Notes under the pieces: generated by a model
Seen by the model: the letters and a program-made list of their open reading frames with translations, nothing else
Told to the model about the DNA's origin: nothing
Database searches by the model: none
Assembly: GCA_019359045.1 (NCBI GenBank)
Contig: JAHHIA010000010.1
Coordinates: 186,001-250,000 of the forward strand
Origin: Scytolyngbya sp. HA4215-MV1
GTDB taxonomy: Bacteria; Cyanobacteriota; Cyanobacteriia; Leptolyngbyales; Leptolyngbyaceae
Direction of reading: 5' to 3'
DNA length: 64,000 nucleotides
In this document: positions 1 through 64,000 of the stretch, one piece after another
Layout of the letters: every line of letters begins with the position of its first letter
Position numbering within the stretch: position 1 is the first letter of the stretch
Made by a program: the position numbers and the translations under genes

Positions 1-440
1 TTCCTTCTATCGATACGATTGAACGCAACTGGTATGTCGTTGATGCGACTGACCAACGGTTAGGTCGGCTTGCCACAGAAATTGCCATGATTTTGCGAGG
101 TAAGAAAAAGCCAATTTATACTCCCTCGATCGATACAGGCGATTTTGTGATTGTTGTGAATGCTGAAAAAATTAGCGTTACTGGCAAAAAGTATTCTCAA
201 AAGCTGTATCGTCGTCATTCTGGTCGCCCAGGCGGTATGAAAACTGAGCCATTTAGCAAATTGCAAGCTCGGTTGCCGGAGCGAATTATTGAGCATGCGG
301 TGAAGGGGATGCTACCCAAAAATACCTTGGGACGACAATTGTTTACAAAACTTAAGGTTTATGCGGGTCCTGAGCATCCTCATGCTGCCCAGCAGCCCAA
401 AGTGTTGAAGATTGAGACGATTCCAGGAGGACAAGATTAA
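1..440 (+). CDS. rplM: 50S ribosomal protein L13, 5' end outside window
   Basis: Large-subunit ribosomal protein L13, an early-binding 23S rRNA protein. The frame is open from base 3 ([16 protein letters not shown]), so only about six N-terminal residues are missing. The conserved core [20 protein letters not shown] is intact and the protein ends in the usual C-terminal region. The TAA stop shares its last A with the ATG of rpsI, so the two are translationally coupled. The order rplM-rpsI-rpmE is the usual tail of the cyanobacterial ribosomal supercluster. Identification is firm; only the start is unseen. Confidence 0.97.
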
Positions 441-850
441 TGCAGGCTACAGAACAGGATCGGGTGGTATATCTGGGAACAGGTCGGCGTAAGTCTGCGA
501 TCGCGCGAGTCCGCTTGGTTCCTGGAAATGGGCAACTCATCATTAATGGCAAACCAGGCGATCTCTATCTTCAGTTCAACGCTGAATATTTATCCATTGC
601 CAAGGCACCGCTGGAAACTCTGGGGTTGGAGAATGAGTACGACGTTTTAGTGAATGCGCATGGTGGTGGCTTGACTGGACAAGCGGATGCAGTCCGTTTA
701 GGTGTTGCGCGTGCGCTTTGTGAGCTTGACCCAGATAATCGGAAGCCGTTGAAAATCGAGGGTTATCTAACGCGTGATCCTCGCGCTAAAGAGCGGAAGA
801 AGTATGGATTGCGGAAAGCCCGTAAGGCTCCTCAATACTCGAAGCGTTAA
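440..850 (+). CDS. rpsI: 30S ribosomal protein S9
   Basis: Small-subunit protein S9, 136 residues, the normal length. The N-terminal [14 protein letters not shown] motif and the basic C-terminal tail ending QYSKR, which reaches the P-site tRNA in the ribosome, are both present. It starts one base inside the rplM stop codon (TAATG overlap). The preceding ribosome-binding site is the purine-rich GGAGGA at the end of rplM. Confidence 0.98.
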
Positions 851-950
851 CCCATTGAAAGCTTTTGCATTTTCCAATCAATTTTGTTTTGATTTTTTGG
901 GTTCAGTTAGTTTGATCTATGAATAGCAGTTGTGCTTTGGAGCAGTGATT

Positions 951-1199
951 ATGCCGAAAGAGGGAATTCATCCGAAGTGGTATCCAGAAGCAAAGGTTTA
1001 TTGTAATGGTGAAGTCGTTGCAGTCGTAGGTTCTACTAAACCTGAACTGCATGTAGATGTGTGGTCTGGAAACCATCCTTTTTATACAGGTACTCAAAAG
1101 ATTATTGACACCGAGGGGCGGGTTGAGCGGTTTTTGCGGAAGTACGGCATGATCGAAGGAGAGGCTCAAGCAGATACTCACAAGTCGAAGAAGCGGTAG
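951..1199 (+). CDS. rpmE: 50S ribosomal protein L31
   Basis: L31, 82 residues, a protein bridging the ribosomal subunits. I chose the ATG at 951 because the family begins MPKEGIHPKWYPEAKV; the in-frame ATG at 930 would add seven unconserved residues. Only one cysteine (in VYCNG) is visible, so this is the C-minus, non-zinc type usual in cyanobacteria. It lies 100 bp after rpsI and is followed by a hairpin that may end the ribosomal transcript. Confidence 0.97.
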   Translation: MPKEGIHPKWYPEAKVYCNGEVVAVVGSTKPELHVDVWSGNHPFYTGTQKIIDTEGRVERFLRKYGMIEGEAQADTHKSKKR

Positions 1200-1212
1200 T
1201 GCCTAGCCTCTC

Positions 1213-1256
1213 AAATCTCAAACATTGGTAATTTTGATCTCTAAAGTTTGAGATTT
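1213..1256 (+). terminator. Hairpin downstream of rpmE
   Basis: An 11-bp perfect stem (AAATCTCAAAC / GTTTGAGATTT) with a 22-nt loop follows the rpmE stop and runs into TTTTAAGATTTT. It is the likely end, or an attenuating site, of the rplM-rpsI-rpmE transcript before prfA. The loop is long for a classical intrinsic terminator. Confidence 0.5.
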
Positions 1257-1306
1257 TAAGATTTTGCTGAGATATCACCCTTTTTGGGATTGTTCTAGAT
1301 TGCCTT

Positions 1307-2422
1307 ATGGCTGAAGCCTACTTACTCGAAAAGCTCAATTCGGTTGAACAGACTTTCAATGAGTTGACTCGCAAAATGGCTGACCCGGATGTTGCGACTG
1401 ATCCGGGTGAGTTTCAGCGGGTTGCGAAAGCCAGATCCTCACTGGAAGAGGTTGTCACTGCTTATGAAGAGTGGAAGACGGCGCAGAAAGATCTGCTTGG
1501 TGCTCAGCAGATTCTCAAGGAAGCTGCAAGTGATCCCGAATTGCATGAGATGGCGACCCTGGAGGTTTTAGATCTGGAATCTAGGCTTGAGCAATTAGAA
1601 ATTCGTTTAAAGATTTTGCTTTTACCAAGTGATCCCAATGATGATAAGAACATCATGCTGGAGATTCGGGCAGGGACGGGGGGCGATGAGGCAAGTATCT
1701 GGGCAGGAGATTTGCTGCGGATGTATTCCCGCTATGCGGAAAGTAAGGGGTGGCGAGTGAAGCTGGTAAGCGAATCGCCTGCTGATATGGGTGGTTTTAA
1801 GGAAACAATTTTAGAAATTCAGGGTGATCGCGTCTATAGCCAACTTAAGTTTGAGGCAGGTGTTCATCGGGTGCAGCGAGTGCCGGTAACGGAAACCCAG
1901 GGTCGAGTTCATACATCGACGGCAACCGTTGCAGTGATGCCCGAAGTGGATGATGTTGAAATCCACATTGATGCCAAAGATATTGAGATGACCACTATGC
2001 GATCGGGTGGGGCAGGTGGGCAGAACGTCAACAAGGTAGAAACTGCTGTAGACTTGATGCACAAGCCGACAGGCATTCGGATTAAGTGTATGGAGGAGCG
2101 ATCCCAACTTCAGAACCGCGAACGAGCGATGCAGATTTTGCGGGCAAAATTGTACGAGATGAAGTTGCAGGAGCAGCAAGATGCGGTGACTTCTGCTCGC
2201 CGTATGCAAGTTGGGACAGGTTCTCGTTCAGAGAAAATTCGCACTTATAATTATAAAGACAATCGAGTGACCGATCATCGGTTGGGACAGAACTTTAGCT
2301 TATCTCCTGTTTTGGAGGGGGATATTGATTTGTTGATCCAGAGTTGTGTTGGTCAGGATCAACAGGAGCGATTAGCGCAATTGGCAGCAGAAACGGACGG
2401 GCAACCTTCTCCAGTCAGTTAG
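1307..2422 (+). CDS. prfA: Peptide chain release factor 1
   Basis: RF1 recognises UAA and UAG and triggers peptide release. It has 371 residues, near the usual 360. The catalytic GGQ is at residues 237-239 in [14 protein letters not shown]. The anticodon-like tripeptide region lies in the central domain ([12 protein letters not shown] follows [12 protein letters not shown]). The ATG is preceded only weakly by a purine stretch. It sits just after the ribosomal genes, as in many cyanobacteria. Confidence 0.97.
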
Positions 2423-2438
2423 GGCATTTTATTCTCTT

Positions 2439-3722
2439 ATGCCACGCTTTTTGCACGTGTCTGATGTTCATTTGGGGTTTGATAAGTACGACAATAAAGA
2501 GCGTACTGCTGATTTCTTCTGGGCATTTCAAGATGCCCTAGAACGCTACGCGATCGCCGAACAAGTCGATTTTGTCGTATTGGCTGGTGATTTGTTTGAG
2601 CATCGCAATATTCAGCCTGCCACCTTAAATCAGGCGCAAAGCTGCCTGAAAATGTTGCAAGAGGCTGGAATTCCAATCCTCGCGATTGAGGGCAATCACG
2701 ACAATCGCCCTTATGGCACCAAAACGAATTGGCTGCGCTACTTGGCAGATTGGGGTCTGTTGATTTTGCTAGAACCAGAGAATGATCCTGAGACTGGACA
2801 ATTACTTTATCAACCTTGGGATTGGGAAGATAAACGAGGAGGATATCTGGATCTAGCTTGTGGGGTCAGGGTTCTGGGATCGAGCTGGTATGGGTCTTCT
2901 GCGCCTCGCTCGATAGCGGCATTAGCAGAGGCAATTCAGCGGCTGCCAGCGGGTGCTCCTTACACAATTTTATTATTTCATCATGGGCTGGAAGGGCAGA
3001 TTGCTCGTTATCAGGGAGCTTTGCGCTATAGCGATGTGTTACCGCTCAGACAGGCGGGGGTTGATTATTTGGCGCTGGGGCATATTCACAAAAACTATGA
3101 AGTCGAGGGATGGATTTTCAACCCTGGTTCAGTTGAGGCAAATAGTATCGAAGAAAGCGTTTACAAGCGGGGGGTGTATCTGGTGCAGCTCGATGCTACA
3201 GGGGTTCATTCGACCCTGAAGCAAGACTATCGGCAACGTCCAACTCTGCGTTTGCAGTTAGTGGTGCGTGCTCAAGACAGTTTAGAAGATCTGACGCGAT
3301 CGGCAGTTGCTAAAGTTCAGCAGGCAATGGATGCCGGTCAGCTCAATCCCGACGATTCTCCCATTGTGGAGTTACGAATTACTGGACAGGTTGGCTTTGA
3401 TCGGTTGGAACTGGATACGCGCAAATTACGCCTGGAACTGCAACAACTGAGTCATGCGCTAATTTTTTTACTGAAATATGAGGTGGATGCGGTTGAGTAT
3501 GCTTCGCCTCTTGCCGAAGAGGCAACTCGATTGCAAATTGAGCAGGAAGTGTTTACGGATCTCTTGGCAGCAAACCACACTTACCGCAAGCAATCGCGGG
3601 AATTATCACAAGGCTTGATTGAGCTAAAGGATTTACAGTTGCAAGGTCGATCGGAAGCCGAGTTGTATGATTTTGCCCAGGGTTTGTTGAATAGAGCGGT
3701 CATGAGTTTACCGGATGCTTAA
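2439..3722 (+). CDS. SbcD/Mre11-like metallophosphoesterase (DNA repair exonuclease family)
   Basis: 427 residues. The N-terminal calcineurin-like phosphoesterase fold shows its metal-binding motifs in order: SDVHLG (residues 8-13), GDLFEHRN, GNHDNRP, a HHGLEG motif and GHIH. This is the order seen in SbcD/Mre11 nucleases. The C-terminal about 170 residues are helical and lack the classic SbcD capping signature. No sbcC-like ATPase gene is adjacent. It starts 16 bp after prfA and is probably cotranscribed. A role in DNA end processing is inferred from the family; another phosphodiesterase substrate is possible. Confidence 0.8.
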   Translation: MPRFLHVSDVHLGFDKYDNKERTADFFWAFQDALERYAIAEQVDFVVLAGDLFEHRNIQPATLNQAQSCLKMLQEAGIPILAIEGNHDNRPYGTKTNWLRYLADWGLLILLEPENDPETGQLLYQPWDWEDKRGGYLDLACGVRVLGSSWYGSSAPRSIAALAEAIQRLPAGAPYTILLFHHGLEGQIARYQGALRYSDVLPLRQAGVDYLALGHIHKNYEVEGWIFNPGSVEANSIEESVYKRGVYLVQLDATGVHSTLKQDYRQRPTLRLQLVVRAQDSLEDLTRSAVAKVQQAMDAGQLNPDDSPIVELRITGQVGFDRLELDTRKLRLELQQLSHALIFLLKYEVDAVEYASPLAEEATRLQIEQEVFTDLLAANHTYRKQSRELSQGLIELKDLQLQGRSEAELYDFAQGLLNRAVMSLPDA

Positions 3723-3732
3723 GGCTTATCCT

Positions 3733-4686
3733 TTATTTAGGTAAAGCATTGCTGAGGGTGGTCAAGGTTTGAACGCCGAGCAATACCACCACTGCTCCTG
3801 TTACCAAAATACTGATCGGTTTCAACACGCTTTGGCAAATGTGGAGTAGCTGATCCAATTCACGACTGTAGTACTCGGACATCTGTTGCAATTTATCGTC
3901 CAGGTTTCCGGTTTCTTCTCCTGTGCGAATCAACTGAAGCGCGATCGCCGGCAGCTTCCCTTGTAGGCTTTGACTGAGAGGGGTGCCCAGCCGAAGATGG
4001 TGTAAGGCAATCTGCAATTTTGATCTTAGTAAGAGATCTGGCACTTGATCATGAATTAGCTCCACGGCTACTAATAGCGAAAGTCCACACTTTAGCGGCA
4101 AAGCCAATTCGGCTAAATGAAGCATGGAACGAGCCTGGATAATTTGACCGACGATTGGAAGGTTGCTCAGTTCTTGTTGCACCTTTTCATTGCGAAAGGG
4201 GAAACTAGGGAACTGGTTGGCGATGGCTAACAAGAGTCCAAGTAGAAATATTCCCAATAGCCACACAATCGGATGACTGAGAAAATTGTCGCTTTCATGT
4301 AACAAGAGTATGGGGAGCGCCAGTAAACCCAGAATAATGACGATCACAGAAAAGCCGAGTGAAAAATAGAGTCGACTATGTCGATGATGGCGATCGTCCG
4401 CCAGGGCGAGTTGATGGCAGATTTCAGCCAGGGCACCACTCTGTTCGGCAATGCGCAGTAGAGTAAGTGTCCAATCATCAAAGACTGCGGGTGGAGCCGC
4501 CAAGGCAGAGGACAGATCTTGACCTTGATCAACTTGACGATTGGCTTGCTGCAAGCGTTGTCTAAAGGATGCATTACAGTTTTGTCCAGCCAGCGTGAGG
4601 CTTTGCTGAACTGAAAAACCTGTGTTTAGCAGGGTGGCAAACTGGTACAAAAATTGAGTTTTTTCTATCAAAGAATCTAACGCCAA
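3733..4686 (-). CDS. Type II secretion / type IV pilus F-family inner-membrane protein (GspF/PilC-like)
   Basis: 317 residues, shorter than the usual 400-residue PilC. Two T2SSF repeats can be seen, about residues 10-125 (FATLLNTGFSVQQSLTLAGQ) and 185-305 (ELALPLKCGLSLLVAVELI). Hydrophobic segments lie near residues 110-130 and 140-160, and at the C-terminus (ILVTGAVVVLLGVQTL). PilC-type proteins form the platform for pilus or pseudopilus assembly. No pilB or pilT gene is nearby, so this is a lone copy. Its start lies 10 bp inside the upstream DUF2808-like gene, so the two are probably translated together. Confidence 0.75.
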   Translation of the reverse strand: MALDSLIEKTQFLYQFATLLNTGFSVQQSLTLAGQNCNASFRQRLQQANRQVDQGQDLSSALAAPPAVFDDWTLTLLRIAEQSGALAEICHQLALADDRHHRHSRLYFSLGFSVIVIILGLLALPILLLHESDNFLSHPIVWLLGIFLLGLLLAIANQFPSFPFRNEKVQQELSNLPIVGQIIQARSMLHLAELALPLKCGLSLLVAVELIHDQVPDLLLRSKLQIALHHLRLGTPLSQSLQGKLPAIALQLIRTGEETGNLDDKLQQMSEYYSRELDQLLHICQSVLKPISILVTGAVVVLLGVQTLTTLSNALPK

Positions 4687-5267
4687 AAGGGGTTGTGCCG
4701 AAAGAGAAAAGAAGAATCTCTACCAGAATCATAAAATTGTAGTCTTCCAAAGCCAAGGAATTGACCATGGGGATTTTCTCCCACTGGAAATGCAGTTATC
4801 CCAAATAAATACACTCCCCCAACATCAGGGTTATAAATTGGGCTGAGGGCGATCGTGACCGTTTTACCGGGTGTGATCGGGGGATCAAATTGGATAGTTA
4901 CCGTTTGGGTCGTTCGATCCTCAGTGACATTGCTCAGGTTGAGGGGAGTCCCTTTATGCCGAGTGCCTTCAAACGCGCGAGTTTCTTTCAAATCGAATCT
5001 GATTTGATCAGGGCTGGGCTGTTGGACAATCGTGACCTGCTGTAACGATTCCCCCGAATTCTCTGGCAAATTGAGTGTGAAATAATAAGTTGCACCCCAG
5101 ATGCGCGTTGCGTTTTGACTTGTAGAAGCCCCTAATAAACGAGGGGGTTGGACAAAGTATACTTTGCCATCGGAGAGTTTGACTGCCTGAGCAGGCAGGG
5201 GCAGGATGCCTCCACTCAGGCTCGTTGAAATTGCGATCGCTGCAAACCAGACTAAAGTTTTCTTCAC
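4677..5267 (-). CDS. Exported DUF2808-type protein
   Basis: 196 residues from a GTG start at 5267, chosen because GGAGGAGAAAATT stands immediately upstream and the product then opens with a clean signal peptide (VKKTLVWFAAIAISTSLSGG, cleavage probably after PLPAQA). The ATG at 5363 would put 32 unconserved residues before the signal. The mature part is beta-rich (GATYYFTLNLPENSGESLQQ and ITPGKTVTIALSP), the pattern of the cyanobacterial DUF2808 family, whose function is unknown. It overlaps the GspF-like gene by 10 bp. Confidence 0.8.
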   Translation of the reverse strand: MKKTLVWFAAIAISTSLSGGILPLPAQAVKLSDGKVYFVQPPRLLGASTSQNATRIWGATYYFTLNLPENSGESLQQVTIVQQPSPDQIRFDLKETRAFEGTRHKGTPLNLSNVTEDRTTQTVTIQFDPPITPGKTVTIALSPIYNPDVGGVYLFGITAFPVGENPHGQFLGFGRLQFYDSGRDSSFLFRHNPFWR

Positions 5268-5808
5268 AATTTTCTCCTCCAATGTATTTTGCTGCATTGG
5301 GTAAGCTATGGCAGTCCTGGATGATGGGTAACAAATCGTAAAGAATCTGGTAGATGGAAGCAATTTCTAGAGAGACCCTTTTCATCATCCAAGATGACTG
5401 TACTTCTCTATTGTGACGATTCGTGGATGGATTGGAGATAACAGGGGAGTGTAGACGCACGATCAATGAGGAGTTAGACAGGTGCTTGAATTGACACATT
5501 CATATTCAGCCAATCGCTAAATTTTGCTTCATTTTAGGCATGAATAAAAATAGATTCGGTAAGCTATAAAGCACAGCAGTTTTAGATGACGTCGATCCAT
5601 AGGACGACACACTCTAAATTTTCAGCTCAATCATGTAAATGAGGATGATTTAACGAAATTTTCTGAATTATAGATTTAAGAAAAGAAGCATTTTTTAATG
5701 TTTTTCTAGTCTTTTCAGAGAATACAGATAAATTATTGCTCAGAGATATGTTTGTCCTGGCAATCAATGCTGTCATCAACAATTAGGGCAGTCATTTGAG
5801 GCAATACC
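5268..5808. other. Intergenic region, about 540 bp
   Basis: An AT-rich divergent spacer between the DUF2808-like gene and the membrane protein at 5809. It should hold both promoters, but I cannot place a convincing -35/-10 pair. No repeats or RNA genes were seen. Confidence 0.5.
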
Positions 5809-6318
5809 GTGACTACGATGTATCGAATTGAGATGAAACAACCCATCTGGCAGACGATCGCCATTTCAACACTGGCTTTTTGGTTGAGTGGTAGTCTGCT
5901 TTTGGACATGGTCGTCATGCCGGGTCTCTATGCAGCTGGGATGATGGACAGCCCTGAATTTGCTTCAGCAGGTTATCTGCTTTTTGGCATTTTCAACCGG
6001 ATAGAATTAGTGTGTGCAGGGCTGGTTGCATCCTGTCTTTTGGCAGCTTGTTATAGTCGGCATTCCTTACGGGGATGGAGTCGAACCGCTGTTGCTTTTT
6101 CACTCCTGTTATTGTCAGTTGTGTGTGTTTATACTTACCTGTTGGTGCCTCAAATGAGTGCTCTTAGTCTGCCTTTGGATATATTCCAAACAAATGCGGT
6201 TATTCCGGCTGGCATGAATTCATTGCATATGGGTTATTGGCTGTTGGAAGCAATCAAATTGGCTACTGGGCTTACTTTGTTGGGGGTTTGCTACCGTCGT
6301 CAGACCGAAATGGCATGA
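5809..6318 (+). CDS. Small integral membrane protein, DUF4149-like
   Basis: 169 residues with four predicted membrane spans, near residues 15-40, 55-80, 90-110 and 140-160. Charged residues lie between them, including FNRIELVCAG in span two. The arrangement resembles the DUF4149/TMEM205-like group, but I recognise it only by pattern. The GTG at 5809 has GAGG eight bases upstream; the ATG at 5818 is an alternative. It stands alone on the plus strand. No function can be assigned. Confidence 0.6.
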   Translation: MTTMYRIEMKQPIWQTIAISTLAFWLSGSLLLDMVVMPGLYAAGMMDSPEFASAGYLLFGIFNRIELVCAGLVASCLLAACYSRHSLRGWSRTAVAFSLLLLSVVCVYTYLLVPQMSALSLPLDIFQTNAVIPAGMNSLHMGYWLLEAIKLATGLTLLGVCYRRQTEMA

Positions 6319-6525
6319 CTTTGGGGCAATTCATGTTAGCGGAAGGGTTGTTATCGCTGATTGGCAACCCTAGCAAAATTACGACAATCTCAAATGATTG
6401 TTGAATAAGAGAGTGTTGGGAGAGATTTCGTCAGAGAATCTCTCTTTCGCTTTGAAGGGGCAATTCACAGCGATCGAGGTGGCGAGGTTTGATGCAACTA
6501 GTTCCAAATGGTCAGGAAGGGGACG

Positions 6526-7281
6526 ATGCTAGGATTCCCAAGCCGAATGCAAGTAACGCTCGTCAGCTTCTATGGCGAGAAGCCTGATCCATTCGTGAAC
6601 TTAATACGTGATTGCCAGGACAAACTTCTGGAGTCGCTAAAATCTGCATTTCTGCCCTATCATCTTGATCAGGTTCACGGCACTATTGTTGGACTGGAAG
6701 GGTGGCGTGTAGCGGAGAAGATCCAGAACCAGAACTTCTTGAGTCTTCGAGGTGAGACGCGCCTCGTAGACCCTTCAGGATTATTGACGTTCTTGAGATC
6801 GAGCGATTATCCTACCTTCAATATCGATATCGGTGGATACGAAGAGGGGAAAGATTACGGCTTTCTTAGCCGGGAGAAGCATCCACACGAAAGATCTTTC
6901 TCTTTTCGAGGTGAAATTGCCGTCGCGATGGGCTGGCCAAAGGAACAGTCAAAACCATTAGACCAACTGCGGCGACAGTTCAACGTGGTTAATGTGCTTC
7001 ACAAGGAGCATGTTACCCAGAGCGCGGAAGACAATGACTATTACTTTGTCCTTGGACGCATCGATCGGAGGGTTATCGATGATCAGCGACTAGAGGCAAC
7101 GGCAGATTCAATGCGTCGTTATCTGGCGAGCAGATCGATATCTGTAACAATTGACCGCGATGCGCTATCGATCGTGGCGTATCTTGACACCCAGCTCCCC
7201 TTAGACACATCGTCCAGATTTCCCATTATGGACAGCAACCTGGATGCACGCGTTCTGCTTGAACTGTATCCAGTTGCGTAG
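6526..7281 (+). CDS. Uncharacterised soluble protein with one 2H-like HxT motif
   Basis: 251 residues from the ATG at 6526, which has AGGAAGGGG just upstream; ATGs at 6508 and 6547 are alternatives. There is no signal peptide or membrane segment. The N-terminal MQVTLVSFYGEKPDPF followed by QVHGTIVGLEG resembles the first half of the 2H phosphoesterase fold, where HxT supplies one catalytic histidine. No second HxT is visible in the C-terminal half (TIDRDALSIVAYLD), so an active enzyme of that family is doubtful. I do not recognise the family. Confidence 0.6.
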   Translation: MLGFPSRMQVTLVSFYGEKPDPFVNLIRDCQDKLLESLKSAFLPYHLDQVHGTIVGLEGWRVAEKIQNQNFLSLRGETRLVDPSGLLTFLRSSDYPTFNIDIGGYEEGKDYGFLSREKHPHERSFSFRGEIAVAMGWPKEQSKPLDQLRRQFNVVNVLHKEHVTQSAEDNDYYFVLGRIDRRVIDDQRLEATADSMRRYLASRSISVTIDRDALSIVAYLDTQLPLDTSSRFPIMDSNLDARVLLELYPVA

Positions 7282-7358
7282 CACTTGGCTGAATTGGGTG
7301 GATGACAATATCTTAAACCACGGTTACGAACCTGGCTTTTCAAAGGTGGTGGTTGGTA

Positions 7359-8993
7359 TTAGGGACGAATACCGGGAATATTCAGACGAATCCGATAGAT
7401 ACTGCTCTGAGCAGCCAAGTAAAGAGTTTTGCCATCCTCATCACCCCAAGCAATATTATGGGGATGTTCAGGACCAACGATCGTGCCCAAATGCTTGCCT
7501 TGAGATGAAAAAATCCAGAGTCCTCCGGGTCCAGAGACATAGAGGTTACCTTTTTGATCGACTTTAATGCCGTCGATCGCATCTTCTCCGGGTGTATTAG
7601 TCAGGTCGTAAAATACATCCCTTTTCGATACGCTGCAATCTTGATTCACTGCATATCGCATCACGACTTTACGATGATCCTCCCAATTGCCAATATATAG
7701 ATACTTTTCATCAGGCGAAAAAGCAATCCCATTGGGTCCACTGAGTTCTTTGGTAATGAGTTTTACGTTGTCTGCTTGCAAACAATAGACTCCATTAAAC
7801 GGTAACTCTTTGCGCGGATCTTGATCAAACTTGGGTAGTCCAAATGATGGATCGGTAAAGAAAAGCGTGCCATCCGACCGATAGACTAGATCATTGGGAC
7901 TGTTCAGACGCTTGCCTGCAAACCGATCGGCAAGGACTGTCAACACCCCATTTTTTTCTAAACGAGTGATCCGGCGATTGCCATGCTCGTTGATGGTCAA
8001 GCGTCCCTCTTTGTCCAGGGTTAAGCCATTAGAGCCTGGCTGTCGGTATTCGCCAATATCAATCCCGCTATAGCCACTCTTGGTGCGAAATACGGAAACT
8101 TGTCCCTCTGGTGACCAGCGATAGATCGTGTTGGCATTGGGATCGCTAAAGAGCAAATAGCCGCCTTCGCGCACCCAGATGGGACCTTCGGTAAACTGGA
8201 AACCTGTCGCCAGCTTTTCAATTTTGGCATTTTGCGGAACGATCTGATCCAGTGCCGGATCTTGTCGGATAATTTTGCCGCCTGCATCGGGTTGAATCTT
8301 ACCAATCACTGCAGGTTTATAAAAATCCAACGTGGCAGAGCGAATCCAGATAAAGTTGCTAGGAGGATTGGAAAGAGGACCATTGGCTCCAAACACTGCC
8401 AATTGGAACTTTTGCCCCGGTTTGACATTGTGCCCCAACAGCACCCGATTGGGTGAGTTATAGCCCCGGATCAGGTTGCCACCACTCTGCCCCAAGACTA
8501 ATGGCAATTGCCCATTCACCCAGATTTCAGCATAGTCATCGACGACAATCTCAAACACCACATCCATTCCCGTTGGGTCAAAGTTGCCCACTTTGGGTGG
8601 AATGGTGAGATTGAGACGATACCAGTTGAAGCAGAGCTTACCCGTGCAGCGCCGTTGATCCAACGTGTCGGCAGAGATCGCTGCCCAGGCGGAGTCATCA
8701 AAGTTTGCCACCCCAGCATGGGGCGTAATGTCGTAGGTTTGGTTGGGCGAACCAGAGGCTTTGCGATCGGGTCCTGGATTGCGAAATGCGACGGGTACAA
8801 TTTGGGCATCACTGTAACGCCATTGTCCCTGAATTAACCGAATGCCTTCAGGCGTTGCCAGGTTGACTACTGCTTCCGGGCGCACTGTAGGCACATCCGC
8901 AGTCACCTGCGCGATCGCTTTTGCCTTGGGCAACGTCAATGCCGTCAACGCTGTTAACGCTGAGAGAATCAAAAAAGCAATGCGACGTTTCAT
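7359..8993 (-). CDS. Secreted SMP-30/gluconolactonase-like protein with N-terminal jelly-roll domain
   Basis: 544 residues with a signal peptide (MKRRIAFLILSALTALTALT, then PKAKAIA). Residues about 35-235 look like a carbohydrate-binding beta-sandwich (CFNWYRLNLTIPPKVG, VVDDYAEIWVNGQLPLVLG). Residues about 255-540 form a six-bladed propeller of the SMP-30/gluconolactonase/LRE type (FTEGPIWVREGGYLLFSDP, GSNGLTLDKEGRLTINEHG, LNSPNDLVYRSDGTLFFTDP). That family hydrolyses lactones with a bound metal. It is the last gene of a four-gene leftward set, 12 bp after the HbpS-like gene. Periplasmic sugar-lactone hydrolysis is inferred, not shown. Confidence 0.85.
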   Translation of the reverse strand: MKRRIAFLILSALTALTALTLPKAKAIAQVTADVPTVRPEAVVNLATPEGIRLIQGQWRYSDAQIVPVAFRNPGPDRKASGSPNQTYDITPHAGVANFDDSAWAAISADTLDQRRCTGKLCFNWYRLNLTIPPKVGNFDPTGMDVVFEIVVDDYAEIWVNGQLPLVLGQSGGNLIRGYNSPNRVLLGHNVKPGQKFQLAVFGANGPLSNPPSNFIWIRSATLDFYKPAVIGKIQPDAGGKIIRQDPALDQIVPQNAKIEKLATGFQFTEGPIWVREGGYLLFSDPNANTIYRWSPEGQVSVFRTKSGYSGIDIGEYRQPGSNGLTLDKEGRLTINEHGNRRITRLEKNGVLTVLADRFAGKRLNSPNDLVYRSDGTLFFTDPSFGLPKFDQDPRKELPFNGVYCLQADNVKLITKELSGPNGIAFSPDEKYLYIGNWEDHRKVVMRYAVNQDCSVSKRDVFYDLTNTPGEDAIDGIKVDQKGNLYVSGPGGLWIFSSQGKHLGTIVGPEHPHNIAWGDEDGKTLYLAAQSSIYRIRLNIPGIRP

Positions 8994-9005
8994 TGTTATG
9001 CTCCC

Positions 9006-9530
9006 TTACTTAAACGCATTGGCTCCGGCGGTAGCAATTTCCTCGTCTTGCTGAGCGCTGGTAGCTCCACTCACGCCAATGGCTCCCACAATTTGCCCCT
9101 CGACTTCGATTAACACACCGCCCTGCAATGGGGTGAAGTCGGGCATGGCAATCAGCGAGGTGCGTCCATTTTTGATGGCATCTTCAAAAAATTTGGTGGG
9201 GTGTTTGAAGATCGCTGCGGTGCGGGCTTTGCCGATCGAGACATTAGCTGCTGCTGCAAATGTGTTATCTAGCCGTTCTACCAGAATTAAATTGCCGCCT
9301 TCGTCTACGACCGCAATCGCACCCCCTGGTGCGTTTTTACTATGAGCATAGACTTCAGCCGCAGCTACTACCTGCCTTGCGCCTTCAAGTGTCAAAGCTT
9401 TACGGGTTACCACCTGAATTTGGGTTGGAGCCGTTGCCCTTAGCGCAGGAGAAACCTGCTGAGCCTGGGTATTGGACAGTGTGTTAGATAGCACCAAGCC
9501 TGTGATTACACTGTAGATTAAGGCTTTCAT
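9006..9530 (-). CDS. Exported GlcG/HbpS-like heme-binding family protein
   Basis: 174 residues from the ATG at 9530 (AGGAAG six bases upstream, then the signal peptide MKALIYSVITGLVLSNTLSN). The ATG at 9560 is less likely. The mature domain has the GlcG/HbpS signature: LTLEGARQVVAAAEVYA, GGAIAVVDEGGNLILVERLD, and ALQGG-like PLQGGVLIEVEGQIVGAIGV followed by DEEIATAGANAF. Members bind heme or occur beside glycolate and propanediol genes. Its place directly before an SMP-30 lactonase suggests a shared periplasmic role. Confidence 0.85.
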   Translation of the reverse strand: MKALIYSVITGLVLSNTLSNTQAQQVSPALRATAPTQIQVVTRKALTLEGARQVVAAAEVYAHSKNAPGGAIAVVDEGGNLILVERLDNTFAAAANVSIGKARTAAIFKHPTKFFEDAIKNGRTSLIAMPDFTPLQGGVLIEVEGQIVGAIGVSGATSAQQDEEIATAGANAFK

Positions 9531-9556
9531 AATGAACTTCCTGCTTGAATGAACGT

Positions 9557-9817
9557 TCAAGAATATGAAAAGTAGACAGGTTCATCCTTTTGAGTGCTAG
9601 CAATTCTGCATCTAACGGGATGAACAGATTGCCCACAGTCAAAAGATGCAATCATCAATACAAATTCATGAACCGGATGCCTCTCAATCCGCTGCGATCG
9701 TCCAAAGATGAATTCGCTACGATCTGCCAGGTTATCTAAACCTGTAAGATTAAGAATAATTTCAGTGATCAACCAAACAGCAATCTGGAAAAAGGGTTTG
9801 AATCGCTGGGCTGACAT
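9557..9817 (-). CDS. Small membrane protein of unknown function
   Basis: 86 residues. The second of two adjacent ATGs (9817) has GGGAGG six bases upstream, a strong ribosome-binding site. The product opens MSAQRFKPFFQIAVWLITEI, then ILNLTGLDNLADRSEFIFG: one amphipathic or membrane helix followed by a polar tail. It lies 43 bp after the spondin gene and 26 bp before the HbpS-like gene, on the same strand. I infer a real gene from the start site and operon position; coding quality of the tail is uncertain. Confidence 0.55.
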   Translation of the reverse strand: MSAQRFKPFFQIAVWLITEIILNLTGLDNLADRSEFIFGRSQRIERHPVHEFVLMIASFDCGQSVHPVRCRIASTQKDEPVYFSYS

Positions 9818-9860
9818 CATTGACCTCCCAAATCTTTGCATTGATGTGCGAGATGATCCC

Positions 9861-10643
9861 TTAGGTTTGTGGCGTAATTATGACTCGCATCACCTGACCC
9901 GTCTGTGGATAGGTAAAGGAATCTTTAACAATGCGAACCACACCGTTCTCAGCTTTGCCTGTATTCACTGCCTTTTGGCGAGGTCCTTGCTCAGAGCCAA
10001 TTCCGGGTTCCTGATTCACCTCAGTACCCACATCCCATAGCAAAACTTGATCAGTGACATCTCCACTCACGGGATTGCCCTGGCGATCGAACAGCGCAAT
10101 GCCTGCATCCGCAGGACTATAGAATAGATCATTGGACTGTCCAAACATGGTTGCAAAAGACAACTTTTCGCCTGGGGATGCCTGAATTGTGAATTCAAAC
10201 GCCTGTTCGGGACGAATACCTCCTACTTTATTTGCACCCACAGCAGTATTAAACACACCACTGGCAAGGACTTCTGGCTGCTTTTGCAAGGATTTTGCCA
10301 GTTGAGTCGGATTGCCATCTTCTGCGATCGCTTCCAGCCCTTGTCCGCGATCTCGCTTTCCAGTCTTGAACAACGGCGCATTGTTGCGATGTACCAACCA
10401 AGCTCCTGGCGAAAAATCGAGTGTCCACTGGGTTCCATCAGATGCTGTCTGCCCATTCCAGGCAGAGATATTTTCTACACGCACCTTAAACTGGGTTACC
10501 TGAGCAGAACGAGATTGGGCAACTTCAGATAATGTAGGGTGAGTAGGATTATTAAATTGCCAAGTGGACAGCGCTGTCGATTGTGACCCAATCACTGTTG
10601 CAGTAGCAATGAACAGACCCATAGTAAGTTGATGAATTCGCAT
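9861..10643 (-). CDS. Exported spondin-domain protein
   Basis: 260 residues from the ATG at 10643; a GTG directly before it is possible, and AGGAAG lies 5 to 8 bases upstream. It begins with a signal peptide (MRIHQLTMGLFIATATVIGS). Residues about 45-255 match the Spondin_N pattern: FKVRVENISAW, LDFSPGAWLVHRNNAPLFKTG, GLEAIAEDGNPTQLAKSL, PGEKLSFATMFGQSNDLFYS, and D-x-G-T-E-V-N-Q-EPG. In animals this domain binds membranes and calcium. Bacterial versions are uncharacterised extracellular proteins. It is the first gene of the leftward set ending with the SMP-30 gene. Confidence 0.85.
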   Translation of the reverse strand: MRIHQLTMGLFIATATVIGSQSTALSTWQFNNPTHPTLSEVAQSRSAQVTQFKVRVENISAWNGQTASDGTQWTLDFSPGAWLVHRNNAPLFKTGKRDRGQGLEAIAEDGNPTQLAKSLQKQPEVLASGVFNTAVGANKVGGIRPEQAFEFTIQASPGEKLSFATMFGQSNDLFYSPADAGIALFDRQGNPVSGDVTDQVLLWDVGTEVNQEPGIGSEQGPRQKAVNTGKAENGVVRIVKDSFTYPQTGQVMRVIITPQT

Positions 10644-11069
10644 CACAAAATCTTCCTCAGATGATTGATTTAACGCAGTTATATCCATCCAGTGCCCCGT
10701 ATCTCAACCCGCTTGTTGGGAGGGGTGGCTGAATGCTTGAGTATGATTAAATGTTCCTAGCCTTAATTGCTGCTGATAACCACACTGAATCCAGATAAAG
10801 CTTTGCTGAAAATCACCTGAGAAGCAATTTGATTGAGTCAGGGCAGCAATACCTGGAAGGGTGCAAGGTTTTGTATCCTTCCAGCTTGATGACTTGTGAC
10901 ATCATTACAGCAATACAGCAATTTTCGGACAAGTAAGCCACAGTTCGGTGAATGAGTCGATGGGTCTGAGTGTGGCTTATGCAAGTGAAAACGGCTGTAA
11001 GATAGGGCGATAGGTCGCAGGAGTTCAAAGATAGGATGTCAGGCGATCGTCTTTAATGCCGCTCAAACT
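10644..11069. other. Intergenic region with two small hairpins
   Basis: No gene is supported here. CTGGAAGG / CCTTCCAG at 10853-10884 is an 8-bp perfect stem. A second stem, AAGCCACA with TGTGGCTT, spans about 10936-10980. Either could end the leftward methyltransferase transcript or belong to the leader of the spondin operon. Confidence 0.4.
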
Positions 11070-11657
11070 CTAACGCCGCTCAAATAAATCTAGCCGATAT
11101 TGCTCGTAGCGGTGTTCTGTGAGCAGACGAAACTTGGCAGGCACCCCTTCGCGAAAAGCCTCATGAACCTGATCGCCTGTCAGGGGTAACTCTTGGGCAT
11201 CCACCGTCCAGTGCACCAGTAACAGATGTCCGCTCGGAACCAAAGCGTCAAAAATCTGCTGTTGCGCTTTTCTAAGATCTTGCCAGCACCAGTAGTACCC
11301 TACCTCAGACAATAAAATGAGGTCGAACTTTTCCTTAGGAAATTGCTGGGGAACCTGCATTTGCTGGAACCGAACGTTCGGCAGGTGCTGGCAGCGTTGC
11401 ATCGCTTCTTTTTGCGCCCGATCAACCACATCTACCGAAAGAACCCTCTCGCAACGATCGCCTAACAGTTCGGTCAATACACCGATAGAGCCACCAATCT
11501 CAAAAGCGGATTGATAGCGGGGTTTGGGCAGTGCTGCCAAAGTCGTTGCATACTTTTGGGCTTCGTATTGGCTCGTTTTAAATTGCCAGGGATCGGGATT
11601 GGTCTGATAGAGTGCCTCAAAAAAATCAGGCGATAAAGATTCTGATTGACTCGTCAT
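11070..11657 (-). CDS. NodS-like SAM-dependent methyltransferase
   Basis: 195 residues. The N-terminal FFEALYQTNPDPWQFKTSQY is characteristic of NodS-type enzymes, followed by the SAM-binding motif FEIGGSIGVLTELLGDRCER and the acidic motif VLSVDVVD. The third conserved segment is DLILLSEVGYYW. NodS N-methylates deacetylated chitooligosaccharide. Here the upstream deacetylase (PIG-L, 57 bp away) would create a free amine, so N-methylation of a deacetylated sugar is a reasonable inference. It is the last gene of the four-gene operon. Confidence 0.85.
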   Translation of the reverse strand: MTSQSESLSPDFFEALYQTNPDPWQFKTSQYEAQKYATTLAALPKPRYQSAFEIGGSIGVLTELLGDRCERVLSVDVVDRAQKEAMQRCQHLPNVRFQQMQVPQQFPKEKFDLILLSEVGYYWCWQDLRKAQQQIFDALVPSGHLLLVHWTVDAQELPLTGDQVHEAFREGVPAKFRLLTEHRYEQYRLDLFERR

Positions 11658-11714
11658 AGATTGATCAATGAAAACTGCGTCGATTTCTTGGATTACTTAC
11701 GGTGAATGCTGAGG

Positions 11715-12482
11715 TCAGTCACGATCGGTTTTTAAGGTTTGCCTGTCTACCTCAAGATAAATTTCCCAGGAGCGAGTGAAGTTTTTGAGCATATCGGTGC
11801 TGAGCCGAAATCCGGTCGGATCATCCTGAATTAACGCAGTGGTTTGCGATCGGTAGGCTGCAATTGCCTGCCGCTTCTGGGGCAAAACTGCACTAATATC
11901 GAGTCGCCAAGCAGCAAACCTGTCTTGAATTGGCAATTGTCCGCTCTGTTGGGGATCCCAATCCCAAATGGGATACTCAATTAACCGAGGTTGAAATGGT
12001 AAATCGGCTAAAGCCGCCCGTATCAACTGCCACGCTGCCCGATGATCGGGATGGGGGTCGTATCGCCAGGGCAAAAAAATCACTGCTGGTATCACGCTTT
12101 CTAGGTAAAGACTGCAACGAATTCTGGCGCTGCGTCCTTCAGGTGTTGAGATAGCAGGCACGGCTCCGTCTTGCAGTTGCAAAAACGTCACAAATTCTGC
12201 GGGCACCCCTAGAATCGACACTCCTGCGATCGTTTCGTCTTCTCGTAACGCCTGCAAAACTGGAGGGGGATACTGTTGAGAATTTGGATGAGATTGGGTG
12301 CCATCGCTGATAACTAGAATCTGTACCTCGCAACCCAGTTGACGCGAAAGCGCGATCGCTCCCCCACACCCCAGCGTTTCATCATCAGGGTGAGGTGCCA
12401 CGACCAAAATAGGACTTTTGGCTATGGTCTGAATCGATCGCAAAGGCAGCTTTGTCGGTGACGCTAAGAATAGATTATTCAT
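11715..12482 (-). CDS. PIG-L family deacetylase
   Basis: 255 residues. The zinc-binding signature AxHPDDE is seen in VVAPHPDDETLGCGGAIAL (about residue 30). The downstream motif PHPDHRAAWQLI completes the metal site. The LmbE/PIG-L family removes acetyl groups from N-acetylglucosamine-type sugars, as in GPI-anchor, mycothiol and bacillithiol synthesis. The start overlaps the acyl-CoA dehydrogenase stop by 8 bp, so they are translationally coupled. Confidence 0.9.
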   Translation of the reverse strand: MNNLFLASPTKLPLRSIQTIAKSPILVVAPHPDDETLGCGGAIALSRQLGCEVQILVISDGTQSHPNSQQYPPPVLQALREDETIAGVSILGVPAEFVTFLQLQDGAVPAISTPEGRSARIRCSLYLESVIPAVIFLPWRYDPHPDHRAAWQLIRAALADLPFQPRLIEYPIWDWDPQQSGQLPIQDRFAAWRLDISAVLPQKRQAIAAYRSQTTALIQDDPTGFRLSTDMLKNFTRSWEIYLEVDRQTLKTDRD

Positions 12483-13737
12483 GCATCCAAAGGGTGTTGA
12501 CAGTGGCTGGCTCTGCTAATACAAATTGCCCCACACTGGATAGCGCCACATCGAAGGCAGGTTGACGAAGATACAGGGTTAAATCTCGAATAATGCGCTC
12601 CATTGGGTAAGGGGGCAGCAATCCCCGGGTGCCAACACACCGTTCGCACAACTGCATCACCTCCATACAGATCTGTTCAATCGCCGTGCGGGTCATGTTG
12701 GTATAGGACACAAGTTGCTGCGATTGGGGTTGGGGGATAGTCGGATACCCGCCAAATACAGGTGCATAAGCGCTGATCTGATCTGCTGCACCACGCAGCC
12801 AGAGATTACCGCTCTCTAGCGCGATCGCCATTTTGCTCAGGCGTTCTTCTTGGTAAGGATGGTTGGTGTAGCCAATCTCACGTAAGTAAGCGCGCGTTGC
12901 ATCGAATAACGCCTCTGCACCACCCAACTGCACCGCCGCAAATCGGATCACTCCTGCTGTCAGCCAGGGTTGCCGATAGTAATCTCCGGGTTGCCCAATC
13001 AACGTACTGGCATCCACCTCAACCCCGGTAAAATCGACTTTGTAGCTGGCAGTAGCGCGCATTCCGGCTGGTTGCCACCAGTCCATATCGACCCTGGTTG
13101 ACACTTCGTCCATAGGTACAATACACATTTGCCACTGACCATCGGGCAGTGCCCCGTTCACAAACGGACGATCTACCTCGCCACAACCCGAAGCAAAAGT
13201 TTTAGCACCTTCCAGGCGATAGCATCCATTGTCTAGAGGAATCAGCTTCACTCCATCCGAGGCTTCTGCATTCCAAACGCCAAAGATTTTATGTCGATCG
13301 CGCGCATCCCGGGCATAGCGTTCAATTTGTGCTGGGGTGCCCAACGTTTGGATCAATTGCAGCGCATTGACATGACCTTCATAGATTCTGCCCACTGCCA
13401 GATTGCCCCAACCGATTTGTTTGAGCAGAGACAGAAGCGGTGCCGTCATGGTTGCTTCAATGCCCAACCCCAATCCGCCCAATTCTCGAAACAACGGTGC
13501 TGCCAGTAAGCCAGCCTGACAAATTTGCTCGAATTCTTCAGTTGGAAATGCGCCGTGGTGGTCGATCTCAGCAGCATGGTTGGCACAAAACTGAGCCAAA
13601 TCTGCACCCTGCTGCCGTAAATGCAGCATTGCAGCCGCACCACGATCGTCTAACGTCATTGGGGTAGGAATGAAGGTCTCCACCGTTTGAGCATTCACAG
13701 GTATTTTTTGTTGGAAAGTACTCATAATTTCAATCAT
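12475..13737 (-). CDS. Acyl-CoA dehydrogenase family protein
   Basis: 420 residues; an ATG at 13725 is an alternative start. The acyl-CoA dehydrogenase fold is recognisable: N-terminal helical domain (FCANHAAEIDHHGAFPTEEF and GLLAAPLFRELGGLGLGIEA), central beta domain (VWNAEASDGVKLI, YRLEGAKTFASGCGEVDRPF) and C-terminal helices. The usual catalytic glutamate region is not clear, as in many ACAD-like N- or S-oxidising members. It lies between the glycosyltransferase and PIG-L genes with 8-bp overlaps on both sides. Fatty acid beta-oxidation is unlikely; tailoring of the operon's product is more likely. Confidence 0.85.
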   Translation of the reverse strand: MIEIMSTFQQKIPVNAQTVETFIPTPMTLDDRGAAAMLHLRQQGADLAQFCANHAAEIDHHGAFPTEEFEQICQAGLLAAPLFRELGGLGLGIEATMTAPLLSLLKQIGWGNLAVGRIYEGHVNALQLIQTLGTPAQIERYARDARDRHKIFGVWNAEASDGVKLIPLDNGCYRLEGAKTFASGCGEVDRPFVNGALPDGQWQMCIVPMDEVSTRVDMDWWQPAGMRATASYKVDFTGVEVDASTLIGQPGDYYRQPWLTAGVIRFAAVQLGGAEALFDATRAYLREIGYTNHPYQEERLSKMAIALESGNLWLRGAADQISAYAPVFGGYPTIPQPQSQQLVSYTNMTRTAIEQICMEVMQLCERCVGTRGLLPPYPMERIIRDLTLYLRQPAFDVALSSVGQFVLAEPATVNTLWMHE

Positions 13738-15082
13738 GGGGGAGACAAAAATACTTTGCCTCTATCTCAAGACAAATATGATTCTCCTGAGAGACAATCG
13801 ATGGCAAGCAGGATGCAGGGGCAATGCGCAATTGATCCGCTATCGCAGTTCTGTAAGTGTCAGAAGTCGCTTTTTCCCGTCTGAGTTGATCCACAACCAG
13901 GCGCAGATCAGCGATCGTTTGTTCGATCGGTAGCAGAGACCAACGCTTTTGCCAGCCACCCTGCTGTTGTTGGCGCTGCTCAACCTGTTCTGCCAGCACA
14001 CCAAAGGGATGGGGCTGGCTCAATTGCCCGATCAGCCATTGAGGGCAAAGAGAGAGAGACTGGGCGATTGGGGCAACGTCGGCAAAAGTAACCAGATAGC
14101 CATTGAGTTTGCGTAACCATAATTGCCGTAGCTGATTACGCGCCCGAAATCGGGTAATCCACGCTTGGGCAGGCTCTACCAAAAAACATTGCTGGTGCTG
14201 CCCCATTTTTTTCCATTGTGCCAGTTGATTCGCAAGCCCTTGAGGGGCACGCCCAGTTTGCCGGGTGGAGGTGGTCACCCGCACCAGCGGACTATGGCGG
14301 AAGTGAGCATTGACTCGCCGCAAAGCTTGGTAAAACGCCACATCTTCGGGGGTGTGCACAGGTGGCATTCCTCCTGCCAACGCATACATTTCGGCGGTGA
14401 CAGCCAGACTGGCACCATAGTGCTGAAAGTGGCGCGGCAATGGATCAAAGGGATCAGGATCGAGGTAGGCTTCCAGCTCAGAAATCAGAAATTGGTAGCC
14501 AACCTCACGCAAATAGCAAGTTCGGGTATAGCGATCGAGATCTGCCCGACCCCTGAGATCGCTCAAAATCCTTCCTCCAACAGCATCGGCGCCCTGCTTG
14601 ATCTCGTAACGAATGGCTGCAATCCAGGTGGCACTGACTTGCGAATCGCCATCTGTGGACGCGATGATACCACGAGGACGTTTTAAGTATAAAAAACGCC
14701 GATAAGCTTCATCCATCAACAGTTGACGCACACGACCAATATATGCCTCTGAGGCGGGCAATGTTTGTGCGACGACATGTAAAACTAAGTGCGGATGCGT
14801 ACGAGCAAATTCCAACCCGATCGCGGCAGAATCATCGCTACAATTGTTGGCAAACAAAATGACTTCGTAACGATCGGGATGAAACCTTTGCTCATCCAAT
14901 TCGACCTGAGAAGCGAGGGCAGTCAATGTTTGCTCCAGTGTCTCAGCTTCATTGCGAACTGGGACGATCACGCAGACTTCACATTGTGGTAAGGGTGGCA
15001 CCTGAACTAGCGGTTTGTTTGAGCGTCTTAATTCAGGTAAAGCAGAGACGCCGATCGTTGCCGAAGGAAATCTATTTTCCAT
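13730..15082 (-). CDS. Family 2 glycosyltransferase
   Basis: 450 residues from the ATG at 15082, which has GAGGTG just upstream; the ATG at 15133 is an alternative. The GT-A fold begins at CEVCVIVPVRNEAETLEQTL. The DxD-type motif appears as STDGDSQVSATW, and a PPVHTPEDVAFYQAL segment supplies the acceptor-side ED. No membrane spans are evident, so a cytoplasmic enzyme is likely. It is the first gene of the four-gene leftward operon and overlaps the dehydrogenase by 8 bp. Confidence 0.85.
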   Translation of the reverse strand: MENRFPSATIGVSALPELRRSNKPLVQVPPLPQCEVCVIVPVRNEAETLEQTLTALASQVELDEQRFHPDRYEVILFANNCSDDSAAIGLEFARTHPHLVLHVVAQTLPASEAYIGRVRQLLMDEAYRRFLYLKRPRGIIASTDGDSQVSATWIAAIRYEIKQGADAVGGRILSDLRGRADLDRYTRTCYLREVGYQFLISELEAYLDPDPFDPLPRHFQHYGASLAVTAEMYALAGGMPPVHTPEDVAFYQALRRVNAHFRHSPLVRVTTSTRQTGRAPQGLANQLAQWKKMGQHQQCFLVEPAQAWITRFRARNQLRQLWLRKLNGYLVTFADVAPIAQSLSLCPQWLIGQLSQPHPFGVLAEQVEQRQQQQGGWQKRWSLLPIEQTIADLRLVVDQLRREKATSDTYRTAIADQLRIAPASCLPSIVSQENHICLEIEAKYFCLPHD

Positions 15083-15145
15083 ACACCTCACTTCTTCGGT
15101 CAAAACAGTGACCAAAAAAGAGATGAGAAGCAATATTCATAAGAA

Positions 15146-15177
15146 AATGAGTTGTAACTCTAGGGATACAACTCATT
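15146..15177 (-). promoter_or_regulatory. Hairpin in the leader of the glycosyltransferase operon
   Basis: A perfect 11-bp stem (AATGAGTTGTA / TACAACTCATT) with a 10-nt loop lies 64 bp upstream of the operon start. Read on the minus strand it is followed by TTCTTAT, so it could be an attenuator. It could equally be an operator or transcript-stability element. Confidence 0.4.
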
Positions 15178-15406
15178 CTTCAAAAAATTTCGCTCGGTTT
15201 ACTCTGTCTTGTGAGGGAATTAGAGATGAGACTTCCGACATCAATTTTTACGAACCGCTTCGGCTCGAAAGATGGAGACTGACCCATCTATCGTCTGGTG
15301 TGCAAAACTTCGACAGCAAAGTAATTTAGCGATGTGGATATTGTAGAGACGATCGTCCTATTCTCCAGATCGCTTGCTTTCGCTGCAATGCCTGCCTGTG
15401 ATTGGG

Positions 15407-16435
15407 CTATTCGCTATCCCGACCAATCTGCGTGATGGAAGGCGTTTCTTTCGGTAAATGCAAACGATACTGCGGAGAGGAGGGTGGCGATTTGCGCCGC
15501 CGAGTCACCAAAAAGATGCCTGACAGAATCAACGCGAAACCGACACCGTGAAACCAATGTAAGTGTTCGCCCAGCAACAGCACTGCCATCATGCTGCCAA
15601 ACACAGGCACCAAGTGAATAAACAACCCGGCTCGATTTGCCCCAATCAGTTCTACTCCTCGGTTATAGAAAAGATAGGACAGAATCGACGGAAAGACTGC
15701 CACATATCCGACCGAAAGAATCGTGACAGAATTCAATGGCACCGGATGTCCTGAGAGGGTTTCTGCAATGTAAAGCGGAAGTAACAGGGTAGAACCCAAC
15801 GCAAATGTCACAGTCAGAAAGCTAAACGGATGCATGACCGGACGGAGGCGTAATAGCGCCGTGTAAGTCGCATAACCAGCTACCCCCAGGAGGACAATCA
15901 AATCGCCTCGATTGAGCGACAAAGTGACTAGGAGATGCCAATCCCCATGGATGATCACCATAATCGCACCGATCGAAGAAATTAGAATTCCGATCGCCTG
16001 CCAAATTGTCAGAGTTTCGCGAAAAAATAGATAAGACAACAAAACTACCATCAACGGCATGGATGACTGCATCAACACCGCATTAATTGCAGTCGTGAAG
16101 TGGAGTCCTTTGTAAAACAGTGTATTAAAACAAGCAACCCCTAAGGCTGAAAGTAGCCACATCATCTTCCAATGGCGTAAAATTTGCTGCCAATCTCGGC
16201 GCAAGTATCGCCATGTGGTCGGTAAAACAATTAAAAAAGCACAAAACCAGCGCCAGAATGCAAGCCCCACCGCCGGAATTTGATCATGTACGGCTCGCCC
16301 CAGAACAGCATTTCCCGCCCAAAATAGAACCGTTAGCGTTAACAACAAATAAGGAAAATTAAACAGATTTTGTAGGGCAATAGAAGACTTGGGCGATCCT
16401 CCAAGACCCTCCTGCAAAAATCGATTACGCACCAT
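15407..16435 (-). CDS. EamA/DMT-family transporter
   Basis: 342 residues with about ten membrane spans in two EamA repeats (residues about 25-155 and 170-310). Typical signatures are LFWAGNAVLGRAVHDQIPAV in the first repeat, and YLFYNRGVELIGANRAGLFI followed by HLVPVFGSMMAVLLLGE in the second. Drug/metabolite transporters of this type export amino acids or small metabolites across the inner membrane; the substrate cannot be told. It lies 270 bp from the glycosyltransferase operon on the same strand, so it might export that product, but nothing shows cotranscription. Confidence 0.9.
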   Translation of the reverse strand: MVRNRFLQEGLGGSPKSSIALQNLFNFPYLLLTLTVLFWAGNAVLGRAVHDQIPAVGLAFWRWFCAFLIVLPTTWRYLRRDWQQILRHWKMMWLLSALGVACFNTLFYKGLHFTTAINAVLMQSSMPLMVVLLSYLFFRETLTIWQAIGILISSIGAIMVIIHGDWHLLVTLSLNRGDLIVLLGVAGYATYTALLRLRPVMHPFSFLTVTFALGSTLLLPLYIAETLSGHPVPLNSVTILSVGYVAVFPSILSYLFYNRGVELIGANRAGLFIHLVPVFGSMMAVLLLGEHLHWFHGVGFALILSGIFLVTRRRKSPPSSPQYRLHLPKETPSITQIGRDSE

Positions 16436-17028
16436 GAACTTGCCTCTGGCTTTATGAATTAATGCTTTGTCTGTGTTCCAGCCATTGATTCAGGAACATC
16501 CCGTGAGAATAAAAGGTATCTCTACGGACGTTTCGCTCTCACTGTTAATTCTTGAATTAGAGGGTGTTTGAAAAGGTGCTCACTGTGATGTTGAGCGCTC
16601 AGAGATCCCCCCTAGCCCCCCTTAAAAAGGGGGGGATCAGCCTCAAAGTCCCCCTTAAAAAGGGGGATTTAGGGGGATCGTATCTGTTGCTACTTGCGAA
16701 AGGACTTTTAAAACATCCTCTTAGGAATTAAAAAACAATTGTTGACTGGTTTGAATTCCCAGTCTCAAACCACCAATGTTTCAAGAACATCCTTGCATCC
16801 AGTCTTGCAAGCTTGTCCTATTCTTTAATCTCTTCTCATAGAAGAGAAGGTGAACCGGATTAAATTCTAGGTTCTACTCCAGAAAAAGAACTTAAAGGCA
16901 GGAAAACAAGACCAGCATACCTACTCAAAACAGTGGATCGAAAGCGCCCAATTCAGAACAATTAATTCAGAACCACCAATTCAGAACTCTTGAAAAAACT
17001 ATCTGTGGTATCTTATTAGGTCATCCGT
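16436..17028. other. Intergenic region containing a MITE-like repeat
   Basis: A 593-bp spacer. Apart from the MITE-like element at 16560-16720 I see a small hairpin, GGTTTGA with TCAAACC, at about 16748-16771. No coding region is supported. Confidence 0.5.
16560..16720 (+). repeat. MITE-like element, 161 bp, full-length copy
   Basis: The ends are imperfect inverted repeats, GAGGGTGTTTGAAAA and TTTTAAAACATCCTC, matching at 13 of 15 positions. The element is flanked on both sides by TTA (16557-16559 and 16721-16723), a likely target duplication. The interior holds two G/C palindromes around TTAAAAA. The last 117 bases align without gaps to 22163-22279. Too short to encode a transposase, so any movement would need one supplied in trans. 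Confidence 0.75.
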
Positions 17029-17433
17029 TCACTCAGAACTTCTACTGAGGTTTGAAAGCAGGTGCATTACCTGCTCTGCTTTTTCGATCGGAACAAACAG
17101 ATGATCGTGATAGTAAGCAGAAACCGGATTAACACTAATCCCATGTTCTGCTAGGTTACCCAGAATCACCGCCAAAAAACCAACGGCTTCTAAACTAGAG
17201 TGGATATTCAAGGTTATCATTCTGGAACAGTATTCGTAATGAAACCCTGACTTTTCTGCATCTGTCCGTGTCAAAATCAAACTCATTCCTTCTGATTCAC
17301 AAAATTGACCGATCGGAGTTGCGGCTAGACTCGTTGCCTGTTCAATCGAGACTGAACAAAAAACATAGTCTTCGGGTTGGAGCTTTGGCTGCATTGCCTG
17401 CAAAAGCTGGGATAGATGCTTTTCTCCCGACAT
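17029..17433 (-). CDS. ACT-domain protein
   Basis: 134 residues. Two ACT-like halves can be seen: YVFCSVSIEQATSLAATPIG with MSLILTRTDAEKSGFHYEYC, and RMITLNIHSSLEAVGFLAVI with HGISVNPVSAYYHDHLFVP. The second is the usual ACT fold with the GISVNPVSAYYHDHLFVP motif common to stand-alone ACT proteins of the COG3602 type. Such proteins are thought to sense amino acids; no ligand is known. It is a single gene, with spacers on both sides. Confidence 0.8.
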   Translation of the reverse strand: MSGEKHLSQLLQAMQPKLQPEDYVFCSVSIEQATSLAATPIGQFCESEGMSLILTRTDAEKSGFHYEYCSRMITLNIHSSLEAVGFLAVILGNLAEHGISVNPVSAYYHDHLFVPIEKAEQVMHLLSNLSRSSE

Positions 17434-17924
17434 TAATTTTAATCAAAATATAATATGAATCATGATTATTAATGTACCGTTTTTGGGGGATATTTCAACC
17501 CTGATATTTCCTCCTCCAGAATTCAGTTGAGGTAGATCGGGGCGGATTTCACAACGTATTGACTCTGATTGAGCGAGTACGGTTATGCGCTGTAATTTTT
17601 GTTGCTTCACCGATAGATTTAGATCGTTAATTACGGAGTGAATCACCGTATAAACACTGTTCAGTACTGTCGGTAATTGTTCGTTGCTTTTGCCTTTCTT
17701 CCTGGTTCTATCCGTTCCTAAATCCGTTGCTTTTCTGAATGCTCTTCTGATGTCACTATGATCGCTCAGTGACGAACATAAAGGTTGCTAGTTGAATTCA
17801 GTTTAGATTCACTCAGTATTCCATCCAATTAATATGTTTAAGCGGCACAGAAAGAGAGTTAGAAATTGATTCAATGATGATTCTCTAAAATAGAGAATCG
17901 CGATCGATAAGGTCACATTGATTA
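17434..17924. other. Intergenic region, about 490 bp
   Basis: No gene is supported. A 67-residue open frame on the minus strand has no ribosome-binding site or recognisable motif. The sequence is AT-rich with scattered short direct repeats of no clear meaning. Confidence 0.4.
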
Positions 17925-18184
17925 ATGATTAAGGTGTCGTTGTCACGCTCAATGTTTGCGATCGTTCATTCACGCTGGATGTTGCTGCGGTAGATGGAAT
18001 TCAGTTACCGAAGTTATGTTGCAAGGGTAGATGTGTAGATTGTATTGGTCGGATTGTGTGTGCTGAAGTTGATCAGTCAGCTCAATCTTTTTGGGAAGAG
18101 GCTGCAATCAATGCTAGGTTTGTATTACTTTGTGTCGCACGTCCCCGTTCAGATTGCACGATTGCGACAGATCTACTCAATTGA
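17925..18184 (+). pseudogene. [2Fe-2S] plant-type ferredoxin, frameshifted near its start
   Basis: From 17933 to the TGA at 18182-18184 the frame reads a plant-type ferredoxin. The four iron ligands are intact: LCCKGRCVDC gives C-x4-C-x2-C, and the fourth cysteine (FVLLCVA) follows after exactly 29 residues. The tail RPRSDCTIATDLLN matches the family ending. That frame has no ATG, GTG or TTG between the in-frame TAA at 17930 and the conserved region. The nearest ATG (17925) is in another frame, so one base appears lost or gained. The core is otherwise undamaged, so the break is recent, a sequencing error, or a recoding signal. It lies 36 bp before thioredoxin. Confidence 0.75.
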
Positions 18185-18220
18185 GCCATTAATTTACAAA
18201 AAATTAGAGGAAAGTTGATT

Positions 18221-18541
18221 ATGGCGGCTGTTTTCATTCAAAATGAACCTGAATTTGATTCACTCTTGACAAGTGAGTCTTTGCTCGTGGTTGATTGCAC
18301 CGCAACCTGGTGTGGACCCTGCAAACTGGTGGCTCCGCTGATGGATCGTTTAGCAACTGATTATGGCGATCGTGCCAAAGTTTGCAAGTTGGATCTGGAT
18401 GAAAATAAAACAGTTGCCAAACGATTTGGTATTAAAAGTATTCCGGCGGTGATGTTTTTCAAGCAAGGTGAATTGCTGGAAACACTAGTTGGAGTCAAGC
18501 CCTATGAAGAATTTAGTAGCGCACTGGAACGAGCGCTGTAG
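18221..18541 (+). CDS. trxA: Thioredoxin
   Basis: 106 residues, the standard length. The active site is WCGPC at residues 30-34, followed by KLVAPLMDRL; the conserved cis-proline loop is KSIPAVMFFKQGE. I chose the ATG at 18221 because GAGGAAAG lies six bases upstream; the TTG at 18215 is also in frame. Thioredoxin reduces disulfides in cytoplasmic enzymes. It directly follows the broken ferredoxin, and the close spacing suggests they once formed an operon. Confidence 0.92.
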   Translation: MAAVFIQNEPEFDSLLTSESLLVVDCTATWCGPCKLVAPLMDRLATDYGDRAKVCKLDLDENKTVAKRFGIKSIPAVMFFKQGELLETLVGVKPYEEFSSALERAL

Positions 18542-18641
18542 CGGTTTTGCCAGTTTTCCAAACTTGACCATGGTCAAAAGCTCGTCTTGAGGTAGCATCT
18601 CAGGAGAAACGATCGTGTGGATAGTTCTCCTGAGGTTTGGC

Positions 18642-19412
18642 ATGGCACAGTTGCGGGCGTTGATTTTTGATGTGGATGGGACGCTGGCAGATACGGAGCG
18701 AGATGGACATCGGGTTGCTTTTAACCAGGCATTTGCGGTGTCGGGGCTGGATTGGCAATGGTCGATCGATCGCTATCGCGATTTGATTGAACAAATAGCT
18801 GGAGGCAAAGAGCGCATTCTGGCTTACCGGGAGCAGTATCATCCGACCTTTGTGCCAGAAACCGACCTCAAAACCTTTGCTGCCCAGCTTCATCAGTTGA
18901 AAACGGCTCAGTACAAGCAACTGCTGATGGCTGGCACTATTCCCTTACGCCCTGGTGTGCAGCGATTGCTGAAAGAAGCACTCGAACAGGAGATTCGCCT
19001 GGCGATCGCCACAACGAGTGCCCCTGCCAATGCGATCGCCTTGCTGGAACAGACTCTGGGTAGTGACTCGCCCACCTGGTTTGAGGTGATAGCGGCAGGC
19101 GATATTGTGCCTGTCAAAAAGCCTGCACCCGACATTTACCAATACGTTTTGCAGATTTTGGATTTGCCTGCGTCAGATTGTTTGGCGATCGAAGACTCGC
19201 AACAGGGACTCCTCGCCGCTCATCGGGCGGGGTTATCGACGGTGGTCACGGTCAATCCCTACACCCAGCACCAGGACTTTGCCCAGGCAGTGTTAGTCCT
19301 CGATCATCTAGGCGAACCCGACTGTCCTTTCACAGTTCTGGCAGGTGAGATAAAGGATGCAACCTATTTCGATATTGCTCTAGCCAGGACGATCGTCGCA
19401 TCGCAAGCCTAA
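18642..19412 (+). CDS. HAD-superfamily hydrolase, CbbY-like
   Basis: 256 residues from the ATG at 18642; the GTG at 18615 would add nine unconserved residues. HAD motif I is FDVDGTLADTERDGH (the aspartates at residues 10 and 12), motif II is the ATTSAP threonine/serine region, motif III is the lysine in VPVKKPAPDIYQYVL, and motif IV is CLAIEDSQQGLLAAHRAG. The DTERDGHRVAFNQAF cap sequence matches CbbY, a sugar-phosphate phosphatase (xylulose-1,5-bisphosphate in phototrophs). Substrate assignment is from the family. Confidence 0.88.
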   Translation: MAQLRALIFDVDGTLADTERDGHRVAFNQAFAVSGLDWQWSIDRYRDLIEQIAGGKERILAYREQYHPTFVPETDLKTFAAQLHQLKTAQYKQLLMAGTIPLRPGVQRLLKEALEQEIRLAIATTSAPANAIALLEQTLGSDSPTWFEVIAAGDIVPVKKPAPDIYQYVLQILDLPASDCLAIEDSQQGLLAAHRAGLSTVVTVNPYTQHQDFAQAVLVLDHLGEPDCPFTVLAGEIKDATYFDIALARTIVASQA

Positions 19413-19458
19413 CCCTCCTTTCCCTATCTCCCCATCTCCCTATCTCCCCATCCCCCCA
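19413..19458 (+). repeat. Pyrimidine-rich short tandem repeat
   Basis: A low-complexity CT-rich stretch made of degenerate copies of CCCTATCTCCCCAT lies between the convergent HAD and lipid-kinase genes. Such tracts are common in filamentous cyanobacterial spacers. It has no evident function. Confidence 0.6.
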
Positions 19459-20364
19459 TCACGCCCGATCACTCAACCCTGCCGTTGCACTTTGTCCAGG
19501 CACCATTACCTGCAACGATCGGGGAATCACGCGAAATCGGGCTGGCGTTTGGGTGGTGATTTCACCATCGGTATTAATGGGATGGGAGCGATAGGTACTC
19601 ACTTCAATTTCTTGCCCATGCCTGATATGAAAATTGGGCAAGGTCGCCTGTTTGCCCCAGCGTAGAGCGGGTAAGAGCGGTAGCATTTGCCACCAATGGT
19701 CAATTTCTAAGCTGTACAAATCTAACCGTTGATCATCAATCACGGCATCTTCTGCCACGGTCATACCGCCCCCATAGTAGCGTCCGTTGCCTACCACAAT
19801 TTGCACAGTACTGACTTTTGCCACTTCTTGCCGAATGCGAATTTCGGCAGCAAACGGACGGCTGCGCCACAACACTTGCAAGGCGGCAATGGCATAGGCA
19901 AAAACGCCCCAGCGTCGTTTGATTTCGTGACTGAGTTGTTCGGTGATTTGTACACTCAATCCTAAACTGGCGGCGTTGAAGAAGTATCTGCCATTCACCC
20001 AACCTAGGTCGATCGCGCGGGGTTGTCCCGTGGCAATGATGCGGCAAGCTTCGGGTAGGTTGGTGGGAATGCCCAAGGTACGTGCCAGGTCGTTGGCGGT
20101 GCCCAGGGGCAAAATGCCCAGGGGCAGGTCGGTGTTGACTAAGCCCTGTACAGCAGCATTCAGGGTGCCATCACCGCCGCCGACAATGACCAGGTCAACT
20201 TGCTGGCGGTAGTGCTGAATGGTTTCGGGGAGTTGGTCGGGATGTTCGGTAGATTGCTCTATCAGGTGCAATCCCAGGTCTTGCAGTTGGGCGATCGCGG
20301 CGGTAAGGGCGGCTTGTCCACGTCGTGCATGACGGTTCACCAACAGGAGGGCACGTTTGTTCAT
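19459..20364 (-). CDS. Diacylglycerol/lipid kinase family protein (YegS/DgkB-like)
   Basis: 301 residues. The nucleotide-binding signature of the DAGK catalytic domain is VIVGGGDGTLNAAVQGL (about residues 59-75), followed by LGILPLGTANDLARTLGIP. A second conserved stretch is YFFNAASLGLSVQITEQL. The C-terminal beta domain contains VVGNGRYYGGGMTVAEDAVI with DDQRLDLYSLE. These enzymes phosphorylate diacylglycerol or related lipids at the membrane. It converges with the HAD gene. Confidence 0.92.
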   Translation of the reverse strand: MNKRALLLVNRHARRGQAALTAAIAQLQDLGLHLIEQSTEHPDQLPETIQHYRQQVDLVIVGGGDGTLNAAVQGLVNTDLPLGILPLGTANDLARTLGIPTNLPEACRIIATGQPRAIDLGWVNGRYFFNAASLGLSVQITEQLSHEIKRRWGVFAYAIAALQVLWRSRPFAAEIRIRQEVAKVSTVQIVVGNGRYYGGGMTVAEDAVIDDQRLDLYSLEIDHWWQMLPLLPALRWGKQATLPNFHIRHGQEIEVSTYRSHPINTDGEITTQTPARFRVIPRSLQVMVPGQSATAGLSDRA

Positions 20365-20492
20365 GGGCTAATCATACCGTAGCAATTTTCTCTGTGATAG
20401 GGACGATAACGATTCTATTGGGATCGTGACCACCGTTCTCGATCGAGAGAACCGCGATATGTTAGAAGTAGCGCTGTCAGAAGGAAATCCCC

Positions 20493-21158
20493 ATGGTTCA
20501 GACCATTCCTGCCAATGAAGTCACGCTGCGCGATCTCAAGCAAGCGTTTGGGCTTCAGCCGTCTACTGATGCCACGTTTTTTTTGGAGGGGTCTGCGGTT
20601 GATATTCCTTTAACCGACGCAGAGCAACAATTTTTAGATCGCGTGAAAGCCAACTTTGTTGGTTTAATGGAAGATCCGCCCATGCTGGAGAATACCGTCA
20701 AGATGGTGGTGCTTGCGCCGTTATTGGATCTGGCAGGGTTCTATCACAAACCTTTTCGCATTGAAACAGAGACCAGCCTGGACATTACCACTGAAGATGA
20801 AGGGTTACTGATTCGAGGGCGCATTGACGTGCTGGTGCTGAATACTCGCTTGTGGATGCTGATGATCGAGTCAAAGCGAAGTGATTTTGCGGTGACACGG
20901 GCAATTCCCCAGGCCCTTGCTTATTTGCTGGGCAATCCGGAAACGACACAACCAACCTTTGGCATGATTACCAATGGGAATGAGTTTCTGTTTTTGAAGG
21001 CTACTCGTCAACCGATCGCTCAATATGCCAATTCCCGGTTGTTTTCGTTGGTGAATTCGGGCAATGAGCTTTATCTGATTTTGCAAATCTTGAAAGGGTT
21101 GGGACGACGAGTCGTGGATGGAAGTGGGACGATGAGCCTGGGCAGTGCGGGGACGTAG
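20493..21158 (+). CDS. Stand-alone HsdR-N-like PD-(D/E)XK nuclease-fold protein
   Basis: 221 residues. The central part GRIDVLVLNTRLWMLMIESK has the spacing D-x(n)-ExK of a PD-(D/E)XK nuclease, and QALAYLLGNP and GMITNGNEFLFLKA match the N-terminal domain of type I restriction R subunits. No helicase domain and no hsdM or hsdS gene is near, so this is the nuclease-like domain alone. Such orphans are common in cyanobacteria and are often annotated as restriction subunits. Whether it cuts DNA is unknown. It is the left edge of the accessory region. Confidence 0.8.
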   Translation: MVQTIPANEVTLRDLKQAFGLQPSTDATFFLEGSAVDIPLTDAEQQFLDRVKANFVGLMEDPPMLENTVKMVVLAPLLDLAGFYHKPFRIETETSLDITTEDEGLLIRGRIDVLVLNTRLWMLMIESKRSDFAVTRAIPQALAYLLGNPETTQPTFGMITNGNEFLFLKATRQPIAQYANSRLFSLVNSGNELYLILQILKGLGRRVVDGSGTMSLGSAGT

Positions 21159-21472
21159 GTCTGAAGTGGGTCGAGGTCGGTTGAAGGAGGGTGAATGCAG
21201 GTCTGGGGTAGAGCGGTGAATGTTTGAGGTGGGTGGACGCAGCATCAAGGGTGAAGCGATGAAGGTTGAGGTTGCGTCGATGAAGGTTGGTGCGGCGCTG
21301 ATGCAGGTCTGAGCTGGAGTGATGAAGCTTTGGGCTGCGGGGAGGTTGGGTTGGGGGTGGCGCGATGCATGCTGGGAGATGGGGCGAGAGGGTGGAAACT
21401 GTGACGACGAAGGTTGGCACTACGGGAACGATCGTTCAACCTTCGTCGTTGTACCGGGACAGTGGGCGGTGG
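21159..21472. repeat. G-rich degenerate repeat region with a 13-bp inverted repeat
   Basis: About 310 bp of G-rich plus strand with many imperfect copies of a GATGAAGGTTG-like unit (for example GATGAAGGTTGAGGTTG and GATGAAGGTTGGTGCGG). At its end is a perfect 13-bp inverted repeat, ACGACGAAGGTTG at 21404-21416 and CAACCTTCGTCGT at 21437-21449, whose arms carry the same core unit. Long open frames on the minus strand here are proline- and histidine-rich and look like artefacts of composition. It may act as a convergent termination region. Confidence 0.5.
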
Positions 21473-21964
21473 TTAGTTGGAGGATGCCACGAGTTCTGGG
21501 GCAGGTTTGGCGGGTTTGGTGCGGATGGCTTTGAATAAGGTGCCGAGTTGCTCGGCGATCGCTTTGAGTCCGGGGGTTTTCTTGGCAGCAGTTTTGACGT
21601 AGTCGTAAACGGTGAGGCTGCTGCTCATGGCTTCGCTGCCCACTGCCATCAGGGTATCGTCTACTTGCTCGGTGAGCTGGTTCAGGAGCATCAGCAGGTC
21701 GGAGAGGTCGTGGGTGAGGCGATAGTCGTTGTTGAAGCCGTTGAGGTCGAAGCTGGCTGGCAGAATGTTGGGATTGCTTTGGGCGGCTTTGAGGCTATTT
21801 TGCACGAAGGAAAGCCGTTTGTCGCCGAGTTTGTAGAGTCGTTTGCGCTCTTCCTGGCTGAGGGTGATGAGGAAGGGCATTTTGGTTTGGATGGTGGCGA
21901 TCGCTTGTTTGATCTCTTGCAGGTCGTTGTCGGTGAGGCTGGCGTTGATATCTTGGTAAGGCAT
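21473..21964 (-). CDS. Conserved hypothetical helical protein
   Basis: 163 residues from the ATG at 21964, which has GGGGGAA upstream; the start at 22030 adds 22 unlikely residues. No signal peptide or membrane segment. The sequence is mostly helical: LTDNDLQEIKQAIATIQTKM, EERKRLYKLGDKRLSFVQNS, and a C-terminal helix LGTLFKAIRTKPAKPAPELV. The compact MPYQDINASLTDNDLQ opening with a KLGDKR motif looks like a stand-alone family common in cyanobacteria. I cannot name its function. Confidence 0.7.
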   Translation of the reverse strand: MPYQDINASLTDNDLQEIKQAIATIQTKMPFLITLSQEERKRLYKLGDKRLSFVQNSLKAAQSNPNILPASFDLNGFNNDYRLTHDLSDLLMLLNQLTEQVDDTLMAVGSEAMSSSLTVYDYVKTAAKKTPGLKAIAEQLGTLFKAIRTKPAKPAPELVASSN

Positions 21965-22042
21965 TGTAGGTTCCCCCGATGGATAATTAGGTTGACTGTA
22001 GCGTTCCCTTTTATCGACGGGTGGCAACAATTTCTGAAACTT

Positions 22043-22427
22043 GTGGCGGCTGAGCGAAATGGTGAAAAGATTGCGATTGCGATCAAGAGCTTTTTGGGTT
22101 CATCTGCTATCAAAGAGTTTCATCTGGCTTTGGGACATCTGATCGAGCCTAGGTCGGGTTGTGATCCTCCCTAGCCCTCCTTAAAAAGGAGGGAACCAGA
22201 TCAGAAGTCCCCCTTTTTAAGGGGGATTTAGGGGGATCATATTTCTCGCTACTTGCGAAAGGACTTTTAAAACATCCCCTAAGGTAGAATCCGATCGAGT
22301 ACTGTATCTGGCGGTTCCAGAAGATGTCTATTTTGAGTTTTTTTTAGATGAGTTTATTCAACAGGCAGTGGAGAGCTATCAGTTAAAGCTCATTGTATTT
22401 AATGCAGTCCAAGAGGTGATCATTATT
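22043..22427 (+). pseudogene. xisH: xisH (fdxN-element excision controlling factor) remnant, interrupted by MITE-like repeat
   Basis: Two pieces of one XisH-like protein flank a repeat. The first (22043 to about 22150) reads VAAERNGEKIAIAIKSFLGS then SAIKEFHLALGHLIE, the central PD-(D/E)XK-like core. The second (22284-22427), in another frame, reads VESDRVLYLAVPEDVYFEFF then QLKLIVFNAVQEVIII, the C-terminal part. The start of the gene is missing. The second part now runs in frame into xisI with no stop. XisH and XisI were first linked to heterocyst-specific DNA excision, but the pair is widespread in cyanobacteria without that role. Confidence 0.82.
22163..22279 (+). repeat. MITE-like element, left end missing, inside xisH
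   Basis: These 117 bases align without gaps to 16604-16720 of the full-length copy, including both TTAAAAA- or TTTTTAA-centred palindromes and the GCTACTTGCGAAAGGACTTT block. The right terminal repeat TTTTAAAACATCCCC is present; the 44-base left segment seen in the other copy is absent. Its place between the two halves of xisH shows that insertion (perhaps followed by a deletion) inactivated that gene. Confidence 0.8.
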
Positions 22428-22783
22428 ATGGAAGAGCTAGATCACCGTAAGCTAATTCAAGATTTGTTGAAGGAACACGCTCGTGACTTGGGCAGAGCTG
22501 AGGCGATTGAAACTCAACTCTTTTTTGATACTGAGAATAATCACTACCAGCTATTGTATGTGGGTTGGAATGGCGAGAAGCGAGTTTATGCTTGTCCCAT
22601 CCATGTCGATTTAAAGATGGAAAAATCTGGATTCAACAAGATGGAAAAATCTGGATTCAACGCGATTTTACGGAAGTAGGAATCGCCCAACAACTGATGG
22701 AACGAGGTGTACTTAAGTTAGAGATTGTCCTCAGTTTTCGATCTCCGTTTGTTCGGCAGTTTAGTGACTTTGCGATCGCTTGA
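22428..22783 (+). pseudogene. xisI: xisI (fdxN-element excision controlling factor), frameshifted
   Basis: The gene opens at the ATG at 22428 (MEELDHRKLIQDLLKEHARD) and shows the XisI core LFFDTENNHYQLLYVGWNGE and YACPIHVDLK. One base is then missing after TTTAAA near 22613. The true ending continues in another frame (DGKIWIQRDFTEVGIAQQLM, then FRSPFVRQFSDFAIA) to 22783. A 24-bp in-frame duplication sits just after the break. Without the frameshift the protein would be about 118 residues, near the normal length. Confidence 0.82.
22614..22661 (+). repeat. Perfect 24-bp tandem duplication in xisI
   Basis: Two exact adjacent copies of a 24-bp unit (starting AAGATGGAAAAATCTGG) at 22614-22637 and 22638-22661. 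In the ancestral frame it repeats D-G-K-I-W-I-Q once more than the family has. Confidence 0.9.
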
Positions 22784-22955
22784 TGCAGTCTTCCCGTTGC
22801 CGGGGATATCTCACGGTTCCAAGATCTGCGATCGCCCAGATCAGGTTCCCATTGAGGTTCGTGGCGCTGGCAGGGAGCAAGACATCCCAAAATCAGCAAT
22901 CGACTTATTCTCCGTAGCTTGTTAAAACTGAAGGGAGAACTGCTGTTGCGCTCCC

Positions 22956-25900
22956 ATGACCAAAGACGAATTGCTGAAGCTGATCGATCGGGCTGCTAAA
23001 GAAGGCTGGAAAGAACTGAACCTCCGCTCCAACCAACTGAGCCAGCTGCCGCCTGAGATCGGTCAGTTGGCTAGTTTGCAAAGCCTCTACCTCCGCTCTA
23101 ACCAACTGAGCCGACTACCGCCTGAGATCGGTCAGTTGGCGAATTTGCAAAGCCTCTCCCTCATTTCCAACCAGCTGAGCCAGCTGCCGCCTGAGATCGG
23201 TCAGTTGGCGAATTTACAAAGCCTCGACCTCAGCGACAACCCACTCAGCAGTCTACCACCTGAAATCGTTCAGTTGGCGAATTTGCAAAGCCTCTCTCTC
23301 CGCTCCAATCAACTGAGCCGGCTGCCGCCTGAGATCGGTCAGTTGGTAAATTTGCAAAGTCTTGACCTCCGCTACAACCAACTGAGCCGGCTGCCGCCTG
23401 AGATCATTCAGTTAGCAAATTTGCAAAGCCTCTACCTCAGTGACAACCAACTCAGCCGGCTGCCACCTGAGATCTTTCAGTTAGCGAATTTGCAACGCCT
23501 CTACCTCAGCGACAACCAACTGAGCAGTCTGCCACCTGAGATTGGTCAGTTGGCGAATTTGCAAAGCCTTTACCTTAGCGACAACCCACTGAGCCGGCTG
23601 CCACCTGAGATCGTTCAGTTGGTAAATTTGCAAAGTCTTGACCTCAGCGACAACCAACTGAGCAGTCTGCCACCTGAGATTGGTCAGTTAGCGAATTTGC
23701 AAAGCCTTTACCTCAGCGACAACCAACTGAGCAGCCTGCCGCCTGAAATTGGTCGGTTGTCAAATTTGCAAAGCCTCGACCTCCGCTCTAACCAACTAAG
23801 CAGCCTGCCGCTTGAGATCGGTCAGTTGACGAATTTGCAAAGCCTCTCTCTCCGATCCAACCAACTGAGCAGCTTGCCGCCTGAGATCGGTCAGTTAGCA
23901 AATTTGCAAAGCCTCGACCTCCGCTCCAACCAACTGAGCAGTCTGCCGTCTACGATCGTTCAGTTGGCGAATTTACAAAGCCTCGATCTCCGCTCAAACT
24001 CAAACTTGGCAGATCCGCCACCAGAAATTGTCCAGAAAGGAACTCGAGAAATTCTCAATTACTTCAGGCAACAGTTGGAGCAGGGGCAAGACTACCTGTA
24101 TGAAGCCAAGTTTTTGATTGTTGGGGAGGGGGGGGCGGGCAAGACCTCTCTGGCGAAAAAGATTGAAAGCAGTGGTTATGATCTGGACGCGCAAGAGGCA
24201 ACCACCGAAGGAATTGATGTGATCCGGTGGGATTTTGTCCTGGCGGGTGGTCAGACTTTCCGAGCCAATATCTGGGACTTTGGCGGACAGGAGATCTACC
24301 ATGCCACCCATCAGTTCTTTCTGACCAAACGCTCTCTCTATGCCCTGGTGGTTGATACCCGCCAGGACAACACCGACCTCTACTACTGGCTCAAAGTCGT
24401 AGAACTGCTCAGCGACAACAGCCCGGTTTTGATCATCAAGAATGAAAAACAAGACCGCACTTGCGAAGTGAACGAACGGGCATTGCGGGGGGAGTTTACC
24501 AATCTGGTGAGAGTTCTCCCCACCAATCTGGCAACCAATCGGGGGCTAAGCGATATTGTTCATGCCATCCAACATGCCATCAGCCACCTGGCGCATGTTG
24601 GCACACCACTACCCAAAAAATGGGTCGATGTTCGCAAAAGGCTGGAAACTGATGAGCGCAACTATATCTCTTTAGAAGAATACTTTGGTATTTGTCAGGC
24701 AAATGGCTTTGAACGCCGCCCCGACCAATTGCAACTCAGCGACTATCTCCATGATCTGGGGGTTTGTCTGCATTTTCAAAGCGATCCAGTGTTGAAAAAA
24801 GTCTTGATTCTGAAACCAGAGTGGGGCACCGCAGCCGTTTACAAAGCTCTTGATACTCAACAAGTCAGAGAGAATCTAGGTCGTTTCAGTCGTGCTCAGC
24901 TAGACCAAATCTGGCGTGACAATGAGTATACCGAGATGCGCGACGAGCTACTGCACCTGATGATGCGCTTCAAGCTCTGCTATCAAATCCCCGGTACGGA
25001 AGACCAATACATCGCCCCCCAATTGCTTGCGATCGACGCACCCGACTACGACTGGGACGACTCCGACAATCTGCTGCTGCGCTATCACTACGAATTCATG
25101 CCCAAAGGCATCCTCACCCGGTTCATTGTCGAGATGCACCGCTTTATTGAACAGCAGCAATTGGTTTGGAAAAACGGCGTTGTCCTTAACAATGGCACTG
25201 CCAGAGCCGAAGTGATAGAGCGATATCACAAAGGTGAAATTCACATCCGGGTCAGTGGCAATCGCAAAAAAGACCTGCTTACCGTGGTCAGTCACGAACT
25301 CGACCAAATCAATGCTTCCTACGAGCGATTGCAAGACAAGTGCAAAAAGCTGATTCCCTGTAACTGCAAAACTTGCATCGGCAAACCCTCTCCCTACTTC
25401 CATCCCCTAGACTTACTCCATCGCGCTCTGGATAGCCGCAACTATCAAGTCCAGTGTCAATCCAGCTTTGAGATGATAGACCCCCGACGGCTCATCCTGG
25501 ATATCAGTGATTCCCTCGATCGTTTAGAGACCCGCCCAATGAGTTCCCAAACCCCCAGTCCCGACAATCCCCCCGCTTCCCTGGAAGACCGCACCCAAGG
25601 CTGGCAAGAACAGACCCTCGCAACCAAAGAGATCTTTATCTCCTACGCCTGGAAGACCGAAAGCGAAGACATCGCCAACCAGATCGATCGCGCCTTTCAA
25701 GCCAAAGGCATCACGATCGTGCGTGACAAACGTGACCTGGGTTTCAAAGGACTAATCAAAGAATTCATGCAAGAAATCGGGCGTGGCAAATGCGTCATTG
25801 CCGTAATTGATGACAAATATCTCAAATCTCCCAACTGCATGTTCGAGCTAATGCAAGTGGCAGAGAACGGCAACTTGTACGATCGCATCTTCCCCGTCGT

Positions 25901-26180
25901 CCTGCCCAGCGCCAAAATCTATCGAGCCAGCGATCGCCTCCGATACATCCGCCACTGGCAAACCGAAACCGACACCTTAAATAAAGAACTACAAGAGTTT
26001 GGCAATGCAGTCAACGTCAGCAGCATTCAAGCAGAACTGAATCTGTATGCAGGCATCCGCAGCACAATCGATCGGCTCACCGATTTCCTCAAAAACATGA
26101 ACACCCTCACCGTAGAGATGCATCAAGAAGCGCAGTTTGAAGACATCATTCAAGCCATTGAGCAAAAGTTAAATGATTAG
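22956..26180 (+). CDS. Roco protein: LRR - Roc GTPase - COR - TIR
   Basis: 1074 residues in one open frame. Residues about 19-365 are fourteen 23-residue leucine-rich repeats of the form SLxLRSNQLSxLPPEIGQLANLQ plus a degenerate fifteenth. The Roc GTPase has a P-loop GEGGAGKTS (390-398), DFGGQE (441-446) and NEKQD (496-500). COR follows, about 545-800, and ends in a Cys-rich CNCKTCIGK motif. A linker of about 80 residues leads to a TIR domain (891 to about 1030) opening KEIFISYAW, with a candidate catalytic glutamate at 964 in NCMFEL. LRRs would sense, Roc-COR would switch, and TIR would act, perhaps as an NAD+ hydrolase; that chain is inferred. It stands alone with decayed genes on both sides. 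Confidence 0.9.
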   Translation: MTKDELLKLIDRAAKEGWKELNLRSNQLSQLPPEIGQLASLQSLYLRSNQLSRLPPEIGQLANLQSLSLISNQLSQLPPEIGQLANLQSLDLSDNPLSSLPPEIVQLANLQSLSLRSNQLSRLPPEIGQLVNLQSLDLRYNQLSRLPPEIIQLANLQSLYLSDNQLSRLPPEIFQLANLQRLYLSDNQLSSLPPEIGQLANLQSLYLSDNPLSRLPPEIVQLVNLQSLDLSDNQLSSLPPEIGQLANLQSLYLSDNQLSSLPPEIGRLSNLQSLDLRSNQLSSLPLEIGQLTNLQSLSLRSNQLSSLPPEIGQLANLQSLDLRSNQLSSLPSTIVQLANLQSLDLRSNSNLADPPPEIVQKGTREILNYFRQQLEQGQDYLYEAKFLIVGEGGAGKTSLAKKIESSGYDLDAQEATTEGIDVIRWDFVLAGGQTFRANIWDFGGQEIYHATHQFFLTKRSLYALVVDTRQDNTDLYYWLKVVELLSDNSPVLIIKNEKQDRTCEVNERALRGEFTNLVRVLPTNLATNRGLSDIVHAIQHAISHLAHVGTPLPKKWVDVRKRLETDERNYISLEEYFGICQANGFERRPDQLQLSDYLHDLGVCLHFQSDPVLKKVLILKPEWGTAAVYKALDTQQVRENLGRFSRAQLDQIWRDNEYTEMRDELLHLMMRFKLCYQIPGTEDQYIAPQLLAIDAPDYDWDDSDNLLLRYHYEFMPKGILTRFIVEMHRFIEQQQLVWKNGVVLNNGTARAEVIERYHKGEIHIRVSGNRKKDLLTVVSHELDQINASYERLQDKCKKLIPCNCKTCIGKPSPYFHPLDLLHRALDSRNYQVQCQSSFEMIDPRRLILDISDSLDRLETRPMSSQTPSPDNPPASLEDRTQGWQEQTLATKEIFISYAWKTESEDIANQIDRAFQAKGITIVRDKRDLGFKGLIKEFMQEIGRGKCVIAVIDDKYLKSPNCMFELMQVAENGNLYDRIFPVVLPSAKIYRASDRLRYIRHWQTETDTLNKELQEFGNAVNVSSIQAELNLYAGIRSTIDRLTDFLKNMNTLTVEMHQEAQFEDIIQAIEQKLND

Positions 26181-26259
26181 AGCCAAAAGGCTTGATGCGC
26201 TCTTGACGACAATCTGGTTGATACACTAAAAACAACGCAGTTCTGCTCAAGGATTCGTG

Positions 26260-26575
26260 ATGGCTGCTGAAACCTCCTCCCGCTACGTCACCCGAAATAC
26301 CGAAATTTTGGGCGGAGAACCCATCATCGCTGGCACTCGTACCTCTATCCGTTCCATCGTCGGATTGTGGAGACTCGGCATTATGCCCGAAGAAATTCCG
26401 ACCCATTTCCCCCATCTCACCCTGGCACAAGTAATTCGATGCTTTGAGTTTCTATCTCGATAATCAAGCCGAGATCAACGAGTATATCGATCGCAATCAG
26501 GTGCCTGATGAACGAGTACATCCCTCTGTAAAAGGTTTTGGGGATATTGTGAAAAAGGTTTTGGGGATATTGTGA
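26260..26575 (+). pseudogene. DUF433 (VapB-type antitoxin-like) gene, frameshifted
   Basis: The first frame gives the DUF433 core: ITRNTEILGGEP-like YVTRNTEILGGEPIIAGTRT, SIRSIVGLWRLGIMPEEI, THFPHLTLAQV. An extra A at about 26434 then breaks the frame and a stop comes at 26461. The expected ending DALSFYLDNQAEINEYIDRN and VPDERVHPSVKG continues in the next frame to the TGA at 26573. DUF433 proteins usually precede a PIN-like DUF5615 toxin gene. No such gene is recognisable downstream, so this is probably a remnant of a toxin-antitoxin pair. Confidence 0.78.
26530..26575 (+). repeat. Perfect 23-bp tandem duplication at the end of the DUF433 remnant
   Basis: A 23-bp unit (starting AAAAGGTTTTGGGG) occurs twice without change at 26530-26552 and 26553-26575. 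It resembles the 24-bp duplication in xisI in size, not in sequence. Confidence 0.9.
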
Positions 26576-26809
26576 CCGTTCTTGCTCCATGAAATCGCAC
26601 AACGGATTGGCATTTTGGTCAGTACCTTAGCGGCTGATGCAATTTGGAATCAGTTACTCTATGCATAATTGGGCATTGCCAAAAGCCAGATTCCCAGAAC
26701 TGCCAAAGATGCCGAGAATCTAGGAATTTCCAGCCTTCCGCTTCCTTCACCCCAAAACTCATCTCCAGAAGAGGTTGTCTTGATACGGTAAGCACCTTAG
26801 TGTGTGTCT

Positions 26810-28549
26810 ATGATTGAGAAGCTACCCACAGACAACCCAGCCATTATGCAGCTTGACTCTAGACCCACCCCCGCGTCCAAGGCATCCTCCCATGCCAGTG
26901 AGGTCACCTCCCAACCCCAACCCTGGTGGCGATCGATCCGCCCGATCGGTGCCTGTGCCCTCGAAGGACTTGCCTTTCGTGGCGATGCCCTGATTGCCCT
27001 CGACACCGTGCGGGGCTACCTGCTGCAAATCGATTGCCTCACCGACGACACCCAAATCCTCAACCCTCACCAAGTTGACACTTTCTCTGGTGCAACCGGG
27101 TTGGCAATCTGGCAGGAACAGATCTGGTTCGCCAAAGAAAACAGCGTCTACTTCTGCAACTGGCACGATTTCAAACCCCAGCACTTCGTCACCCTGCCCT
27201 ATCCCGTCAACGGCATCGGCATCTGGGAAGCCACCGTCTATGTCGCCAGCCAAAAATCCGGCTACATCACCATCTTCGATCGGCAAACCCGCCGACAGAT
27301 CACCCGCTTCCCCATGCCCGGAGTTGGTGAAGAAAACCTCACCGTGCGCGGCGAAGAACTCTGGGTCTGCGATCGCATCGAACAAACCGTCTACTGCATG
27401 GATCGTGCCACTGGCGAAATCTACTTCAGTGTCCTCACCCCGTTTGAATTTCCCACCGGGCTAGCCTTCCACCGCCACCCCCAAACTGGCAAAGACATCC
27501 TCTACGTCGTCTATGCCGGAGAAGAAACCTACATCCGCGACAACCCCAATAACCTGGAAACGCCTTACGAGCTAACCTTTCGCGATCGCACCTTCATCCA
27601 TCCCCTGCACTTCGAGTATCACGAAAAAGAACGGTACGCCCTCTCCAACGGCTACCGGGTGGAAATGTCCTATATCGAAGAACTGCTGCCCTTAGAAGAA
27701 GTGCATCTGGAAAAGCTGGAATGGCGCATCGCCCTACCCACCGAAACCCCCCGCCAAAAAGTGGTGAAAGTGGAACCCTTTGGCATACCCTTTGTCGAAG
27801 AAATCCAAGATGGGCAACGGGTTGCCGTCTTCCACTTCGACACCCTCACCCCCAACGAACGCCGCATCTTTGGTTGGAAAGCGCTACTGGAAGTCCGCGG
27901 TATCAAGTATCTGCTCAAGCCTTCCGAAGTCGAAAAAAGTCCCGCCCTCTCCGCCGATTTTCAAAGCCGTTACCTGGTCGATGATGATGAACTGGCGATG
28001 GATACCGAGGTAATCCAGCAAGCCGCCAAAGCCGCTATCGGCACCGAAACCAACCTGCTCCGCAAGATTCTGAAAATCCGCAACTATGTCTACGATCGCT
28101 TGTCCTATAGCTTGACCGATCGCATCGAACCCCCCGATGTTGTACTGGAGCGCGGTGTTGGCTCCTGCGGCGAATATGTTGGCGTACTGTTAGCACTGGC
28201 ACGCCTGAATGGTATCGCCTGCCGCACCGTTGGGCGCTACAAATGCCCTCCCCATGCTGACCATCACCATTTGCCCCTGCAACCCGACTACAACCATGTT
28301 TGGCTGGAATTTTATGTGCCCGGATTTGGCTGGTTGCCGATGGAGTCCAATCCCGATGACATTACCGAACGCGGTCCCTACCCTACCCGCTTTTTCATGG
28401 GCTTGCCCTGGTATCACGCTGAAATTGGCAAAGGCATTGCGTTTGAAACGCTGAACTCTGCCAACGGTGGGGTGGACGTGTCGATCGGGGAACTGGCAAT
28501 CAACCACGTCCGCTTCACCATCTTGGGCGAACTCATCCCTACGGAGTGA
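26810..28549 (+). CDS. Two-domain protein: beta-propeller-like N-terminus and transglutaminase-like C-terminus
   Basis: 579 residues from the ATG at 26810; GTG 26804 and ATG 26846 are alternatives. Residues about 40-230 carry propeller-like strands (GLAFRGDALIALDTVRGYLL, VYVASQKSGYITIFDRQTR). Residues about 395-530 are a transglutaminase-like cysteine protease fold. The cysteine is in GVGSCGEYVGVLLALARLNG, the histidine in DYNHVWLEFYVPGFGWLPM, and the aspartate in ESNPDD. No signal peptide is seen, so it may act in the cytoplasm. The usual role is peptide hydrolysis or crosslinking; the target is unknown. It ends 9 bp before the end of a convergent gene. Confidence 0.82.
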   Translation: MIEKLPTDNPAIMQLDSRPTPASKASSHASEVTSQPQPWWRSIRPIGACALEGLAFRGDALIALDTVRGYLLQIDCLTDDTQILNPHQVDTFSGATGLAIWQEQIWFAKENSVYFCNWHDFKPQHFVTLPYPVNGIGIWEATVYVASQKSGYITIFDRQTRRQITRFPMPGVGEENLTVRGEELWVCDRIEQTVYCMDRATGEIYFSVLTPFEFPTGLAFHRHPQTGKDILYVVYAGEETYIRDNPNNLETPYELTFRDRTFIHPLHFEYHEKERYALSNGYRVEMSYIEELLPLEEVHLEKLEWRIALPTETPRQKVVKVEPFGIPFVEEIQDGQRVAVFHFDTLTPNERRIFGWKALLEVRGIKYLLKPSEVEKSPALSADFQSRYLVDDDELAMDTEVIQQAAKAAIGTETNLLRKILKIRNYVYDRLSYSLTDRIEPPDVVLERGVGSCGEYVGVLLALARLNGIACRTVGRYKCPPHADHHHLPLQPDYNHVWLEFYVPGFGWLPMESNPDDITERGPYPTRFFMGLPWYHAEIGKGIAFETLNSANGGVDVSIGELAINHVRFTILGELIPTE

Positions 28550-28558
28550 CGCTGGGTT

Positions 28559-30559
28559 TTATTGGGGAGGCGTCAAAATCTCTTGCCGCACTGCTTTGGG
28601 AGAGTCCCCAGCAATATTCACGCGATAGCGCTCTGGTGAAAAGGCAACCTGAATTTGCTTTTCCACACAAATAGCGGAGAACTTTTGAAACAGCGCTTGA
28701 GCCTGGGGAGGCTGAGAAGCGTCAGAAGATTTTTCGCTGGGCAGCGATGTCGCAGCCAATTGGGGGTTGAGCGTCACTAGAAAATCTCGAAACCCCATAA
28801 AAGCCAATTCATAGACCGCCTTGCGGGTAAATTCTCCCTGAAAGTAACCGCCATGTACATCAATGCGTCCCAGCAACCAGGAAATCATTAATACTGGGTA
28901 GACAATGAAATTCAGTAAGGGAAATTGATCCAATCGGTAGCTCAAAATCGCTTGTTTTTTGGACGATCGCTGACCCTTTTGATACTTGTAATCGACATAA
29001 TTAGTGCAGTCGAAATAAGTGAATAAATCGGCAATGGCGATCGCTTGGGTATCTCCTTCCGGTTGTAGTTCTTTCAACGAAACACTGCTGAGCAACTTAT
29101 TGATTTCCAAATAGTTTGCTAACTGCACAGGTGGATTGGTCGTCATCGTAGTGGCATTCACCACTCCATATTTGGGATCTTTTTTCCGATCTAAAGGAGA
29201 CACGGTCACATTTCCCAATCGGTGACCATGAATTCGTTCACTGGTGGGGAAACTAAAGTAATTGGCTGCTGTGGAAGCAACCCGCAGTGCCAAATCTCCC
29301 TCATTACTAAACAAATACGCTTCACTAAATCGGCGCAAGGAGGATCGCAAAAAATTCGCCCGCCCTTCCGCGATCGCATTGGCAGGAATATCGGGTGAAG
29401 CAAGGACTAATCGCCCTAGACAAAAGGCTCGCCCAATATCTGAAGGCGGCGCTTTGCCATCACTATCCAAGGTGCCGATCGAACGAGAATCAAACACATC
29501 CGACAAAATTCTCACCGCATTTGTGGTCACAAAAGCACCCATACTATGGGCGATAAAGCTGAGCTTGATTCTCTTTTCGTCCCAATTTGCGATCGCTTTT
29601 TGATATTCAGTTTGCGCAATATTAATTGCATCTTCAGCAATCTTCAGAAATAAATCATCCTCACAATCAACCTGACAAGATTGCTGTACTCGTTGGAGCA
29701 AAGCTCGAAATTCAGCACTCTTCCAATCGATTTTAATTTGCTCTTTCAAAAGCTCTCGACGAAACGAATCAAAGATTTTCAAAAGAACTGACTGATCGAT
29801 ATCTGGATGCTGTTCAAAATATTTTTTTTGAAGTGACTGAGCCAGAACTTGGTTCACTTCGTAGTCAATTAACCCTTGATCTAATTGCCGAATGAGTTCC
29901 ACCAGATCGGGCACCCCAAATTGGGCTGCTCGATAATTATCGCGAAAATACAACACTATCCGCAAAAGGATTAATGCAATAACTAAGGTGGGTACAAACA
30001 ATGCCAGAACGAATAGAAAAGAGATATCACCTGAGAACAGTGCAATTAACAGGGCCGCGAAGATACCCCCAAATAGCAAAAAACTCAGCAATACAGGCAA
30101 AGATTGTAGGGCTCGAAGCAAATGTTTGCTCAGGCTTTTCATGCTTTCTGAGGGCCAGCGATAGCCTAAGAAAACCGAGTTTTTACCAATCTGATTGTTT
30201 CGGGCATATTGCCAGATTTCCTGATACCAATCTTTGACGGGACCAATTTGCATGTTGTAGCCATGAATGGCAATTACAAGTTCAGCCCGCTCATCTTTCC
30301 GATCGTTTTTTGCGTAAAGACTAGCCGCAATACGTTCGATCGCGTGCTGCGGATCAGGCAAAAAAGTGACTCCCTGTAAGAGCGTTGGATCAATTGCCTG
30401 GAGTGGATTTTCCTCTCCTTTTTCCTCAATATTGGTCGGGGCAGTACTCACCGCAAAAAAACCAGGCAAATCCTGTTTTGAATTTGAATTGGTAACCGAT
30501 GAATTCACCGCATTGTGATCGGGCTTAAACTGGTATAACGCAACGAGAGGAATACCCAT
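28559..30559 (-). CDS. Membrane-inserted alpha/beta hydrolase, downstream paralog
   Basis: 666 residues from the ATG at 30559, which has AGGAA eight bases upstream; the alternative start at 30643 lies inside a repeat. The hydrolase core begins ELVIAIHGYNMQIGPVKDWY and FLGYRWPSE. The nucleophile elbow is SFIAHSMGAF, with the serine at residue 339. Two transmembrane helices (residues about 160-205) are inserted between the start of the fold and the nucleophile. The first elbow glycine is an alanine, unlike the paralog upstream. No signal peptide is present. A lipase or esterase role is inferred. Confidence 0.82.
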   Translation of the reverse strand: MGIPLVALYQFKPDHNAVNSSVTNSNSKQDLPGFFAVSTAPTNIEEKGEENPLQAIDPTLLQGVTFLPDPQHAIERIAASLYAKNDRKDERAELVIAIHGYNMQIGPVKDWYQEIWQYARNNQIGKNSVFLGYRWPSESMKSLSKHLLRALQSLPVLLSFLLFGGIFAALLIALFSGDISFLFVLALFVPTLVIALILLRIVLYFRDNYRAAQFGVPDLVELIRQLDQGLIDYEVNQVLAQSLQKKYFEQHPDIDQSVLLKIFDSFRRELLKEQIKIDWKSAEFRALLQRVQQSCQVDCEDDLFLKIAEDAINIAQTEYQKAIANWDEKRIKLSFIAHSMGAFVTTNAVRILSDVFDSRSIGTLDSDGKAPPSDIGRAFCLGRLVLASPDIPANAIAEGRANFLRSSLRRFSEAYLFSNEGDLALRVASTAANYFSFPTSERIHGHRLGNVTVSPLDRKKDPKYGVVNATTMTTNPPVQLANYLEINKLLSSVSLKELQPEGDTQAIAIADLFTYFDCTNYVDYKYQKGQRSSKKQAILSYRLDQFPLLNFIVYPVLMISWLLGRIDVHGGYFQGEFTRKAVYELAFMGFRDFLVTLNPQLAATSLPSEKSSDASQPPQAQALFQKFSAICVEKQIQVAFSPERYRVNIAGDSPKAVRQEILTPPQ

Positions 30560-30572
30560 GGTTCGAGTTCCT

Positions 30573-30661
30573 GGTAGTGTTTCAAAGGTGTTGTTGGTAT
30601 TTTTGAAAGCTTTATCTAGCAAAGCTTTCAAAAATACCAACAACCTATCTAGAACATAACC
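30573..30661 (+). repeat. 89-bp dispersed hairpin repeat, copy 1
   Basis: Runs from GGTAGTGTTTCAA to AGAACATAACC. Its centre is a perfect 24-bp stem with a 7-nt loop: arms 30590-30613 and 30621-30644. The outer bases match copy 2 (56947-57035) in opposite orientation. It fills nearly the whole 109-bp gap between the two paralogous hydrolase genes. Any transcript crossing the gap would fold strongly, which could set relative expression of the two genes. Confidence 0.85.
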
Positions 30662-30668
30662 GAGTTCC

Positions 30669-32885
30669 TTAATTCGGTTTTGATGAATCGGTTTTGGGAG
30701 TCTGAGTAATACTCTTTAAGGTAGAGGTCCCTGCATCTTTGCCGAGTGTATCTAAGAGCGGTTCCTGTGCCAAAATGCCTAATCTCACTGCGTCTCGATC
30801 GCGCCCTAAAACATCCACCATATAACGTTCTGGAGAAGCAGCAACCTGAATACATTTTTGCTCACAAACCCAGGAGAAATATCGAATCGCGATTCGACGT
30901 TTTTCAATCAGTAAGTCGGACAGCTCAGAATCATTTGAATTACTAGTCTTGAGTTTTTCGATGGCTTGATTTAGGGCTGGAATTCGAGCCAAGCGATCCT
31001 TGAGTGGGTTAGGTAAGGGATTGGTAATCCCTAATTCTTCTGGCGTCTCTAAAACTAGGGAGTCAAGCAATCCCTTAAAGCCGACAAATGCCAAGCGATA
31101 AATTAATCGCTTACTGAGCCTGCCCCAAAAATACCCCCCATGGACATCTCGCCCTTTGGGAAAGGTATCGGGGCTGAATTGTGCATAGGCAAACAAAAGT
31201 TTCAAATAATCTGGCAATTTCAAGGGTGAGCGTTGCCGATCGCAAATCATCACATTGAAAACATCGGTTTGGTGCACCAGGTCATTGCTGTCTTTGAACT
31301 TGCCATAATCCGTTCTATCTCGATATTCGGTACAGTCAAAGTACGTAAATAAATCTGCGATCGACTCTGGATCTTTTTGATCCTTTTCTAGCGATTCTTG
31401 CTCCCCCTTGACCTCCGCTTGAGGATCTAAACTTTGGTTATTGTTTTTCTGAAGCACACTCACTTCTAGATAGCCTAGCAAGTGTTCAACCGGGATTTGA
31501 GGTAAGCGGCTTAAATTTACCACTCCATAAGATGATTGGCTTTCTTTGGGATTGACCGTTACATTACCCAAGCGATACCCTTGTGTGCGCGTTTTTGCCG
31601 GAAATGAGAAATAATTTGCTGCTGTAGAAGCCATTCTTAGCGCCAAATCTCCCTCATTACTAAAGAGATAGGCTTCTTCAAATCGTCGTAGGGACGATCG
31701 TAAAAAATTGGCGCGTCCTGAAACAATTGCCCTGACCGGAATATCTGGTGAAGCTAAGACTAACCGACCCAATGAAAAGACTCTACCCACTCTGGAAGAT
31801 GGGCTTTTTTCAGTACTATTCAGTGCCCCGATCGACTGCTGATCAAAAACATCAGAAAGAATGCGAATCACCTGAGTCGTGACTAGACCTCCCATACTAT
31901 GTCCAATAAAGCTCAACTTCACAGGTTTATGCCGCCAGTAGCTTACTGCTTTGTCATATTGCTGTTGACCAATCTGAGCGACTTCCTGAGCAATTTGAAC
32001 CAGCACTTCATCGCCTAAACTGACCGAACAAGCTTGCCGGATCGTACTGAGCAAAAGCACAAATTTAGGGTTTTCTGGATTAATTTCCACTTCTTTTCTA
32101 TCCAGTGCTTGCCGAATTTGAGCGATCGTTTCAGCTAAAACTGCTTCGTTAAATTCGATTTGATTTAACGCGCAATTTGTTTTAATGGGTGTAATGAAAT
32201 CTTCCTGATTTAATAAGTCTTCAATTCGGCGATCGATGAGACTTTGATCCAGCTGCCTGATCAGCTCCATCAGATCTGGTACCCCGTAGTTAATTGCGCG
32301 ATAAGAATCTCGAAAATAAAGAACGATCCTAAGAATAAATAGGGTAAAAAATAGGGTAAAGAAAAAGACTCCCACGATCGTTGGAATGAGCGATAACCAA
32401 GTCCATTGACTTGCCCAGAAAGTTAGTAATCCCGCCAAAACTAAACCTGAAATTGCCAAAGAAATACCACCACTCAGCAACCCATAGAGTGCCAAAGGTA
32501 AGGCTGCAAATGCATCCTTAAAACTGCCAGGAACATGTTCTGAGGGCCAACGATAGCCCAAAAAAACTGAGCTATTTTTACGATTCTGAATACATTTATC
32601 TTCATTAATATACGTACACAAAGATTCGTACCATTGTCTCACTCCGTCAATATTGTCTTGCCCCGCCCCTGTGTTGTAACCATGAATCGTAATGACCAAT
32701 CCCAATTCATCCGTTGAGAGTTGACTATTTTGATAAAGTTGTTCCACTACATCCTTAATCGTAGGAGGAAAAACATCCCTGACAACTGAATCATCTTCAA
32801 CATTGGCAGGTGCTGTACTTTTGGCGAAATATCCAGGAATCTCTAACGTTTGACCTGGAAATAGGTTTTCGATCAAAACATCCAT
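30669..32885 (-). CDS. Membrane-inserted alpha/beta hydrolase, upstream paralog
   Basis: 738 residues. It shares its architecture with the gene downstream: LVITIHGYNTGAG, FLGYRWPSEHVPG, two membrane helices at about residues 140-190, then the elbow SFIGHSMGGLVTT with the nucleophile serine at residue 330 in a canonical GxSxG. A long shared block follows, including RVFSLGRLVLASPDIPVRAI and FLRSSLRRFEEAYLFSNEGD. The C-terminal 200 residues differ more. These are a tandem gene duplication. The upstream spacer holds no other leftward gene, so it probably carries the operon promoter. Confidence 0.82.
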   Translation of the reverse strand: MDVLIENLFPGQTLEIPGYFAKSTAPANVEDDSVVRDVFPPTIKDVVEQLYQNSQLSTDELGLVITIHGYNTGAGQDNIDGVRQWYESLCTYINEDKCIQNRKNSSVFLGYRWPSEHVPGSFKDAFAALPLALYGLLSGGISLAISGLVLAGLLTFWASQWTWLSLIPTIVGVFFFTLFFTLFILRIVLYFRDSYRAINYGVPDLMELIRQLDQSLIDRRIEDLLNQEDFITPIKTNCALNQIEFNEAVLAETIAQIRQALDRKEVEINPENPKFVLLLSTIRQACSVSLGDEVLVQIAQEVAQIGQQQYDKAVSYWRHKPVKLSFIGHSMGGLVTTQVIRILSDVFDQQSIGALNSTEKSPSSRVGRVFSLGRLVLASPDIPVRAIVSGRANFLRSSLRRFEEAYLFSNEGDLALRMASTAANYFSFPAKTRTQGYRLGNVTVNPKESQSSYGVVNLSRLPQIPVEHLLGYLEVSVLQKNNNQSLDPQAEVKGEQESLEKDQKDPESIADLFTYFDCTEYRDRTDYGKFKDSNDLVHQTDVFNVMICDRQRSPLKLPDYLKLLFAYAQFSPDTFPKGRDVHGGYFWGRLSKRLIYRLAFVGFKGLLDSLVLETPEELGITNPLPNPLKDRLARIPALNQAIEKLKTSNSNDSELSDLLIEKRRIAIRYFSWVCEQKCIQVAASPERYMVDVLGRDRDAVRLGILAQEPLLDTLGKDAGTSTLKSITQTPKTDSSKPN

Positions 32886-33546
32886 GCCTTGTAATGCTCC
32901 CCTGTTGTAGTCATTTACCAGTCTATTGAAAAGCTTTGCTCTCCCATCATGCAGTATTGTGAAGCGATCAATGAGCCAGGTACATCAAAGTGAATAAAGA
33001 TTAAATGACGATGACTCTTGACATTAAGCAAACACTAAAACAAAAAGCTTCCATTTTCGGAATTTCCCAAAATTAAAATGAAATAGCTCGATTACTTAAG
33101 AATTAAAAATCGTTTTTATCGTACTAAAAAAAATTATTTTCATCATCTCCAAGTGATACAAATCCACTCAGCTCCAGATCGGAAATCATGCCTTAGTTAA
33201 AAGTTAAAGCTTTTTTACAAAAAATGGACGGAAAAGAGAAGCAGATATCGTGCAGTGCTTCAATTTTCTCCGAAACTTACCGAGAAGATTCAAGCAACCT
33301 ACTTTTCTTAAAATTAGTCGATATGGGATGGAAATATCCTGACTCGTTTGTGTGGTTTATGACAAGGGCGATCGAATTGCACAGCCTGTTTCTTCGCACG
33401 AAATCCTGCGCTGATTGTTACGATATTCCGTGTCCGAAGGCTGCAATTTTGCTGTTCAACCATGAAACTGACGGGTCGTTACCACGAACCATTGATTTGT
33501 GGGTCAAGCTTGCGTTACTGTGAATTGGCTAATTGGGGGACGGTAC
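32886..33546. other. Intergenic region, about 660 bp
   Basis: An AT-rich divergent spacer between the hydrolase pair and hisA. A 99-residue open frame at 33224-33523 has no ribosome-binding site and no family I recognise, so I do not call it. The part near 33060-33150 is unusually A/T-rich, consistent with promoter DNA. Confidence 0.45.
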
Positions 33547-34320
33547 ATGGAAGTGATTCCCGCGATCGACTTGTTGGACGGACGCTGTGTCCGTCTTTAC
33601 CAGGGCGATTATGCACAAGCGCAAACGTTTGATGAAAATCCAGTTGCCGTAGCGCGGCAATGGAGTAGTCAGGGCGCAACTCGGTTACATCTTGTTGATC
33701 TGGATGGTGCTAAGGCTGGCCATCCTGTCAATCTGGCGGTCATTGAAGCAGTGGTTCGAGCTGTGGATATCCCTATCCAGGTGGGGGGAGGGCTGCGCGA
33801 TCGTCAAAGTGTTGCAACCTTGCTGGCAACCGGAGTCCAACGAGCCATTTTGGGCACTGTCGCAGTGGAGCATCCTGACTTGATTGCCCAGTTGTGTCAA
33901 GAATTTCCAGGACAGATTGTGGTTGGCATTGATGCCCGGAACGGACGAGTTGCGACGCGTGGTTGGCTAGAAACGTCTGAGGTATTGGCAACCGATTTGG
34001 CACAACAAATGGCATCTCTAGGAGCTGATGCCATTATTTATACAGATATCCACCGAGATGGCACCCTACAGGGACCCAATCTAGAAGCGATGCGAGAACT
34101 GGCAAATGCGGTGAATATTCCAGTGATTGCTTCCGGGGGAGTGAGTTCAGTCACAGATTTGCTCAGTTTGCTAGCGTTGGAGCCATTAGGAGTCACGGGT
34201 GCGATCGTCGGTCGGGCACTCTACACCGGGGATGTGGTGTTAAAAGAAGCGCTGCGAGCTGTGGGCTCCGGTCGCTGGCAAGATGTCCCCCCCGATTTTG
34301 GCTCCTCTGCTTTTGCTTGA
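33547..34320 (+). CDS. hisA: Phosphoribosylformimino-5-aminoimidazole carboxamide ribotide isomerase
   Basis: 257 residues from the ATG at 33547, preceded by [31 protein letters not shown] is the standard HisA start with the catalytic aspartate at residue 8. The barrel motifs [27 protein letters not shown] (second catalytic aspartate), [14 protein letters not shown] and [10 protein letters not shown] are all present. HisA catalyses the fourth step of histidine synthesis. No other his gene is near, as usual in cyanobacteria where these genes are scattered. Confidence 0.97.
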
Positions 34321-34409
34321 GTGGGAGCGGTATGTCGAAATGATCGCCGATCGCGCCTCGATCACGGTAAACCATGCCTACGAATTCAATGTGATTCAAC
34401 GCTCATCGG

Positions 34410-37400
34410 TCAGCTCGGGGTGGAAACCTGCTTTAACTTATTTTGGGCTTGTTCTTTGGCAGAACGATTTTCCTGCCAATATTGGAATTTAGCAATCACA
34501 ATGTGCTCAACCACGCCCCCCAACTGTCGGACTTGTTGCACCATATCGGCTGTGCCACCGGGACCATCGCCCCCTTGTCCATCCCAGAGTGCAATCAAGC
34601 GGATGCGCTTAATATCATGCACCAGAGTGGCGTAAAGTGCCCAGCGGTTATTTCGTCCATAGGGGTTTTCTCCAATGGGCACCGGACCCAAGCGTTCTGG
34701 TTGAAGATTGACCGTCACATTGGGGTGATTGAGGATGTTGTAGAAGCGATCGACCCAGGTATCGCCTGCAAAGTAAACCGAATCTCTGAGAAATTCGGCG
34801 GGTTCAAAAGGTAGATATACCTCCACCCGCATATTGTACTTAAGGCAAGCTTCCACAAATAGAATATCGCCCCCACAAGCCAACCCAGGCACAATGGCAA
34901 TGCAATTGGCGAGAGCTTCCAATTTTTTCAGTGTTTCTTCAAGTTGTTTGGTTGCCTCTGCCTCCATTGCCGCCGGAAAACGAGGTTTGGGTCGATCTGG
35001 TCTGTCGATCATATGTCCAGTAAACAAAAAGACTTGCGCAGGTTTACTGATTTCTTCTTCGGTTTCTAATGTGGCAAACAATTGCTCTTGTTGTTCGAAG
35101 CGATTGAGTTCATTTTGCAGAACCGTAATGCCAGCCTGAACATGTTCTGGTCGAAACTTAAGCAGTTGCATCAATTTCAGTTGGTCAATGGTCGTTTGCA
35201 AGCCAAATTTGTTTTTCCACAAAATCGCTAGCGCTTTGCGATAAGCCGTTGCCACTGCCTGAGGAGTATCTGCGACACAAACTGCCAGATCACCCAGAGA
35301 AAGAGCAGCCCAGTTGTCATTGGGGGATTTATTAAGTGCACTTTCCAAACAGAACTGAACAGACCCTTTCAGAGCAGACAGCTTGCGGAGATAGCTCAGT
35401 TCATCAGTATCACCACTTTTCACTTCTGCCACTTTTGACAGGTGAGCCAGCAAGGCGGTCAAAGTCAGTGCGTTAATGCCTGGATAATATTGGTTTTGAT
35501 CCAGTTGATAGCCCCGTAAATAGTTGAAAATGGACTTTTGCAAGAGGGAAGATGTTTCGTAGGCAACCTGAATGCGTCTATTTTCATCTTTGATTTCCAC
35601 CCAATTTTGCTTCCACAAATCCTTGTAGATTCTCGCCAGATAAGCTGTCGCTTCTACGCAATCGGGCACATCTTCCAGCAATTTTTCCAGCTTGACGATC
35701 GCCTCATCCGATTGCCCCAAACGGCTGAGATGAAAGGCTTCTTCGCAACGGAACTCAATGTTATCTGGATTGATTTGTAACCCCTGACGATATTGTTTGA
35801 GGGCGAGTGCCGAGTTGCCCATGCTTCTGAGGGCTTTGCCAGCCTCTGCCAGAATGTCTTCTTTAATTAGGGGATTGCTGACTTCTTCTGCCAACAACAC
35901 CACATCCCCGATGCGCTTTTGCCGTTGGGCGATCGCAATGCGCGATTGCAGCGTTGTGTATTCTTGCCAGTAGCCCGTTGCCAACGGAGTTCGCAGGGTT
36001 TTGCGATCGGGTTCTATCAATCCGGTTAGCAGGTTAAAAATGGGACTATGCACCCGGTTGCGTTCAGAAGTCCAGGTCGCCTGAATCATCTGCATCAGGG
36101 CTTGTTTATCTTTTTCAAGAAACTGGAAATCGGGACAACCGCTTTCATCGCAGTGATAGGGCAAGGTGCGGACGTTGAAAATATCGAATGGCATGTATGC
36201 CCGTCCGGCTTGGATGTGCACCACCCCCCGTCGCCGGAAGGCATGACGAATTCCTAACTCGTAGAATACATTGGCATTGTCAATACTCAAATCGGCAATC
36301 ACCAATTCTGCCAGCAATAATTCCTGGAACATATCGGTGAGAATGTCACCACTCACCGCTTCCTCATCGGCTCGAAAAGACTCGAACCCCGCTTCTTCCA
36401 GGGCGGGTTTGATCAACGTCTGATAGATGCTGTTGAAATCGATCCAGCGTCCATCAGGTCCTTGTTTGCGCCCAAACGGCATCACGACGAATGCATGGGG
36501 ACGTCCTGGTTTAGGCGGTGGGGGTGGCGCTGATTCAGGTTTGACAGCGTGTGCAGGTGCGATCGGCTCGGCTTTGCCATTGTTTGGGGTTGGGGCAACA
36601 ACGACTGCGGTTGCAATGCTTGCTTCCGGCTCCTGGGGTTCGTTACTGCTGGCAGGTTTGAGTAAGAGCGTTTCTACGGCTGTGGGGTCTTGTACCTCAA
36701 GTAAATGCTCTACCATGTTGGCAGATGGGCTACCTTTCAGCGCTTGCTCTAACTCAACGGGGATGGGCTGGTTCAGCGTGACTTGAATTAGATCAGGTGG
36801 AGTGGCTTGCAGCAGGTCAAGGGAGGCTCTGATCTGATCTTCCATTTGCCGATAAGGGCTTTCTATCGCTGTTTCAGTTGCCAAAACCAGATGGAAGAAT
36901 GTCTGACCAGTCCGTTCTGAGCGCGGCAAGCTTTGCCAGTAGTCTCGCAATAGGGTCATCCCCAGAGCCAGCTGGCTCTGGGTTTCAAGCCGTTGATTGA
37001 GTGCGGTCATCCTCAGCCAGAGCAGCAGGGCTAGCCCCAAGGTGGCAGCGATCGCCCCCAAACCCAACCAGTCGGCGCTTAATACTGGCAGCAACACGAT
37101 CGTTCCACCGCATCCCACTATCGCTATCTGGTAGCGATCGCGCATCAACGACAAATGGTTCACTTGCTGAGACGATCTCGCTAGTTGGGGAGAGAGCCGT
37201 TCTTGCACATACGCATCCGGCAACAAATCCGAGGTGTTGTCCAGCGCTGGATAGGTTTCGATGCTGTGCAATAGCCAGCTTCCCTTCAGGCGCTCTTGTA
37301 GCTGTTGTTGAATTTTGGCAATTTGCTGATTTAACCAAACCTCGCGTTCAGGGGTTTGCTGCAGCAGGGTGCGATAGAGGTAAATCGCTCGTTCGGTGGT

Positions 37401-37721
37401 GCTAGCAGCCGTTGCCAGGGTTAGCCAGGGTTGTCCGGTGGGCGATCGCTGCGTGATGCCCACCAGCACCATCAAAGCAATCCCCACCAGCACCAAACCC
37501 ACTCGGCTTCCCTGCACCACCCATGCCAAACGGGTTGCGTCTTGCGCCAGACAGGGCAAAACTGACAACACTGCTACCAGCACTGCCAGGACAATCAGAC
37601 TGCGCTGCCAGGTTTGCTCTCGTTGCCATGCGGTGTCCGCGTTAGACTGAAGTTGCTGGTGAAATTGTTGAGCAGCCAAGAGCGCTGCCGGTAGAGTCTT
37701 CTGCACGTTCCCCTGACTCAT
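34410..37721 (-). CDS. Multidomain membrane protein: SLATT-like TMs, TIR/NDT-like domain, TPRs, SLOG-like domain
   Basis: 1103 residues. The N-terminal 240 residues hold two pairs of membrane helices (about 42-60 and 72-90, then 200-216 and 222-238) around TTERAIYLYRTLLQQTPERE, a pattern of the SLATT/DUF4231 type. After a Pro-rich linker comes a Rossmann-like domain (about 409-530): HAFVVMPFGRKQGPDG, VIADLSIDNANVFYELGIRH, PFDIFNVRTLPYHCD. This resembles nucleoside deoxyribosyltransferase/TIR-like domains, with a possible catalytic glutamate in YELG. TPRs lie about 600-720. The C-terminus (about 890-1085) resembles SLOG: VFLFTGHMIDRPD, CGGDILFVEA, GDGPGGTADMV. Such domains recur in nucleotide-based conflict systems; an NAD- or nucleotide-linked membrane effector role is inferred. 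Confidence 0.78.
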   Translation of the reverse strand: MSQGNVQKTLPAALLAAQQFHQQLQSNADTAWQREQTWQRSLIVLAVLVAVLSVLPCLAQDATRLAWVVQGSRVGLVLVGIALMVLVGITQRSPTGQPWLTLATAASTTERAIYLYRTLLQQTPEREVWLNQQIAKIQQQLQERLKGSWLLHSIETYPALDNTSDLLPDAYVQERLSPQLARSSQQVNHLSLMRDRYQIAIVGCGGTIVLLPVLSADWLGLGAIAATLGLALLLWLRMTALNQRLETQSQLALGMTLLRDYWQSLPRSERTGQTFFHLVLATETAIESPYRQMEDQIRASLDLLQATPPDLIQVTLNQPIPVELEQALKGSPSANMVEHLLEVQDPTAVETLLLKPASSNEPQEPEASIATAVVVAPTPNNGKAEPIAPAHAVKPESAPPPPPKPGRPHAFVVMPFGRKQGPDGRWIDFNSIYQTLIKPALEEAGFESFRADEEAVSGDILTDMFQELLLAELVIADLSIDNANVFYELGIRHAFRRRGVVHIQAGRAYMPFDIFNVRTLPYHCDESGCPDFQFLEKDKQALMQMIQATWTSERNRVHSPIFNLLTGLIEPDRKTLRTPLATGYWQEYTTLQSRIAIAQRQKRIGDVVLLAEEVSNPLIKEDILAEAGKALRSMGNSALALKQYRQGLQINPDNIEFRCEEAFHLSRLGQSDEAIVKLEKLLEDVPDCVEATAYLARIYKDLWKQNWVEIKDENRRIQVAYETSSLLQKSIFNYLRGYQLDQNQYYPGINALTLTALLAHLSKVAEVKSGDTDELSYLRKLSALKGSVQFCLESALNKSPNDNWAALSLGDLAVCVADTPQAVATAYRKALAILWKNKFGLQTTIDQLKLMQLLKFRPEHVQAGITVLQNELNRFEQQEQLFATLETEEEISKPAQVFLFTGHMIDRPDRPKPRFPAAMEAEATKQLEETLKKLEALANCIAIVPGLACGGDILFVEACLKYNMRVEVYLPFEPAEFLRDSVYFAGDTWVDRFYNILNHPNVTVNLQPERLGPVPIGENPYGRNNRWALYATLVHDIKRIRLIALWDGQGGDGPGGTADMVQQVRQLGGVVEHIVIAKFQYWQENRSAKEQAQNKLKQVSTPS

Positions 37722-37916
37722 CGTTTTCTACCTATGCCAGATTTAATCTAAAGATAAAGGAGGGAAAGGGTCTTACCCCTCTTCAAAACATTTCTTTAAT
37801 GAGAATTCATTTTCTTGAGGCTTTGTCGAATTCGCCCCAACTAGGATTGCTAAAAGGGTCAGAAAAGACGTGTATCCTGATGTATTGGCAAACCTAACAA
37901 CAATTGAGAATTATCT

Positions 37917-39197
37917 GTGCTTGACCTGAAGCTCATTCGAGAAAACCCAGACTTTGTCCAGGAACGACTGAATCGTCGCACTGGTGAATATGACCTCCAG
38001 CCCATCTTGCAGCTCGACGAGCAGCGGCGCGGGCTGGAAGCGGAGCGATCGCAGCTTCAGGCACGCAGCAACGAAATTGGCAAACTGGTCGGACAAAAAA
38101 TGAAATCCGGTACACAGCCCAATGACCCGGAAATCCTGGCATTGAAGGAAGAAGGCAACCAGATCAAAGCTACTCTCAGTGACCTGGAACCGCAAGAAAA
38201 AGACTTGAGGGCGCAGGTTGAAGCCTTGTTGTTGACCCTCCCCAATTTGCCCGGAGACTCGACCCCGCTGGGCAAATCTGAAGCCGATAATGTAGAAGTG
38301 CGGCGTTGGGGTGATGAATATAAGCCCCCGTTAGAAGTGCTGCCCCATTGGGAAATGGGTGAAAAGCTGGGCATTCTCAACACGGAACGAGCAACCAAAG
38401 TCGCGCAAACCCGTTTTGTGCTGCTGCTGGGGACCGGGGCGGCATTAGAACGGGCGTTGATTCAGTTCATGCTTGATCGGCAAACCCACGCAGGCTATGT
38501 GGAAGTGTTGCCCCCGTTTTTAATCAACACCCAATCGCTCACTGCTACAGGACAGTTGCCCAAGTTTGGTGAAGAGAGCTTCAAGTGTCGCGATGATGAC
38601 CTCTGGCTGACTCCCACCGCCGAAGTGCCAGTCACCAATCTCTATCGGGATGACATTCTCACCGCAGAACAATTACCTATTTACCACTGTGCTTATACGC
38701 CCTGTTTTCGGCGAGAAGCAGGCAGTTACGGGCGTGATACGCGTGGGTTAATTCGCTTGCATCAGTTTAACAAGGTGGAGTTGGTCAAACTGGTGCATCC
38801 CAATACGTCTGAGCAAGAGCACCAAACCCTGGTGCAAAATGCTGAGGCGATTTTGCAAGCCCTCAAATTACCTTACCGGACGATCGAACTCTGTAGTGGT
38901 GATCTCGGTTTTGGGGCTGCCAAATGCTACGATTTGGAAGTCTGGTTGCCTTCATCGAACACCTATCGAGAGATTTCCAGTTGCTCCAATTTTGGCGACT
39001 TCCAGGCACGTCGCGGCAATATTCGCTTTAAAGAAGCCGGGCAGAAGGGCACCCAATTTGTCCACACACTCAATGGCTCTGGTTTGGCAGTAGGACGCAC
39101 CATGGCTGCCATCTTGGAAAACTACCAACAACCTGATGGCACGGTGCAAGTGCCGGAGGTGTTGCAGTCCTATTTGGACGGCAGAATGGTGTTGTGA
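37917..39197 (+). CDS. serS: Seryl-tRNA synthetase
   Basis: 426 residues, the normal length for class IIa SerRS. The coiled-coil tRNA-binding arm (about residues 30-105, [20 protein letters not shown]) precedes the catalytic core. Class II motif 2 is [20 protein letters not shown] with FNKVELVK, and motif 3 is [20 protein letters not shown]. The GTG start at 37917 is the family's usual position ([13 protein letters not shown]). It begins 195 bp from the divergent SLATT-like gene. Confidence 0.97.
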
Positions 39198-39233
39198 GGG
39201 AGGGAGGGGATAGGAGACAGGAGACAGAATACA

Positions 39234-39278
39234 GGAGTTAGGAGTTTTGGTTCATCCTAACTTCCAACTCCTGACTCC
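39234..39278. terminator. Inverted repeat between serS and the marR-type gene
   Basis: GGAGTTAGGAGTT at 39234-39246 pairs with AACTCCTGACTCC at 39266-39278 with one G-T wobble over 13 positions. The loop is 19 nt. It lies between convergent genes and probably ends both transcripts, although no long T run is present. Confidence 0.5.
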
Positions 39279-39289
39279 CTCTCCCCACC

Positions 39290-39736
39290 TCATTCCTGCC
39301 GTCCCAAGCGCCGACACAGTCTGCCCAATTCTTCCTGCTCGGTGGCTGTCAGAATATTCATGGTTTGAACGATCGCCGCAACATGCCGAGGAAAGATCTC
39401 CTGAATCAATTGGGTGCCTGCATCGGTTAGACAAACTTGGACAACGCGCCGATCGCGGCTTTGTCGATCTCGCCTCACCAGTTGCCGTTTTTCCAAATTG
39501 TCGATTACCAGCGTCATATTGCCACCACTCCTGAGCAGCTTGTGTGCCAGGTCGCTTTGGGATAGCGTTCCCAGGTGCCACAGCGCCTCCAGTACGCCAA
39601 ATTGGCTCACTGTGAGATTGACCGCTTCTAGATGATGGTGAATTTGGCTAGAAACAGACTCAGCAGCCCGAACTAGCTTAATGCAGGCATCCAAAGCGCG
39701 CACCTCTTGCTCAGTTCCCTGGTGGTGAGTGCCCAT
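39290..39736 (-). CDS. MarR-family transcriptional regulator
   Basis: 148 residues. The winged helix is visible as FGVLEALWHLGTLSQSDLAH then KLLRSGGNMTLVIDNLEKRQ, with the wing LVRRDRQSRDRRVVQVCLTD. MarR proteins are dimeric repressors that respond to small molecules. It is convergent with serS; the nearest divergent gene is the Uma2-like gene at 39962, about 225 bp away, but no operator-like palindrome was placed. Confidence 0.9.
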   Translation of the reverse strand: MGTHHQGTEQEVRALDACIKLVRAAESVSSQIHHHLEAVNLTVSQFGVLEALWHLGTLSQSDLAHKLLRSGGNMTLVIDNLEKRQLVRRDRQSRDRRVVQVCLTDAGTQLIQEIFPRHVAAIVQTMNILTATEQEELGRLCRRLGRQE

Positions 39737-39961
39737 AATACTTTGATATTAAATAATTGGATATTATCGAGAGTTGTCCGAAAATTTTACCCGATCGCCG
39801 AGCGGCAGATTGCAAGCGAGATGTTTTAGTAGAAATGCTTTCTTTAGAGCAGCGAACCCATTAGGATGAGGAGTTAATTCTATTTATTGAATAACCAAAA
39901 ATCAGGCACCTGTAGGGTCAAGCCCCCTATGGCGAGTCGCCAATGCAAGTGAAAATTACTT

Positions 39962-40612
39962 ATGGAAAATTTTCAAGTCACGTTATCGACTGACACCTGG
40001 TTACCAGCCACATGGGAAGAGTACCTCCAGGCGTTTCGCGTACCTGCCTATGACAAAGCAAAAAGCTACTATCACAATCGGCAGATGCGTATTGAAATGC
40101 CACCTGTGGGACCTGAGCACGCAGCCGACCATGGTATGACGATGGTGCTCATCAGTTTATTTAGCATTGCCCGATCGATTCCCATCAAGCTCTTTACGAA
40201 CTGTAGCTATCGGCAAGCTGGAGTGGGAGAATGCCAGCCAGATCTGTCTTTTTATACGGGAGAACGAATTCAGTTTGCGCCTTATGGTGGAAACTACGTA
40301 GATTTACACTATCAGCAGTCGCCGGATCTCGCGATCGAAATTTCGGATTCGTCTCTCTCAGATGATTTAGGGCAAAAGCGTCTTCTTTACGAAGATTTAG
40401 GAGTTGCTGAATATTGGGTGATTGATACCCATCAGGTTCGGATTACCGCATTCACCATCTTGACTGAGCTAGGTAGCTTGCGGATTAATGAATCCAGAGC
40501 GCTGCCGGGTTTAGATATCTCTCTATTCGAGGAGGCGTTGAAACGTAGCCGACGGATGGACAGTACTCAGGTAAGTACCTGGTTTATGGGTCAGGTTCGC
40601 ACCACTCGCTAA
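39962..40612 (+). CDS. Uma2-family endonuclease-fold protein (DUF820)
   Basis: 216 residues. The family signature is TWEEYLQAFRVPAYD, then QPDLSFYTGERIQFAPYGGN, and PDLAIEISDSSLSDDLGQKR with the E-I-S core and the LLYEDLGVAEYWVIDTHQ helix. These carry the PD-(D/E)XK fold residues (D in QPDL, E in AIEIS). Uma2 proteins occur in many copies in cyanobacterial genomes; function is unknown and mobile-element links are suspected. It is a lone gene. Confidence 0.9.
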   Translation: MENFQVTLSTDTWLPATWEEYLQAFRVPAYDKAKSYYHNRQMRIEMPPVGPEHAADHGMTMVLISLFSIARSIPIKLFTNCSYRQAGVGECQPDLSFYTGERIQFAPYGGNYVDLHYQQSPDLAIEISDSSLSDDLGQKRLLYEDLGVAEYWVIDTHQVRITAFTILTELGSLRINESRALPGLDISLFEEALKRSRRMDSTQVSTWFMGQVRTTR

Positions 40613-40855
40613 TTCGAACACTGCCCCGGTTCGGCTTGAGAAAGGCGGCGTTGGGCTGGTGATGGGATTGGTTTTTCGTTTTGCAGCCGCAGGGTCGATT
40701 TCAGTGTAAAGTTGTACCCTGGCTATATAGACGAGATTTTTACATCAATCCTTGGGAGTTTGATGCCATCGCCATCGGAATCGAGGGCAGGTTCTGACAC
40801 AAGTCTCTTTGTCAGATCTGCTAGAACTGAAGCTTGATTTCTGTCGATCGCCCGT

Positions 40856-42778
40856 ATGGAAACTTCTCTCCACCTCACCCTGCAAATGGTTTTGACGGTG
40901 ATCGCGGGGATCAGCGCTCAGGTTGTGGCAGCCTATCTCAAGGTTCCAAGTATTGTTTTTCTGCTCCTATTTGGCATTTTGATAGGGCGAGAAAATTTGA
41001 ATCTCCTCAATCCCGATTTGTTAGGGAACGGGTTAGAGGTGATTGTGTCGCTCTCGGTCGCGGTGATCTTGTTTGAGGGTGGACTCAATCTGGAATTGCG
41101 CGATCTGGGCAGAGTGTCGGGGAGTCTGCGAAACTTGGTCACCTTTGGCACGCTGATTACACTGCTGGGTGGCAGTATGGCAGCGCATTGGCTGAGTGAA
41201 TTTCCCTGGACGATCGCGTTTTTGTATGGGGCGCTAGTAGTGGTGACGGGTCCCACGGTGATCAATCCATTGCTGAAGCAGGTCAAAGTCGATCGACAGG
41301 TCTCTACCCTGCTGGAAGGAGAGGGGGTATTAATTGACCCCGTGGGAGCCATTCTCGCTGTGGTTGTCCTGGGCATTATCGTGAATGGGGATTCCGATCC
41401 CGTCACTGTGATGGGGGGATTGGTGCTGCGCTTGGGCGTTGGCAGCGGCATTGGCGTAGTTGGTGGTTGGCTGCTAAGCCGAGTACTCAAGCAGGCAAAC
41501 ACCCTGTCGGAAGATCTGAAAAATCTGGTGGTGCTGGCGGGTGTGTGGGGCATGTTTGGGCTGGCGCAGATGATTCGCAGCGAGTCGGGGTTAATGGCGG
41601 CGGTGGTCGCGGGTATGGTGCTGGGGTCTTTTGCCGGAGCCGAAGCGCGCTTACTACGGCGATTCAAGGAACAACTGACAATTCTGGCAGTATCAGTACT
41701 GTTTATCTTGTTGGCAGCTGATTTGTCGATCGCCAGTATTTTTGCGCTGGGTTGGGGCAGTGTGCAAACAGTGGCGGTGTTGATGTTTGTGGTGCGACCG
41801 ATCAGCATCTGGCTCTGTACCTGGCAAGGAGACCTGAACTGGCGACAAAAGTTGTTTGTTTGTTGGATTGGACCCAGGGGAATTGTCTCGGCTTCGGTAG
41901 CATCTCTGTTCTCTATCTTGTTGACCGATCGCGGCATCAATGGCGGTGATTCGATCAAGGCGCTGGTTTTTCTCACCATTATCCTGACGGTGTTTTTGCA
42001 GGGTCTGACAGCAGGTTGGGTTGCTAGATTGCTCAAGCTCAATTCGACTGACACGCCCGGTGTGTTAATTGTTGGCTGCAATCCGCTGGGACGCTTGATT
42101 GGGCGTTTGTTTCAAGAAAAGGGAGAATCCGTCGTACTCATTGATACTGATCCCGAAGCGTGCAGATTGGCAGAAGCAGAAAATCTGCGCGTTTTTCACA
42201 GTAGTGCACTGGATACCAAAGTGTTGGAAGAGGCGGGACTCACTTCGATGGGGACATTTCTGGCGGCGACGACCAACGGCGAAGTAAACCTGGTTCTAGC
42301 ACAACGCGCCGCAGAAGAGTTCAAACCACCCCGGGTACTGGCAACCTTTGCCCGCGATCCTCAGACTGCCAATCTCTCTGGCACGACTCAGGTAAAGCAA
42401 GCATTTGAAGCCCAATTTTCCATTAAAACCTGGAATCAATACCTGACCGACAAAGCGGTCAAATTGGGGGAAACGGTTTTGAGAGAAGAAGGGTTTGCTT
42501 TTCAGCAAGCCCATTTGCGAGCACTGATTCGGACGGGAGAACTGGTGCCCCTGCTGATAGAGCGGGATGAGCAACTCTATGTCTTGTCTGCGATCGAAGA
42601 ATGGCAAGGGGGCGATCGCATTCTCTACCTGCTGCACGATCCCAAACCGACGCTGTTGAAGCTCCTGTCTGGCAAGTCCCAACCCAACTTGACAGTAGAA
42701 AAGTTGCCAAAAGTGGAAGAAATTCCTCTGGCTCCAGCTATTTCGAGCGCTCCGATGAAGCCAATCAAAGAAGTTTAG
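40856..42778 (+). CDS. CPA1-type cation:proton antiporter with TrkA-N domain
   Basis: 640 residues. The first about 390 hold twelve or more membrane spans of the NhaP/CPA1 type (IVFLLLFGILIGRENLNLLN, TGPTVINPLLKQVKVDRQVS, EGEGVLIDPVGAILAVVVLG). The ion-binding aspartate is in the LIDPVGA segment. A TrkA-N nucleotide-binding domain follows from about residue 402, VLIVGCNPLGRLIGRLFQEK with the acidic end VVLIDTDPEA. NAD(H) binding may gate transport. Na+/H+ or K+/H+ exchange is inferred. It has its own spacer on each side. Confidence 0.92.
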   Translation: METSLHLTLQMVLTVIAGISAQVVAAYLKVPSIVFLLLFGILIGRENLNLLNPDLLGNGLEVIVSLSVAVILFEGGLNLELRDLGRVSGSLRNLVTFGTLITLLGGSMAAHWLSEFPWTIAFLYGALVVVTGPTVINPLLKQVKVDRQVSTLLEGEGVLIDPVGAILAVVVLGIIVNGDSDPVTVMGGLVLRLGVGSGIGVVGGWLLSRVLKQANTLSEDLKNLVVLAGVWGMFGLAQMIRSESGLMAAVVAGMVLGSFAGAEARLLRRFKEQLTILAVSVLFILLAADLSIASIFALGWGSVQTVAVLMFVVRPISIWLCTWQGDLNWRQKLFVCWIGPRGIVSASVASLFSILLTDRGINGGDSIKALVFLTIILTVFLQGLTAGWVARLLKLNSTDTPGVLIVGCNPLGRLIGRLFQEKGESVVLIDTDPEACRLAEAENLRVFHSSALDTKVLEEAGLTSMGTFLAATTNGEVNLVLAQRAAEEFKPPRVLATFARDPQTANLSGTTQVKQAFEAQFSIKTWNQYLTDKAVKLGETVLREEGFAFQQAHLRALIRTGELVPLLIERDEQLYVLSAIEEWQGGDRILYLLHDPKPTLLKLLSGKSQPNLTVEKLPKVEEIPLAPAISSAPMKPIKEV

Positions 42779-43066
42779 TGATCGGAGTCTGCTGGAATAT
42801 GCCATCAAAGCCCAGATTCAAGCCCTCTCGATCAACGAATCGGAGGACAATCGATCGCCTGAATTGCTGTTCTGGTAAGCTTTTTGTAGGTTAAAACCTG
42901 CGATCTCTCTACTCAAATTTTGTGACTTACATCACTTATTGCAGTGATTTTCCTCACCTAATTTCTGTGAAAAGATCACACCCCTTTCTGGGTTCGATCA
43001 CCAGGTTTCCTTGCTAAACGCGAGATATTACTGACATGAAAGCCCCTGCATCGAGAGCATCTAACT

Positions 43067-43627
43067 ATGTCAGCCAAATTTTCTCGCCTCTTCTCGACTG
43101 CTCAAGCCCTCGCCCCTCATCGGATTGAGCAACTATTAACGGGAGTGTTTTTCACACTTGCAGTTGGATTGATTGCATCCCCAGCCCCAGCGCAGAGTGC
43201 TGAGGTGGTTTCTGCTCCATCGCAAGTCCCTGTCAATCAAACGGCGCTGATCTCGAGTGCGAACCATCCGCAAGCCTTGCCGGACGGAGTTTACCTGTAT
43301 GGACAATCTTCCCAGCCCAACCAGATAGGGTCTGCCTACATGGTGATCAAGGTCGATCGCCAGCAAGTAGCAGGCGCCTTCTACATGCCGTCTTCTTCAT
43401 TCGACTGTTTTCGTGGCGAATTGCAAGGAGAAAAGCTGGCACTCAATATAGTCAATAGCTATGACCGAACCAGTTATCCTTATGCGCTAGCGCTGCAAAC
43501 GAACGCAACTGTTGCCACGGTCAGTAATCCTGCGGTTGCGCCGACAGAATTGGAAGGTTATCACTTGCTTGAGACCGTGAGTGCAGGCGATCTCAAAATT
43601 CTTGAAACTTGTCAGGCAAGTATTTAG
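43067..43627 (+). CDS. Exported protein of unknown function
   Basis: 186 residues. The N-terminal hydrophobic stretch LTGVFFTLAVGLIASPAPAQ, after a basic leader, reads as a signal peptide with cleavage at AQSA or so. The mature part is beta-rich with one notable segment, LPDGVYLYGQSSQPNQIGSA followed by YMVIKVDRQQVAGAFYMPSS, and only two cysteines (CFRG and ETCQ) that could pair. It resembles a cyanobacterial family of unknown role. It lies 290 bp after the antiporter. Confidence 0.65.
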   Translation: MSAKFSRLFSTAQALAPHRIEQLLTGVFFTLAVGLIASPAPAQSAEVVSAPSQVPVNQTALISSANHPQALPDGVYLYGQSSQPNQIGSAYMVIKVDRQQVAGAFYMPSSSFDCFRGELQGEKLALNIVNSYDRTSYPYALALQTNATVATVSNPAVAPTELEGYHLLETVSAGDLKILETCQASI

Positions 43628-43714
43628 CCAAGTGTAAATCTGGCAAGACGATGCCTGATAGTTACCTAAGTTGCGTCAGTTCTGGTGATTTTGAACAACA
43701 ATGGACGTTCTAGT

Positions 43715-43756
43715 TTGCCACTCTCCCCTAACGGACAGTGGCAACTTTTGTTTTTG
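43715..43756 (+). terminator. Intrinsic terminator after the exported protein
   Basis: TTGCCACT at 43715-43722 pairs with AGTGGCAA at 43737-43744 across a 14-nt loop, followed by CTTTTGTTTTTG. It lies about 90 bp beyond the stop codon. Confidence 0.65.
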
Positions 43757-43847
43757 TGGGAGGAGGCTGTACTCAGGAATCAGGAATTGACCGGGTTGGC
43801 TCTGTATCTCCATGTCCCTCCAGCCTCTAAACCTTCCCATTCCTGGG

Positions 43848-45194
43848 TTAATCTATCTCTCCGCTTGGCTGCACCTGCATTCTTAACCCCGCTTTGGGAC
43901 GCAGCGTTAAGGAAGGGTCACATCGAATCGGACGATTGGGCAGTAAGCTAAGGCGATAATTTTGCCCGATCGTGGTCAGCAACAACACTGCTTCCATCAG
44001 GGCAAAAGCTTTGCCAATGCAGACCCGCGCCCCTCCACCAAAGGGGAAATAAGCGTAGGCAGGCAGGCGTTTTGCCAGGTCGTTTTCCCAGCGATCGGGT
44101 TGAAACGCATCGGGGTTGTCAAAAAAGCGAGCATCACGCTGCACCAACCACTGACTGATCAACACGACGGTGTTGGCAGGGAGAAAATACTTGCCAATGT
44201 GCGTATCCCGAACTGCCTGACGGGCGATTAACCAGGCGGGTGGATAGAGCCGCATCGATTCCCACACAACCCGTTCGGTGTAACGCAGTTGAGGAAGGTC
44301 TTGCACCGTTGGGTCTCTGCCATTCAGCACAGTCTGCCATTCGGTTGCCAGTTTTTGAGTCACTTCAGGATGCTGAGAGAGCAACATAAAGGTCCAGGTC
44401 AGCGCGTTAGCAGTGGTTTCATGTCCAGCGATAAAGAGAGTCATGATTTCATCGCGCAACTGCCGATCGGTCATCTGGCTACCATCGGTTTCGTCTTTGG
44501 ACTGGAGCAGCATCGAGAGCAGATCGCCGCGATCGGTGCCACTGGCACGGTGTTGTTGAATGATGTCGTAAACAATTTCATCCAGGCGAGCCACCGCTTT
44601 GTAAAATCGTCGTTTTTTGGGGGTAGGTAACCAGGTGGGTACAAACATCGTGTTGATGCGATCGCTAAATAGATCCATCGCCGCTGCCAGACACTTGCCC
44701 ACAGCTTTCATCTGCCCTGACATTTCCACATCAAACAGCAGCTTTACCACGATCGCCAAGGTCAATTCCATCATGTCTTGATGGATATCGCGGATTTCGC
44801 CATCCTGCCAGGTTGCTAGCATTTGATGGGTATGTGCCACCATTGTGCGGCCGTAGTCCATAATCCGTTCGCGATGGAAGGCGGGTTGTGCCAAGCGTCG
44901 CTGTCGTTGCCAAAACTCGCCCTCACTCAGGAGCAACCCACTGCCCAACAATACCCGGTGACTGCTAACGGCGCGGCTTTTGATAAATTCGCGACTGCGG
45001 GTTACCAGAACTTCTTCAATGTCATTGGGATGGCTGACTAGATAGAACGATCGCTTGCCAAATTGCAACGTCACGACATCCCCCAGGGTTTGCGCGCATC
45101 CCTGCAAAAAGCCCATCGGGTCACGGTTATATTCCAGCAAATGCCCCAAAATGGGACGTTTGTTCGGGGGGATGGGAGGGAGGAGAACAGTGTC
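43848..45194 (-). CDS. Cytochrome P450
   Basis: 448 residues from the ATG at 45194 (MDTVLLPPIPPNKRPILGHL), the usual proline-rich P450 start. The frame is open to an ATG at 45377, but that would overlap the divergent gene at 45360 and add 61 odd residues. The oxygen-activation helix is FIAGHETTANAL, the ExxR is ESMRLYP, and the heme loop is FPFGGGARVCIGKAFALME with the cysteine at residue 392. The enzyme hydroxylates an unknown substrate using ferredoxin electrons. No partner gene is adjacent. Confidence 0.95.
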   Translation of the reverse strand, partial: DTVLLPPIPPNKRPILGHLLEYNRDPMGFLQGCAQTLGDVVTLQFGKRSFYLVSHPNDIEEVLVTRSREFIKSRAVSSHRVLLGSGLLLSEGEFWQRQRRLAQPAFHRERIMDYGRTMVAHTHQMLATWQDGEIRDIHQDMMELTLAIVVKLLFDVEMSGQMKAVGKCLAAAMDLFSDRINTMFVPTWLPTPKKRRFYKAVARLDEIVYDIIQQHRASGTDRGDLLSMLLQSKDETDGSQMTDRQLRDEIMTLFIAGHETTANALTWTFMLLSQHPEVTQKLATEWQTVLNGRDPTVQDLPQLRYTERVVWESMRLYPPAWLIARQAVRDTHIGKYFLPANTVVLISQWLVQRDARFFDNPDAFQPDRWENDLAKRLPAYAYFPFGGGARVCIGKAFALMEAVLLLTTIGQNYRLSLLPNRPIRCDPSLTLRPKAGLRMQVQPSGEID

Positions 45195-45359
45195 CATAAA
45201 CGGCTGAATCCAGGACGCAACTTTTCTATCGTAAAGGGTTTTGGCAAAGGGCGCGGCTAGGATTTGCTGAACCGCGATCGCGAGTTTTCGGTGCCGATTG
45301 GGCAAATAGGTGTAGTGTAGTGGGTGTAGTCGTGACTCTACATCTGGAGCGATCGCGCG

Positions 45360-45947
45360 ATGACGAGTGAGAATCAACTGCGTCTATTTACTGCTGCTGA
45401 GCAGCGAACCTTGTACCGGGTCAGGCAGCCGACGGAAGCACTGGAGATGAGTGGCACCGCGTTGCAGGAATGGAAGCAACGGGTTTTCCAGTACCAGCAA
45501 CAAGTGCAGATCAGTCCACCTCCCCAGCAAGTCTCGTTATTCGATCTGGCTCCTGCCCCCATGCAAGTCGCAACAGCGATCGAGCCCTTCACCTTGCCCC
45601 AACAGAACACGGAGTTTTGGCGCTGGAAGGCGGAGGATCAGGGCGTAGCGGCATTGTATTTCGTGATCGACTATGCCTTGCCGATTTTGCTGTATGTGGG
45701 GGAAACGGTGAAGTCGGGACAGCGCTGGAAGGGCGAACACGACTGTAAGCGTTATCTCTTGAACTATCGTCAGGCGCACTACCAAAACCAGTTGGAATCG
45801 ATGTTGGGGATTGCCTTTTGGGCGCAGGCTCCCGAGCAAACTCGCCCGCGTCAACAGTTGGAATCGGCGTTGATTGCTCAGTGGCGATCGCCCTTTAATA
45901 AAGAGAACTGGGAGTTTTGGGGTACGCCGTTTGTCGGTGGCAAATAA
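45360..45947 (+). CDS. GIY-YIG nuclease-fold protein
   Basis: 195 residues. The C-terminal 100 hold a GIY-YIG-like core: ALYFVIDYALPILLYVGET corresponds to the paired GIY and YIG motifs, GQRWKGEHDCKRYLLNY supplies the following Arg and His, and LESALIAQWRSPFNKENWEF supplies the conserved glutamate and asparagine. The first 90 residues are low in recognisable structure and rich in Gln and Pro. Members cut DNA or are inactive relatives. A start at 45360 overlaps nothing if the P450 starts at 45194, and the two are then divergent. Confidence 0.75.
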   Translation: MTSENQLRLFTAAEQRTLYRVRQPTEALEMSGTALQEWKQRVFQYQQQVQISPPPQQVSLFDLAPAPMQVATAIEPFTLPQQNTEFWRWKAEDQGVAALYFVIDYALPILLYVGETVKSGQRWKGEHDCKRYLLNYRQAHYQNQLESMLGIAFWAQAPEQTRPRQQLESALIAQWRSPFNKENWEFWGTPFVGGK

Positions 45948-45961
45948 GGAGGCAGTGTCGC

Positions 45962-46148
45962 ATGGTCAGTGAACGCAATCCAGAGGTATTAGAGATCGGG
46001 CAGCAGGCGTTCCAGCACTTTGCAGCAGGGTTGGCAACCGCTCAATGGCAACCAAAACCAGGCTGCGATCGCGTTTGATGTGCGCGGCAACCAGATTTGT
46101 GGCTATCGAGAATATCTCGGCGTGGTGTTTCAGTTGGGGACTCGCTGA
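45962..46148 (+). pseudogene. SnoaL/NTF2-like protein remnant with internal deletion
   Basis: The ATG at 45962 opens MVSERNPEVLEIGQQAFQHF and AAGLATAQWQP, then the frame ends at 46067-46069. The next frame gives LNGNQNQAAIAFDVRGNQIC and GYREYLGVVFQLGTR, ending at 46148. Together they look like the start and the end of a SnoaL-type (NTF2-like) protein whose middle has been lost. About 60 to 70 residues would be missing. It follows the GIY-YIG gene by 14 bp on the same strand. Confidence 0.65.
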
Positions 46149-46207
46149 ACTAACTCCCTCATCCCCAACCCTTCTCCCCAGGGAGAAGGGCGCAAGATTT
46201 GTGTGAC

Positions 46208-46426
46208 CTAATCGATCGCGATCGATTGCGGACCCCCACTTTTGCCATTGTGGGTCACGTCTGCCGAGGCAGTATAGGGCGAAGGTCCCGCTTGCTGATC
46301 GAGCCAGCTTTTGACGGGGTCTTCGGCAAGATTGAGGCGGAAAATGCCTGAAAAGAACCCACCCATAAACGAAAGCGGTTGTTGGGAGAGTTCTTTCATG
46401 ATGGGCATGAGTTCGTCTAAGAACAT
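46208..46426 (-). CDS. Small conserved-looking hypothetical protein
   Basis: 72 residues: MFLDELMPIMKELSQQPLSF then MGGFFSGIFRLNLAEDPVKS, with a C-terminal NGKSGGPQSIAID. The middle could be an amphipathic or membrane-touching helix. AAGGAACC lies about six bases before the ATG, a fair ribosome-binding site. The protein looks like a small cyanobacterial family, but I cannot name a function. Confidence 0.6.
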   Translation of the reverse strand: MFLDELMPIMKELSQQPLSFMGGFFSGIFRLNLAEDPVKSWLDQQAGPSPYTASADVTHNGKSGGPQSIAID

Positions 46427-46553
46427 GGTCAGGTTCCTTGTTTGAATGCGGTAGGGGGTATATTGCCAGGAAATCTATTACGTCAGAGATCCTAACGTGA
46501 ATAGGGTGTGACTAGGAGGATGTAGATGACAGGATGATAAGAAATTCCTTACA

Positions 46554-46934
46554 TTAGTCATTGAGACTTGGGTGGCTTTGTCTGTGAGACTTGGATGGAT
46601 TTGTTTTTTGTTTTGTGGTTCGCCTTTGCTTTACAGGAGTTAGTTCAGCTAGTTTGGCATTAGCTTCTCTAAGGCGTTGGGCCGATTGCCGATTAATCAA
46701 GAAAGAAGTTACAAAAGCAACAGGGACAACCTCTTTATTGATTTTTCCTAGAAAAAGCAATGTGAGTGCTACAGGAAGAACAGCTAAACTTGTTATTTGC
46801 CCGAAGTAGGCAAGATTTGACAAACGATTAGCTTGACGATGACGAACTTGACGAGCAACTTGTTCATTAGTTTGACGAGGTTTTCGGATAGTCTTACGAC
46901 TTTCTTGAGGAAAATAACTTTCGTCCGATTTCAT
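46554..46934 (-). CDS. Hypothetical basic protein with two membrane segments
   Basis: 126 residues from the ATG at 46934; an ATG at 46949 is possible. A charged N-terminal third is followed by a helix pair, YFGQITSLAVLPVALTLLFL and VVPVAFVTSFLINR. The C-terminal 40 residues are lysine- and arginine-rich with repeated KTNPSKSHRQSHPS-like sequence, probably disordered. The last third resembles a nucleic-acid-binding tail, but that is only composition. It lies well clear of nrdJ. Confidence 0.5.
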   Translation of the reverse strand: MKSDESYFPQESRKTIRKPRQTNEQVARQVRHRQANRLSNLAYFGQITSLAVLPVALTLLFLGKINKEVVPVAFVTSFLINRQSAQRLREANAKLAELTPVKQRRTTKQKTNPSKSHRQSHPSLND

Positions 46935-47067
46935 GTTAGAGTTCTCCAATCGAATTAATAACGAGGCTTCAGCTTGATAGTGTGAAAGAGTATTAAGCTG
47001 AAGCTTTTTATTCAGCAGTTCCTACAATTGAGCGTTTGGACATATGTTTTGATGTCCATATCTACTA

Positions 47068-47105
47068 CAATTCAGGCTTTCTAATAATTTAGAAAGCCTG
47101 AATTG
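47068..47105. terminator. Strong hairpin downstream of nrdJ
   Basis: A perfect 17-bp stem, CAATTCAGGCTTTCTAA at 47068-47084 with TTAGAAAGCCTGAATTG at 47089-47105, and a 4-nt loop. It lies 15 bp after the nrdJ stop and would end its leftward transcript. There is no long T run, so it may also be a stability or processing element. Confidence 0.6.
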
Positions 47106-47119
47106 TCTGTCTTGGTTAT

Positions 47120-49459
47120 CTACTTCTTCTCTGGCAACATGCACTTGTCACTATCGCACCCGGCGGGACCTTCTTCAGTCGTGTAACCCAGGTCATAGCG
47201 GGTGAGAGCGGCGTGGAAGTCGTCGGTCTTCTGGCGAAGTTTGACGTCACGTTCCATGCGATCGAAGGTTGCCTTATCGATTTTCTCGAAGGGCAGGCGG
47301 GGGAAGGGGGCATCGAAGCGGGCAAGCAGCGCGGCGCTGATGTAGCCCTGGTTGTGGATGATGGTTTGGTAGATTCGGTGCGCTAAGGGTTCTACTTCTT
47401 CTTCCCGCAGTTCGATCGTGGCGCTGGTGTTGTGCGCGGTGTAGTGCTGCTGCACTTGCATGTAGAAGTCGAACTGTGCCAGGGCTGAGAATTGCTCAAT
47501 GGCGATCTGGTCGGCACCGGGTAGGTTTGCCCAGGAGACTTCTACGGGAATTTCCACCAACCACTCAGTGCAACGCGGATCGAAGGCATCGTTGAGCAGG
47601 TTGCCGTGCTCGTCTTTGTCTGACTGAGAGGGCACAATGCTGTAGCCATAGTCCAGGCAGGTGAGGGCAACCGGGTCGTTTTTGCGGAAGGTGATGCGGC
47701 GGATGAAGCGCTGGGCTTTGGGGGGATGCCAACCAGGGCTGGCACCTGTCAACAGCGACTTGGTTCCGGCAGGCTGAACCGTAGTGCAGCGGTTAGGGCG
47801 TTTGATCTGGTGCCGATCGCAATACTCCCAAACGGCTCGATGCACCGTGTCTTTCCAGCGAGACAGGTATGCCTGTTCCTGGCGCTTGAATGCCAGCCCT
47901 TGCTCAGTCTCTGGACGACCTTCACTCCACCAGTGCAGCCATTCCACCCCAAACGCATGAACGAAGAAGTCAAACAGTCCCGTGAAGGAAACGCCGACGA
48001 TCGGATCGACTAAGCGCGACTTTTGGTAACGCTCTTCAACAAATTGATGATTCAGAAGTGCAGCGACGGATAGTGCTCCGGCAGTAAAAGCATCATCTTG
48101 TTCTTCAAAATTGAAGGGATCGAGTTGATTGAGATGCACTTCGCTCAAATTGCAGTGGAAGTCTGCACCAATGATTTCCCCGCAGGGATTGAGTCCATAT
48201 CTCGCCAGACGATGATCCAACTCATAGTCGGGCATTTCCGGGCGATAGTGTTGCAGCCAGCGACGGGCTTCGTTGTAGCCCATGGCATACACTTCTAGAA
48301 ATTCCTGTTTCAATTCAGGTGTATGCAGCAAGTCGGCATTGGCACGGGCGATCGCTTCGGGCGCGTACTGAATCGCTCCTTCGCCCGAATAGAACTGTTT
48401 GCGAACGGCATCGATGCATTCTTGCTCGGTGGGCTGGTGGTGATAGACGCGGGTGTGGTTTGCCATCCGCAACGCATCCCGTTCTGGGTCAATTCGCCAA
48501 TTGCCTGCTGCATCTTGCTGCCAGAGGTTGTCTTTGGCAGCGGCAAAAGCAGCATCGTCGCTACTGCTCTGACGCATCCCCGCACTGCGCCGAATGTTTC
48601 CGGCAACGACCGTTGCTGCTGCTTCGTCAATCAGTAAGCAGCATTCCACCGTGGTCAACTGTCTGCCCACGGCTTTGTTGAGAATGTTGGCGCAGCGCTC
48701 GTACAGTCCTGGTAAGCGAATGGGGTTGGCAACGCCGCCGAAGCCTTTGAGCGTTTCGCCTTCGGGACGCACATCGCTCACATCGACGATGACTTGCACG
48801 GTTCCGGTAAAGCGTTCGTCGGTGGATAGCTCCAGCAAGGATTGGTAAGACCCCACCCAGCCCTGGCGGCTGTCACCCACGTGGATAGTGACTCGATTGC
48901 CCTCAATCTGCACTTCTGTCTTTTCGCGCCGTTGGGCAAGCGGAGTTGCGCCAATGCGGCTCTGCAAAGTCACGTTCAAGCGATTGCGAATGGGCGGCAG
49001 TTGGTGAATGTAGCGGGGTTCCAAGATACCACCAGTGCCACACCCCATCATGGCGAGATCCATCATCAAGCCAAAGGCGCGCCAATCGACAACATTGGTG
49101 CTGGTGCAGTTGTAAGCACCGGAGAAGTTTTCTTTTTTCTCTGCCCAGGCAGTGCCACCGACCCAGAGCCAGCGACCGGAGGGTAGGCTTTTCATCTGCT
49201 GCTGCATGCGATCGATCAATGCCATTTCAGCAGTGGTGAGTTTGCCCAGTTTGGCTAAACCTGCGGTGGTGCGGTCGCGCACTTCTTGCCAGGACTCGCG
49301 CCGATCGCCCACTTTGCGGCTGTAGGTGCGATAGAAAACGGGGTTGGCGGCGGGTGCCGTTTCCGGAAATGGATCGGAAAGAGTGGCTAAATTCTGGAAG
49401 GCAGGCTGCTCAGTGGAGAGAATGTCTTTCAGGCGCACCTGCTCAATTTCTCGAACCAT
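47120..49459 (-). CDS. nrdJ: Adenosylcobalamin-dependent (class II) ribonucleoside-triphosphate reductase
   Basis: 779 residues from the ATG at 49459 (MVREIEQVRLKDIL); the ATG at 49474 adds five. It makes deoxyribonucleotides with B12 and needs no oxygen. Diagnostic stretches are SGRWLWVGGTAWAEKKENFS, the LARYGLNPCGEIIGADF substrate loop (NPCGE) and TVQPAGTKSLLTGASPG. The C-terminus carries the shuttle cysteines in GPAGCDSDKCMLPEKK. The length fits the monomeric triphosphate form typical of cyanobacteria. No class I nrdA or nrdB gene is present in the window. Confidence 0.95.
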   Translation of the reverse strand: MVREIEQVRLKDILSTEQPAFQNLATLSDPFPETAPAANPVFYRTYSRKVGDRRESWQEVRDRTTAGLAKLGKLTTAEMALIDRMQQQMKSLPSGRWLWVGGTAWAEKKENFSGAYNCTSTNVVDWRAFGLMMDLAMMGCGTGGILEPRYIHQLPPIRNRLNVTLQSRIGATPLAQRREKTEVQIEGNRVTIHVGDSRQGWVGSYQSLLELSTDERFTGTVQVIVDVSDVRPEGETLKGFGGVANPIRLPGLYERCANILNKAVGRQLTTVECCLLIDEAAATVVAGNIRRSAGMRQSSSDDAAFAAAKDNLWQQDAAGNWRIDPERDALRMANHTRVYHHQPTEQECIDAVRKQFYSGEGAIQYAPEAIARANADLLHTPELKQEFLEVYAMGYNEARRWLQHYRPEMPDYELDHRLARYGLNPCGEIIGADFHCNLSEVHLNQLDPFNFEEQDDAFTAGALSVAALLNHQFVEERYQKSRLVDPIVGVSFTGLFDFFVHAFGVEWLHWWSEGRPETEQGLAFKRQEQAYLSRWKDTVHRAVWEYCDRHQIKRPNRCTTVQPAGTKSLLTGASPGWHPPKAQRFIRRITFRKNDPVALTCLDYGYSIVPSQSDKDEHGNLLNDAFDPRCTEWLVEIPVEVSWANLPGADQIAIEQFSALAQFDFYMQVQQHYTAHNTSATIELREEEVEPLAHRIYQTIIHNQGYISAALLARFDAPFPRLPFEKIDKATFDRMERDVKLRQKTDDFHAALTRYDLGYTTEEGPAGCDSDKCMLPEKK

Positions 49460-49676
49460 AAATCTAGGTCTCATCGGGGTGGAATAAGTCCAAACTATAG
49501 CGCGATCGTCCCCAAATCGATACAGATTTAGTGTGGAAATTAAAAAAAGAAGGATCTCTGCTCTATAGATAGAATCTTCCCCAGGTTCCTATGCCTTGCT
49601 CAGACGCGCGCCTTGAGCGGACTTCTACCTCCCCTGCTGAGCGATCGCTTGACAAGCAAGATAGGGGAATGCCGAT

Positions 49677-50240
49677 TTAAAGGATGTCTTCAGGCTCGCT
49701 TTCCTCATCCACCATCGGGATTTCGGTGATTTCGTCATCCTGTCTGCGATCGTTATAATCTTCTGAGGACTTGGGTTCCAGTTCCCAACGATGTGAATCC
49801 CGACCCTCCAGAATCTCATTGGTCATCAAAAAAGCGCGATCGTCCATCTCTAAGCCAACGGCTTTGCCCAGGTCATCCACAATATCCATATCGGGTGTGG
49901 CGACCGTACCGCCAACCGACTCATCCCCCTCAGCATTGGCTTGCTCGTAGTTGGCATCGATATCGCCGCCAGTCAAGTCGGGGGTGGCTTCGTGGTACTG
50001 TTGCTGGCGATCGCGCATTGTGCGTCCACCCATACTGTATCCCGGCATCTCGGCAACTCCCGTGCCATAAGATTCGGTATACTCCTGAGGGAGATCGCTG
50101 CTGGATTCTTCTCCCTCTGGCTCATCCATAATCTCGTCGGCTGCCTCGTCCGGGATCGAGTTGCCGATCGTGTGCAGAGCAGATTCCAAATCGGATTGAT
50201 CGGTCGGACTTCTAAGCGCTGGCTTGTCTGCGTCTTGCAT
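49677..50240 (-). CDS. Acidic DUF6335-like protein
   Basis: 187 residues from the ATG at 50240; an ATG at 50255 is possible. It is highly acidic, with DEAADEIMDEPEGEESSSD and a C-terminal DEESEPEDIL, and no membrane segment. The core SLPQEYTESYGTGV-like QEYTESYGTGVAEMPGY and GGTVATPDMDIVDDLGKAVG-type sequence match the cyanobacterial DUF6335 family as I recall it. The end WELEPKSSEDYNDRRQDDE is also typical. Function is unknown. It is a single gene. Confidence 0.7.
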   Translation of the reverse strand: MQDADKPALRSPTDQSDLESALHTIGNSIPDEAADEIMDEPEGEESSSDLPQEYTESYGTGVAEMPGYSMGGRTMRDRQQQYHEATPDLTGGDIDANYEQANAEGDESVGGTVATPDMDIVDDLGKAVGLEMDDRAFLMTNEILEGRDSHRWELEPKSSEDYNDRRQDDEITEIPMVDEESEPEDIL

Positions 50241-50418
50241 ACTGCTGCCTCTCAAGGGTGGTCTGGCAAATCATGGAGTCATGCCACTCAGCAGCCTAAC
50301 GAAACCGACCAAGCACCAGAATCGGTCAATAGGCAGATTGGGCAAAGTGTAGAGAGGTAGATGGAGATAGATAAAAATAGACAGCTACTAATCCGCATTT
50401 TTGGGAGGCGATCGTTCT

Positions 50419-51504
50419 ATGCGTCTTCAACCAAACACCTGGATTCTCTATCTAATTTTGGTTTGTGCCGCTAGTTGTTCCAGTTCAGTCCACTCTTCCA
50501 CTCAATTGGCTACTATCCAAAACCAGGTTCCAGAGCTTCAACTCAATTACCACGCCTTTGATCAGGAATCGAAGAGTGGTTGGCGAAGCTTAGCCGATCA
50601 GGAAAAGTATCTTGATGCAGCCAAGCTAATTGATCGGTACCTAGAAGACAAGCAAGACCTGACAGACCAACAAAGAGTGATGTTGAACTTTCATGCTGGA
50701 CAACTGTACGCTTGTGCCAATCAACCGGATCAGGCGAACGATCGCTTGCAATCCACCATTGATGCGAAAGAACCACTAGATCCTGAAAAATGGAATGCCT
50801 ATGTAAAAGCTACGATGGCCTTCTTAAGAAGAGATTATTCGGAACTCCTAAAAATGCGGGAAGCTGTTGCAAAAGGACCCATACAACGGAACTTAAAAAC
50901 AATTGATCAGTTAATTCAGCATTTTGGACAGCCTTATTGCACGGCATTAGCAGCCCAGGATGACAACAATCAGCAATCAGAAGCTAAGAAAATTCTGATC
51001 GATATGAGCAAAGCCCAATGGGTTTATTATCTGGAACATTCAAGGTTCTCCCCAACCATAGAATCTCTTGGGTCAAGATTTTCAACCCGAACAAAAGACT
51101 ATACCTATAGCACTTTGCCATACTCCAGGGATGCTGTTTATCTGCTGGCATCAGCCAACCAAGAAGGTAAAAAAAATTACATAGCGATCGTCTATTTTGC
51201 CCATTTTTCTTTCTACACGCCTTCTTCTGGAGGTACTGATCCACCTTTAGGCTTTACGCTACTTTGCCAGAGCCGCCAATCTTTCCCAAACTCTCCACCG
51301 AAGCTACAACCCCTAATCCCAAAATCGGATTCCTTTGGAGATTATGTAGGCACGGATTGCCCTGTCGGTTACTCAGAAGTCGAAAAGATTGTCTATAACG
51401 GTTGCCTTAGGGCGCAAAGAGGAGGCAATCAGCAGCTACGACCAGGCGCTGCACTACGAACCCGACAAGCACGAAGCCTGGTACAACAAAGCTTGCTGCT
51501 ATAG
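50419..51504 (+). CDS. Lipoprotein with type IV pilin-like (G/H) C-terminal domain; end runs out of frame into TPR sequence
   Basis: 361 residues from the ATG at 50419, which has GGGAGG upstream. The signal sequence WILYLILVCAASC has a lipobox (CAAS|C). The middle is helical and Asn/Gln-rich. Residues about 200-330 show the pilin-like G/H pattern of cyanobacteria (AQWVYYLEHSRFSPTIESLG, TKDYTYSTLPYSRDAVYLLA, TLLCQSRQSFP). The last about 35 residues, after CPVGYSEVEKIVYNGC, are Arg/Gln-rich and out of frame with a TPR frame beneath them. The protein's original ending was probably lost at this junction. Confidence 0.65.
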   Translation: MRLQPNTWILYLILVCAASCSSSVHSSTQLATIQNQVPELQLNYHAFDQESKSGWRSLADQEKYLDAAKLIDRYLEDKQDLTDQQRVMLNFHAGQLYACANQPDQANDRLQSTIDAKEPLDPEKWNAYVKATMAFLRRDYSELLKMREAVAKGPIQRNLKTIDQLIQHFGQPYCTALAAQDDNNQQSEAKKILIDMSKAQWVYYLEHSRFSPTIESLGSRFSTRTKDYTYSTLPYSRDAVYLLASANQEGKKNYIAIVYFAHFSFYTPSSGGTDPPLGFTLLCQSRQSFPNSPPKLQPLIPKSDSFGDYVGTDCPVGYSEVEKIVYNGCLRAQRGGNQQLRPGAALRTRQARSLVQQSLLL

Positions 51505-51697
51505 CTTGCAGAGGCAGGTAAACGAAGCCCTCTTCCACCTGCGATACGCCATTGACCTGGATGCAAAGTGCCAGAAGATGGCAAAAACCGACACCGATTT
51601 CGACCCCATCCGCGACCACCCGCGCTTTCGCGCCCTGGTGAAGACTAAAAACAGCCCCCTAGCATTCATGCTAGGGGGCTGTTTTCGATCACCCTGA
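51389..51697 (+). pseudogene. TPR gene remnant overlapping the end of the pilin-like gene
   Basis: The frame beginning near 51389 reads ALGRKEEAISSYDQALHYEP, then DKHEAWYNKACCYSLQRQVN and EALFHLRYAIDLDAKCQKMA, two clear TPR units and a typical tail DTDFDPIRDHPRFRALVK. It has only a TTG as possible start and lies out of frame with the preceding gene. Most of the N-terminal part of a TPR protein is missing. It was probably joined to the pilin-like gene by deletion. Confidence 0.7.
51648..51685. terminator. Strong bidirectional intrinsic terminator
   Basis: AAAACAGCCCCCTAGC at 51648-51663 pairs perfectly with GCTAGGGGGCTGTTTT at 51670-51685 across a 6-nt loop. It has As on the left and Ts on the right, so it can end both the rightward pilin/TPR transcript and the leftward glsF transcript. 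Confidence 0.9.
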
Positions 51698-51717
51698 TGA
51701 AACAAACTTGACTGCGC

Positions 51718-56388
<4,671 letters not shown>

Positions 56389-57381
56389 TGTTATAACTTA
56401 CCGAGGTTAGGGATGAGCGACAGTTAAAAGGAGGTTGAGAAAGGGTTAACTCAATTGACCAGCGTGGTTCGATCGACATCGAAAAACAGTCAATTCTGGC
56501 AATCGGACAGGCAAGGACATACTGACAAATCGAGGTGGAAAATTGTCATCAGGTCAAGCCTTCGACGGAAAAAAGCTTTCTACTAAAAATAAAAAGCTAG
56601 ATAAAAAAAGCTCTATCAGAAAAGCCTGAGATTACTCTGTAACAACGACAAATACAGGGAAATCCAACTTTGGATCATGGGGACTGAGAGACGAGGTATT
56701 CAGCGATCGCAAATTGCAACGAACTTGAACTAGGATCGCAACCCCCATCCTCGCAACCAGGCTCATTTTTCAAATGGGATCAATGAATTTGCTCAGGATA
56801 CGATCGCGCCAGAAATATTGAGTCAGATATCGCGAAGCATGCTGATTGGGGGCTAGCTGTCTATGGCTTCAGTTCAATCCTGACTCCTCTGCTGACTGAC
56901 CGACATTCTGGAGTAAATCACAATAGAGCCGCGCTTATCGTGATTCGGTTATGTTCTAGACATCTTGTTGGTACTTGGGCAGGCTTTGCTCAGCCAAGCT
57001 TGCCCAAGTACCAACAACACTGTTGAAACACTACCCGTGATTCCATCCTGAGAATTTTGTTCAGGTGGGTCGTCCGGCACTGGATATCAGGAATCAGAAT
57101 TGTATAAAAAATACATAGTTCTAGCAATCCCTAAGTCGGCAAACAAATTTTTCCAGCGAATCCGATTGCTGCCTTTATCTTGTCCGAAACGCTACCCATG
57201 CTGTTCAGATTTGTCAGCCGACGAGATAACACGATCGCGGCTTGCTTTCAGGACAAATTCAGCCTCTTTCCTCCATTATTACGAATACGATACGAATATT
57301 GCGAAATGATTACGAAGGGTAAGGCTGAACCGCCGTTGAAGTCAGTATTCCTTGATAGTTTTGTAAAGATTACCCGACAGA
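56389..57381. other. Intergenic region upstream of glsF, about 990 bp
   Basis: A long spacer with the 89-bp repeat copy 2 at 56947-57035 and no gene I can support. Short ORFs at 57100-57482 lie partly inside the next gene and look like artefacts. I checked the 300 bases upstream of glsF for a GTA-N8-TAC NtcA site and found none exact. Confidence 0.5.
56947..57035 (-). repeat. 89-bp dispersed hairpin repeat, copy 2
   Basis: The same length and ends as copy 1 at 30573-30661, but in opposite orientation (GGTTATGTTCTAGA at the left, GAAACACTACC at the right). The stem arms TTGTTGGTACTTGGGC and GCCCAAGTACCAACAA pair with a wider interior. The stem sequence differs from copy 1 at about ten positions, mostly in paired changes, so folding has been kept. 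Confidence 0.85.
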
Positions 57382-59295
57382 ATGATGGCAAAACTTGGTT
57401 TGAATATTTCTTGGCAAAATTTAGATCGCCTTTGGTCTGGTTGTCCTCAAGCTCCCTATACAGGTCTCAGTTACCTGGGTAAGATTGGGCTGATGCTTGT
57501 CTTGCTAGGGGGAGCGATCGATCTCAGATTGGACCCTGCGATCGCCTCGGAACCCCCCGATCTGATCACGGTTCCCCGTCGTCAAATCAGCCAGCAGTCT
57601 GTATCTCCCACTCCTACCCCCGCGCCATCGACCCAAACTTTCATTCGTCAAGGCACTCAGGTTTCGGTGAATGGACGCACACTCCCAGTAGCCTGGGCAC
57701 AGTGGCAAGTGCTTCCCCATAGCGAAGTCCGCACAGGAATTAGCGACGCTGGATTGATGCGATTGTTTGGGTTTCGGTTGCTGAGTACGCTGAATGCTGC
57801 GGTTCAGCCAATTGAATGGTTTGCTCCTCCTACCAACTTGCCTACCTTATTAACTGGGCAGTCTCGTTATTTAGACATCAGCATCCTGGCACAGGACATG
57901 GGTTGGCAATATCAGTCAAATGGTTCAGTGTTGCAGCTGACTTCTCCGCCCAGCCGAGTAATGAATGTGCGACAGGGTAAACAACCCTGGGGCGATCGCG
58001 TGGTGGTAGATCTCGATCGTCCTACTCCCTGGCAAGCCGAACAACAACAAGATTTTTCCGTTACCCTGGACGCGGCGATCGATGCGACTCTTCTTACCCA
58101 TTTCCAAGCTGGTCCAGGTAACTTATTAACCTCCTTGAAGCTGGAAACCTCAGCCAACAAAACGATTCTCCGCTTGGGTATTCCAGGGAACATCCGTCCT
58201 CGCCTCTCGACACTTACCAATCCCCATCGTTTGGTGATTGATGTTCGCGACGATTCCATGGTGACTCAAGAGATTCTTTGGGCACCCGGATTGTTCTGGC
58301 GACAACAAATTCTTACTGTGGGGGCGGCTCAGTTTCCAGTGGTTTGGTTTGCTGTAAACCCGCGCCAATCTGGACTCCGTATCAAACCGATTTTGCCTAA
58401 TGCGGTCAACATTCAGGGAACGGCTCCCTTGAGCCAAACAGCGCAGCAAGCACAAGTGGCAGCTGCCATTAATGGTGGATTTTTTAATCGCAAAAATCAA
58501 TTGCCATTGGGGATCGTCCGGCGAGATGGTCGCTGGGTTTCGGGCCCCATTTTGAATCGGGGAGCGATCGCCTGGAATGAAAATGGTGACTTTAGATTCG
58601 ATCGCTTCAATCTGCAAGAAACCGTCATTACCAGCGCAGGGCAGCGATTTCCTTTAACCTATCTCAACAGCGCCTTTGTTAAAGCAGGAATTGCTCGCTA
58701 CACCCCGGATTGGGGCACCTCTTACATGACCCTATCGGATAATGAAATTCTGATCGGGGTGCAAAATAATCGGGTGGTGAGCCAGCAAACGGCGGCAGCG
58801 GTTGGTTTAAGTAGCCCCATCCCCACAAATGGCTATCTACTGGTGTTTCGATCAAACAAAACTGCAGCAGACTCTTTTCCTAAAGACACCTTGCTACAAA
58901 TTGAAAGTGCAACCACCCCAGCAGACTTTAGCCGCTATCCCAATATTGTCGGAGGCGGTCCTCTGCTGCTTCGTAATCGTCAAATGGTGGTTGATGCTGC
59001 TGCCGAAGGATTTAGCCCTGCGTTTATTCGTGAAACCGCTCCCCGGAGTGCGATCGGGCGGACTGCCGATGGCACGATTCTCATTGTGGCAGTGCATAAA
59101 AAATTAGGTGGAGCCGAGGTTTCTCTCAATGAAATTGCCCAAATTATGCAACAACTCGGTGCGATCGATGCCCTGAATTTGGATGGGGGCAGCTCCACCA
59201 CGCTTTATCTGGGCGGTCAATTGCTCGATCGTCCCCCCCAAACCGCAGCGCGAGTTCACAATGGCATTGGTGTTTTTGTCCAACCCAGTCCGTAA
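57382..59295 (+). CDS. Exported phosphodiester glycosidase family protein
   Basis: 637 residues from the ATG at 57382. A hydrophobic segment (LGKIGLMLVLLGGAIDLRL) near residue 30 looks like a signal or anchor. Residues about 95-190 resemble a copper amine oxidase N-terminal-like (stalk) domain: GTQVSVNGRTLPVAWAQWQV. Residues about 310-630 match the NAGPA/DUF2233 fold, AAINGGFFNRKNQLPLGIVR, APRSAIGRTADGTILIVAVH and DALNLDGGSSTTLYLGGQLL. In animals it uncovers mannose-6-phosphate by removing GlcNAc; bacterial members probably act on envelope or extracellular glycans. Its neighbour at 59577 is a sugar-phosphate cupin. Confidence 0.88.
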   Translation: MMAKLGLNISWQNLDRLWSGCPQAPYTGLSYLGKIGLMLVLLGGAIDLRLDPAIASEPPDLITVPRRQISQQSVSPTPTPAPSTQTFIRQGTQVSVNGRTLPVAWAQWQVLPHSEVRTGISDAGLMRLFGFRLLSTLNAAVQPIEWFAPPTNLPTLLTGQSRYLDISILAQDMGWQYQSNGSVLQLTSPPSRVMNVRQGKQPWGDRVVVDLDRPTPWQAEQQQDFSVTLDAAIDATLLTHFQAGPGNLLTSLKLETSANKTILRLGIPGNIRPRLSTLTNPHRLVIDVRDDSMVTQEILWAPGLFWRQQILTVGAAQFPVVWFAVNPRQSGLRIKPILPNAVNIQGTAPLSQTAQQAQVAAAINGGFFNRKNQLPLGIVRRDGRWVSGPILNRGAIAWNENGDFRFDRFNLQETVITSAGQRFPLTYLNSAFVKAGIARYTPDWGTSYMTLSDNEILIGVQNNRVVSQQTAAAVGLSSPIPTNGYLLVFRSNKTAADSFPKDTLLQIESATTPADFSRYPNIVGGGPLLLRNRQMVVDAAAEGFSPAFIRETAPRSAIGRTADGTILIVAVHKKLGGAEVSLNEIAQIMQQLGAIDALNLDGGSSTTLYLGGQLLDRPPQTAARVHNGIGVFVQPSP

Positions 59296-59576
59296 GCACT
59301 GATTAGCAGTCTGTAGTGATTAATAGGAGATGCGATTAAAGCTAATTTGAAGCCTGCCTGCTTCTAGTGAAGACTTCGTGTAAAAAGCCCGGTTTTGCTC
59401 ACTGACCGATAGCAACCTCCAAGCCACTTTTGTTATGTTGAGCATCGGTTACCGCATTTCTCTGGTTTTCCTGCTCAAATAACGATTTTTTCGACGAATT
59501 CACCGCAGCGATCGCACTTCCTCTGCAACCCAAACGACAACAGCTAACCTACAGCGAACTTAAGGAGAAACATCTC

Positions 59577-59993
59577 GTGGCTCAATCTCAAGAAGTTGTC
59601 CAAACCCCATCCTTGACGCTCCCCACCTCTTTTGCCCCCAGAGGCATTGCCGCTACAGAACTGCGTCCCTGGGGATCGTTTACCACCCTCGAAGAAGGCC
59701 GTGGATATAAAATCAAGCGCATTGAGGTCAAACCCGGTCATCGCCTAAGTTTGCAGATGCACCATCACCGTAGTGAGCACTGGATCGTTGTTTCAGGCAC
59801 CGCCAAAGTGGTATGTGGGGATGATGAGCTAATTCTCACCAGTAACCAATCGACCTATGTTCCTCAATGTACCAATCACCGCCTGGAAAACCCTGGTGTG
59901 ATCCCCCTCATTTTGATCGAGGTTCAGAATGGTGAATATCTGGGCGAGGATGATATTGTTCGTTTCCAAGATGATTACTCCCGCGCTGGTTAA
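59577..59993 (+). CDS. Cupin, phosphomannose isomerase type II C-terminal-like
   Basis: 138 residues from a GTG start preceded by AAGGAGAAACATCTC. The cupin motif is GYKIKRIEVKPGHRLSLQMH, then HHRSEHWIVVSGTAKVVCGD, and YVPQCTNHRLENPGVIPLIL, as in the mannose-6-phosphate isomerase domain of ManC/RfbM. It lacks the nucleotidyltransferase half, so it is the isomerase domain alone. It would interconvert fructose-6-P and mannose-6-P for polysaccharide synthesis. A strong terminator follows. Confidence 0.9.
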   Translation: MAQSQEVVQTPSLTLPTSFAPRGIAATELRPWGSFTTLEEGRGYKIKRIEVKPGHRLSLQMHHHRSEHWIVVSGTAKVVCGDDELILTSNQSTYVPQCTNHRLENPGVIPLILIEVQNGEYLGEDDIVRFQDDYSRAG

Positions 59994-60126
59994 GGTTGCC
60001 AGTCATCATTTGAGGTTTGGGCTAGTGGGGTTTGGACTCGCATTTTCCCCGCCTCCTTGATTTTGAACTGAATTGAATTGAACTTCGTTAGAGTATCCTC
60101 CTGATATTACTGAGACAAAACAACTG

Positions 60127-60157
60127 GCTAGATGGTCATGACCATCTAGCTTTTTTT
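60127..60157 (+). terminator. Perfect intrinsic terminator after the cupin gene
   Basis: A 24-bp perfect palindrome, arms GCTAGATGGTCA and TGACCATCTAGC, followed by seven Ts. It ends the cupin transcript. Confidence 0.9.
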
Positions 60158-60283
60158 ATGACGATCGCCTCTTCGTCTGCGATCTATTGTCTACATCAGG
60201 AACCGTCTACTGTAGGATAAGAAAGCAATCCTGCTGCCGCTCTCTGTAACGCTGGCTGAAATCGCAATTTGGAATGTCTATTG

Positions 60284-60610
60284 ATGATCCATCTGAGTAA
60301 GTCTGCTGTGAATGAAGTTTTACGTCTAAGGAGGAAACATACTCCTACCAACGCTCGGTTGCGAGTCGGCATTCAACCGAGCTGCTGTTCAAGCATGGCG
60401 TATGTTCTGGAATTTGAACAGGAGCCTAGATCGGACAGTCAAGTCTATGTACTCGAAGGGCTTGAGGTCGTTATTGATCAGCCAAGCGCCCCATACCTGA
60501 ATGGGCTAACCGTAGACTACACCGAAGACTTAATGGGGGGAGGCTTCCGCTTTCACAACCCCAATGCGACTCATACCTGTGGTTGTGGTAATGCCTTCTC
60601 GGTAGACTGA
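60284..60610 (+). CDS. IscA/SufA-type iron-sulfur cluster assembly protein
   Basis: 108 residues from the ATG at 60284; the TTG at 60269 would add five. The A-type scaffold signature is IHLSKSAVNEVLRLRRKHTP, LRVGIQPSCCSSMAYVLEFE, and the terminal NPNATHTCGCGNAFSVD. The C-G-C at the end and the cysteine near 35 are the cluster-binding set. These proteins carry or deliver Fe-S clusters. It lies 145 bp upstream of rpsL and is separated from it by no clear terminator. Confidence 0.92.
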   Translation: MIHLSKSAVNEVLRLRRKHTPTNARLRVGIQPSCCSSMAYVLEFEQEPRSDSQVYVLEGLEVVIDQPSAPYLNGLTVDYTEDLMGGGFRFHNPNATHTCGCGNAFSVD

Positions 60611-60755
60611 ATTGCTGCTACTATCAGCTTTGTTGCTTGGTAGTCTTGAATTCAGCCAGAAATTCAATCAGAACGATTGACACAGCGTTGCCAAAGTCGA
60701 TACACTGGATCTTCGTGACACTTGGAATTAAATAGAAATTGCTCCCCTTGTAAAC

Positions 60756-61133
60756 ATGCCCACTATTCAGCAACTCATTCGCAGTGAGCGCCAAAAAGCG
60801 CACAAAAAGACGAAATCTCCGGCTCTTAAGAGTTGCCCTCAGCGCCGTGGCGTCTGTACTCGCGTCTACACAACCACACCCAAAAAACCAAACTCCGCTC
60901 TTCGCAAAGTTGCCAGAGTTCGCCTGACCTCTGGGTTTGAGGTAACTGCCTACATTCCAGGAATTGGGCATAATCTTCAGGAGCACTCTGTGGTAATGAT
61001 TCGGGGGGGGCGTGTCAAAGACTTGCCCGGTGTTCGCTATCACATCATTCGAGGCACTTTGGATACGGCAGGCGTTAAAGACCGTAAGCAAGGCCGCTCA
61101 AAATATGGTGCTAAACGTCCTAAGAAAGCCTAA
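60756..61133 (+). CDS. rpsL: 30S ribosomal protein S12
   Basis: 125 residues, standard for S12. [20 protein letters not shown] and the decoding-centre segments [15 protein letters not shown] and [17 protein letters not shown] are intact, so the usual streptomycin-sensitivity residues (KPNSA lysine and the RVKD lysine) are wild type. First gene of the str operon rpsL-rpsG-fusA-tuf. Confidence 0.98.
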
Positions 61134-61333
61134 ATGCGACTGAGGCGATCGCGGCGTCCCGTCGATTTGTTGAGAAAAGCTGGAACCTTTCGAGCTTGTG
61201 CCAGAGTATTGAGTGAAATGCCAAGCGCAAGTTTGTGACGGTGAGTGTTTTGATAACATAGGCGCCCCAAGCTTTCTCATTTTTCTCTCTGACTTTGTTC
61301 GTATCAGACTTAATTATTCTCTTAAGGTTCATC

Positions 61334-61804
61334 ATGTCCCGTCGTACCGTCATTAAGAAGCGTCCGATTCCGCCTGATCCGGTTTACAACAGCCGTCTTG
61401 TCACTATGATGGTGCGACGGATTATGAGAAGTGGCAAAAAATCATTGTCTTATCACATTGTCTATGATGCGTTTAAAGCAATTCAGGATAGAACGGGTGC
61501 AGATCCCCTTGAATTGTTTGAACGGGCAGTGAAAAATGTGACTCCATTGGTTGAAGTCAAAGCTCGTCGGGTCGGTGGTGCGACATATCAGGTGCCAATG
61601 GAAGTTCGTTCCGATCGAGGAACTGCACTAGCTCTACGCTGGTTGATCCAATATTCGCGTCAGAGAACTGGCAGAACCATGGCAGGTAAACTTGCCAATG
61701 AACTGATGGATGCTGCCAACGAAACAGGTAGTGCAATTCGTAAACGTGAAGAAACTCACCGGATGGCTGAGGCAAATAAGGCATTCGCTCACTATCGATA
61801 TTAA
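61334..61804 (+). CDS. rpsG: 30S ribosomal protein S7
   Basis: 156 residues from the ATG at 61334 ([20 protein letters not shown]); the upstream TTG at 61295 is not the start. The primary rRNA-binding segments [20 protein letters not shown]-like [19 protein letters not shown] and [18 protein letters not shown] are typical. It lies 200 bp after rpsL, a wider gap than usual. The next gene, fusA, follows by 68 bp. Confidence 0.98.
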
Positions 61805-61872
61805 GAAAGTTAGAATCTGTAATAGACCAAATCCTTCGTCAAGAAGGTGCGGCAGAGACTAAGGAGGTAGTT

Positions 61873-63951
61873 GTGCCACGTGCTGTCCCGCTTGAAAAAG
61901 TTAGGAATATTGGGATCGCCGCGCATATTGATGCGGGGAAGACAACCACAACAGAACGAATTCTGTTCTATTCCGGTGTCGTACATAAAATGGGTGAGGT
62001 GCACGATGGAACTGCCGTGACTGATTGGATGGATCAGGAGCGGGAGCGTGGCATCACTATTACTGCTGCTGCTATTAGCACAAACTGGAAAGAGCATCAG
62101 ATCAACATTATTGATACGCCCGGTCACGTAGACTTCACGATTGAAGTTGAGCGCTCTATGCGGGTGCTAGATGGTGTGATCGCAGTTTTTTGCTCGGTTG
62201 GGGGAGTACAACCGCAGTCCGAAACTGTCTGGCGGCAAGCCGATCGCTACAGTGTGCCTCGGATCGTCTTTGTCAATAAAATGGATCGCACTGGGGCTAA
62301 TTTTTACAAGGTTTACGGGCAAATTCGCGATCGCCTTCGTGCTAATGCTGTCCCGGTGCAAATTCCTATCGGCAGTGAAGATGTCTTTCAAGGAATTGTT
62401 GATCTAGTACGGATGCGTGCTTTTATTTATGGCAATGATCTGGGCACTGATATTCAGGAAGTTGAGATTCCAGAAGCAGTAAAAGAGCTTGCCGAGGAAT
62501 ACCGTACCAAACTGGTCGAATCTGTTGCGGAAGCAGATGACTCTTTAATGGAGAAGTATCTTGAAGGCGAAGAGTTGTCTGAGGAAGAAATTAGAGCAGC
62601 ATTGCGGAAAGGGACCGTAAAGGGGACGATCGTTCCCTTGCTTTGTGGTTCTGCTTTCAAAAACAAGGGCGTACAACTCCTTCTAGATGCTGTGATTGAT
62701 TATCTTCCTGCACCGATCGATGTTCCCCCGATTCAGGGAACCTTGCCAGACGGTGCACCTGTAGAACGTAGGGCAGATGATACTCAACCTATGTCTGCCC
62801 TTGCCTTTAAGGTCATGTCTGACAAATTTGTAGGGCGTCTTACCTTTGTTAGAGTTTACTCTGGGGTGCTCAAGAAAGGTAGTTATGTTCTCAATTCATC
62901 CAAAGGAAAGAAAGAACGAGTCTCTCGCCTGATTGTGCTAAAAGCAGACGAGCGGATTGATGTTGAAGAACTTCGGGCTGGTGATTTAGGTGCGATTCCA
63001 GGACTCTCAGAGACCCTGACTGGGGATACGATTTGTGATGAAAGTGCTCCGGTTATTCTAGAATCGCTCTTTGTCCCCGAACCTGTCATCTCTGTGGCAG
63101 TTGAACCCAAAACCAAGCAAGATATGGAGAAACTTTCTAAAGCTCTAAAAGCTTTATCGGAAGAAGATCCAACCTTTCGGGTCAGTTTAGATCAGGAAAC
63201 GAATCAGACTGTAATTGCTGGAATGGGAGAGCTTCATCTGGAAATCCTGGTAGATCGCATGTTGCGCGAATTTAAAGTGGAGGCAAATGTGGGTGCGCCC
63301 CAGGTTGCTTATCGCGAAACCATTCGTAAATCTGTGCGGGCTGAAGGACGGTTTGTTCGCCAAAGCGGTGGAAAAGGTCAGTATGGTCACGTTGTGATTG
63401 AACTGGAGCCGAGTGAACCTGGCAGCGGTTTCGAGTTTGTCTCAAAAATTGTGGGGGGATCTGTTCCTAAGGAGTATATTTCTCCCGCTGAGCAAGGGAT
63501 GAAAGAAGCCTGTGAATCGGGTATCTTAGCAGGTTATCCGGTAATTGATCTGCGAGCTACCTTGGTGGACGGTTCTTTTCATGAAGTGGACTCCTCTGAG
63601 ATGGCATTTAAGATTGCTGGTTCGATGGCAATCAAAGAGGCAGTCCTGAAAGCGTCTCCGGTTCTTCTTGAGCCTATGATGAAGGTTGAGGTTGAAGTTC
63701 CCGAAGACTTTATTGGGAACGTGATTGGTGACCTCAATTCTCGTCGAGGTCACATCGAAGGACAAGAGACTGAACAGGGCATCGCTAAGGTAACTTCTAA
63801 GGTTCCCTTAGCCGAGATGTTTGGCTATGCTACTGATATCCGGTCTAAGACTCAGGGTCGGGGCATTTTTTCGATGGAATTTAGCCATTATGATGAAGTA
63901 CCACGTAATGTGGCTGAAGCCATCATCGCTAAAAGCAAAGGGAACGCATAA
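61873..63951 (+). CDS. fusA: Elongation factor G
   Basis: 692 residues from a GTG start preceded by AAGGAGGT. The GTPase motifs are [19 protein letters not shown] (G1), [12 protein letters not shown] (G3) and [13 protein letters not shown] (G4). Domains II-V follow with [20 protein letters not shown] and [18 protein letters not shown]. It drives ribosome translocation. Translation is likely coupled to rpsG. Confidence 0.98.
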
Positions 63952-63974
63952 TCAGGAAAAGGAATACATAACTC

Positions 63975-64000
63975 ATGGCACGCGCAAAGTTTGAAAGGAC
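63975..64000 (+). CDS. tuf: Elongation factor Tu, 3' part outside window
   Basis: Only the first eight codons are visible: MARAKFER followed by T, the conserved EF-Tu opening. It starts 23 bp after fusA, as in the standard str operon. The identification rests on position and these residues. Confidence 0.85.

Follow-up and report, generated by a model that had tools for sequence, protein, structure and literature searches.

The target duplications made by IS1 elements are mostly 8–9 bp long. The ends of these elements are given as GGnnnTG, a motif that most members of the IS6/IS26 family have as well (PMC6807381). When the two arms of a palindrome covary, this is commonly regarded as the strongest sign of a functional RNA. 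Copying from one arm to the other is, however, a published route to compensatory changes (PMC8794818); template switching is described as homogenizing the arms of inverted repeats and inverting the spacer, and in bacterial data cited by the same source it favored transversions (PMC8604942). Here we describe an 89-bp unit that occurs twice in the window (a stretch of 64,000 nucleotides from Scytolyngbya sp. HA4215-MV1, whose genome is called G000 below). Judged from its sequence, the unit is best read as a gene-less, non-autonomous MITE of the IS1 family, whose paired stem changes probably arise mainly by DNA arm copying, that is, by template switching. The family itself is new, while its kind, with IS1-type ends, is already known.

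The earlier note on this DNA had described two 89-bp copies with near-identical ends and had read them as a repeated mobile element with a strong palindrome, and both statements were borne out (Table 1). Copy 2, an exact unit of 89 bases, lies between a glutamate-synthase gene (51718–56388, − strand) and a gene encoding a phosphodiester glycosidase domain (57382–59295, + strand). Copy 1 lies between two open reading frames on one strand, both with weak matches to alpha/beta-hydrolases, and overlaps the mechanical start of one of them. The left end, allowing up to 3 mismatches, occurs 2 times in the window as compared to a mean of 0.12 in shuffles. The two copies differ at 19 of 89 positions, and 8 of these 19 form four paired changes in the stem, at unit positions 28/62, 31/59, 32/58, and 34/56. 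Paired changes had been noted before, but three unpaired stem positions of copy 2 (18/72 C.C, 36/54 G.T, and 41/49 T.C) had been overlooked, and one of the stem sequences then quoted, CTTGGGCAAGC, represents the right arm in complement, the actual left arm being CTTGGGCAGGC. In copy 1 the unpaired stem positions (42/48, 43/47, and 44/46) all lie beside the loop. Elsewhere in the window, a perfect hairpin containing runs of A and of T (aaaacagccccctagcattcatgctagggggctgtttt, 51648–51685) sits immediately downstream of the glutamate-synthase gene and is terminator-like, and a further long inverted repeat (caattcaggctttctaa...ttagaaagcctgaattg, 47067–47106) bears no relation to the MITE.

Table 1. 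Positions, within the window, of the two MITE copies and their parts.
Feature	Window position	Strand
Copy 2 of the 89-bp MITE (feature under study)	56947–57035	+
Target-site duplication CGTGATTC, left flank of copy 2	56939–56946	
Target-site duplication CGTGATTC, right flank of copy 2	57036–57043	
Left terminal repeat GGTTATGTTCTAGA of copy 2, IS1-like	56947–56960	+
Right terminal repeat GGTAGTGTTTCAAC of copy 2, read inward (consensus GGTAGTGTTTCAAA)	57022–57035	−
Palindrome of copy 2: 27-nt arms, central base 56991	56964–57018	
Copy 1 of the MITE (89 bp)	30573–30661	−
Target-site duplication GAGTTCCT, one flank of copy 1	30565–30572	
Target-site duplication GAGTTCCT, opposite flank of copy 1	30662–30669	

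The window's genome (6.62 Mb in 33 contigs) holds at least 50 full-length copies; 40 of the 72 candidates were scored in an initial BLAST search. The window contains GCGATCGC 47 times, which points to a cyanobacterium. When 3 mismatches are allowed, the end pattern GGTWRTGTTYYARANNNGTTGTTGG matches G000 97 times against 2 for the reversed control, and a scan of genome contigs for the end pattern gave 0 matches in a set outside which the window's own genome may lie. The counts given below for full-length G000 copies rest on an alignment of 50 of them. A covariance model built from these copies matched more diverged places, 17 of which were read (L155–L171) and kept out of the counts because such a model favors paired stems. 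The diverged copies L082 and L087, together with L076, L083, L085, L088, L089, and seven 43-bp forms, stand outside the counts of mispairs, transitions and transversions, and central bases; the transition-to-transversion (non-stem) spectrum and the terminal-repeat counts do not include the left ends of seven copies.

What ties this unit to IS1? First, it carries GGTTATGTTCTAGA at one side and GGTAGTGTTTCAAA, read inward, at the other, and these terminal inverted repeats fit GGnnnTG (GGTTATG and GGTAGTG). Second, target duplications of 8–9 bp with at most 1 mismatch flank 25 of the 50 copies, where about 0.1 would be expected from the flanks of different copies; exact duplications are 8 bp long in 11 copies and 9 bp in 6. 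Third, the ends of about 24 nt are nearly identical to those of five IS1 loci from the taxonomic family to which G000 belongs (L095, GGTAATGTCCTAGACGTGTTGTT; L097, GGTCGTGTTCTAGACTTGTTGTT; L101, GGTAATGTCCTAGACATGTTGTTG; L104, GGTAGTGTTTCAGACGTGTTGTT; L204, GGTAGTGTTTCAGATATGTTGTT), the last of which lies in a genome, G009, that also holds the MITE. Exact 8- or 9-bp duplications accompany paired ends at the IS1 loci L090, L097, L098, and L102 of related genomes, and of the 39 genomes of this family, 36, G000 among them, have a match to PF03400, the IS1 transposase. An IS1-type end of about 24 nt lies on each side of a palindromic core of about 41 bp, and the unit was probably spread by an IS1 transposase acting in trans.

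A transposase with matching ends, which the earlier note had proposed to look for, was thus found in IS1 elements of related genomes and at none of the five PF03400 loci of G000, where the best matches to the 23-nt MITE ends (14–16 of 23) are near chance for such a scan. One of these loci, L042, was considered as the partner and dropped, its end match of 16/23 being indistinguishable from chance. Two others, L043 and L044, are truncated: contigs C12 and C19 of G000 both stop within an IS1-type element that is identical in the two and has the end GGTAGTGCTATACA, which suggests that a repeated IS1 lies where the assembly breaks. The partner in G000 may have been lost, may be hidden, or may have been active earlier. 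Since partners in trans need not persist, its absence lowers the case for IS1 membership without excluding it.

The earlier note had also offered a fold in single-stranded DNA during transposition. IS200/IS605 elements are not known to duplicate their target, and it is hardly credible that the unit belongs to them, or to the REP/RAYT type, and moves as single-stranded DNA: terminal inverted repeats lie outside the hairpin, 8–9-bp target duplications flank them, and the ends are like those of IS1 in related genomes. Membership, looked for as a lack of duplication and a hairpin at the end, failed on the duplications and the external inverted repeats, although the core is a hairpin and, in relatives, resembles the GTAG-tagged palindromes described in PMC3733652.

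The covariation of the palindrome is genuine. Assessed over copies, as the earlier note had suggested, it amounts to 33 doubly changed but still paired cells as compared to 2.2 ± 1.4 in column shuffles (26 pairs, 50 sequences), while sliding the partner columns by 1–3 leaves 2 to 8 such cells. Over 27 pairs, the tally is 35 paired doubles and 1 mispaired double; pairable positions of the terminal repeats, used as an internal control, gave 4 paired versus 57 unpaired changes. The claim that paired changes signify selection for a fold is only half upheld: the covariation is there, but paired changes alone do not show selection. Unpaired changes in the arms, which had been named as what would speak against that claim, are plentiful, with 50 one-sided cells beside the 35 paired doubles in the same 27 pairs (21 G.T, 21 A.C, and 8 other). 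Paired and one-sided changes coexist.

Could the hairpin instead act as RNA in host transcripts, as a terminator, mRNA stabilizer, or processing site, the paired changes being RNA compensation? The covariation and a strong predicted RNA fold would be in keeping with such a role, to which we give a slim chance, as one-sided changes show no G.U bias and 25 of the 50 copies lack a fully paired 26-bp stem. Within the window no Rfam match reached the gathering score, and the one 1-kb region scanned showed no terminator-like site at the element. Because a single RNA strand tolerates G.U but not A.C, and the two are equally frequent here, arm copying in DNA is preferred over RNA.

We infer that template switching is the cause of both the paired and the one-sided changes. 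At replication, the nascent strand would fold on the palindrome and copy one arm from the other (quasipalindrome correction), which could transfer a base change or an indel between the arms and could also invert the central base; covariation produced in this manner needs no RNA function. The mutation spectrum favors such arm copying, since the paired doubles are rich in transversions and share the transition-to-transversion ratio of non-stem sites (15:20 and 42:48, respectively), and the one-sided changes, at 36:7, do not (doubles vs. one-sided, p = 2.6e-4, or p = 0.021 when five copies with clustered or shifted changes are set aside). Further support comes from indels matched in both arms (L069 and L086; those of L068 and L073 have no match in the other arm), from the central base, and from the rewriting of an arm in one copy of a related genome. 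The central base of the 50 copies is C in 24, G in 23, T in 2, and A in 1, and C↔G makes up 3 of the 90 non-stem changes. The rewritten copy, L133 of G005, agrees fully with the consensus of 12 sister copies over 26 nt at one end and 24 nt at the other, but has a right arm changed to match the left, a length of 86 bp instead of 90, and an inverted center, the last of which recurs in L174 and L177 of the same genome. The 12 copies of length 90 in G005 hold 0 doubly changed and 13 one-sided core pairs, from which it follows that arm copying is rare in that genome.

Some of the doubles may be inherited, the 35 representing 26 combinations of column and type, and the four doubles of L069 are a register shift resulting from its own paired indels. 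The doubles do not track copy age. The base at the center was likewise compared with relatedness, which even a column known to mark a subtype failed to follow. Change per column is 0.024 in the inner stem versus 0.07–0.12 at the ends, and one-sided transversions fall below the non-stem prediction (p = 6e-5), which leaves two readings: a more frequent correction of fold-disturbing mispairs, or some degree of selection on pairing.

Selection could act on the DNA fold at the level of the transposon, if copies whose center extrudes a hairpin or cruciform moved or persisted better and paired changes consequently survived in the lineages that transpose. This is, in a wider sense, one of the two options of the earlier note, and it stands as a possibility, unlikely as a main cause but with a real chance of being right. 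The depletion of one-sided transversions agrees with it, as do the equality of G.T and A.C, expected from a two-strand fold, and the retention in related genera of the frame and the length of about 90 bp around a different palindrome. However, paired changes are not more common in copies with target duplications (14 in 25, vs. 21 in the 25 without), numbers that link paired changes neither to transposition nor to the time after it. Full-length IS1 ends exist in relatives without such a core, and on visual inspection a 90-bp stretch of G181 (L059), bounded by IS1-type ends, shows no long palindrome. Finally, hairpin-less forms of 43 bp exist, 3 of 7 with an 8–9-bp duplication containing one mismatch, though they may be later deletions.

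The seven 43-bp forms, all in G000 (L074, L075, and L077–L081), correspond, with 0–6 mismatches, to the 89-mer minus the 46 bp between its two TTTGAAA repeats. They are read as deletions because the IS1-like inner right end is kept in the 89-bp form only.

BLAST with the consensus gave no full-length match in 57 other relatives and none in 385 other genomes of the phylum sample (2 candidates per genome scored); besides a few short partial matches, it picked up the core in genus g41. With the covariance model, 9 of the 39 family genomes gave matches, G000 counted. Elements of about 90 bp that have ends of this kind around another core are found in six other genomes of five genera (G003 and G430 of one genus, G005, G009, G011, and G013), and this core is often GTAGRGACGTT...AACGTCYCTAC or similar; the model matches in G004, in G031, and at two places of G009 have no clear ends. 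Target duplications flank 14 of 33 related elements, where 0.06 would be expected, with 12 of 14 in G005, 2 of 9 in G003, and 0 of 10 in the other four genomes; this count leaves out L139, L140, L147, and L186, which lack clear IS1-type ends, and retains as a miss L150, whose boundary is badly placed. The palindrome pattern has 19 matches in G005, of which 11 fall in listed elements; in G013 it has 9, and the single listed element there is not among them. As the pattern allows 7 central bases, it cannot match the 6-base center of the G003 core. G000 itself has one element, L083, with the same frame, a GTAG-type core, and a 9-bp duplication.

A bolder idea is that the IS1-type MITEs of this cyanobacterial family represent a transposable frame of near-fixed length fitted with different palindromes, of which the shape rather than the sequence is needed for mobility or persistence, and which are kept perfect by template switching and selection together. 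We regard this as distinctly doubtful; were it true, the TTTTTGAAAG..TTGC core, common to the MITE and a differently ended palindromic element of a distant genus, would be an exchanged module.

That other repeat, whose outer sequence resembles TTACAGCGCTTTGCGCTC on one of its sides, is found in three genomes of one distant genus (G056, G326, and G388; loci L047, L049, L050, L056, L057, L064, L065, L188, L192, L193, L196, L197, L199, and L202). Its core in common with the MITE is TTTTTGAAAG..TTGC...GCAA..CTTTCAAAAA, a pattern found in 4 of 386 phylum genomes, G000 counted; it too has paired stem changes, and its loops read TTT, AAA, TTC, or GAA in one orientation. The L059 stretch of G181, with the ends GGTAATGTTCTAGACC / GGTAGTGTCCTGAATC and no evident duplication, lies in another family of the class.

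How does the MITE compare with described systems? The IS1-family elements of relatives (L090, L095, L097, L098, L101, L104, and L204) have the same ends and, in some, 8–9-bp duplications, but encode a PF03400 transposase, whereas the MITE has no gene and a palindromic core. The ISL3-type MITE of Microcystis, as described in PMC11448079, is likewise cyanobacterial and non-autonomous, with imperfect terminal repeats, 8-nt duplications, and a stem-loop, but is 187 nt long, with ISL3-type ends (GGCTCTTCG) and another sequence. The core GTAGAGACGTT...AACGTCTCTAC of related genera has the form of the GTAG-tagged REPs reported from prokaryotes including cyanobacteria (PMC3733652); unlike these, the MITE has IS1-type ends and target duplications, and its main core in G000 is not GTAG-tagged, L083 being the exception. 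The titles and abstracts turned up by searches of the open-licence literature contained nothing on the present IS1-type MITE or on arm homogenization in a bacterial MITE, and the present work adds a palindrome-cored IS1-type MITE found in several genera of one family. It provides a natural case in many copies in which covariation is strong and yet the spectrum of mispairs, the paired indels, and the center inversions fit DNA arm copying, and its copies could be used to test how methods based on covariation infer RNA structure. Arm homogenization, spacer inversion, and one-step compensatory changes by template switching at inverted repeats are described in yeast genes and RNA genes in the sources cited (PMC8604942; PMC8794818); we infer the same process in a many-copy bacterial transposon.
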